Assembly: GCA_000830175.1 (NCBI GenBank)
Contig: JQIS01000013.1
Location: 1-35,732, forward strand
Origin: Sulfurovum sp. FS08-3
GTDB taxonomy: Bacteria; Campylobacterota; Campylobacteria; Campylobacterales; Sulfurovaceae
Length of the DNA: 35,732 nucleotides
Direction of reading: 5' to 3'
Part shown: positions 1 to 35,732 of the stretch, one piece after another
Numbering within the stretch: position 1 is the first letter of the stretch
Layout of the letters: the number at the start of each line of letters is the position of its first letter
Program-made: the position numbers and the translations under genes
The notes under the pieces: model-generated
What the model was told of the DNA's origin: nothing
The model's input: the letters and a program-made list of their open reading frames with translations, nothing else
Database searches by the model: none

Positions 1-8
1 TAAATCTT

Positions 9-40
9 AGATTGCTTCACCCTAAAGGGTTCGCAATGAC
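9..40. repeat. Arm of a dispersed palindromic repeat, copy 1
   Basis: This 32-bp stretch, from AGATTGC to CGCAATGAC, matches 25374-25405 with one difference (C at 18 against T at 25383). It contains a small internal palindrome, ACCCTAAAGGGT. In the second copy it is the right arm of a longer hairpin; the left arm here would lie outside the window. It sits about 30 bases 3' of the cmoB stop and could act as a transcription-ending hairpin for cmoB. What is seen is the repeat; any function is inference. Confidence 0.7.
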
Positions 41-70
41 GTAATTTTTAAAGTGCGTAAGGTCAGATAG

Positions 71-970
71 TTATTTATACGCCTTAATATAGACTCGTTT
101 GGGGGCGGGGTAGCCTTCAACTGTTTTGGTTTTGTCGTTGGGATCCAAAAAATCATCCAAGCTTTGGGCAAATGTCCAAGGGGTGACACGCTGTTCATGG
201 GTTTGAGTGGTCATGGTAGCCAACACCTCAATGTGTGAAAATCCCGCACGGATACACCAATTGCGTAGAGCGCAAACGGTAGGGATAAAATAGACATTGG
301 GAATTTGAGAGTAGCGTTTGTTGGGCGTGAGAGCTATCTCCTCTTCTCCTTCTATCATAAAGGTATCCAAAATTAGCTCCCCGTTTTTGTTGAGTCCGTT
401 GTAGAGTGATTTGAGGCTACTAATGGGGTCACTGCGATGATAGAGAACTCCCAAACAAAAAAGCACATCAAAACGGTGAGGATAGAACTCAACATGTTCA
501 ACGCCTAATAGTTCATAGACAATATCGCTTTGGATGAAATGGTTGATAAAGGCAAACTGCGTATAAAAAGCTGCCGAAGGGTCAAATCCCACCAATTTTT
601 TGGGTTGCTCTTCTAGCATCCTAAAGAGATAGTAGCCATTATTGCAACCAATATCGCCTACTAGTTTATCTTTGAGATTAAAATGAGGCTTGAGCAGATT
701 GTATTTGATAGAGCTTTGCCACTCCGTATCAATAAAAAGCTCATTGATAGCAAAAGGACCTTTTCTCCACGGAATATTGACTTTGGCAAGAGCTTCGATG
801 TGGGCCATATCCTTAGGCGTTGCATCGGCAATCTCAATCTCAATCACATCACCCAAACGCACCTTAATCTCTTTGAAGTGAGGCAAGACCTTGAGGCTCT
901 CTTGTCGTGGGATAATATTTTTCCATGTGAGCCACTCACGTCGCTCACGCCTAATTGCTTCAATATCCAA
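71..970 (-). CDS. cmoB: tRNA U34 carboxymethyltransferase CmoB
   Basis: Transfers the carboxymethyl group of carboxy-SAM to 5-hydroxyuridine at the wobble position of tRNA, giving cmo5U. Visible family features are WRKGPF and DTEW in the N-terminal half, a SAM-binding Rossmann segment (VGDIGCNNGYY), LGVLYHRSDP, and a C-terminal block SLDDFLDP...KTVEGYPAPKR that closely follows E. coli CmoB. The frame is open back to a GTG at 1033, but that would overlap the upstream cyclophilin gene by 56 bases. A TTG at 970 gives an N-terminus reading MDIEAIRRERREWLTWKN, a natural start for epsilonproteobacterial CmoB, 7 bases after the upstream stop. I therefore use 970, giving 299 residues. No clear ribosome binding site precedes it, so the start is less certain than the gene. 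Probably co-transcribed with the cyclophilin gene. Confidence 0.93.
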   Translation of the reverse strand: MDIEAIRRERREWLTWKNIIPRQESLKVLPHFKEIKVRLGDVIEIEIADATPKDMAHIEALAKVNIPWRKGPFAINELFIDTEWQSSIKYNLLKPHFNLKDKLVGDIGCNNGYYLFRMLEEQPKKLVGFDPSAAFYTQFAFINHFIQSDIVYELLGVEHVEFYPHRFDVLFCLGVLYHRSDPISSLKSLYNGLNKNGELILDTFMIEGEEEIALTPNKRYSQIPNVYFIPTVCALRNWCIRAGFSHIEVLATMTTQTHEQRVTPWTFAQSLDDFLDPNDKTKTVEGYPAPKRVYIKAYK

Positions 971-977
971 CGAACGA

Positions 978-1508
978 CTACTTTTTGATATAGGCTTTGA
1001 TGATTTTTTGTTCAAACAAAGGTCTATCACCACCTTGCGAACCGCTTGTGGTCACGTCGCCAATCTTTTTGACTACCTCTTGCCCTGCTACTACTTCGCC
1101 AAAAATGGTGTGCATTCCATTAAGATGCGGTGTGGGGGCTAAAGTGATGAAAAATTGACTTCCGTTGGTATTGCGTCCAGCGTTTGCCATTGCCAAAATC
1201 ATAGGTTTATCAAAAACCACATTGGGTGCAAACTCATCTTCAAAAGGCTTTTGCCAAATCGATTCGCCTCCACGTCCTGTACCCGTAGGGTCACCGCCTT
1301 GAACCATAAAACCTTGAATCACACGATGGAAAATAAGTCCATTGTAGTAGCCGTTTTTAACGTGTGTCGTAAAATTTTCTACCGCTTTGGGTGCAATTTG
1401 AGGCAACATTTTAAGCTCAATCTTGCCCACATTGGTCTCTAATACAACAATAGGATTAGCCATAAGCGTTGTCCACGCCAAAGTGAGTGTTAATAGTAAT
1501 TTTTTCAT
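978..1508 (-). CDS. Exported cyclophilin-type peptidyl-prolyl cis-trans isomerase
   Basis: Cyclophilin-fold isomerase that speeds cis-trans isomerisation of X-Pro bonds during protein folding. Residues 1-17 (MKKLLLTLTLAWTTLMA) form a signal peptide, so it should act in the periplasm. Catalytic-core motifs are present: FHRVIQGFMVQGGDPTGTGRGG, MANAG..TNGSQFFITL and HTIFGEVVAGQEVV. At 176 residues it is the usual bacterial size plus a leader. An AAGGAGA ribosome binding site lies 6-7 bases before the ATG. It starts 9 bases after the stop of the upstream small gene and is followed closely by cmoB, suggesting one transcript. Confidence 0.93.
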   Translation of the reverse strand: MKKLLLTLTLAWTTLMANPIVVLETNVGKIELKMLPQIAPKAVENFTTHVKNGYYNGLIFHRVIQGFMVQGGDPTGTGRGGESIWQKPFEDEFAPNVVFDKPMILAMANAGRNTNGSQFFITLAPTPHLNGMHTIFGEVVAGQEVVKKIGDVTTSGSQGGDRPLFEQKIIKAYIKK

Positions 1509-1517
1509 ATTTTCTCC

Positions 1518-1829
1518 TTAATAGGGTTCGCAGATATTGTCTTCGCAATGATCCACATTGAGGCGTTTAAGTATCATTTCAAAAAAATCACCCCCTGTTC
1601 GGTGGACATCATCGTGAAACTCAATATAGATAGCTTGAATATCTTTGCGGTCGGTTGAGATTTTTTCAAAAATAAAGGGGGTGAGTCCCGTCTCTTTTTT
1701 GACGGCATCAATCACATTGTAAATATCTTCTTTCAAATCGTTATTGGTTTCAAAGAGGATATTTAATCCCTCATACCGCTCTTCCATGCGTACATAGGCT
1801 TTGATGCCTTTAAATACTCTGTTTTTCAT
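1518..1829 (-). CDS. Small conserved-looking protein of unknown function
   Basis: 103 residues, not recognised. The ATG at 1829 is chosen because AAGGAGAG lies directly upstream; a longer in-frame ATG at 1880 would begin inside a structured repeat and has no ribosome binding site. The product is hydrophilic with no signal peptide or membrane segment, rich in Glu, Asp and Lys, and ends with two cysteines (DHCEDNICEPY). The mixed alpha/beta pattern (..IYNVIDAVKKETGLTPFIFEKI..IQAIYIEFHDD..) suggests a small globular fold. It lies between rny and the cyclophilin gene, downstream of the hairpin repeats at 1854-2051, so its 5' leader probably contains those hairpins. Confidence 0.75.
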   Translation of the reverse strand: MKNRVFKGIKAYVRMEERYEGLNILFETNNDLKEDIYNVIDAVKKETGLTPFIFEKISTDRKDIQAIYIEFHDDVHRTGGDFFEMILKRLNVDHCEDNICEPY

Positions 1830-1853
1830 CTCTCTCTCCTTCTTTTTTAATTT

Positions 1854-2051
1854 AAAATATGTCTCCTTGAATTTGAACAAAGTCCAAATTCAATTCCTCT
1901 CACTAAAGCTTTGCCTTTGGCAAGAACCCTAAAATATGTCTCCTTAGGGATGAACAAAGTCCATCCCTAATTCCTCTCACTAAAGCTTTGCCTTTGGCAA
2001 GAGTTTGCGAAGTTCTCCTTGAATTTGAACAAAGTCCACATTCAACTCCTT
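1854..2051 (-). repeat. Three tandem hairpin units with compensatory stem changes
   Basis: Units begin at 1854, 1931 and about 2013; the third is partial. Each has a 9-bp stem enclosing the constant 9-base loop AACAAAGTC (plus strand): 1867-1893, 1944-1970 and 2019-2045. In unit 1 the arms are TTGAATTTG/CAAATTCAA; in unit 2 TTAGGGATG/CATCCCTAA, so five consecutive pairs differ and all five are compensated. Unit 3 repeats the unit 1 stem with one mismatch. Units 1 and 2 also carry a second hairpin, TTGCC-TTT-GGCAA, at 1911-1923 and 1988-2000. On the transcribed (minus) strand each variable hairpin is flanked by GAGAGGAA and AAGGAGA. It occupies the whole gap between the rny stop and the next gene. 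Confidence 0.88.
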
Positions 2052-2062
2052 GCTCTTACTGC

Positions 2063-3586
2063 CTACCGTGCCATACTTTCAGCTCTCACTTCACGAATGA
2101 CATTGACCTTGATCTCTCCTGGATATTGTACCTTATCTTCTATCTCTTTTGCAATGCTTTTGCTCAAAACCACCGCTTCGTTGTCGTTAATCTCATAAGA
2201 ATTAACAATCACGCGAATCTCACGCCCAGCATTAATAGCATAGGCACTAATGACTCCTGCTTTGGATAGTGCAATCACTTCAAGCTCCTTAACACGTTTG
2301 GTAAAGTTCTCCAATACCTCTCTTCTAGCCCCAGGACGAGCTGCCGAAATGGTATCAGCAGCACAAACCGCAGCCGATTCGATGGAGTTTGGCTCTTCGT
2401 GTCCATGGTGGGCGTAGATGGCATTAATGACAACAGGGTGTTCGTTGTATTTTTTGCACAACTTTGCTCCGATTTCGACGTGTGAACCACCCTCCTCTTG
2501 TGTGAGAGCCTTGCCAATATCGTGCAACAATCCCGCACGCAACGCCAACTTCTCATCTCCTCCCATCTCAGCTGCCATCACCGCAGCCAACTTGGCTACT
2601 TCAAGGGTATGGGCTAGAGAGTTTTGGCCGTAACTGGCTCGATATTTGAGTTTACCCAAAAGCTGTACGAGTTCTTTTTCCATCGGGAAGAGTCCTAGAT
2701 TGATAAGGATATTCTCTCCCTCTTCGTAAATCTTTTTCTCAAACTCTTTGGTAACGCTCTCATAAATCTCTTCGATACGAGCGGGGTGTATTCTACCATC
2801 TTCAATCAACAATTCAATGACACGCGAGGCAATGGCACGACGGTAGAGATTGAAACTACTCACAATAATGACTCCAGGAGTCTCATCAATGATAATATCA
2901 ACTCCCAATAGCGTCTCAAGGCTTTTGATGTTTCGTCCCTCTTTGCCAATAATGCGTCCTTTGTGTTCATCACTGGGAAGATTGACGACATTAATGAGCC
3001 GCTCTCCTGCAAAATCTCCTGCATAGCGGGTAGTGGCTTGGGCTATGATATAGTTAGCTTTGCGTTCACCCTCCTCTTTGGCAAGGCGTTCGTATCTACG
3101 CACAATGGCTGCTACTTCGGCTTTGCTTTGCTCTTCGACTCGATGGAGAATATAGGCTTTTGCCTCCTCTTTGGTCATAGAGGCGATGTGTTGCATCTTC
3201 TCTATAATCTCATGAATCTTTTGCTCTTTTTGCTCTATGAGTCGCCCTAAGCTCTCCTCTTTTTCTATTGCTCGACGTTTGATGCCTTGAATTTTTTGAC
3301 TTTGAGCCTCTATATTTTGACGCTTCTCTTCTAAAATACGAGCTTTTTTCTCCAACTCGTTAATCTTTTCTTGAAACTTCTTTTCAAGTTCTAGCTCATT
3401 GGCTTTGATTTTAATCTGGGCATCTTGAAGCTTTTTTTGGGCTTCAAACTCAATGGCATTGGCCTTTGCTTTGCCCTCTAGGACAAAGAGGTTGATGTGC
3501 TTAGCATTCTCCCTTTTTAAAAGCACATAGGAGATACCCGCACCCACAAGTGTACCCATAGCTCCTACGCTAATTATCTCAAACAT
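2063..3586 (-). CDS. rny: Ribonuclease Y
   Basis: Membrane-anchored endoribonuclease that initiates mRNA decay, expected in organisms lacking RNase E. Domains in order: an N-terminal membrane segment (residues about 4-24), a long charged coiled coil (about 25-190), a KH RNA-binding domain with its GKEG loop at 214-217, and an HD phosphohydrolase domain with H326, the HD pair H355-D356 and a histidine-rich AHHGHE near 392. The length of 507 residues is close to the family's usual ~510-520. The start ATG at 3586 is preceded by AAGGAA. The 3-formyl-THF-ligase-type gene lies upstream with a short gap; downstream are the hairpin repeats at 1854-2051. Confidence 0.97.
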   Translation of the reverse strand: MFEIISVGAMGTLVGAGISYVLLKRENAKHINLFVLEGKAKANAIEFEAQKKLQDAQIKIKANELELEKKFQEKINELEKKARILEEKRQNIEAQSQKIQGIKRRAIEKEESLGRLIEQKEQKIHEIIEKMQHIASMTKEEAKAYILHRVEEQSKAEVAAIVRRYERLAKEEGERKANYIIAQATTRYAGDFAGERLINVVNLPSDEHKGRIIGKEGRNIKSLETLLGVDIIIDETPGVIIVSSFNLYRRAIASRVIELLIEDGRIHPARIEEIYESVTKEFEKKIYEEGENILINLGLFPMEKELVQLLGKLKYRASYGQNSLAHTLEVAKLAAVMAAEMGGDEKLALRAGLLHDIGKALTQEEGGSHVEIGAKLCKKYNEHPVVINAIYAHHGHEEPNSIESAAVCAADTISAARPGARREVLENFTKRVKELEVIALSKAGVISAYAINAGREIRVIVNSYEINDNEAVVLSKSIAKEIEDKVQYPGEIKVNVIREVRAESMAR

Positions 3587-3620
3587 TGCATTTCCTTGTA
3601 ATCCAAAACGAACAACCGCT

Positions 3621-4166
3621 CTATGCTTGATCTATGATTCCCTCTTTGGATATAAGCATATTGGCACTTATATCGTGTTCTTGAGTCATAATGCTCTTGC
3701 TGTAGCAAAGTGTTCGTGTGACAAAAATCGTTTTTTTAATCTTTTTTCTATTTTTTTCAAAAAATCTATCATACATTCCTTTACCAAAGCCCACTCTTCT
3801 TAGTGTCGAGTCGGTGGCAATGATGGGAACGATTGCTACGTCTATATTTTTTATATGCTCTTTTGAAAATTTTGGCTCTTTGATACCAAATTTTTTTACC
3901 TGTAAGGGCAATCTGTATTTTACCAATCTAAAACTTTTACCTTCCATAAACGGCACATAAAGAGTACGCTTTTGTCGTCTAAGTATTCCAATAAGTGGCA
4001 TAATATTGACTTCGATACCCAAAGGGATATAGAGCATAACGGTTTGAGCGTTACCTATTGCATCATAGAGAGCCTTTGTGATACGTTTGTCAATACCGTA
4101 GCTATGAGGAGCTATCTTTTGAAGTCTTCCAAGGCAGTGTTGTCGAAAATGATTTTTGTGTTGCAT
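3621..4166 (-). CDS. 5-formyltetrahydrofolate cyclo-ligase
   Basis: ATP-dependent conversion of 5-formyl-THF to 5,10-methenyl-THF in one-carbon metabolism, cytoplasmic. Diagnostic features are the N-terminal helix HFRQHCLGRLQ, YIPLGIEVN, and the glycine-rich nucleotide/substrate loop GFGKGMYDRFF. The length of 181 residues is normal for the family. The ATG at 4166 is supported by GGAG 4 bases upstream. Unusually, the start lies 65 bases inside the 3' end of the upstream adenylate cyclase gene in another frame, so the two are probably translationally linked. Confidence 0.9.
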   Translation of the reverse strand: MQHKNHFRQHCLGRLQKIAPHSYGIDKRITKALYDAIGNAQTVMLYIPLGIEVNIMPLIGILRRQKRTLYVPFMEGKSFRLVKYRLPLQVKKFGIKEPKFSKEHIKNIDVAIVPIIATDSTLRRVGFGKGMYDRFFEKNRKKIKKTIFVTRTLCYSKSIMTQEHDISANMLISKEGIIDQA

Positions 4167-6000
4167 AATGCTCCATATTCTCTATAGTATAAAGTTTGGT
4201 TGATTGCGTTTTGCCTTTGAGCCAAAGGGTATCAAGGTACTTTATAGGATAGTAGGATTTAATCTCATCATAGACGCTTTGACTAAAGATAAGATAGGTT
4301 CCGTACTCTTTATTTATCCCCTCCAAGCGTGAAGCGATATTGACACTATCGCCAATGATGGTATAGTTTAGTCGCTCATTAGAGCCAATATTGCCCACAA
4401 GTGACTTGCCGTAGTGAATGCCAATGCGAGTTTTGAAGATAGGTTTGCCTTTTTTTATCCATCTTTGATTGAGTTCGTAAGTGAAGCGTTGTACCATCAA
4501 AGCACTCTCCATCGCTCTACGGCAAGGCTCTAGGACACTTTGAGGTGCTCCCCAAAACGCCAAAACGGCATCGCCAATGTACTTATCGGTAGTACCACCT
4601 GTAATATGAATCGCTTTATTGATAGCCTCAAAATACTCCGAAAGTTGCAAAGCAACCTCTTTGGGAGCCATCGCTTCGGAGATGGTTGTGAAGTTTTCTA
4701 TATCGGTAAACATAATAGCCAACTCCCTCTCCTCACCATCAACCTTTGCCTCTTGTCCTGCTATCATGAGTTTTTTGATAAGCTCAACGGGGAGGTATTT
4801 GATAAACGACGAGAGGGCTATTTGAAGCGATTTGAGCGAGGATTGGGCTTTGCGAATCTCAGATACCTGAGAGTTGTCTTGGATATCAATATCAAGCTTA
4901 AGTTTTTCGATGCTTTTGATTTGGTTGGCGATTTCGATGATGGGGTTTGAGAGCTTTTTGGAGGCGTAAATCACAATAGCAATAAAAAGCAACAAAATCA
5001 CAAAAGAGATAGCAATAGTCTCATACATGGTAGCTGTAATTTTGCCCAAAATCACCTCTTTGGGGATGATGATAAGCACACGCCAATTCATACCGCTAGA
5101 GTCTTTGGGAAAATTGGAGAAGAAGTAGAGATGCTCCTCTCCTCTTTTATCCTTGATAGAGCCTCTTGTTTGGGCGTAGCGGTTGTATTGAACGGTGGCT
5201 TTGCGTACGATGGGAGAGGGGGCAAAATCACCCAATTTGACTACATCTTGGGAAAAATCATCTTTGAAAGAGGTGGCAATAATGTTTTGGTCGCTATCAA
5301 ACATGACAATATTGCCCTCCACTTTGGTACTTTGTTCCACTAAAAAATCGTGCAGTTTTGTCGAGGTAATATCAGCACCTGCGACTTTGATTTTTGTCCC
5401 TTGTGGGTCAAAATAGGGACTGCTAATCGTAATGCCAATTTCATTGGATGAGGCGTATTTGTAGGGGCTAGACCAGTAGGTATCACGAGTGGCTTTGGTT
5501 AAATAAAACCAGCTACGTTCTCTTGGGTCAAAGGTATTGGGACGCACTTCATGTTTGATGGTATTAAATTGCTCATCAAGATACTCCCAATCCTCAATCG
5601 TGCCGTTGGTATCGTTGGAGATAGTACGCAAAATGAGCTGTGGATAGCGACGCAGTTGCAAAAAATCCCCATTGATATTGGCGATATAGATGCTGTTGAG
5701 ATAATCGTAACTGCCTAATTGCTCTTTCATAAGATTGCTTAAGATACTTTTATGTTGCAAAATATCTTTGTCTTGTGCGTTGAGCTTGGCAAGAATCTTG
5801 ACATGATTGGAGGAGATTTCAAGCGTTTTGTTGGTAACGTTTACGATATTAGCGGTAATCTCTTTTTGTACTTTGTCGAGCATAATATAAGACAAATCGT
5901 AAGATTTATAAAAATTATAGACAATCAATATAGCCGCTACCGTGCTTAGAAGTACAGTAAAGAGTTCACTAAGCTTTATCGAAAACTTTTTGGTACGCAC
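4102..6000 (-). CDS. Membrane class III adenylate cyclase with periplasmic Cache-type sensor
   Basis: Predicted to make cAMP from ATP in response to an extracytoplasmic cue. Order: transmembrane helix 1 (about 12-30), a periplasmic double-Cache-like sensor (about 31-320, with DPRERSWFYLT, YWSSPY, ISSPYFDPQG), transmembrane helix 2 (about 325-346), a HAMP-like linker and the catalytic domain. Metal-binding D433 (FTDIENF) and D477 (YIGDAVLAFWGAP) are present, as are K473 and D551 typical of adenine selection and transition-state N554 and R558 (GDSVNIASRLE). The catalytic site therefore appears intact. The start is GTG at 6000, with AAGGAG about 6-7 bases upstream. The C-terminal tail after LYTIE overlaps the next gene by 65 bases. 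Guanylate cyclase activity is less likely from the K/D pair. Confidence 0.9.
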   Translation of the reverse strand: MRTKKFSIKLSELFTVLLSTVAAILIVYNFYKSYDLSYIMLDKVQKEITANIVNVTNKTLEISSNHVKILAKLNAQDKDILQHKSILSNLMKEQLGSYDYLNSIYIANINGDFLQLRRYPQLILRTISNDTNGTIEDWEYLDEQFNTIKHEVRPNTFDPRERSWFYLTKATRDTYWSSPYKYASSNEIGITISSPYFDPQGTKIKVAGADITSTKLHDFLVEQSTKVEGNIVMFDSDQNIIATSFKDDFSQDVVKLGDFAPSPIVRKATVQYNRYAQTRGSIKDKRGEEHLYFFSNFPKDSSGMNWRVLIIIPKEVILGKITATMYETIAISFVILLLFIAIVIYASKKLSNPIIEIANQIKSIEKLKLDIDIQDNSQVSEIRKAQSSLKSLQIALSSFIKYLPVELIKKLMIAGQEAKVDGEERELAIMFTDIENFTTISEAMAPKEVALQLSEYFEAINKAIHITGGTTDKYIGDAVLAFWGAPQSVLEPCRRAMESALMVQRFTYELNQRWIKKGKPIFKTRIGIHYGKSLVGNIGSNERLNYTIIGDSVNIASRLEGINKEYGTYLIFSQSVYDEIKSYYPIKYLDTLWLKGKTQSTKLYTIENMEHYATQKSFSTTLPWKTSKDSSS

Positions 6001-6078
6001 ACGTCTCTCCTTAATTTATGAAAGTAGTACTATTTTATCTAAAATATCGCACTCTTTTAATTAAGGAAATCCTTGATG

Positions 6079-6426
6079 TTATCTAGCACAGATTTTAAAA
6101 TCGCTTCCTACCCAACAAGCAGGGTCATGTCGTGAACGTTGTGCCTCACCCCAACGAGAGTTAATACCATCACGTGTCAAGCCTCGTACTTCACCGATAC
6201 CTTTTTCTACAACGTACAAAGATACGGACATTATAGTACCAAATAGCGGTTTGTCGGGATCGTAATCGGCTATCGAAAAGCTACCGCCTCTTTCTGATTC
6301 AAACTCGCAATAGCCGTGAAACTCTACTACGCCATTGGATTCTATCGTACACATAGCACTTTTAGCAAAAAGTGATGAAGAGAATGCTCCCAAGACAATG
6401 ACCGCACTTATAATTTTTTTAAACAC
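6079..6426 (-). CDS. Small secreted protein of unknown function
   Basis: 115 residues, not recognised. Residues 1-21 (MFKKIISAVIVLGAFSSSLFA) are a clear signal peptide. The mature part has four cysteines (AMCTIES, HGYCEFE, PACWVG, FKICAR), an even number that suggests two disulfides in the periplasm. The start is GTG at 6426 with AGGAG seven bases upstream. It stands alone between the adenylate cyclase (same strand) and the divergent antiporter gene; the AT-rich 6427-6599 gap should hold its promoter. Confidence 0.75.
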   Translation of the reverse strand: MFKKIISAVIVLGAFSSSLFAKSAMCTIESNGVVEFHGYCEFESERGGSFSIADYDPDKPLFGTIMSVSLYVVEKGIGEVRGLTRDGINSRWGEAQRSRHDPACWVGSDFKICAR

Positions 6427-6599
6427 AATAAACTCCTAGATAAAATAATGTCAAATAAAGCAAATTTATTTTCAAAGCATTATACTGCCAATAAGCTAAT
6501 AGATAAATAATTAAATATGTTTATTTTAGATAAATATTGTTAATACTTTGGCATTTGAGGAACTCTTGAGATAGAGAGTTCTCTTAAGCCCAAAAACTC

Positions 6600-6605
6600 T
6601 ATAAT
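6600..6605 (+). promoter_or_regulatory. Likely -10 box for the NhaC-type antiporter gene
   Basis: TATAAT 28 bases before the ATG at 6634, in an AT-rich gap between divergent genes. There is no good -35 match at the usual distance, which is common in this phylum. Confidence 0.45.
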
Positions 6606-6633
6606 ATTGCTCTTCAACCAAAGGAGCGTTTTT

Positions 6634-8001
6634 ATGGAACACTACGGCTTTTTATCCCTGCTTATACCCTTGCTTATTATCGCTACGGCTATCGTTACCA
6701 AAGATGTCGTCGTGTCGTTGCTTGTGGGGATATGGATTGCTGGACTTATTCTTAATGATTTTGATATTGCAACCTCTATCGTTTCGACGCTTGATAAATT
6801 TGTGGGGCTTTTTAGTGAGGGATGGATTACCAAAACGATACTGTTTGCACTGCTCGTAGGCTCTATTATCCGTTTGCTTCATGTTAGCGCAGCGGTGAGT
6901 CGATTTGTAAGCTATTTAAACACAAAACACAAATCCATCGATTCACCCAAAGGCTCTTTGCTTTTGGCGTATTTTTTGGGCGTGGTGATTTTTATTGAAT
7001 CCTCCATTACGGCATTGGTAGCGGGTAGTGTAGCACGACCGTTGTGCGACAAAAACGGAGTGAGTCGTGAAAAACTTGCCTTCGTATGCGACTCCACTTC
7101 AGCTCCTATTTGTTCGCTTATCCCCTTTAACGGCTGGGGAGCGTTGCTACTAGGACTTATTGTTGCTTCAACTCAAAGTGCCAATGCCCTTACACTTTTG
7201 ATTACCTCGATACTCTTTAATTTCTACTCGCTTATGGTTGTGGTACTGGTTTTGATGGTGATTGTTTTTGACATCAATATAGGTTCTATGAAACACACCA
7301 AACCCCACCCTATCGAACCCTCAGCCTATAGCCACGACAATCCATCTCCTTGGCCCATGGTAGTGCCTATTGTGGTTATGATTGCCATGGTACCTCTATC
7401 GCTCTATTATACAGGCAAAGGCAATATTTTAGAGGGAAGCGGTTCAACTTCAGTATTTTATGCGGTTTTAGCAACGTTGGCTTTTATCTATCTCTACTAC
7501 CGCTTAACCCAAACCATAACCCACAAAGCCTATTTTGAAGCCCTCTACGGAGGTATTGCCGATATGATTCCTATCGCTTTGATTTTGCTTTTGGCTTTTT
7601 TGATAGGAGGCGTTATCAAAGAACTAGGCACAGCACACTATCTTGCTTCTTTGCTAGAGGGAAATATCTCTCCTATGCTTTTGCCTATGATGATATTTAT
7701 TGTAAGTGCTATTATGGCATTTGCTACGGGGACGAGTTGGGGGACTTTTTCGATTATGATGCCCATTGCTTTGACACTGGGGGGCAATTTTGAACTCTAT
7801 TTACCGCTTGTCATAGGAGCGGTGATTTCAGGCGGAGTATTTGGCGACCATGTCTCTCCTATATCCGATACGACGATTATCTCCTCCATGGCAAGTGGAT
7901 GCGAACCCATTGCACACGTCAAAACCCAAATGCCTTACGCCCTCATCGTTGCTTTTTTGACCTCTTTGCTCTATGGGATTGTGGGTTGGATAATGGTATA
8001 A
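6634..8001 (+). CDS. NhaC-family Na+/H+ antiporter
   Basis: Polytopic inner-membrane transporter, about 455 residues with roughly a dozen hydrophobic segments. The signature GDHVSPISDTTIISS near the C-terminus and FATGTSWGTFSIMMPIA are hallmark NhaC-superfamily motifs; FIESSITALVAGS and DSTSAPICSLIPFNGWG are the matching motifs in the first half. The ATG at 6634 is chosen because AAGGAG stands 7 bases upstream; an earlier in-frame TTG at 6607 has no such site. Substrate is inferred from family: Na+/H+ exchange is most likely, but NhaC relatives also exchange organic acids (for example malate/lactate), so the exact substrate is open. Followed by a paired palindromic repeat. Confidence 0.88.
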   Translation: MEHYGFLSLLIPLLIIATAIVTKDVVVSLLVGIWIAGLILNDFDIATSIVSTLDKFVGLFSEGWITKTILFALLVGSIIRLLHVSAAVSRFVSYLNTKHKSIDSPKGSLLLAYFLGVVIFIESSITALVAGSVARPLCDKNGVSREKLAFVCDSTSAPICSLIPFNGWGALLLGLIVASTQSANALTLLITSILFNFYSLMVVVLVLMVIVFDINIGSMKHTKPHPIEPSAYSHDNPSPWPMVVPIVVMIAMVPLSLYYTGKGNILEGSGSTSVFYAVLATLAFIYLYYRLTQTITHKAYFEALYGGIADMIPIALILLLAFLIGGVIKELGTAHYLASLLEGNISPMLLPMMIFIVSAIMAFATGTSWGTFSIMMPIALTLGGNFELYLPLVIGAVISGGVFGDHVSPISDTTIISSMASGCEPIAHVKTQMPYALIVAFLTSLLYGIVGWIMV

Positions 8002-8042
8002 TTAGATTTTAATATGACGCACCTGCTATATATTTAGCATTT

Positions 8043-8130
8043 TGGAAGTGGGACTTTAGTCCCACTGATTAGCTTTGGTAGTAATGACAACCCAATCTTG
8101 GCTTTTGGTGGGACTAAAGTCCCACTTCCA
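8043..8130. repeat. Paired REP-like palindromes in perfect 23-bp inverted orientation
   Basis: Bases 8043-8065 and 8108-8130 are exact reverse complements over 23 bp, separated by 42 bp. Each arm itself holds an 18-bp palindrome-like hairpin: GTGGGACTTTAGTCCCAC at 8048-8065 and GTGGGACTAAAGTCCCAC at 8108-8125. The architecture resembles paired REP elements (BIMEs). It lies between the antiporter stop and the next small gene and could fold into a cruciform or a strong mRNA hairpin. No other copy is visible in this window. Confidence 0.85.
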
Positions 8131-8172
8131 ATAAAAGTGTGTAAGGTGGGTTAATTTTTTTAAAGGAACACT

Positions 8173-8424
8173 TTGGAACAAAAAAAGCAAAAATATATGA
8201 AAATAACTCTCCTTACTAGCATTGCCATGGCATTGGTGGGTGCTACTATGGGGGCTTGGCTCTTCAAAGCTTTTGTGGCTATTGGAGTATTTTTTGGACT
8301 TATTTTAGGTTTTTTTACGCCATGGATGGTAGCACTTATTGGCTACTCCCTCTACGCCATGAGCAACCCTTTGGAGGCGTTTAAAGATGATCTCAAAAAG
8401 CTTGAAGAGAGGAGCCAACCATGA
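8173..8424 (+). CDS. Small two-helix membrane protein, unknown function
   Basis: 83 residues, not recognised. A charged N-terminus (MEQKKQKYMK) is followed by two hydrophobic segments (about 11-32 and 35-62) and an acidic/basic C-terminal tail (AFKDDLKKLEERSQP). The TTG at 8173 is preferred because AAAGGA lies 5 bases upstream; an internal ATG at 8197 has none. Its last four bases (ATGA, 8421-8424) overlap the start of the next gene, indicating translational coupling and probably a shared task. Confidence 0.65.
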   Translation: MEQKKQKYMKITLLTSIAMALVGATMGAWLFKAFVAIGVFFGLILGFFTPWMVALIGYSLYAMSNPLEAFKDDLKKLEERSQP

Positions 8425-8672
8425 CCAAAGCCTTTGAAGAACAAATCAAAAACTTCCCCCATCCCCTCTTTTACAACACCACAGGGAGTCCAATTGCCTA
8501 CAAATTGGGCATTCGTCATCTTAGTGCTGCCCCTTTGAGTGGATTGGCAACGCTTAGCAATGTCGGGCATATCTATCCCAAAGCTCCCATCTACTTGGTC
8601 GATTTGGAAGCCCAGACGATAGAGGAGATAGGCGATTGCATTAAGCTTATTAGGCTTCAAAGTGAATCCTAA
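8421..8672 (+). CDS. Small soluble protein of unknown function
   Basis: 83 residues, not recognised. Translation is coupled to the upstream membrane protein through an ATGA overlap, and AGAGGAG lies just before the ATG. No signal peptide or membrane segment. Sequence reads like a compact cytoplasmic protein (PLFYNTTGSPIAYKLGIRHLSAAPLSGLATLSN...IYLVDLEAQTIEEIGDCIKLIRL) with one cysteine. The pairing with a small membrane protein may mean it is recruited to the membrane; that is inference only. Confidence 0.6.
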   Translation: MTKAFEEQIKNFPHPLFYNTTGSPIAYKLGIRHLSAAPLSGLATLSNVGHIYPKAPIYLVDLEAQTIEEIGDCIKLIRLQSES

Positions 8673-8744
8673 AAATTTGTAATCAATATGAAACCCTATT
8701 AAATTAAAATAGTATATTTTCAATGTACGCAAAGGTATAAATCC

Positions 8745-10448
8745 ATGATAGATATAGAAAAAGAGATTCTCAAAAAATTTCCCAAAGTCGATAAACGTGC
8801 ACCCATGATTAAAAAATCTCTCTTCAAGGTCGCCAAAAAGCTTATCCATGAAGATAAAATCAATGAGTTTTTGCATCGCTCCGAACACCTAGAGGGGTTT
8901 GATTTTGTTGAAGCGGTATTGGAGTTTTTTAATTTTGATTTCTCCTATTCCAATAACGAAATGCTCAACATTCCCTCAAGCGGACGGGTTGTGATTGTCG
9001 CCAATCATCCCTTGGGAGCGTTGGATGCTCTATGTCTTTTGAAACTTGTAAGCATGATTAGAAGCGATGTAAAGATTGTAGCCAATGACTTTTTGGCAGG
9101 ATTTGATGGACTCGAATCGCTCTTTATCAAAGTCGATAACTTCAAAACACGTCAAAACAAAGCCAATATTCAAAAGATATACGATGCCCTCAACAACGAT
9201 GAGGCGGTTATTATCTTCCCCGCAGGAGAAGTGAGCCGTATCACCCCCAAAGGGATTCGAGACGGCAAGTGGCAAAAAGGGTTTTTAAAATTTGCCAAAC
9301 GTACCCATTCGCCCATATTGCCGATACTAGTCGATGCCAAAAACTCCAAAACTTTCTATACGCTTTCGATTCTCAATAAGACCTTTTCGACTATTTTGCT
9401 CTCCGATGAGATGTTCAAAAAACAAAACAAAAGCATCAATATCAAAATCGGACGACTTATCCCTTATGAGAATATCGAACCTCAAGGGCTTGATAGCGAC
9501 TACATCGTAAACACCTACAAAAAGCATCTCTACGCACTCAAAAAAGGTAAACGAAGCTACTTTGCGACTCAAAATCCCATCGCCCATCCCGAAGATAGGC
9601 AAAAGCTCAAAAAAGAGCTTAAAAATGCTCAAATATTGGGACAAACCAAAGATGGCAAAACGATTTATCTCTACCACCACAAGCCTGATTCTATCGTACT
9701 CAAAGAGATTGGAAGATTGCGTGAAATATCTTTTAGAAAAGTGCAAGAGGGAATCAACGAAAAGCGAGACCGTGACAAGTATGACCAATACTACGAACAT
9801 ATTGTATTGTGGGATGAGGAGGATTTGGAGATTGTAGGCTCATACCGTGTGGGCAATACCCAAAAAATCATAGCCCAATACGGCAAAGAGGCACTCTACA
9901 CCACGACGCTTTTTGATTTCAAAGAGGATTTTGAACGCTATCTAGGCAACTCCATTGAACTAGGACGAAGCTTTGTGCAACCCAAATATTGGGGAAGTCG
10001 GGCGTTGGATTATCTTTGGTTTGGTATTGGGGCGTATCTCAAAAACAATCCTCACATCCAATATATGTTTGGTCCTGTAAGCCTAAGTGCCTCTTTTCCT
10101 ATTGATGCCAAAAATATGATTACCTATTTTTATATGCGTTATTTTGGGAGCCGTGAGCAATTGGTGGAGGCAAAATTGCCCTTTACGCCACGTTTTGATG
10201 AGTTTGGTGAAAATTTTACTTGGGATGATTACAAAAACGACTTTAAAACGTTGCGTACTATGCTAAGCCGTTTTGATGTCACCGTCCCTACCCTCTACAA
10301 ACAATACTCCGAATTGACCGATGAGGGCGGGATTAAATTTTGCGACTTCAACATCGACCCCAACTTCTCAGATTGCATCGATGGATTTATAGTCGTTGAT
10401 GTGAGCAAAGTCAAAGAGGATAAACACAAAAGGTATATTGGAGAGTAG
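8745..10448 (+). CDS. OlsF-like bifunctional acyltransferase (ornithine/aminolipid synthesis)
   Basis: 567 residues with two acyltransferase halves. The N-terminal half resembles PlsC/OlsA lysophospholipid acyltransferases: ANHPLGALD at about 86-94 and FPAGEVSR at about 158-165. The C-terminal half (about 320-500) resembles OlsB/hemolysin-like GNAT N-acyltransferases: FRKVQEGI, IVGSYRVG, ELGRSFVQPKYWGSRALDYLW, YMFGPVSLS. This domain order matches OlsF, in which the C-terminal part attaches a hydroxy-fatty acid to ornithine and the N-terminal part adds the second acyl chain. Activity on ornithine specifically is inferred; other amino acids are possible. Stands alone after a short gap; ATG at 8745. 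Confidence 0.82.
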   Translation: MIDIEKEILKKFPKVDKRAPMIKKSLFKVAKKLIHEDKINEFLHRSEHLEGFDFVEAVLEFFNFDFSYSNNEMLNIPSSGRVVIVANHPLGALDALCLLKLVSMIRSDVKIVANDFLAGFDGLESLFIKVDNFKTRQNKANIQKIYDALNNDEAVIIFPAGEVSRITPKGIRDGKWQKGFLKFAKRTHSPILPILVDAKNSKTFYTLSILNKTFSTILLSDEMFKKQNKSINIKIGRLIPYENIEPQGLDSDYIVNTYKKHLYALKKGKRSYFATQNPIAHPEDRQKLKKELKNAQILGQTKDGKTIYLYHHKPDSIVLKEIGRLREISFRKVQEGINEKRDRDKYDQYYEHIVLWDEEDLEIVGSYRVGNTQKIIAQYGKEALYTTTLFDFKEDFERYLGNSIELGRSFVQPKYWGSRALDYLWFGIGAYLKNNPHIQYMFGPVSLSASFPIDAKNMITYFYMRYFGSREQLVEAKLPFTPRFDEFGENFTWDDYKNDFKTLRTMLSRFDVTVPTLYKQYSELTDEGGIKFCDFNIDPNFSDCIDGFIVVDVSKVKEDKHKRYIGE

Positions 10449-10474
10449 GTTAGCTTGTTTCCAAATTTCTATAG

Positions 10475-10480
10475 TATAAT
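10475..10480 (+). promoter_or_regulatory. Likely -10 box for the small membrane protein-rsmE transcript
   Basis: AGTATAAT with TATAAT at 10475-10480, 26 bases before the ATG at 10507. An ATCCTTT/AAAGGAT inverted repeat follows at 10481-10498 and includes the ribosome binding site AAGGA. Confidence 0.4.
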
Positions 10481-10506
10481 ATCCTTTAAAAAAAGGATTT
10501 ATTGAT

Positions 10507-10905
10507 ATGATTGCTCAAATGATAGGGTATCATGCTATGACTATCTATCTCTACATTTTTGTATTGTTAGCTTCTCTTGCGATTCCTCTTGTGTGGATTG
10601 AAAAACCGTTTAAATTGATTCGTGGCAGTCGCATTGTGACTCTTGTAAACTACACGCTACTAGCCATGATTGCTTTTGATGGGTTGGTGGTGATGGTGCT
10701 TTCAAGTCGTGGTTGGTCTATCAATATGATTTTGATGGTTGCAGCACTGGTTGTGTTGATAGCGGGTGAGATACTCAAAGGCTACAAACTCAAACGTTTT
10801 GTATTGAGCCAAACGAGAGATTTCAAAGCCTATCAGGGTCGATATATGGCTATTGTGGTAGCTCAATTGCTTATCATCTTGCCTTTTATTCTTATTTATA
10901 ACTAA
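10507..10905 (+). CDS. Four-helix membrane protein, unknown function
   Basis: 132 residues, not recognised. Four hydrophobic segments are visible (about 10-30, 45-66, 70-90 and 110-130), joined by short basic loops (EKPFKLIRGSR, KGYKLKRFVLSQTR), which fit cytoplasmic loops. The ribosome binding site AAGGA lies about 9 bases before the ATG. It ends 2 bases before rsmE, so both are probably on one transcript; a functional link is not evident. Confidence 0.7.
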   Translation: MIAQMIGYHAMTIYLYIFVLLASLAIPLVWIEKPFKLIRGSRIVTLVNYTLLAMIAFDGLVVMVLSSRGWSINMILMVAALVVLIAGEILKGYKLKRFVLSQTRDFKAYQGRYMAIVVAQLLIILPFILIYN

Positions 10906-10907
10906 CA

Positions 10908-11573
10908 ATGCGTTATCTCTACCACCCTCACGCCAAAGAGAGCTTTTTGGCACTGGTTGAAAACGACTACAAATACATCATCAAAGCACGTCGTCACACG
11001 CTAGGCGATAGGATATTTTTACGCAATCTTAGCGATACGCATCTCTACCGCTACGAAATCCAAACCATTACCAAAAAAGAGGCACATATAGCCCTTGTCG
11101 ATTACGAAACCCAATTGGTAGAAGCCAAACACAAGCTTCATATTGGCTGGTGCGTGATTGATCCCAAAAGTATCGAAAAATCTATCGCTTCGCTCAACGA
11201 AATGGGTGTCGATAAGATTACCTTTATCTACTGCGACCGAAGTCAAAAAAATTTCAAAATTGACTTTGAACGCCTCGAAAAAATCCTCATAAGCTCTTCA
11301 AGCCAATGCGGACGAAGTTCAATTATCACCCTTGAACACTCCCCTACTTTGGAGGATTTCAAACGCACCTACCCCAATAGCTTGATGGTCAATTTTTCCA
11401 CTACACACTTAGGACACAACGCTTTGATTGATACGCTTGTGATTGGTTGCGAGGGAGGATTTACTCCAAACGAAATGAGACTCTACGATGGGCAAATCGT
11501 AGGATTTGATACCCCCTTGATTCTCAAAAGCCAAAGTGCAGCTTTAGCCGTAGCCTCCAAAGTGCTACTCTAG
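10908..11573 (+). CDS. rsmE: 16S rRNA m3U1498 methyltransferase RsmE
   Basis: SPOUT-fold methyltransferase that N3-methylates U1498 of 16S rRNA. Family features: an N-terminal PUA-like segment with HPHAKES...HTLGDRIFL, then the knot region IGCEGGFTPNEM and the C-terminal LILKSQSAALAVASKVLL, which corresponds to the usual ..ILR.ETA..... block. A lysine (LKSQ) stands where R.ET is usual, a mild divergence. At 221 residues it is a little shorter than E. coli RsmE (243), as in relatives of this phylum. Start ATG at 10908 directly follows the upstream stop. Its 3' end overlaps the convergent HAD gene by 9 bases. Confidence 0.9.
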   Translation: MRYLYHPHAKESFLALVENDYKYIIKARRHTLGDRIFLRNLSDTHLYRYEIQTITKKEAHIALVDYETQLVEAKHKLHIGWCVIDPKSIEKSIASLNEMGVDKITFIYCDRSQKNFKIDFERLEKILISSSSQCGRSSIITLEHSPTLEDFKRTYPNSLMVNFSTTHLGHNALIDTLVIGCEGGFTPNEMRLYDGQIVGFDTPLILKSQSAALAVASKVLL

Positions 11574-12350
11574 CGTCTCCAAAATCTCTGCAATATGGGC
11601 GTAAATAGCATCGGGTTTTTCGTGGGGTTGGAGCTTGTGGACAATATCGGCGTTTGGGTATTTACCGCTAAGCACAAAGCTTGTACGCATCCCCAACGCC
11701 TTAGCACCCACAAGGTCGCCAATAACATCATCGCTAATAATCTCTATATCCTCAAAACGCAAAGTGTTGTCAATAGCTTGAAGTGTTCTAAGCCCCTTTT
11801 GGTAGAAGTTTGGACTGGGTTTGCCTACGATTTGGGCGGTGGCTTTGGTGGCGTACTCTATCATAGCAACAATAGCTCCCACACCTGGATAGCTTTTGTT
11901 ATCTTTGGCATAAATGGATGTACCGTGCATTCCAATGACTTTAGCTCCCTCTAGGGCATAGCCTATCATTTGAGCATAATCTTCATTGGTGTAGTTTTTA
12001 TTAAGGGTGATAATAATAGCCTCGGGATTATGGGCGACAACCTCATATCCCAACGCTTTAATATTGGTTTGAAAGATAGGCGTACCAAAGAGTGCAACTC
12101 TTCCCAGCGGCACAACCTCTTGAAGCACCCCAAACGTATCGATATAGGCATCAAAAGCAATCGCAAAGCCTAAGCTTTTGAGATAGGCAAAAAACTCTTT
12201 AGAGGGGATTTGAGTATTGTTGGTGATAAGCACATAGGGGATAGCATGGGCGTTGAGATACTCTACAAACTCCAACGCCCCCACAATAGGCTTTTCATTA
12301 ATATCATCAATAAGTGTGCCTTGTACATCTATAAAATAAGCCTTCGCCAT
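11565..12350 (-). CDS. NagD-type HAD-superfamily protein with altered motif I
   Basis: HAD subfamily IIA phosphatase-like protein, 261 residues. Motif I is FIDVQGTLIDD (D8, Q10), motif II ITNNT, motif III around IVGKPSPNFY, and motif IV SDDVIGDLVGAKALGMRT. The nucleophile D8 is present, but the second aspartate of the canonical DxD is a glutamine. That residue normally acts as the general acid/base, so phosphatase activity may be reduced or altered. The cap domain lies between motifs II and III. The ATG at 12350 has AAGGAAT upstream. Substrate unknown. Confidence 0.85.
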   Translation of the reverse strand: MAKAYFIDVQGTLIDDINEKPIVGALEFVEYLNAHAIPYVLITNNTQIPSKEFFAYLKSLGFAIAFDAYIDTFGVLQEVVPLGRVALFGTPIFQTNIKALGYEVVAHNPEAIIITLNKNYTNEDYAQMIGYALEGAKVIGMHGTSIYAKDNKSYPGVGAIVAMIEYATKATAQIVGKPSPNFYQKGLRTLQAIDNTLRFEDIEIISDDVIGDLVGAKALGMRTSFVLSGKYPNADIVHKLQPHEKPDAIYAHIAEILETLE

Positions 12351-12388
12351 AGGATTCCTTGTATTAAATTTTTAAACAGCGACACTCT

Positions 12389-12625
12389 TTAGTCTATTGC
12401 TTCAATAGCATCACTATAGATACGAATGAGTTTATGGTTTTCACTCATCTGCAATACATTATCCCATATATTGGCTAAAGTTTGGTGCAGAGTTTTGATT
12501 TTCATATTGCCAAGCCTAATATGTATAACTCTAGGAGGAGGATTATTAAAAAGCACCCAATGAGAAAAATCAGCCCATAACGAGAAATAGTAAGGCAAAT
12601 TAGCATCAACAATATATTTTGGCAC
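12389..12625 (-). CDS. DUF5615-type PIN-like toxin, internally deleted
   Basis: 78 residues. The N-terminus (MPKYIVDANLPYYFSLW) and the C-terminal part (NPPPRVIHIRLGNMKIKTLHQTL..IW..VL) match DUF5615 PIN-like proteins, which are normally about 110-120 residues. The middle, which in relatives carries the D-x-x-...-ILTKDSDF stretch with catalytic acidic residues, is missing: FSLW passes directly to ADFSHWVLF. The frame is kept, so this looks like an in-frame deletion of roughly 30-35 codons. Probably an inactive toxin. GTG start at 12625, 2 bases after the antitoxin stop. Confidence 0.72.
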   Translation of the reverse strand: MPKYIVDANLPYYFSLWADFSHWVLFNNPPPRVIHIRLGNMKIKTLHQTLANIWDNVLQMSENHKLIRIYSDAIEAID

Positions 12626-12627
12626 GG

Positions 12628-12876
12628 TTACGCTATCTTCTGTAGAGTGTATCGATTTGCCATCATTTGTGTGGCAAATGATAGAGAGTCTTGAATATCC
12701 TTTTGGGTTAATGTAGGATAAGCCCCCAGTATCTCTTCAAAAGAGTTTCCTGCACTTAAAAATTCCAAAATACTCTCTACAGTAATCCTTTGTCCCCGTA
12801 TGGTTGGTTTTCCATTGCATATATCAAAATCAATTGTAATCACTCCATCAAGATAGGATAACTTTTGTGCTTTCAT
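12628..12876 (-). CDS. DUF433 antitoxin
   Basis: 82 residues, DUF433 (VapB45-like) family: ITIDFDICNGKPTIRGQRITVESILEFLSAGNSFEEILGAYP, then LTQKDIQDSLSFA. This small winged-helix-like domain is the usual partner of DUF5615 PIN-like toxins and is expected to bind both toxin and its own promoter. The ATG at 12876 has GGAGT about 6-7 bases upstream. It is first in the pair, as usual for antitoxins. The partner toxin appears truncated, so the antitoxin may be a surviving relic or may retain a regulatory role. Confidence 0.82.
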   Translation of the reverse strand: MKAQKLSYLDGVITIDFDICNGKPTIRGQRITVESILEFLSAGNSFEEILGAYPTLTQKDIQDSLSFATQMMANRYTLQKIA

Positions 12877-12962
12877 TTGGGGACTCCTTTTTTTATAAAG
12901 TATAGCATAAAAGTGTTAATTGCTGTTGTTTGAATTTGCAAGTGACTCATTATATATTATTT

Positions 12963-12971
12963 TGCTATAAT
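12963..12971 (+). promoter_or_regulatory. Extended -10 promoter for the zinc peptidase gene
   Basis: TGCTATAAT, an extended -10 box (TGnTATAAT), 29 bases before the ATG at 13001. The ribosome binding site ACGGAG lies between. Confidence 0.6.
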
Positions 12972-13000
12972 TACCAAATTCATTCAACGGAGTAGTCACT

Positions 13001-13873
13001 ATGCGATGGCAAGGCAGAAATGAGAGTTCCAATATTGATGATAGACGAGGTGAAATGGGCAGTTTGGGTGGGGGTAGCAACCTCATCTCAATGGCATTTT
13101 TTTTCTGGCCTCTTATCAAGATGCTCTTGCGTACCAAATTGGGTTGGGCGATTATTGCCATAGGGGTTGTGGCACATTTGGCTGGATTTTCACCTTTGGG
13201 AGGTGGCAATACAACCAAAACGATTGTTAATGAGCCTCAAAATGATGAGCAAAAGCGTTTCATTGCTACCGTACTCAAAGATACCGAACTTGTATGGGAA
13301 GAGGTGTTGCGAGGGCACAACCGCCCCTATCCCAATCCTACCCTTGTACTTTTTAGAGGAGCTACACACAGTGGATGCGGCAATGCCGATGCCCAAACGG
13401 GACCTTTTTATTGCCCTGCCGATGAGAAGATATACATTGATTTGAGTTTTTTTGACGAACTCAAAACACAATTTAACGCCGCAGGAGATTTCGCTCAAGC
13501 CTATGTACTTGCCCACGAAGTAGGACACCATATCCAACACATTTTGGGTATTTTGGAGATTGCTCACAAACGCAAAATGACGCTTCACTCCAAAGCCGAT
13601 AAAAATGCCGTGCAGGTACAAGTAGAGCTTCAAGCCGATTGTTTGGCGGGAGTATGGGCGTATCATGCCAATCAACGCTTCAATATCCTAGAACAAGGGG
13701 ATATAGAGGAGGCAATCAATGCTGCTAGTGCTATCGGAGACGATACATTGCAAAAACGTTCACAAGGTCATGTTGTCCCCGATGCCTTTACGCATGGAAG
13801 CTCAGCTCAACGAGTGGCATGGTTCAAAAAGGGCTTCGAGAGCGGTAATATCAATATCTGCAAAACACTCTAA
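13001..13873 (+). CDS. ypfJ: YpfJ-type neutral zinc metallopeptidase
   Basis: 290 residues, PF04228 family (YpfJ/KPN_02809). The N-terminus MRWQGRNESSNIDDRRG is the family's typical opening, followed by a glycine-rich linker and one transmembrane helix (about 46-62). The catalytic zinc site is AHEVGHHIQ (H172, E173, H176), with the downstream ELQADCLAGVWA glutamate. Conserved HSGCGNADAQTGPFYCPAD precedes it. The single helix suggests membrane anchoring with the peptidase domain outside the cytoplasm. Its substrates are not established in the family. The HlyD-like gene follows after 11 bases, so the two may be co-transcribed. Confidence 0.92.
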   Translation: MRWQGRNESSNIDDRRGEMGSLGGGSNLISMAFFFWPLIKMLLRTKLGWAIIAIGVVAHLAGFSPLGGGNTTKTIVNEPQNDEQKRFIATVLKDTELVWEEVLRGHNRPYPNPTLVLFRGATHSGCGNADAQTGPFYCPADEKIYIDLSFFDELKTQFNAAGDFAQAYVLAHEVGHHIQHILGILEIAHKRKMTLHSKADKNAVQVQVELQADCLAGVWAYHANQRFNILEQGDIEEAINAASAIGDDTLQKRSQGHVVPDAFTHGSSAQRVAWFKKGFESGNINICKTL

Positions 13874-13884
13874 AAGGAAAAAAG

Positions 13885-14640
13885 ATGAAAAAACTACTGT
13901 TAATACCTCTATTGTCTCTATGGGTATGGAGCAAAGTTCATTATGCCAAAATTGAACCCTACGATACCATTATCCTCAAATCAGCCGTAAGTGCAGCAGT
14001 ACTCAAAGCCGATGTTGAGGCACAAGGACACACCATCAACAACCAAGAGATAGTCCATCTTGATGATGCACTCAACCGTGTAGAACTTAACAACACCCTA
14101 GAGACATTAGCTCTTACTCAAGAGATGCTTATCGGACTCAAAGCAACCCATCTCAAACAAAAACGCTATTTTGAAAGCGTCAATGCCCTCTCTACTACAT
14201 CGCAAACCCAAAAAGATACTGCTTTTTATCAATACATCGCATCCAAAAACCAATACCTCTCTACCAAAGAGAAGCTTCTATCGCTAGAACTCAAAAAGGC
14301 TCAGCTTGAAGATAGCATCGCCAAAAAGAGCATTGTGCTTGATAATCAATACCTCTACCATCTTCATGTACGCAGCGGAGATTTTGTCAATCCCTCCTCG
14401 CCCATTGCTACCATTGCCGATCTTAGTCGTGCCAAATTGGTACTCTTTTTGGACAAAGAGGAGATGGAAGGTATTGACACTAAGCAAATCTACATCAACG
14501 ACAAAAAAACCAACGCCACCCTTGATAGAGTCTGGAGTGTAAGCGATGAGAAGTTTATCTCTTTGTATAAAGCGTGGATTGTATTGGATAATCCCAAAAT
14601 CGACGAGTTTTCAAAGCTTGTTAAGGTGGAGTTAAAGTAA
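13885..14640 (+). CDS. HlyD-like periplasmic adaptor protein
   Basis: 251 residues. A signal peptide (MKKLLLIPLLSLWVWS) is followed by a split lipoyl-like domain flanking a long helical hairpin (about 55-150): the first half reads LKSAVSAAVLKADVEAQG and the second LYHLHVRSGDFVNPSSPIATIADLSRAKLVLFLD. This arrangement matches membrane-fusion adaptors of efflux and type I secretion systems. No transporter ATPase or permease gene is adjacent, so its partner is unknown. AAAAGGAAAA precedes the ATG. The 3' end overlaps convergent waaF by 9 bases. Confidence 0.75.
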   Translation: MKKLLLIPLLSLWVWSKVHYAKIEPYDTIILKSAVSAAVLKADVEAQGHTINNQEIVHLDDALNRVELNNTLETLALTQEMLIGLKATHLKQKRYFESVNALSTTSQTQKDTAFYQYIASKNQYLSTKEKLLSLELKKAQLEDSIAKKSIVLDNQYLYHLHVRSGDFVNPSSPIATIADLSRAKLVLFLDKEEMEGIDTKQIYINDKKTNATLDRVWSVSDEKFISLYKAWIVLDNPKIDEFSKLVKVELK

Positions 14641-15579
14641 CCCCGCTTCCTTGATACGGCTCAAAACCCTATCGGCACCGATAAGCTTCATGCACTCATG
14701 ATGTTTGAGCGGACAGGTGCGTTTCATGCAGGGGGAACAAGGGAGATTTTGCGTTACAATGATAGAGATTTCATTCATCCATTGACTCGTCTCATCGTAC
14801 CGTGTGGGTCCAAAAATGGTTACAGTTGGCACCCCAAAAGCAGCCGCTAGGTGCATGGGTCCTGAATCGTTGGTAATCAAAAGATCGAGAGAGGCTACCT
14901 TGTTGATAAGTTCTCTAATGGTTGTTTTGCCTACTAAATTGTGAAAATTTGTAATACCTTCTTGGATTAATATACGCTCAATATCCCCCACTATCTCCTT
15001 TTCGCTCAAAGAACCCAACAAAACAATATCGTACCTTTGCGATAAGGCTACGGCACAAGCGGCAAACTCTTGAGGATACCACCGTTTGGCACTACCGTAC
15101 GAGGCTCCAGCGTTGATACCTAACAGAGGTTTTGTTTTGGGAGTATGAGAGGTTTGGGTATGGATTTTAAGTGTTGATGGGGCGGTGTTGATGTTGAGTG
15201 CTTGATTGATAAAATCATTGTAGCGCACGACTTGATGAAGAGGATTGGTAGTATAGCGACGATAATGCGATTTGCGTTTGGCATCGACAAAAAAGAGCCA
15301 AAATTTGGTGGTAAAATTGCGTCGAAAGCTTAACGCCAACTCAAAACTCCCTAACTCTTTGGCATATTGATAGAGCTTAAAAAAGCGAAACTTCCCTTGT
15401 TTGCTCTCATCTGCGACAATTTTTTCGACATTGGGATGCTCACTAAAAAGTTGCGTAGCAACCCATGAACCAAAAAGAGTAAGCTTCGCATGGGGATAGG
15501 TAGCTACAATGTTTTCAATCGCAGGTGTCGCCATCGTAGCATCGCCTAGCCATGTGGGTAGCTCAATAAGTATCTTCAT
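14632..15579 (-). CDS. waaF: ADP-heptose:LPS heptosyltransferase II (WaaF)
   Basis: GT9-family enzyme adding the second L-glycero-D-manno-heptose to the inner core of lipopolysaccharide, at the cytoplasmic face of the inner membrane. Motifs: MKILIELPTWLGDATMATPAI (donor/acceptor loop), GASYGSAKRWYPQEFA, and TNDSGPMHLAAAFGVPTVTIFGPT with the ADP-heptose-binding aspartate. A cysteine-rich LPCSPCMKRTCPLKHHECM near the C-terminus is typical of WaaF rather than WaaC. 315 residues. It follows the Uma2 gene with a 1-base gap, suggesting co-transcription. Confidence 0.93.
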   Translation of the reverse strand: MKILIELPTWLGDATMATPAIENIVATYPHAKLTLFGSWVATQLFSEHPNVEKIVADESKQGKFRFFKLYQYAKELGSFELALSFRRNFTTKFWLFFVDAKRKSHYRRYTTNPLHQVVRYNDFINQALNINTAPSTLKIHTQTSHTPKTKPLLGINAGASYGSAKRWYPQEFAACAVALSQRYDIVLLGSLSEKEIVGDIERILIQEGITNFHNLVGKTTIRELINKVASLDLLITNDSGPMHLAAAFGVPTVTIFGPTRYDETSQWMNEISIIVTQNLPCSPCMKRTCPLKHHECMKLIGADRVLSRIKEAGLL

Positions 15580-15580
15580 C

Positions 15581-16129
15581 TTACCAAATCAACCCAAAAT
15601 TAAATTCAAAAGCACTACCGCACTCTTCTATCTCAAAAGCAATACTCTCATCGTGGGCTTGTGCGTATTTGATGTATCTTCCCTCTCTAAGGCGATAGAT
15701 TTTGGCGAAACTATCATTTGGGTCGATGATGACATAATACTCCACCCCCTCATTCTGGTAGAGTTCGTATTTAAGATGGAGATCTTTTTGCATCGTAGAG
15801 GGAGAGAGGATTTCAAAAATGATTTTTGGGGCTTTTTGTATGTAGCTTTTATCGAGTGGTTCGTTGCACACCACCAAATTATCGGGTTGCACCACAGTGG
15901 AGTTGTCGATTTTCCAATCTACAGGAAGCAGGGCTTGACACGCTTGACACTTCTCTAAAGCTTCATCTAAATAACGTGCAATTTTGTTGCTTATCTTTTG
16001 GTGTTTTGGCATAGGCATGGGTGACATAGCAAAGGCAGTGCCGTAAATAAGCTCCCATTTCCCTTCCCAATGAAGGTAATCCTCGTAGCTGTAGATAGGT
16101 GTGTAGTCGTATTTGTGGGCTAGGGTCAT
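15581..16129 (-). CDS. Uma2-family (DUF820) PD-(D/E)xK nuclease-like protein
   Basis: 182 residues. Uma2 signature: VQPDNLVVCNEPLDKS (D of PD), KIIFEILSPST..KDLHLKYELYQNEGVEYYVIIDPN (E-x-L and K) forming the restriction-endonuclease-like core. The family is widespread and multi-copy in some phyla, but its role is unclear; possible nuclease activity is inferred from the fold. AAAGGAG lies about 7 bases before the ATG at 16129. It heads a small operon with waaF, an unexpected pairing that suggests insertion into the LPS locus. Confidence 0.88.
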   Translation of the reverse strand: MTLAHKYDYTPIYSYEDYLHWEGKWELIYGTAFAMSPMPMPKHQKISNKIARYLDEALEKCQACQALLPVDWKIDNSTVVQPDNLVVCNEPLDKSYIQKAPKIIFEILSPSTMQKDLHLKYELYQNEGVEYYVIIDPNDSFAKIYRLREGRYIKYAQAHDESIAFEIEECGSAFEFNFGLIW

Positions 16130-16148
16130 TGGGTCTCCTTTTAAGTCA

Positions 16149-16172
16149 ATTATACCATAAATAGACTATAAT
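16149..16172. promoter_or_regulatory. Divergent promoter pair between Uma2/waaF and waaC operons
   Basis: A minus-strand TATAAT (plus 16149-16154) serves the Uma2-waaF direction and a plus-strand TATAAT (16167-16172) serves waaC. The two -10 boxes are 12 bases apart in a 71-base gap, so RNA polymerase binding in the two directions may compete. Confidence 0.5.
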
Positions 16173-16200
16173 AAAATCTACAAAACATCAAGGACAACGT

Positions 16201-17187
16201 GTGCGTATTGCTATTATCAAACTTTCGGCTTTGGGGGATATTGTTCATGCTATGGTGGTGTTGCAGTTTATCAAAAAAGCCCACCCCGATGCTAGGATTG
16301 ATTGGGTGGTCGAAGAGGCATTTGTGCAAATTTTGCAAAACAATCCCCATATCGATACCATTTTGCCGCTCAATCTCAAATCCATCAAAAAACACAAACG
16401 CAATCTCTTAAGCGAAATCAAAAAAGTCAAAACCTACGCCCAAAAGGGTTACGATGTGGTGATTGATGCCCAAGGACTGCTCAAATCCGCCATTGTAGCC
16501 AAACTCATCGCCTCTCAAACAAGCGTGATTGTAGGATTTGATAAGCACTCCATTCGAGAAAAAATGGCGAGTTGGTTTTACGATACCAAAGTCTCTATTG
16601 CTTATGAGCAAAATGTCATTATTCGCAATATGACATTGATTGCAAAAGCTCTTAGTATCAATCTATCGATTCAAGATATTTTGGATAAAGAACCCTTTTT
16701 ATATACAGATAGTACATTTGAACAAAAAGATTATATACTTTTTGTAGTAGGGGCATCAAAAGCCAACAAAATCTATCCCAAAGAGAAGTTTTTAGAACTT
16801 GCCAAAACCCTCAATGAAGAGATTACTGTAGTATGGGGCAATGAAACCGAAAAACAGAGTGCTTTGTGGCTAAAAGAGCGTTGCAACAATATCACCCTAT
16901 CCCCAAAAGGCGATTTGGAAGCACTCAAAGCCCTTATTGGTAGTGCCAAATTGGTAATCGGTGGCGATACGGGACCTACCCATTTAGCATGGGCGATGAA
17001 TATCCCCTCTGTTGCTCTCTTTGGCAATACTCCCGCCCTTCGCAACAGCTTTGCTACCTCTATCAATCAAACCATTCAATCCAATAGCAACGTTAATGCA
17101 CTTAGACTCAATAAAAATGATTTCTCTATCGAGAGTATTTGCCCCAATGATATTGTGAATTTAAGCAAGAAAATACTATCATATTAA
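16201..17187 (+). CDS. waaC: LPS heptosyltransferase I (WaaC)
   Basis: GT9-family enzyme that adds the first heptose to Kdo in the inner core. Motifs: MRIAIIKLSALGDIVHAM (the acceptor loop typical of WaaC), DVVIDAQGLLKSA, VGASKANKIYPKEKF, and GGDTGPTHLAWAMNIPSVALFGNT. 328 residues. The start is GTG at 16201 with AAGGA about 6 bases upstream; the encoded MRIAIIK is the standard family opening. It leads the plus-strand LPS operon but is followed by an AT-rich 80-base gap with a weak TTTTAC/GTAAAA hairpin (17196-17210). Confidence 0.93.
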   Translation: MRIAIIKLSALGDIVHAMVVLQFIKKAHPDARIDWVVEEAFVQILQNNPHIDTILPLNLKSIKKHKRNLLSEIKKVKTYAQKGYDVVIDAQGLLKSAIVAKLIASQTSVIVGFDKHSIREKMASWFYDTKVSIAYEQNVIIRNMTLIAKALSINLSIQDILDKEPFLYTDSTFEQKDYILFVVGASKANKIYPKEKFLELAKTLNEEITVVWGNETEKQSALWLKERCNNITLSPKGDLEALKALIGSAKLVIGGDTGPTHLAWAMNIPSVALFGNTPALRNSFATSINQTIQSNSNVNALRLNKNDFSIESICPNDIVNLSKKILSY

Positions 17188-17267
17188 ATATATAATTTTA
17201 CAATGTAAAAATTACTAAATTTTAAGCCAATCTGCGTCACAATTACAATAGGCTTTAAGGTCACAGA

Positions 17268-18506
17268 GTGTTTTCACAATCAACTATCACCCCTATCCTT
17301 AATGGACTCTTTTTTCTCTACGCTCTATCAGTACCCCTTAGCCGTGCGGGAATTGTGGTATTTGGTTTTTTGATTATCCTCGTTTGGCTCTTTTTGGGAG
17401 AAAATAGACGTTTGGAGCTAAAGAGTGTTTTTGAGTACCGATCCCTCCAAGCTCTCTTTGTCTATATTCTCTACTGCTTTGTCGCTTTGTTGTGGGTTGA
17501 ATCGGATAATTTACTCTTAGCACTCAAGGCTTTTTCAAAGTATTGGTACTTTTTGGTTATACCTATTATGATTGCCACAATCAAACAAAAGCATATCTTT
17601 CCTTTGATAGCTACTTTTTTGATAGGCGTTGTGTTGAGTGCTATACTCTCTTACGGTATCTTTTTTGAATTTTTCAATACCAAACACGGCATTGCTAGTG
17701 ACCCTACTCCCATCATGCGTCATTTGGACTTTGGACTCTTTTTGGCTTTTGGTGCGTTGATACTTTTGATACGATTTCTTTATGAAACCCATCTTAGATA
17801 CAAACTCCTCTATTTTGCTCTTTTTGGTATTGCGGCGATGGATATTTTTATCATTGGAGGTAGAGTGGGATATATCATCTTTGTTCCTACCTTGTTGCTT
17901 GTGATTCTCTATCATTTTGAACAACGCCTTAAGGCTCTTTTGATTACACTATCTCTTTTGAGCATCGTTTTGATTGGTGCTTACAACTTTAGCCCCCCCT
18001 TTAAGCACCGTGCCGATATGAGCGTTGAGAGTATCAGCAAACTCTACTCCCAGCAAGACTATTGTACCTCATGGGGGATGCGAGTGGGGGCTTTTGTGGT
18101 AGCCAAAGATATTGTGGTGCATGAGCCTTTTTTTGGCGTAGGCAATCGTGACCATATTGAAAGACTTCAAACCATCATCGCTACCCAATACCCAACAATG
18201 GAGTGTTTGAGTTGGTTTATGCACTATCACAATCAATATCTTGAGATTCTTACACAAGGAGGCTTAGTGGGACTCTTGCTCTTTTTATCCATTTTTTATT
18301 TTGTAGCACGTATGAAGTTTCAAAACAAAGAGTTTGAACTCCTCAAAATAGTCTTTGTTGGCGTCTATCTTATTGGCTTTATCGCCGAACCCTATTTGAG
18401 TGCCAAACAGTTTCCTATGGCGATGTTTGCCCTCTTTTTTGCACTGCTTCATGCCTATTATCGATTTGAAAACACTGCTCATGATCCCCATAAACCAACT
18501 GCTTAA
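17268..18506 (+). CDS. O-antigen ligase-like membrane protein, copy 1
   Basis: 412 residues with about ten to twelve membrane segments. The fold pattern and the long periplasmic loop (about 245-325) fit the WaaL/O-antigen polymerase family (PF04932), which transfers undecaprenyl-linked polysaccharide to lipid A-core. In the loop are DYCTSWGMRVGA, the arginine-containing HIERL, and the HYHNQYLEIL block with a histidine typical of ligases. The N-terminal SVPLSRAGIV is shared with copy 2. The start is GTG at 17268 (weak AAGG upstream). Its last 26 bases overlap the probable start of copy 2. Confidence 0.82.
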   Translation: MFSQSTITPILNGLFFLYALSVPLSRAGIVVFGFLIILVWLFLGENRRLELKSVFEYRSLQALFVYILYCFVALLWVESDNLLLALKAFSKYWYFLVIPIMIATIKQKHIFPLIATFLIGVVLSAILSYGIFFEFFNTKHGIASDPTPIMRHLDFGLFLAFGALILLIRFLYETHLRYKLLYFALFGIAAMDIFIIGGRVGYIIFVPTLLLVILYHFEQRLKALLITLSLLSIVLIGAYNFSPPFKHRADMSVESISKLYSQQDYCTSWGMRVGAFVVAKDIVVHEPFFGVGNRDHIERLQTIIATQYPTMECLSWFMHYHNQYLEILTQGGLVGLLLFLSIFYFVARMKFQNKEFELLKIVFVGVYLIGFIAEPYLSAKQFPMAMFALFFALLHAYYRFENTAHDPHKPTA

Positions 18507-19683
18507 TCTACTTTTTGTCGCCTTTGCCTTTGTATTGCCCCTTTCACGTGCAGGGATTGTCTTTTTTTCACTTTTGATTATTCTTGTTTGGTTTTTGAGT
18601 CACGAAAAGTACAAGAGACTTAAAGAACTTGCCCAAAGCCATGCCTTTCAAGCGCTGATGCTCTTTTGGCTCTATACGTTTGTTTCGCTTGTATGGGTGG
18701 AGTCGCACAATTGGATGGATGCGATAGAGTATGTCTTTACCTATTGGTATTTTTTAGTCATTGTTGCAATAGCTACCACCATCGAACAAGAGAAGATTTT
18801 AAGCACCATTTCGGCTTTTGTTGTGGGGATGTTGGTGAGTGAACTGCTCTCTTACGGTATCTTTTTTGAGCTTATTTCACTCAATCACGGTTCACCCGAT
18901 AATCCTACGCCTTTTATGAATCATCTTGATTATGGACTCTATTTGGCTTTTACGTCGCTTTTGATATTGAGTCGTTTACTCTACGAAGAGTCCTTGAAAT
19001 ATCGCTTCTTTTACCTGCTTTTTTTTATTAGTGTGACGATTAATCTCTTTATTGTCGCAGGACGCATTGGCTACTTGGCGTTTGGGGTTGGGTTTGTTAT
19101 GCTTTGGATGCACCGATTTGGCTACCTTTGGCGTGCTTTTGGTATTGCCATGGGGGCATTGGTTGTGATTGTAAGCCTAGCTTTTAACCTAAGTAACACC
19201 TTTCATGAGCGGGTCAATGTCTCGCTTGATAATCTTCAAAAACTCTACTATCATCAAGACTACTGTACCTCATGGGGTAATCGCATGGGTGCACTTATCA
19301 TTGCCAAAGAGATAGTCGCACAAGAGCCACTTTTGGGGAGCGGAGTGATTGACCATACCGATAGACTTCGAGCAATCATAGCCCACCAATACCCGCAAAT
19401 GGAGTGCCTGAGTTGGTTTGAACACTACCACAATCAATACGCCGAAGTGGTTACTTCATTGGGGCTTGTGGGGCTTGTGATTTTTTTGAGCATTTTTTAC
19501 GCTTTGGTGCGGATGCGATTTGAAAATAGAGAGTTTGAGAGCATTAAGGTGGTATTTGTGAGCGTTTTTTTGGTAGGCTTCATTGCTGAGCCTTTTATGA
19601 TGAAACAATTTAGCCTTGCTTTGTTTGTACTCTTTTTTGCTCTGCTTCATGCCCAATATTTCATCGAACAGGGCAAACGATAA
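18481..19683 (+). CDS. O-antigen ligase-like membrane protein, copy 2 (tandem paralogue)
   Basis: 400 residues, clearly homologous to copy 1 along its whole length: LPLSRAGIVFF, LLSYGIFFE, MNHLDYGLYLAF, QDYCTSWGNRMGA, QMECLSWFEHYHNQYAEVV, FLVGFIAEP. The ATG at 18481 is chosen because its N-terminus (MIPINQLLNLLF) aligns with that of copy 1; the frame is open further upstream inside copy 1. Function inferred as O-antigen or other polymer ligation or polymerisation. Having two adjacent divergent copies suggests different donor or acceptor sugars, or one ligase and one polymerase. It runs into the kinase gene by a TAATG overlap. Confidence 0.82.
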   Translation: MIPINQLLNLLFVAFAFVLPLSRAGIVFFSLLIILVWFLSHEKYKRLKELAQSHAFQALMLFWLYTFVSLVWVESHNWMDAIEYVFTYWYFLVIVAIATTIEQEKILSTISAFVVGMLVSELLSYGIFFELISLNHGSPDNPTPFMNHLDYGLYLAFTSLLILSRLLYEESLKYRFFYLLFFISVTINLFIVAGRIGYLAFGVGFVMLWMHRFGYLWRAFGIAMGALVVIVSLAFNLSNTFHERVNVSLDNLQKLYYHQDYCTSWGNRMGALIIAKEIVAQEPLLGSGVIDHTDRLRAIIAHQYPQMECLSWFEHYHNQYAEVVTSLGLVGLVIFLSIFYALVRMRFENREFESIKVVFVSVFLVGFIAEPFMMKQFSLALFVLFFALLHAQYFIEQGKR

Positions 19684-20393
19684 TGCGTCAAGTTATTCTC
19701 AAAGGCTATGAAGATTTGGCACAAAACATTGAGAGCTATTTCACACAAAGCACTCAAATACTCCATAAAGCCCGTAATGAAATAGGTGTTGTAGAGTTCA
19801 AAGGTGAAAAATTGGCAATCAAATCTTTTAAAAAACCAAATTTCATTACTAAAATGGCTTACGCTTTAGGCAAAATTTCCAAAGCTCAAAAATCCTATCA
19901 ATACGCACTTAAAATCAGTGAGTTTACTCCTGAACCTATTGGCTATGTTGAGTTTTATCGTTATGGGTTTTTAGAGCGAAGCTATTTTATTGCACGCTAT
20001 TGTCAATACGACTTTACTATTCGAGAAGTGTTGCTTGACCACCATTTCCCCCATCGCCAAATTCTCTTCAAAGCCTTTGCACTATTTACCAAAACGTTGC
20101 ACGAACAGGGCATTCTACACGACGACTACTCGCCTGGCAATATATTAATCAAACAAGAGGATAATCAATACACATTTAAAATCGTCGATATTAATCGGAT
20201 GCGTTTTAAGCCACTCTCTCGAAACGATAGGTTGCAAAATTTTGCTAAACTTTGGGCAAATGATGATGATTTGCAATCTATTATTGGATACTATAGCGAT
20301 AATCCAAATGATAAACAAATTGCGATACAATACTCAAAAGCCCACAAAAGGCAAAAAAATTTCAAAAAAACCCTAAAAAAGATAATAGCCTAA
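19683..20393 (+). CDS. Kdo/LPS-core kinase-like protein
   Basis: 236 residues of the eukaryotic-type kinase fold seen in LPS kinases (Kdo kinase/InaA/WaaP group). The VAIK-like lysine is in KLAIKSFKKP, the catalytic loop is LHDDYSPGNILI (aspartate and asparagine), and the metal-binding aspartate is in KIVDINRMRF, where DIN replaces DFG. Likely phosphorylates a core sugar on the cytoplasmic side; the exact sugar cannot be told. Starts by a one-base TAATG overlap with the ligase gene and ends by a TAATG overlap with the GT2 gene, so all three are coupled. Confidence 0.8.
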   Translation: MRQVILKGYEDLAQNIESYFTQSTQILHKARNEIGVVEFKGEKLAIKSFKKPNFITKMAYALGKISKAQKSYQYALKISEFTPEPIGYVEFYRYGFLERSYFIARYCQYDFTIREVLLDHHFPHRQILFKAFALFTKTLHEQGILHDDYSPGNILIKQEDNQYTFKIVDINRMRFKPLSRNDRLQNFAKLWANDDDLQSIIGYYSDNPNDKQIAIQYSKAHKRQKNFKKTLKKIIA

Positions 20394-21136
20394 TGAAATC
20401 TTCTATTAGCGTCGTCATCATCGCCAAAGATGCACAAGATACCATCCAAACCACGCTTAAAAGCCTGAGTGCTTTTGATGAGGTGATACTCTATCTCAAC
20501 GACTCTAGCGACAACACAGGCTTAATTGCTCGAAGCTTTGGCAATGTCAAAATCGTTGAGGGGGCTTTTTTGGGGTTTGGAGATACCAAAAACCACGCCG
20601 CCTCTTTTGCTTCGCACGACTGGATACTCTCACTCGATAGCGATGAGGAGCTTTTGCCCCCTTTGGTTGAGGAGATTACCGCTTTGGTACTTGATAATCC
20701 CCAAAAGCTCTACATTATCAAGCGAGAGAACTACTTTTTGGATAAACACATCAAGCACAGTGGTTGGGGCAAGGATTATTTGGCACGGCTCTACCACAGA
20801 AAAACGCACCAATTTAATAGCAACAAGGTACACGAAGCGATTGCAATGGATGATAAGAGCATCAAAGTAGTGCTTCAAAACCCTTTCAAACACTACGCCA
20901 TTACCGACATCAACCAATTTTTGCAAAAAATCATACGCTATTCCGATTTGGCATCGCACGATAAAAAAACCTGCTCCTTTATAGTCGTCATCGCCAAAGC
21001 CAAATTTGCCTTTTTCAAAAGCTACTTTTTTCAATTGGGATTTTTGGACGGTTGGAGAGGTTTTGTGATTGCTATCGCCAACTTTATAGGTAAATTTTTT
21101 CGCTACACCAAAAGGTATATCAATTGCAAAAAATGA
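20393..21136 (+). CDS. Family 2 glycosyltransferase (WaaE/KdtX-like)
   Basis: 247 residues. GT2 features: SVVIIAKDAQDTIQTTLKSL, the nucleotide-binding NDSSDNT region, and the DxD-type LSLDSDEEL. GWGKDYLARLYHRK and NSNKVHEAI resemble the LPS core beta-1,4-glucosyltransferase (WaaE/KdtX) group, which adds a hexose to the inner-core heptose. The C-terminus has a hydrophobic/basic amphipathic stretch (FKSYFFQLGFLDGWRGFVIAI) likely to touch the membrane. It ends the first part of the LPS operon; a hairpin overlaps its stop. Confidence 0.85.
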   Translation: MKSSISVVIIAKDAQDTIQTTLKSLSAFDEVILYLNDSSDNTGLIARSFGNVKIVEGAFLGFGDTKNHAASFASHDWILSLDSDEELLPPLVEEITALVLDNPQKLYIIKRENYFLDKHIKHSGWGKDYLARLYHRKTHQFNSNKVHEAIAMDDKSIKVVLQNPFKHYAITDINQFLQKIIRYSDLASHDKKTCSFIVVIAKAKFAFFKSYFFQLGFLDGWRGFVIAIANFIGKFFRYTKRYINCKK

Positions 21137-21162
21137 AGTGAAAAAAGCGACTGCTTTCACTT
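21136..21162 (+). terminator. Probable terminator after the GT2 gene
   Basis: AAGTGAAA (21136-21143) and TTTCACTT (21155-21162) form an 8-bp stem with an 11-base loop, starting in the stop codon. No long T-run follows (TATATTG), so termination may be partial. Confidence 0.4.
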
Positions 21163-21250
21163 TATATTGTAATAATTCCGCCTCTTCTGAGGTGAAACGA
21201 GGAGAGATTTGTATTGCTCTACACCAAAGCTCCTTTTTATTGAAACTGAT

Positions 21251-21256
21251 TATAAT
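21251..21256 (+). promoter_or_regulatory. Likely -10 box of the toxin-antitoxin operon
   Basis: TATAAT 33 bases before the ATG at 21289, followed by AAGGAGAA as ribosome binding site. The AT-rich stretch around it could be the antitoxin's operator. Confidence 0.45.
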
Positions 21257-21288
21257 ATACTTATAGTTAATAGTACAAGGAGAATAGT

Positions 21289-21615
21289 ATGCAGACAGTT
21301 GGTATTCGAGATTTACAGACAAATCCAGCGGTGCTTACCCATTGGCTTGAAAACAAAGAGTTTGTAATGATTACCAAACGAGGAAAGCCCCTAGGTGTAG
21401 CGACCTCATTTGAGGATGATATTTTAAAGCATGGATTTTTAGAGAGTATGGTGTTACTAGCGTTTGAGAGAGGGGATATCTCATTAGGTCAGTTATCCAA
21501 ATCGCTTCAACTCACCAAAACCCAGACCATGAAACTCTTGGCAATACACAATATCCCCATCACAGAGTATCCACTCTCAGAGGATATCAAAGGTATCAAG
21601 AACTTTTTGTCATGA
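21289..21615 (+). CDS. Antitoxin with Phd-like N-terminus and UPF0175 C-terminus
   Basis: 108 residues in two parts. Residues 1-45 (VGIRDLQTNPAVLTHWLENKEFVMITKRGKPLGVATS) look like a Phd/YefM DNA-binding antitoxin head. Residues about 52-108 (ESMVLLAFERGDISLGQLSKSLQLTKTQTMKLLAIHNIPIT) match UPF0175, a helix-turn-helix family paired with DUF3368 toxins. Expected to bind its promoter and neutralise the toxin. AAGGAGAA lies 6 bases before the ATG. The ATGA overlap (21612-21615) couples it to the toxin gene. Confidence 0.82.
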   Translation: MQTVGIRDLQTNPAVLTHWLENKEFVMITKRGKPLGVATSFEDDILKHGFLESMVLLAFERGDISLGQLSKSLQLTKTQTMKLLAIHNIPITEYPLSEDIKGIKNFLS

Positions 21616-22097
21616 GTATCATTGTGAGTGATGCCACAACCATTATCACACTCTTAAACATCAACCGTATCGATGTTTTGAGCAATCTTTTTGGGCAGGT
21701 TTGTATCCCTCAAAAGGTCTATGATGAGGTAGTAGTGCATGAGAAGATTGTGATTGATAGCAACTTTTTTATCACTTGCAAGGTTGAAGATCAAGAGTTT
21801 GCTACTTTGCTAGGCAAAAGCTTGGATGAGGGGGAGAGCGAGGCGATAGCACTTGCCAAAGAGAGGACTCTATCGCTTATTATCGATGAGAAAAAGGGGC
21901 GTAAAATTGCATTAGGATTGGGGATTAATATCTTTGGATTTGTGGGACTTTTAATCCTCAATTATCAATCCAATCTGCTTAAAGCCCAAGATATTGTAGA
22001 TATTTTTTATCAAGCCACAACACAAGGATTTCGAGTCGGTAAGCGTTTGGAAGAGGAGTTTTTAACATGGATAGAAGCACCAAGGAGCATAGAGTGA
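21612..22097 (+). CDS. DUF3368 PIN-domain toxin
   Basis: 161 residues. DUF3368 PIN-fold ribonuclease: IVSDATTIITLLNI (D7), VCIPQKVYDEV, LDEGESEAIALAKE and LIIDEKKGRKIALGLGINIFGFVGLLI, giving the usual set of acidic active-site residues (D7, E in GESEA, D in IIDEK). It looks complete and potentially active, in contrast to the deleted toxin at 12389-12625. Starts within the antitoxin stop; its own TGA forms a GTGA overlap with the likely start of the GT4 gene. The pair sits inside the LPS operon, an obvious insertion. Confidence 0.87.
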   Translation: MSIIVSDATTIITLLNINRIDVLSNLFGQVCIPQKVYDEVVVHEKIVIDSNFFITCKVEDQEFATLLGKSLDEGESEAIALAKERTLSLIIDEKKGRKIALGLGINIFGFVGLLILNYQSNLLKAQDIVDIFYQATTQGFRVGKRLEEEFLTWIEAPRSIE

Positions 22098-23122
22098 TTA
22101 CCCATCTCAATTTTGCCAAAGGATTTCGAGGGGGTGAGCGTCAAACGCAGTTGTTAATCATGGAGCTTTCCCAAAGAGGCTACCGCCAAAGAGTCCTCGT
22201 TCGTCACAATGCTTTGCTTATCAAACGATTAGAGGGTATTGAAAATGTGGAGATTATCCCTATTTCCAAGCCCTATATTGGGCATCTATCCAAGCTTAAA
22301 GGTTCATCCATTCTCCATGCCCATGAGACAAAAGCGGCTCAATTTGCTTTTTTTGCTCATCTTTTTTATGCAATCCCTTACATTATTACAAGACGTGTTG
22401 ATAATCCTATAAGCAATAACTTTTTTAATCGTCAAATCTATAAGCAAAGTTTTCGCACAGCAGCTCTTTCGTTGGCTATCAAGCACGAATTAATGAAAAT
22501 CAGTGAGCAAATTGCTATTGAGATTATCCCCAGTGCTTCAAGCGGTCTCAAAAGTGACGCTCAAAAGGTAGAAGAGATTCAAAAAAGATTTGAAGGTAAG
22601 TTTTTGATAGCCAACATCGCCGAGCTTCAAAACAAGCAAAAGGGGCAATACTACCTTATCGAAGCGATGAAAAGATTGCAAACCACCCACCCCGATATTC
22701 ATCTGCTCCTTGTTGGCAAAGGCGAGGATAGAATCGACTACGAGGCACAAGCCAAAGGATTAAAAAACATTGCATTTGAGGGGTTTGTGGATAATGTGGG
22801 GGATTATCTTCATGCCATTAAACTCTTTGTTTTCCCCTCTCTCAATGAAGGGCTAGGTTCTATTTTGCTTGATGTGATGGAGCATGGTGTAGCGATTGTT
22901 GCTTCCAATGTTGGGGGCATTCCCGATATTATCACCCACAATCAAAACGGACTTTTGGTAGCACCCAAAGATAGCGATGCACTCTATCAAGCTATTATTA
23001 CACTCTACGAAGAGCCTCATTTAAGAACACAACTTGCCCAAGAGGCACTCAAAAAAAGCAGTGATTTTAGTGCGGAGGCAATGTGTGAGCGGTATCTTAA
23101 AATCTACAAGGAGATGCTATAG
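22094..23122 (+). CDS. Family 4 glycosyltransferase
   Basis: GT4/GT-B enzyme, 342 residues from the GTG at 22094, which has AAGGAG 6 bases upstream and gives MITHLNFAKGFRGGERQTQ, a typical family opening. An earlier ATG at 22067 (AGGAG upstream) would add nine residues and overlap the toxin gene by 31 bases. Features: GGERQ near the N-terminus, IANIAELQNKQKGQYYLIEAM, LLLVGKGEDR, and the nucleotide-sugar EX7E-type FPSLNEGLGSILLDVMEHG with ASNVGGIPDII. Likely adds a core or O-chain sugar; donor unknown. Probably originally next to the GT2 gene before the toxin-antitoxin pair arrived. Confidence 0.88.
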   Translation: MITHLNFAKGFRGGERQTQLLIMELSQRGYRQRVLVRHNALLIKRLEGIENVEIIPISKPYIGHLSKLKGSSILHAHETKAAQFAFFAHLFYAIPYIITRRVDNPISNNFFNRQIYKQSFRTAALSLAIKHELMKISEQIAIEIIPSASSGLKSDAQKVEEIQKRFEGKFLIANIAELQNKQKGQYYLIEAMKRLQTTHPDIHLLLVGKGEDRIDYEAQAKGLKNIAFEGFVDNVGDYLHAIKLFVFPSLNEGLGSILLDVMEHGVAIVASNVGGIPDIITHNQNGLLVAPKDSDALYQAIITLYEEPHLRTQLAQEALKKSSDFSAEAMCERYLKIYKEML

Positions 23123-24054
23123 ATTACGTTAAGCTCTACCAATGGTACGCTTTGGAGGGTCGCCACGATTTGCCATGGCGTAATACAAACGATGCCTATA
23201 AGATTTGGATTAGCGAAATTATGCTACAACAAACGCAAGTCAAAACAGTACTCGAACGCTACTATTTTCCTTTTTTGCAACAATTTCCTACGCTTCAAGC
23301 CCTTGCCCATGCTTCACTTGATGAGGTGCTTAAGATGTGGGAGGGGCTAGGCTACTACTCTAGGGCTAGAAATCTCCACAAAGCTGCCCAAATGTGTCGC
23401 ACAGAGTTACCCAAAAGTGCCAAAGAGCTTGAATTGTTGGCAGGTATTGGCACATCCACCGCTCACGCTATCGCCTCTTTTGCCTACGGTGAGGCTTTGC
23501 CTATTTTAGATGCCAATGTCAAACGCATTCTCTATCGCTATTTTGCCCTCAAGGAGGCTAAGCCTAGTGAGCTATGGAGCAAGAGTTATGAGCTTTTGGA
23601 TGCCTCAAACGCTTACGATTTCAATCAAGCCATGATGGATTTGGGTGCGATGGTGTGTACGCCCAAAAATCCTCAGTGTCCCCTTTGTCCATTGGCAGAT
23701 GCGTGTCAAGGCGTAGGGAGTCCCCACGACTACCCCACCCCAAAACCCAAAAAGCAAAAACCCATCAAAACCCCCTACATCTTAGTCTATCAACACGGTG
23801 AAAAGTTTGCCCTTTTTCAAAACCACAAGCGATTTTTGGGGGGCTTATGGGGATTTAAACAAAGCGATAGCAAACCCTCCAAAAGCAAGAAGATAGGAGA
23901 GATAACGCACCACTACTCCCATTTTGGATTGAAATGCAACGTCTTATTGAGCAGTGATGCGATTGAACACAAACACTGGTTTAGCCTAAAAGAGATAGAA
24001 GCCTTAGCACTAAGCGGAGTCGATAAAAAGGTATTGGCTCTATTGGTTGTGTGA
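23119..24054 (+). CDS. mutY: A/G-specific adenine DNA glycosylase MutY
   Basis: Removes adenine mispaired with 8-oxoG or G in base-excision repair. HhH-GPD core: SEIMLQQTQVKTVLERYY (catalytic Glu), LAGIGTSTAHAIASFAYG (helix-hairpin-helix), ILDANVKRIL (catalytic Asp), [4Fe-4S] cysteines in VCTPKNPQCPLCPLADAC (C-x6-C-x2-C-x5-C), and a C-terminal NUDIX-like 8-oxoG recognition domain (LGGLWGFKQ). The only usual start is TTG at 23152, which begins at EGRHDLPWR and omits the family's first helix. That helix is encoded upstream (VKLYQWYALEGR). The frame has a stop at 23098, and AAGGAG (23108-23113) lies 5 bases before an ATA at 23119. I extend to 23119 on homology; the start codon is unresolved. Confidence 0.9.
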   Translation: MDYVKLYQWYALEGRHDLPWRNTNDAYKIWISEIMLQQTQVKTVLERYYFPFLQQFPTLQALAHASLDEVLKMWEGLGYYSRARNLHKAAQMCRTELPKSAKELELLAGIGTSTAHAIASFAYGEALPILDANVKRILYRYFALKEAKPSELWSKSYELLDASNAYDFNQAMMDLGAMVCTPKNPQCPLCPLADACQGVGSPHDYPTPKPKKQKPIKTPYILVYQHGEKFALFQNHKRFLGGLWGFKQSDSKPSKSKKIGEITHHYSHFGLKCNVLLSSDAIEHKHWFSLKEIEALALSGVDKKVLALLVV

Positions 24055-24168
24055 CAAATCATCTTTGAACCAGTCATCGTATAATTCAAAGTGCCAAAAA
24101 GATAGTATAAAATCACAAGGCACAATAAGTTAAAAATGAGAGGATGAAAAAAGACCAAATCGTCATTG
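24055..24168. other. Gap between mutY and the insertion element
   Basis: No gene recognised. A CTTTGAA/TTCAAAG stem (about 24063-24091) lies just after mutY and may be a weak terminator. A ten-codon frame (MKKDQIVIDH) starts at 24144 after AGAGG but is too short to call and crosses the proposed left end of the insertion. GTCATTG at 24162-24168 is proposed to be the left remnant of the palindromic repeat at 25341-25405. Confidence 0.4.
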
Positions 24169-24317
24169 ATCATTAAAGATCGTTCGCAATGTTGTCTCCA
24201 TCCTCTCCTCTTTTAAGATTGAACTAGAACATTAGGTCTAAACCTGCATTCCCTACGATGATAATCTACAAAAGAGAACTTATAATAGCACATATAAGCT
24301 AAAACAGAGGATGAACT
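24169..24317 (+). ncRNA. Candidate bridge RNA region of the IS110 element
   Basis: IS110-group elements encode a bridge (seek) RNA in the non-coding part 5' of the transposase. This region fits in place and length. TCGCAATG at 24184-24191 is complementary to the proposed target CATTGCGA across the insertion point. I could not define stems or both guide loops by eye, so this is positional inference plus one 8-base complementarity. Confidence 0.3.
24281..24286 (+). promoter_or_regulatory. Possible -10 box for the transposase gene
   Basis: TATAAT 32 bases before the transposase ATG, between short CTTATA and TATAAG repeats. AGAGGA precedes the ATG. Confidence 0.35.
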
Positions 24318-25316
24318 ATGGAAACAAATCATAAAACCGTTGTTGGTATTGATGTTGCAAAAGATACGCTCTCGATAAGTATATTCGATGGAGGCAAACA
24401 TGAATATCTCTTGTTAGATTACAATGAAAAAACAATCAAAAAAGAACTGATTCAAAGATTTAAAAACTTTCAAGGCTTCGTTGTCTTTGTCATGGAGGCT
24501 ACAGGTATCTATCATACACGCCTTGCTTATTGGTTGCACAGTAGTGGATTGAGTGTGGCTATTATCAATCCTCTCATTCGATACGCTCAAATGAGAATGT
24601 CAAGGGTAAAGACAGATAAATTTGATTGCACTATTATCGCTGAGTATGGATATAAAGAAGAACTTGTCTTATTCAAACCAAAAAGCCAAGAGACCCTGCA
24701 ATTGGGCTTGTTGCTCAAAACAATAGAGGATTTTTTAGCCCAAAAGAGTATCCTTGTATCCCAAAGACACGCTCTTAAACATCAAGCACATTGCCCAAAA
24801 GATATACTTGCATTTTATGATAAATCTATTGAGTGTATTAGCAAAGAGATTGTGGCACTCAAGAAGAAAATGAAGCTACTGCTTCAAGAAGAGTTTAAAA
24901 GCCAATATGAACTTCTCTATAGTATCAAAGGGATTGGAATTATGAGTAGTGCTATGATTATTAGTCTATTTGACTCTTTTGAACACTTTGAGAATGCAAA
25001 ACAAGCTTCAAGCTTTATTGGTATCACCCCTGTACCTTATGAGTCTGGCACGTCGGTCAAAAGAAAAGGTTCGATTTCCAAACAAGGCAATACCTTAGCT
25101 AGAAAACTACTCTATAGGACATCACTAAGTGGAGTACAATCCAACGCATTGTTTAAGCCACCCTATGAAAGATTGCTTGAAAAAGGCAAAAGCAAGAAAC
25201 AAGCTCTTATTGCAGTAGCTCATAAATTGCTTAGAATTGCATTTGGTGTTTTAAAGAATAATAGACCCTTTTGTGTAGATTATTGCGGAGATAAAAAAAT
25301 AGCAAAAGTTTACTAA
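24318..25316 (+). CDS. IS110-family transposase (DEDD recombinase)
   Basis: 332 residues, complete. The N-terminal RuvC-like DEDD domain shows D12 (VGIDVAKDTL), E60 (VMEATGIYH), D100 and D103 (KTDKFDCTIIA). The C-terminal Transposase_20 domain has SIKGIGIMSSAMIIS, FIGITPVPYESGTSVKRKG with the likely catalytic serine S243, and SISKQGNTLARKLLY. All key residues are present, so it may be active. The family uses a guide RNA to choose the target. It lies between mutY and the convergent epimerase gene. Confidence 0.94.
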   Translation: METNHKTVVGIDVAKDTLSISIFDGGKHEYLLLDYNEKTIKKELIQRFKNFQGFVVFVMEATGIYHTRLAYWLHSSGLSVAIINPLIRYAQMRMSRVKTDKFDCTIIAEYGYKEELVLFKPKSQETLQLGLLLKTIEDFLAQKSILVSQRHALKHQAHCPKDILAFYDKSIECISKEIVALKKKMKLLLQEEFKSQYELLYSIKGIGIMSSAMIISLFDSFEHFENAKQASSFIGITPVPYESGTSVKRKGSISKQGNTLARKLLYRTSLSGVQSNALFKPPYERLLEKGKSKKQALIAVAHKLLRIAFGVLKNNRPFCVDYCGDKKIAKVY

Positions 25317-25340
25317 AAACCCTTGACTTTTAGCACAGAA

Positions 25341-25405
25341 CATTGCGAGGCACAAAGCAATCTATAATGTTCGAGATTGCTTTACCCTAAAGGGTTCGCA
25401 ATGAC
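25341..25405. repeat. Dispersed palindromic repeat, copy 2
   Basis: A two-part hairpin: CATTGCGA (25341-25348) pairs with TCGCAATG (25396-25403), and AAAGCAATCT (25354-25363) pairs with AGATTGCTTT (25374-25383), with ATAATGTTCG as loop. The right arm also contains ACCCTAAAGGGT. The arm 25374-25405 recurs at 9-40. It lies 4 bases 3' of the epimerase stop, and may end that transcript. The first two bases of the left arm (GT) appear to have been separated by the IS110 insertion. Confidence 0.8.
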
Positions 25406-25409
25406 CAAC

Positions 25410-26456
25410 TCAAATCTTCTTGCAATACGCCTCATACCACGCTACAAATTCCCTAATGCCCTTGTGGAGTGGTGTATGGGGGGCGTAGCCAAAATCCTCT
25501 ATCAGTCCGTTTGTGTCGGCGTAAGTTGATTCGACATCACCTGCTTGAATATTCATAAACTCCTTTTTTGCCTCTTTGCCCATGGCTTTTTCGAGTGTCT
25601 CTATAAACTCCATGAGATTCACGGGAGCGTTGTTGCCAATATTGTAGAGACGATAGGGGGCTAATGAAATGGAGGGATTGGGATGATGGGTATCAAAATG
25701 CGATGAAGCAATGGCGGGATGGTCAATGACTTTGAGAATACCGCTGACAATATCATCAATATAGGTAAAATCTCGACTCATTTTGCCGTGGTTAAAGACT
25801 TTGATAGCCCTATCGTGCCTCAAAGCATCCGCAAAGAGCATGGGTGCCATATCGGGTCGTCCCCACGGACCATAAACGGTAAAAAACCTTAACCCCGTAG
25901 TGGCGATACCGTAGAGGTGGCTGTAGGTGTGTGCCATCATCTCGTTGGATTTTTTGGTAGCGGCGTAGAGCGAGAGGGGATGGTCGGTGTGGTGGTGGGT
26001 GCAAAAAGGTTGTGATTCATTGAGTCCATAGACGCTTGAAGAGGAGGCGTAGCAGAGGTTTTTGACTCCGTAATGGCGACACGCTTCAAGAATATTTAAA
26101 AAACCTACAATATTGCTTTGGATATAGGCTTTGGGGTTTTCAAGTGAGTAGCGTACCCCCGCTTGTGCCGCCAAATGACACACACCATCAAAACGCTCTT
26201 GCTTGAACACTTCATTGAGTAAAACATCATCTTCAAGATGGGCATGGATAAATCGATGCTTGGGATAACGGGTCGAAAGTGTCTCTTTGTTCTCTTTTGG
26301 TTCAATACCCAGTTCATAAAGCCGTGCGTATTTGAGTTTCACATCGTAGTAGTCGTTGATATTATCAAGCCCCACCACTTCATCGCCCCGTTCAAGCAGT
26401 GCTTTGGTCACATGAAAACCGATAAAACCAGCACTTCCTGTCACTAAAATTTTCAT
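25410..26456 (-). CDS. NAD-dependent nucleotide-sugar epimerase, probably UDP-glucuronate 4-epimerase
   Basis: Extended short-chain dehydrogenase, 348 residues. NAD-binding GSAGFIGFH (GxxGxxG at 7-13), HLAAQAGVRYSLENP, active-site serine/tyrosine/lysine in ASSSSVYG and SLYAATKKSNE, and TVYGPWGRPDMAPMLFADAL. The combination AQAGVRYS and GPWGRPDMA is characteristic of the UDP-glucuronate 4-epimerase/CapI group, making UDP-galacturonate for LPS or capsule. UDP-glucose 4-epimerase is a less likely alternative. AAGGAAA precedes the ATG. It is separated from the LPS genes by mutY and the insertion element but likely serves the same surface polysaccharide. Confidence 0.88.
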   Translation of the reverse strand: MKILVTGSAGFIGFHVTKALLERGDEVVGLDNINDYYDVKLKYARLYELGIEPKENKETLSTRYPKHRFIHAHLEDDVLLNEVFKQERFDGVCHLAAQAGVRYSLENPKAYIQSNIVGFLNILEACRHYGVKNLCYASSSSVYGLNESQPFCTHHHTDHPLSLYAATKKSNEMMAHTYSHLYGIATTGLRFFTVYGPWGRPDMAPMLFADALRHDRAIKVFNHGKMSRDFTYIDDIVSGILKVIDHPAIASSHFDTHHPNPSISLAPYRLYNIGNNAPVNLMEFIETLEKAMGKEAKKEFMNIQAGDVESTYADTNGLIEDFGYAPHTPLHKGIREFVAWYEAYCKKI

Positions 26457-26575
26457 TTTTTTATTTCCTTATACAATTCATTTATAGAGGTTATTTGATT
26501 CTATCATAATAGCTCTTTGACGCCCAATAGTTAGAATAAATTTGTGCTTTGATTGATGCAAATAGAGTGGTTAAT

Positions 26576-26583
26576 GGGGGGGG
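26576..26583. other. G8 homopolymer tract between the epimerase and citrate synthase genes
   Basis: Eight consecutive G (plus strand) in a non-coding gap, 120 bases upstream of the epimerase ATG. G/C tracts of this length slip during replication in Campylobacter and Helicobacter and can switch genes. Here it is not in a reading frame; it could only affect the epimerase promoter or leader. Confidence 0.6.
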
Positions 26584-26675
26584 TGTTTCAAAATAGAACG
26601 CATTGTGTCCTAGATATGAGATACCCCTACCTAGTAGCGTAGAGGCATTGGGTGTGACCTATTTTGGTGTCGATT

Positions 26676-27938
26676 TTATCGTCTAGCACTGCCTATATAG
26701 CGTTGGCGTGGGCGTATGATTTTGCCTTTGAGGTCTTGTTTTTGCTCCATCCATTGGGTAATCCACCCTACCGTTCGCCCTATTACAAAGATAGGAGTAA
26801 ACATCGAACGGGGTATTTGCAATGCCAAAAGGAGTGTACCTGAATAAAAATCAATATTAGGATAGAGGTTGCGTGATACAAAATAGTCATCGTTGAGGGC
26901 TATCTCTTCGATACGGTTGGCTATTTCGATGATTTTGGAGCTAATGCCAAGCTCGGCTTGAAGTTTATCACGCATCTTTTTGAGTACTCTTGCTCTGGGG
27001 TCGAAGTTTTTATAGACTCTATGCCCAAAGCCCATCAATCTAAAATCATCATTGGGATCTTTGGCTCTTGCGATAAACTCATCGACTTTTGATACATCAC
27101 CTATCATTTCAAGCTGATCCACCACCGATTCATTTGCCCCACCGTGTGCTCTCCCCCACAAAGCGTTGATACCCGCACTAATAGCAGCGTAGGGATGCGC
27201 ACCTGTAGAACAAACAAGCCGCACAGCCGAAGTCGAGGCGTTTTGCTCATGGTCGGCATGCAGCGTAAAGATAGCATCAAGTGCATCAATCTCTACTTGT
27301 GAAATCTTCACCTTGCCATTGGGAAAAGCACGCATCATATAGAGAAAGTTTTCGCTAAAGTATCGATTGGGGTCTGGATAGATATAGGGATAACCCATAG
27401 AGTGGCGATAGGTATAGGCGACAAGTGTGGGTATTTTGGCAATGATACGCCGTGCCATCTCCATATACTCTTGATGCGTTTTGATGTTGAGGTGTTGAAA
27501 ATGAAAAGCACTCAATGCCGAAACAGCAGAACTTAGTACCGCCATGGGGTGAGCTTTGTCGGGGAAGGCTTCAAAGATTTTTTTGATTCCCTCATTGGGA
27601 TAACGCTTGATACGCATATCATCCTCAAAGACTCTGTACTCTTGGGGGGTTGGCAATTCGCCATTGAGCAACAAATAGCACACTTCCAAATAGTTGTGAT
27701 TGGTTGCCAACTCTTCAATCTCGTATCCACGGTAAAGCAACTCCCCTTTGTCCCCATCGATATAGGTAATCGCCGAAGTACAACTTGCCGTCATACCCAA
27801 TCCATTGTCGTAGGTAAAATAACCCAACTCTTTATTGAGTGAGGAGATGTCAATGACATGACTACCCAGTACCGATTCCAATAGAGGAAACTCAACCGTT
27901 TTGCCGCTTTGATTGTCTGTGAGTGTTACGCTTTTCAT
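26676..27938 (-). CDS. gltA: Type II citrate synthase
   Basis: Condenses oxaloacetate and acetyl-CoA to citrate; in Campylobacterota it serves the TCA cycle, or the oxidative direction beside a reductive cycle. 420 residues from the ATG at 27938 (MKSVTLTDNQSGKT, with AAAGG upstream); a TTG at 27965 would add nine residues. Catalytic residues lie in GAHPYAAISAGINALWGRAHGGANE, GFGHRVYKNFDPRA (His) and NIDFYSG (Asp). The N-terminal extension and AITYIDGDKGELLYRGY mark the NADH-sensitive type II family. It stands alone with its own promoter. Confidence 0.96.
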   Translation of the reverse strand: MKSVTLTDNQSGKTVEFPLLESVLGSHVIDISSLNKELGYFTYDNGLGMTASCTSAITYIDGDKGELLYRGYEIEELATNHNYLEVCYLLLNGELPTPQEYRVFEDDMRIKRYPNEGIKKIFEAFPDKAHPMAVLSSAVSALSAFHFQHLNIKTHQEYMEMARRIIAKIPTLVAYTYRHSMGYPYIYPDPNRYFSENFLYMMRAFPNGKVKISQVEIDALDAIFTLHADHEQNASTSAVRLVCSTGAHPYAAISAGINALWGRAHGGANESVVDQLEMIGDVSKVDEFIARAKDPNDDFRLMGFGHRVYKNFDPRARVLKKMRDKLQAELGISSKIIEIANRIEEIALNDDYFVSRNLYPNIDFYSGTLLLALQIPRSMFTPIFVIGRTVGWITQWMEQKQDLKGKIIRPRQRYIGSARR

Positions 27939-27977
27939 CGTTTGACCTTTGTTGATGTGTATCAATTAGCTTCTATA

Positions 27978-28030
27978 GCACCTTAGGTAATCTTATTATA
28001 TCAAATCAACTTATAATTGACCTTAGGTGC
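27978..28030 (-). promoter_or_regulatory. gltA promoter flanked by an imperfect inverted repeat
   Basis: A minus-strand TATAAT (plus 27995-28000) lies 57 bases before the gltA start. It is bracketed by GCACCTTAGGT (27978-27988) and ACCTTAGGTGC (28020-28030), inverted with one mismatch and 31 bases between, which could be paired operator half-sites. Confidence 0.4.
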
Positions 28031-28244
28031 TTGAAAATTGCCCCATACACTCTAAGGGTTTTGGGGATTTGGGATGATTGGGAACGTAACTATCAAGAGA
28101 ATGTTTTGTGTGAAAGGATGATGGATACAATAGATGATTATCGCCTCTTTCAAGCGGTGGGGGAGGTGGAAACACAACACCGTTGAGAATACAGCCTTGC
28201 TTGAAAATGAAAATAAACCAAAATATGTTGCTTTTCCTAGCAAT
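28031..28244. other. Non-coding gap between gltA and the Rpn gene
   Basis: No gene recognised. A short plus-strand frame (MMDTIDDYRLFQAVGEVETQHR, from about 28119) has a protein-like composition but no homologue I can name; it may be a gene remnant. Confidence 0.4.
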
Positions 28245-29150
28245 TTATTGGCAACTTAGATATTCATTCAAATGCTTTTTAAGCTCATCAATAGATAGAC
28301 TTAATCTTTGGGCTACCTCTTCGATAGGGAGTCCAAACTCTTGTATCATGGTGATAGCTGTTTGCATTACGCCTTGTTCTATGCCTTGTTTGATTCCTTG
28401 CTTCAATCCTTCTATTTTGCCAATGACATAAGTACCCTCCCATGTACTGGCTTGGTCGTGTAGGTGTTGTTTGAAGTTTTCGTAGGATTTTTGCTCTTGA
28501 GGGGAGAGTTTGAGGTAATCTAGTGTCTCTTTGGCTTGTTTTAATCCTTTGGCTTTAAACTCGTTTAGTATCTCCTCTGTTTTGAGGAAATATATCCACT
28601 CATCTAGGGTATCTTTGGCGATTTCATTAAAGTTATTGATTTTTATGACGTAGTACTCTGGGTAGATTTTGTCAATTTGGTTTGTTTTGTAGAGTTCTTC
28701 TTGTTTTGGGTTGAGTTGCAAAATAGAGTTGTTGTGTAGCCCTCTAAAGATGGTTGTGCCTTTGTAGATATAATCATCGCCTTTGCCAAAATCAAAATAG
28801 AGAATGTTGATAGAGATGACTTTGACAACTTTTGCATAGGGTTGCCCCTCTTTGATGTGTTCGGTTATGGTTTTGGAGGTGCCATAGAGCATTCTTTGCA
28901 TATAATCAAGCTCTCTTCCGTATTGAATCTCTATGAGGATAATCTCCTCTTTGTGATTTTTGACTTTGATATCAACTCGGTTGTATTTATCACTCTCTAT
29001 GGCTTGATTGCTTTCGCTCTCTAGTATCTCTAGTATGGTAATATCCTCAAAGAGCAATTCACTCAAAAAACCCTCCAGTATGGCAAAGTTTGCTTTACTT
29101 CTTAGCAGTCTTTTAAGCGCCCAATCAAAACTTATCAATCTTCTTGGCAT
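28245..29150 (-). CDS. Rpn-family PD-(D/E)xK recombination-promoting nuclease-like protein
   Basis: 301 residues. N-terminal PD-(D/E)xK transposase-like nuclease domain (PF12784 type): MPRRLISFDWALKRLLRSKANFAIL, then the active-site strand RVDIKVKN..EEIILIEIQYGRE (D and ExQ), and YGTSKTITEHIKEG. The C-terminal part has KQGIKQGIEQG-type repeats typical of these proteins. Relatives (RpnA-E) promote RecA-independent recombination or act in defence; a role here is inferred. The ATG at 29150 has GGAG upstream. It is a solitary gene, often found in many copies per genome, and probably horizontally mobile. Confidence 0.88.
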   Translation of the reverse strand: MPRRLISFDWALKRLLRSKANFAILEGFLSELLFEDITILEILESESNQAIESDKYNRVDIKVKNHKEEIILIEIQYGRELDYMQRMLYGTSKTITEHIKEGQPYAKVVKVISINILYFDFGKGDDYIYKGTTIFRGLHNNSILQLNPKQEELYKTNQIDKIYPEYYVIKINNFNEIAKDTLDEWIYFLKTEEILNEFKAKGLKQAKETLDYLKLSPQEQKSYENFKQHLHDQASTWEGTYVIGKIEGLKQGIKQGIEQGVMQTAITMIQEFGLPIEEVAQRLSLSIDELKKHLNEYLSCQ

Positions 29151-29231
29151 GGTTGCTCCTTTTGTATGTGTGGTTAGATTTTAGCATAGTTCTCTATGGG
29201 TTGTCAATTTTTGTAGGTTGCAAGGAAGCCT

Positions 29232-30248
29232 TCACAAGCCAATGAGGCGACTCCATATTTTGCAATCGACTCCGCCGTATTGAGCATGAAGCGTTTGGAG
29301 TGCGATGTTGGCTTTGTAATCGACACGGTTATCGCCAATTGTAGGGGTTTGATAGGTGAGTAGCCAATCGATTTTGCCTTGTAGGGCATTAAGCAACCCT
29401 TCGCCTCCCTCGACCAAAACAAAAGAGGGTCTATCCAAAAAGCTTAAATCATTGCCTATTTCAACGTTACGATTGGGGATACCAAAGAGGGGAATATCTC
29501 TATCAAAAGTATCTTCATGGGAGTAGATTACAATATCGGGTGCTTTTGCCCCATCTATCAATCGGCAATCAAGTCTGGGGCGATCGACTCTTACGGTATT
29601 GCCCCCAATCATCATTTTGGTTGCACGACTACGCAGTTGATGGGTGTGGGTAAGTGACTCTTGGGAGCTTAGATAGCCTCCTCCAATTTTGCCATTGTGC
29701 GTTTGAGCCAATTTAAAAAGCACAAAGGCACGTTTTTGCCAAATCTCAAAAGGTTCTAAGAGTTGCTTAGTGAGTTTGGACTCAACGCCCACCACGACTT
29801 TGACTCCTTTGGCTTTAAGTATCTCTATGCCTCCCGTGTGTCCGCTCAAGGGATCCAATACTCCAACAACAACTTTTTTGAGTCCTAGCTCTCCTATAAG
29901 TAGGGCACACGAGGGAGTTTTGCCACTATGCGCACAAGGTTCAAGCGTGACATAAATAGAGCAACCCCCTAAAGTCTCTTTGGCATGGGTGAGCAAAAAA
30001 TCGTGAACGCTATGAGAATCAAGCGGGTTAATGGCTACTTTTTGAGAGGTGAGGTGTTCGTAGGCTTTGAGGAGTGCCAATACTTCAGCGTGAGAACTCC
30101 CTGCTTTTTGATGGGCTTCAAGGGCGATGATTTCTCCGTAGCGGTTGGTTACCAATGCACCGACTGCGGGATTGGGATAGGTGAGGATTTGATACTCCCA
30201 TGCCTTGTTGATAGCAAGTTGCATCAAGAGAGAATCGTTGAGACTCAT
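29232..30248 (-). CDS. ribD: Bifunctional riboflavin deaminase/reductase RibD
   Basis: Riboflavin pathway: deaminates the pyrimidine and reduces its ribosyl side chain. N-terminal zinc deaminase domain: NPAVGALV, SSHAEVLAL (H53-A-E55) and EPCAHSGKTPSC with both cysteine ligands. C-terminal reductase (about 150-338): ATKMMIGGNTVRVDRPRLDCR and VEGGEGLLNAL. 338 residues from the ATG at 30248; this ATG overlaps the rimP stop as ATGA and is preferred to a GTG two codons earlier. Reductase end is divergent but complete in length. Probably the last gene of the infB operon. Confidence 0.92.
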   Translation of the reverse strand: MSLNDSLLMQLAINKAWEYQILTYPNPAVGALVTNRYGEIIALEAHQKAGSSHAEVLALLKAYEHLTSQKVAINPLDSHSVHDFLLTHAKETLGGCSIYVTLEPCAHSGKTPSCALLIGELGLKKVVVGVLDPLSGHTGGIEILKAKGVKVVVGVESKLTKQLLEPFEIWQKRAFVLFKLAQTHNGKIGGGYLSSQESLTHTHQLRSRATKMMIGGNTVRVDRPRLDCRLIDGAKAPDIVIYSHEDTFDRDIPLFGIPNRNVEIGNDLSFLDRPSFVLVEGGEGLLNALQGKIDWLLTYQTPTIGDNRVDYKANIALQTLHAQYGGVDCKIWSRLIGL

Positions 30249-30679
30249 TCCCACTCATAGTAGGTTCGAGTCATGCCCACTTGGGAGTATTGGTACTCTT
30301 TTTGCTGGGCGTTGCTATCTTCGAGTACAAAGCTTGTATCGTTTGCACTTATAAGTGTGCCTCTAATTTTCCCCTCGCCAAAGGCTTTGGTTTTGATTTT
30401 TTCACCGATAGAGGCTTGAAAGTGGGCGGGTTTGCTCAATTTTCGCTCAATCCCAGGAGAGCTTACTTCCAAAAAGTAGTTGCCACTCATGGGCGGATAG
30501 ACATCCAAAAAGGGAGAGAGTTCACGCGATATATTGGCACACAAATCAAGATTGACTCCACCCTCACAAGTAATATAGATACGGTAATAGGTATGCCCCT
30601 CTTCCGTGACCGTCTCGGTATCGTAAAAGGAGGCTCCATTTGCCTCAACAATTTTGGCAATCTCAGCTTCTAGGTTCAT
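30245..30679 (-). CDS. rimP: Ribosome maturation factor RimP
   Basis: 144 residues. Needed for 30S subunit assembly. Typical motifs are a N-terminal domain opening LEAEIAKIVEANGASFYDTE, LDLCANISRELSPFLD, and YFLEVSSPGIERKLSKPAHF, the family signature. The ATG at 30679 is preferred over the preceding GTG because AAGGA lies 5 bases upstream. It overlaps rbfA by 17 bases at its start and ribD by 4 bases at its end. Confidence 0.95.
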   Translation of the reverse strand: MNLEAEIAKIVEANGASFYDTETVTEEGHTYYRIYITCEGGVNLDLCANISRELSPFLDVYPPMSGNYFLEVSSPGIERKLSKPAHFQASIGEKIKTKAFGEGKIRGTLISANDTSFVLEDSNAQQKEYQYSQVGMTRTYYEWE

Positions 30680-31037
30680 CACTATCCTTGGATTGTTTTA
30701 TTTGTGCAAAAAGTTGCTCCATCTTGGTGATTTGATCAAGTTGCTCATCAAACTCAAAGGTGAGATTGGGGACTCGAAACCACCCCTCACTCGCTTTGCA
30801 GTGGTTTTGGATATAACGTGCTACTTTTCGCAACTGTTTGAGTGCTTCATCTTGCTCTTGAGCATCCATAAAGGCTTTGTCAAGATAGACTTTGGCATCG
30901 CTCCTTCCTCGTGAACAGACTACATCGGTCACAAGCAAAGCGTTGATACGACTATCATCCAACGTCCCCAATGCTTGAGGAATAATCTCTTTTAAAATAG
31001 ACTCCATACGGTGTCGTTTAATCTCTTCACTGGTCAT
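30663..31037 (-). CDS. rbfA: Ribosome-binding factor A
   Basis: 124 residues. KH-fold protein for late 30S maturation. SEEIKRHRMESILKEIIPQAL, INALLVTDVVCSRGRSDAKVYLDK and a predicted KH strand FRVPNLTFEFDEQLDQ fit the family. The start overlaps the infB stop as ATGA (31034-31037), coupling the two. Its C-terminus overlaps rimP by 17 bases. Confidence 0.94.
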   Translation of the reverse strand: MTSEEIKRHRMESILKEIIPQALGTLDDSRINALLVTDVVCSRGRSDAKVYLDKAFMDAQEQDEALKQLRKVARYIQNHCKASEGWFRVPNLTFEFDEQLDQITKMEQLFAQIKQSKDSDEPRS

Positions 31038-33598
31038 AGCGTTACTTGTTGTTCTACCTCTTTGAAGGTTTCAATAAAGTCACCTACCCTGATGTCGTTG
31101 TAGTTTTCAAGCATAATACCGCACTCGTATCCGCTTTTTACCTCTCGCACATCATCGCTAAATCGTTTGAGTGAGCTAATTTTTGAAGTATAAATTACCA
31201 CACCGTCACGAATCAATCGCGCTCCGCCACCTCTTACAATGCTTCCATCACTTACTTTACACCCTGCAATAGTACCGACTTTATCAACCATAAATGTCTC
31301 ACGTACTTGGGCTTGACCTGTGACCTCTTCGCTAATAATAGGCGACATCATACCGCCCAAGAAAGCTTTGACTTCATCAATCAATTCATAAATAATAGAG
31401 TAAGAGCGTATCTCAACGCCCAACTCTTTGGCACGTTTTTTCACATTTCCTGTGGGACGTACGTTAAATCCTAAAATGACGGTATGCTCACTTGCACTTG
31501 CCAATGCCACATCGCTCTCGGTTACACCCCCCACACCTTCGTGGATGATATTAACTTTGACCTCTTCATTTTTAAGCTTTTGGAGACTCCCTTTGATAGC
31601 TTCAAGACTTCCTTGTACATCGGCTTTGATAATGACGGGCAAAGACTTGAGTTGTCCTTCGGCTATAAGTGAAGATAGATCATCAAGTGTGGCTTTGGTA
31701 CTGCGTGAGAGTTCTTTGGCACGCGTGTGGTCGTAGCGTTTTTGAGCCAATTCACGGGTCTCTTTTTCACTCTCCATAGCCACGAGCATCTCACCTGCCG
31801 TAGGCACTTCATTGAGTCCCATGACCGCAGCGGGAGTACTAGGTCCAATACTCTTAACCGTCTCTCCCAAATCATTGATAAGCGTTCGTACTCTTCCGTA
31901 AGTCGTACCGACAATGATATTATCGCCCACTCGAAGCGTACCATCTTTGACAATGACATTAGCAACAGCCCCAAATCCCTTTTCAAGTGAACTTTCAATG
32001 ACAATTGCTTTGGCTTTTCGATCGGGAGAGGCTTTGAGTTCCATCACTTCGGCTTGTATCAAAATGACATCCAAAAGCTCATCAATTCCCTCACCTGTAT
32101 GCGATGAGACATTGACCGATTCATACGCTCCACCCCAATCAACCGTTAGAAGATTATTATCGGCTAGTTGCGATTTGACCATATCAATATTGGCACTCTC
32201 TTTATCGACTTTGGTAATGGCGATAATAATAGGCACATCGGCACTTCTAGCGTGTGCAATTGCCTCTTTGGTTTGCGGTTTGATTCCATCATCGGCTGCG
32301 ACAACGATAATAACAATATCGGTAGCTTGTGTCCCTCTAGCTCTCATTTCGGTAAATGCGGCGTGTCCTGGGGTATCAATAAAGGTAATAGGTTTGCCGT
32401 TTTTGGTTACTTGATAAGCACCCACGTGTTGGGTAATGCCTCCCGCCTCTTTATCGACGACTTTGGTGGAGCGAATATAATCAAGCAATGAGGTCTTACC
32501 GTGATCCACGTGTCCCATAATCGTAATAACAGGAGGACGTTCTTGAAGATTCTCCTCTTCAACCTCTTGAGCGTCATAAGTAGAGGTGTAATCAAAAGCA
32601 TCCAAAGGATTGATTGTCGTTACCTCTACTTCAAATTCAGCAGCGAGTATCTCGATAGCGTCTTTGTCCAAAAAGTCGTTTTTGGTTACCATTGTACCGA
32701 GTGTAAAGAGGACTTTTACCACCTCTCCTACGCTCTTGCCCACTTTTTCAGCAAACTCATAAACCCGTACATCTTCGGGAATCTCAATGGAGGTAACTTT
32801 TTCTACGTTGTCGTTGGTTTTGGTGTAGTGCTTTTTCTTTTTGGTGCTTCGTCGAATGGTTTTGGTTGCTTGAAGATGCTTATTGGAAGCATTATTGAGC
32901 GCTCGTTGTTTGGAAGTCTCTTTTTTCTTTTGTTGCTCTTGACGCTTCATCTCTTCGTAGATGTTTTTGTCTGAAAAATCAAGCAATACTACCTCTTCTT
33001 CAAAAAGCTCTATATCGCTTCCAAAGTTTCCTTCGCCTATAAGTTCAAGTCTAATACCGCTCTCTTTGGCTGTTACGTTCTTTTTGGACTTTTTCTTTTT
33101 GGATTGGGCTGTTTGTATCGTCTCTTGAGGCGATTTGTTTTGAGTTTTGACAACCTCTGCTTTGGGCTTTGACTCCTCTTTGGTAGGAGCTGGTTTGGCT
33201 TTTCGTACGATTGTTATACCGCCACGTGAAAGAGACTTTTTGCGTAAAGTTGATTTTTTGCCATCCTCTTCCTCTTTGGACTCCTCTGGCGATTTAGACT
33301 CCTCTGGCGACACGCTACTCTCATTGGGTTGTTTGGGAGTTGTTTCCTCTTTGGGAGTCTCTTTTTTAATGGCTTTAATCTTCTTACTTGCCGTTATTTT
33401 CGATTTTTTTTCTGGTATTGTGAAGCCTTGTGGCAAGGTTCCATCAATGGCATACTGCACCAATATCTCTGCTTGTTCAATACTTAGCGTTGAATTGGCT
33501 ACCTTGACATTAAACCCTAACTCTTTGGCTTTTTCTAGTAAGACTGCGTTGGACTGTCCCGCCTCCGCAGCGATTTCTAGAATTTTAATTTTATCCAT
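31034..33598 (-). CDS. infB: Translation initiation factor IF-2
   Basis: 854 residues. GTPase that delivers initiator tRNA to the 30S subunit and promotes subunit joining. A small N-terminal domain is followed by a long charged linker (about 60-265) with Ser/Pro/Glu/Lys repeats. The G domain has GHVDHGKT (362-369), GGIT (386-389), DTPGHA (408-413), then domains II-IV. The fourth G motif reads TKVD (462-465) instead of the usual NKxD, a notable substitution. AAGGAGC precedes the ATG at 33598, which lies inside the 3' end of ylxR (8-base overlap). Confidence 0.97.
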   Translation of the reverse strand: MDKIKILEIAAEAGQSNAVLLEKAKELGFNVKVANSTLSIEQAEILVQYAIDGTLPQGFTIPEKKSKITASKKIKAIKKETPKEETTPKQPNESSVSPEESKSPEESKEEEDGKKSTLRKKSLSRGGITIVRKAKPAPTKEESKPKAEVVKTQNKSPQETIQTAQSKKKKSKKNVTAKESGIRLELIGEGNFGSDIELFEEEVVLLDFSDKNIYEEMKRQEQQKKKETSKQRALNNASNKHLQATKTIRRSTKKKKHYTKTNDNVEKVTSIEIPEDVRVYEFAEKVGKSVGEVVKVLFTLGTMVTKNDFLDKDAIEILAAEFEVEVTTINPLDAFDYTSTYDAQEVEEENLQERPPVITIMGHVDHGKTSLLDYIRSTKVVDKEAGGITQHVGAYQVTKNGKPITFIDTPGHAAFTEMRARGTQATDIVIIVVAADDGIKPQTKEAIAHARSADVPIIIAITKVDKESANIDMVKSQLADNNLLTVDWGGAYESVNVSSHTGEGIDELLDVILIQAEVMELKASPDRKAKAIVIESSLEKGFGAVANVIVKDGTLRVGDNIIVGTTYGRVRTLINDLGETVKSIGPSTPAAVMGLNEVPTAGEMLVAMESEKETRELAQKRYDHTRAKELSRSTKATLDDLSSLIAEGQLKSLPVIIKADVQGSLEAIKGSLQKLKNEEVKVNIIHEGVGGVTESDVALASASEHTVILGFNVRPTGNVKKRAKELGVEIRSYSIIYELIDEVKAFLGGMMSPIISEEVTGQAQVRETFMVDKVGTIAGCKVSDGSIVRGGGARLIRDGVVIYTSKISSLKRFSDDVREVKSGYECGIMLENYNDIRVGDFIETFKEVEQQVTL

Positions 33599-33833
33599 TC
33601 TCTATTTGCTCCTTTAAAAACTTAACAAAATGTTCTTCGTTTTGTCTAAAACGCTTCGTTAAACCTTTGATTTTTTTGGTGTCATTAATACAATCCCTAC
33701 AGAGATAAAAACTTCGTCCAACTCCTTGAAATGGGACGATATGCTCCTCTTTTTGTTGCAACCGTGTCAATGATTTTTTCTCAAATCTACCACGACAAGC
33801 GATACACATTCGAGTAGGCGAATTTTTAAGCAC
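33591..33833 (-). CDS. ylxR: YlxR-family (DUF448) nucleic-acid-binding protein
   Basis: 80 residues. YlxR motif set: PTRMCIACRGRF near the N-terminus, GVGRSFYLCRDCINDTKK in the middle. Commonly sits next to infB; relatives bind RNA (RnpM in Bacillus modulates RNase P). The start is at 33833 and the stop overlaps infB. Functional identity in this phylum is inferred from position and motif. Confidence 0.85.
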   Translation of the reverse strand: MLKNSPTRMCIACRGRFEKKSLTRLQQKEEHIVPFQGVGRSFYLCRDCINDTKKIKGLTKRFRQNEEHFVKFLKEQIENG

Positions 33834-33854
33834 TGTATTATACCTTAAAAGAGT

Positions 33855-34736
33855 TTAACTCTTTGTTGTTACGCCGTAATTATCAAACGGCTTTACAAGT
33901 ACTCTAAATTTTGGAAACCGTTTTTGCAATCGGTTGGCAATCGCTACACTATCTTCTTCGTAACACAAGGTAAAAAAAGTTGAGCCACTTCCCGAAAGTG
34001 TACTCATTAATCCTCCGTATTTGAGTGCTATCTTTTGCACTTCAAAAAGTTCGGGCATATTTTTCATACGTCTGGTTTGATGAAGTTTATCTTTGGAAGC
34101 GATACGCAAAAGCTCCCACGATTCTGTCATAAAAACCGATGTCATAAATGCCGCTCGTGAGAGCGAATAGACGGTCTCCTCGGTAGTGTATTGGGTGGGC
34201 AATACCGTACGAGATTTGGCTGTCGAGATGGTTTTATCGGGAATGACCAAAACCGCTCTTAGATAACTGGGCAAACGTCTCTTTTTGCTATAGACCTTAT
34301 CGCCCTCCACACACGCCACATTAAATCCACCCATAACCGCTGGAGTGATATTGTCGGGGTGACTTTCGTATTTGAGTGCCAAATTTAAAATTTCACGCTT
34401 GTTATACTTCGTTCCTGAAGCGGCATAAGCAGCCGTAATGGAAGCTGTGATAACTGCCGATGAGCTTCCCAACCCTCTTGAAATAGGAATATGATTGATA
34501 AATTCAAACCGAAAAGGATCCTCTTTGCCTGTTAGACGTTTGTAATTATCATAAAATATATTTAAAAAGAGAGTGTTTTTTTTGATCTTTGGGCTATTAG
34601 CCCCCTCGCCAGTCGTTGAAAGACTCAAAAACTTCGAGGGTGTTACAATAATCTCATTACGCAAATCAATCGCCAACCCCAAAGCATCAAACCCAGGTCC
34701 CAAATTGGCACTCGTAGCAGGTACACTAACTAACAA
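33855..34736 (-). CDS. thrB: Homoserine kinase
   Basis: 293 residues, GHMP kinase. Phosphorylates homoserine in threonine synthesis. Motifs: MLVSVPATSANLGPGFDALG at the start, the ATP-binding loop PISRGLGSSSAVITASI (84-95) and STLSGSGSTFFTLC near the C-terminus. Gap of 21 bases to ylxR suggests one transcript with infB; GGGA precedes the ATG at 34736. Confidence 0.95.
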   Translation of the reverse strand: MLVSVPATSANLGPGFDALGLAIDLRNEIIVTPSKFLSLSTTGEGANSPKIKKNTLFLNIFYDNYKRLTGKEDPFRFEFINHIPISRGLGSSSAVITASITAAYAASGTKYNKREILNLALKYESHPDNITPAVMGGFNVACVEGDKVYSKKRRLPSYLRAVLVIPDKTISTAKSRTVLPTQYTTEETVYSLSRAAFMTSVFMTESWELLRIASKDKLHQTRRMKNMPELFEVQKIALKYGGLMSTLSGSGSTFFTLCYEEDSVAIANRLQKRFPKFRVLVKPFDNYGVTTKS

Positions 34737-34845
34737 ACCATCCCTTTACCACAATTTAAATTTTTAAAAAAGTCTTATATTGTAGTATCTTTTTACTTTA
34801 AATAAGCATAAAGAGGCAAAATACTCAACACTTTAAACCAAAAAT

Positions 34846-35604
34846 TCAATTTTTTTCCTTCTTAAGAAACTTATGAAGGTCATCATACTCTCGCCTTGTA
34901 AAGTAGCGTGTCTTATTGGTAGGGAGATTGTTAAGCTCAATCTCGCCGTAAGCTACTCGTTTAAGATCCAACACTTTGGCTTCAAAATGTCCAAAAAAGC
35001 GTCGAAGCTCTCTGTTTTGTCCCTCACGAATCGTTACACGCAATTTGGTATAGCTTTGATTGACTCCTCGCACCTCATAGCTATCAAAAGGGGCAAACTC
35101 CATAGAGCGAATTTTGCTCTTCTCATGCGCTCCTGCACGGGCATCATCAAGCACCAATCCGCTCTTCATCGCCTCCATCATCTCATTACTCAAAGGCTTA
35201 TCAATCTTGATATTATAGGTTCGTGGCAAATTGCTCTCCATCAAAGCCGTAGCAACATTGGGCGAATCGGTGAGTATAAGCAACCCTTCTGAAGCATAAT
35301 CAAGCCGTCCTACGGGAATGAAGTGTCTAAATTTACCCGAAAGTTTATGGTAGATAGTCGCACGTCCTCTATCATCTTTTTTGGTGACCAATACTCCTTT
35401 GGGTTTGTTGTAAACAATCACCGTCGTTTCGGTTCGTTTTTTGATGGGACGGCTATCAAGAAAGACAAAATCCCCATCTTGCACCTCATAACCAAAATCC
35501 TTAACCACTTGGCGATTGACGCTCACTCTCCCCTCTTCGATAAACTTATCGGCATCACGGCGTGAATATTTGGAGTTGTGGGATATATATTTATTAATTC
35601 TCAA
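34846..35604 (-). CDS. RluB/RsuA-family rRNA pseudouridine synthase
   Basis: 252 residues. An N-terminal S4 RNA-binding domain (MRINKYISHNSKYSRRDADKFI) is followed by the synthase domain with catalytic D102 in GRLDYASEGLL, TYNIKIDKPLS, and IREGQNRELRRFFGHFEAKVLDLKRVAYGEIEL. Resembles RluB, which modifies U2605 of 23S rRNA; the exact target site is not determined by sequence alone. It is probably the first gene of the minus-strand translation cluster, separated from thrB by 109 bases of AT-rich DNA. Confidence 0.88.
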   Translation of the reverse strand: MRINKYISHNSKYSRRDADKFIEEGRVSVNRQVVKDFGYEVQDGDFVFLDSRPIKKRTETTVIVYNKPKGVLVTKKDDRGRATIYHKLSGKFRHFIPVGRLDYASEGLLILTDSPNVATALMESNLPRTYNIKIDKPLSNEMMEAMKSGLVLDDARAGAHEKSKIRSMEFAPFDSYEVRGVNQSYTKLRVTIREGQNRELRRFFGHFEAKVLDLKRVAYGEIELNNLPTNKTRYFTRREYDDLHKFLKKEKN

Positions 35605-35669
35605 AATTTTCCTTATTCTCTTTGTTGATATTATACCATCTTTTGGATGCTTAAATTGCGTTTAGCGGC

Positions 35670-35732
35670 TCAAACCCCCACCACCTCCACCTCAAACCCA
35701 TCACTTACTATCACATAAGCTTTGAGGTTTTC
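35670..35732 (-). CDS. C-terminal end of an unidentified gene, cut by the window edge
   Basis: The minus strand is open from the window edge to a TGA at 35670-35672, encoding ENLKAYVIVSDGFEVEVVGV. The sequence reads like the end of a real protein but is too short to identify. Confidence 0.35.
   Translation of the reverse strand, partial: ENLKAYVIVSDGFEVEVVGV

Follow-up and report, generated by a model that had tools for sequence, protein, structure and literature searches.

A dispersed repeat family with a transcript-strand fold at ribosome-binding sites in Campylobacterota

We observed that three repeat units, all on the minus strand, lie between the rny stop codon and a 103-aa gene in the window (the whole 35,732-nucleotide stretch of Sulfurovum sp. 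FS08-3 DNA that was analysed). They are best read as members of a new small mobile repeat family, marked by structure on the transcript strand and by its unusual landing site. This is one homologous family at many unrelated sites, with a fold on the sense strand, a preference for one kind of site and presence/absence polymorphism. The ~77-nt element is probably a mobile repeat of Campylobacterota, dispersed and non-autonomous, which transcripts tolerate and which lands at ribosome-binding sites. It is apparently undescribed so far, as no description was found in the literature searched. Rfam 15 gave 0 gathering matches in the window and none credible at E up to 5 across positions 1500-2400, and in the loci carrying copies it matched host RNAs only.

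The features of the array are listed below; the hairpin 1 and AAGGAGA assignments were read from the sequence.

1518..1829, minus: downstream gene, 103 aa, family not recognised (no match in Pfam or NCBIfam)
1835..1841, minus: AAGGAGA, candidate Shine-Dalgarno (SD) sequence of the downstream gene (ATG at 1829-1827)
1853..1930, minus: unit 1, stem type A, complete core, closest to the downstream gene (covariance model R1, 88.7 bits in its own genome; repeat family D1)
1862..1868, minus: AAGGAGA past unit 1 hairpin 2, resembling a Shine-Dalgarno sequence; the hairpin foot overlaps its first two A
1867..1893, minus: unit 1 variable hairpin 2, UUGAAUUUGGAC-UUU-GUUCAAAUUCAA, 12 bp (G-U versus A-C asymmetry, 149 distinct stems)
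1894..1910, minus: unit 1 conserved linker AGCUUUAGUGAGAGGAA, whose GAG pairs with CUC 5' of hairpin 1
1911..1923, minus: unit 1 hairpin 1, UUGCC-AAA-GGCAA on the transcript (covarying helix, 91 GTDB copies)
1930..2007, minus: unit 2, stem type B, complete core element (R1 match, 92.2 bits)
1939..1945, minus: AAGGAGA past unit 2 hairpin 2
1944..1970, minus: unit 2 variable hairpin 2, UUAGGGAUGGAC-UUU-GUUCAUCCCUAA
1988..2000, minus: unit 2 hairpin 1 (also alignment A1)
2014..2045, minus: unit 3, 5'-truncated, stem type A with one mismatch (repeat family D1), comprising hairpin 2 at 2019-2045 and AAGGAGA at 2014-2020
2046..2051, minus: AAGGAG left of the array, matching ACAAGGAGAC at the equivalent place in genome G003
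2063..3586, minus: rny, ribonuclease Y, the upstream gene (TIGR03319, 573.8 bits)

The original prediction had described these units, the second hairpin (TTGCC-TTT-GGCAA), the AAGGAGA after each variable hairpin and five consecutive stem changes between units 1 and 2 with five matching changes in the partner arm, and all of this was reproduced. Units 1 and 2 are 86% identical across 73 nt, and their differences (TTGAATTTG versus TTAGGGATG and CAAATTCAA versus CATCCCTAA on the plus strand) fall within the variable hairpin. The prediction had also placed a fixed loop in a 9-bp stem. The sequence of that loop is indeed shared, but it is not an unpaired loop: GACTTTGTT pairs internally around UUU, and the inner pairs (G·U, A-U and C-G on the transcript) make the stem 12 bp with a UUU triloop. 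The AAGGAG at 2046..2051 is likely to be the SD that originally followed the stop codon of rny. The AAGGAGA at 1835..1841 probably serves the downstream gene.

The order of units is A'-B-A in the own genome (G000) and A-B in its near-identical relative G003 (L076/L260), which has a complete type A unit where the own genome has the truncated unit 3. Since both genomes carry A and B, both stem variants predate their split, and the third unit in the own genome is a later rearrangement of the array. By this comparison of sequences, the five stem changes are not one recent event in the array. In the more distant G002, an ortholog of the 103-aa gene follows rny without the element, across a short gap with AAAGGAG only.

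Searching the own genome with the conserved linker turned up further copies, and alignment A1 and model R1 were built from twelve units. Against that genome, unit 2 scored 92.2 bits and unit 1 scored 88.7 bits, with E values near 1e-17 to 1e-18 that speak against chance; as both had trained R1, the independent evidence comes from the many copies outside the training set. In the own genome R1 gave 16 matches, of which 13 were strong. It also matched 28 of the 60 relatives and, in a sample of 397 Campylobacterota genomes, 65, which cover 15 of 68 genera. An independent DNA pattern scan of GTDB, which required AAGRAGA by construction, gave at least 117 stretches. Among the matches listed, every named record was from Campylobacterota, the cultured Sulfurospirillum arcachonense DSM 9755 and Sulfurovum sp. 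AR among them. The same type of scan in IMG/VR found no copy in viral contigs. The element is scattered through sulfur-oxidising Campylobacterota.

We observed that 25 of 124 copies were closest to another copy of their own genome, against 2.4 expected when labels were shuffled, an excess that phylogeny could partly explain. Two subfamilies can be distinguished. In one (GAGGAAUU..AAGGAG) the start codon is close, and in the other (GAUGAAUU..AAGAAG) it lies 17-55 nt off, often in front of a ribosomal protein gene, dnaK, tkt or a nitrogenase gene. The correlation of GAGG/AAGGAG versus GAUG/AAGAAG (98/13/0/28) may reflect merely these two subfamilies. Four loci of G024 (L096 at 5190-5306, L097, L098 and L099) share one extra linker hairpin, TTTATCCCATAAAAT..ATTTTATGGGAGCCC, at different genes, a pattern that suggests recent spread of a derived subfamily.

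On the transcript strand the layout is CUC-[UYGCC-AAA-GGCRA]-AGCUUUAGUGA-GAG-GAAUU-[variable 12-bp hairpin, UUU loop]-AAGGAG. The core has three helices, all covarying, and the conserved motif AGCTTTAGTGAGAGGAATT; the linker AGCUUUAGUGAGAGGAA is the best-conserved stretch in alignments A1 and A4, and AAGGAGA stands at the equivalent position in most copies. In A1, 95.8% of cells were paired and 57 cells showed double changes, against 18.5 in shuffles (0 of 500 shuffles reached 57). The 91 GTDB copies, in an alignment fitted to the model, were 92.6% paired with double changes at 18 of 20 pairs. When the alignment was unconstrained, RNAalifold recovered hairpin 2 alone, with double changes in 10 of 11 pairs, so that hairpin 1 rests mainly on model-guided alignments. 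Thermodynamic folding of the 5' part favours an alternative helix, CUCUYGC/GUGAGAG, but reciprocal double changes support hairpin 1; switching between the two is conceivable. A further 5' hairpin, GAAAC..GTTTC, occurs in about 25 copies (26 versus 3 shuffled at equal score) and gives a long form near 125 nt. Several copies (L096-L099, L074, L106, L130, L132) carry additional inserted hairpins in the linker. We also considered a short peptide encoded in the hairpin (AUG/UUG/GUG GAC UUU GUU) or an open reading frame through the element; by inspection the frames differ between copies, and this was rejected.

Covariation had been taken to point to selection for RNA structure and not simply to a DNA repeat. 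Known REPs are also palindromic, however, and covariation alone cannot tell an RNA from a DNA hairpin repeat. The constraint on the sense strand was instead established from mismatches. Stem geometry was set by Watson-Crick pairs only, and mismatches were counted in 149 distinct stems: G-U outnumbered A-C by 151 to 24 (p=1e-23), and by 67 to 19 in the outer stem (p=2e-7), counts in which G-U is possibly inflated by common ancestry and by a collecting model that tolerates G-U. A double-stranded DNA palindrome predicts equal numbers, so the excess indicates that the sense strand is constrained; it also allows a single-stranded DNA hairpin. The predicted structured, covarying family is borne out by many genomic copies with a strand-specific fold that Rfam does not match.

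AAGGAG directly follows hairpin 2 and usually lies 6-9 nt ahead of a start codon, the GGAG-to-start spacing peaking at 8 nt. As the GTDB set needs AAGRAGA, the fair test of the site uses the 97 model-found copies, for which AAGGAG was not required. A start codon was found 8-16 nt past hairpin 2 in 41 of these 97, against 19 of 388 antisense control windows. This distance was seen in 79 of 93 AAGGAG copies versus 3 of 15 AAGAAG copies (p=1e-6), most of the latter being 17-55 nt from the start. No copy lies inside any real protein gene; overlaps with long frames are antisense open frames, apparently by chance. The sense orientation is not absolute, since at L056 and L108 the copies found between tRNA genes run antisense to them.

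RNase P RNA contains five copies (L055, L057, L064, L141, L202), in the P12 arm as judged by position, and two more copies lie just 5' of 16S rRNA (L140, L153). RNase P RNA length ranged from about 315 to 503 nt across the surveyed genomes. In the 30 rnpB loci surveyed, matches to the element were weak and non-credible and most long inserts were something else, so elements other than the ~77-nt repeat may use this site.

The prediction had called the units a possible small mobile RNA repeat, and this comes close to the evidence. Dispersed copies are polymorphic between close relatives. In the genes compared, the own genome shares about 95% identity with G003 and with G004. The element is present at the L084 gene in G004 and absent from G000 and G003, the junction having GGAGGCTAACAAATGAAA left and GGAGATTAAAAAATGAAA right of the insert. 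The L036 gene carries it in both G000 and G003 but lacks it in G004. C51 has three units in G000 versus none in G003, and at the L088 gene both G000 and G003 retain remnants without hairpin 2. At L170 the element is flanked by a perfect 21-nt repeat, AGGAGACATTAGTATGAAATA, that spans SD, spacer and start codon, with similar flanking repeats at L061, L096 and L084. Flanking-repeat scores of at least 11 were reached by 10.8% of copies versus 0.8% of shuffled pairings, some of the top scores being tandem arrays. Most copies show no flanking duplication, and the clear ones are few. At the L086 gene the element-free sites of G000 and G003 have no AGGAG at that place, so the SD there may have arrived with the element. 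On the left side of the core, ATGAAA was seen in 23% of the copies, compared with 7% of control windows; in long copies it may belong to the element's own 5' hairpin. Further hairpin repeats adjoin the element in the flanks at L036, L035 and L040 (C22, C51 and C67 of the own genome): one, GTAGGTGYGACCRTGTCRCAC, is a GTAG-type REP-like repeat with its own compensatory stem change, and the others are CATTCCACCTCAGGAGAGGTGGAACG and GTGGGACTTTAGTCCCAC. In the window itself, another palindromic repeat of the ATTGCTTCACCCTAAAGGGTTCGCAATGAC type lies at 11-45, downstream of cmoB; its TTCGCAATGAC recurs exactly at 25395-25405, and a similar sequence is found in G003 (L277).

For a mobile repeat of this kind, insertion at the SD would duplicate the SD-to-start stretch, and the upstream gene would then retain its stop codon while a working ribosome-binding site would be left to the downstream gene. 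Copies strongly prefer the gap immediately 5' of an SD and start codon, and AAGGAG thereby stays at optimal spacing. The folded RNA domain may hold its two ends near each other, which would limit damage and explain survival even inside rnpB. The source of new copies is the least certain step. They may arise by template switching or another copying route with the ubiquitous AGGAG and ATGAAA as microhomologies, which would explain duplications of variable length bounded by those motifs, or through an enzyme acting in trans. The array in the window would have begun as such an insertion, placed between rny and its neighbour, and have been amplified in tandem later. A stricter version, in which the element homes to ribosome-binding sites because an RNA or a template-switching DNA copy recognises the SD and ATGAAA, duplicates the SD-to-start stretch and so spares the gene, appears rather unlikely.

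A function for the host is also on the doubtful side. Here hairpins beside the SD would protect the processed mRNA 5' end or tune translation, and copies would be kept for that benefit. The pairing constraint on the sense strand fits this, as do hairpin 2 abutting the SD at ideal spacing and GAUG/AAGAAG copies often placed about 28-43 nt before highly expressed genes (rplK, rpmA, dnaK and tkt, for example). In about ten gene families (purQ, aroC, aroE and dnaK among them) the element also recurs across distant genomes. Such recurrence is consistent with long retention, perhaps with some benefit, although vertical descent may account for it. A structured cis-regulatory RNA would, however, be expected at a coherent gene set, whereas grouping of the 129 downstream proteins gave about 100 unrelated sets with no regulon, and copies also sit within rnpB and ahead of 16S rRNA. 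Presence is patchy, with visible decay in near-identical genomes. The same breadth speaks against the suggestion that the repeat regulates the downstream gene or rny mRNA decay. Its appeal was that the element lies between the two genes and that RNase Y is an mRNA decay enzyme. As the element precedes so many other genes, and the G002 rny-small gene junction lacks it, the link to rny is one insertion only; the element is not a regulator of rny, and a role specific to rny or the small gene has next to no probability.

IS200/605-like insertion is not known to make target duplications, and this counts against the idea that a RAYT (Y1 transposase), acting on a single-stranded DNA hairpin, moves the repeat as an element of REP/BIME type, an origin that we regard as very unlikely. 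The two are alike in some respects: both are small palindromic intergenic repeats, dispersed, with tandem copies and probably transcribed, and a single-stranded DNA hairpin would likewise favour G-T over A-C. Sulfurovum NBC37-1 has known GTAG and CGTC REPs, a class found mostly on the downstream side of coding regions (PMC3733652). The element is longer than the 20-40 bp REP palindrome and has no conserved unpaired GTAG/CGTC end tag, GTAG occurring only in the GGCGTAGC subset. It has three helices, a conserved single-stranded linker and flanking duplications in some copies, and it is found at the starts of genes, not downstream of them. Nor is it tied to RAYT genes, as G004 (11 copies), G017 (7) and G041 (5) have no Y1_Tnp (PF01797) match. 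Searches with PF01797 and PF00078 found no mobilising enzyme tied to the element, and Y1 transposase and reverse transcriptase were rejected as required partners, since several element-rich genomes lack both.

Palindromes are tolerated in functional genes and RNAs in the case of Rickettsia palindromic elements and the STRR-type repeats in RNase P RNA, including the rnpB P12 arm. The ~77-nt element resembles Rickettsia palindromic elements (RPE; PMC10969869) and STRR repeats in being a palindrome tolerated inside a functional RNA, P12 arm included, but it differs in sequence and phylum and is intergenic at ribosome-binding sites, with none in real protein genes. With MITEs (including ERIC/RU-type; PMC10969869, PMC2759123) it shares being non-autonomous, short and intergenic, with presence/absence polymorphism and, in some copies, a possible target duplication. 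Unlike MITEs it has no terminal inverted repeats (the helices are local, and the 5' CUC/GAAA and 3' AAGGAG ends are not inverted repeats), the duplicated stretches begin at the SD and differ in length, and no parent IS was found with PF01797 and PF00078.

The small repeats known from bacteria are for the most part DNA-tagged and placed between genes or downstream of them. The element described here shows a sense-strand constraint, sites at housekeeping start codons and in rnpB, and apparent insertion by duplication of the ribosome-binding site. Together, the unusual site, the strand constraint and the apparent duplication make it a natural experiment in how mobile DNA can spare operons and how a structured RNA beside the SD bears on translation. 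Copies in the cultured Sulfurospirillum arcachonense and Sulfurovum sp. AR make the element experimentally tractable.
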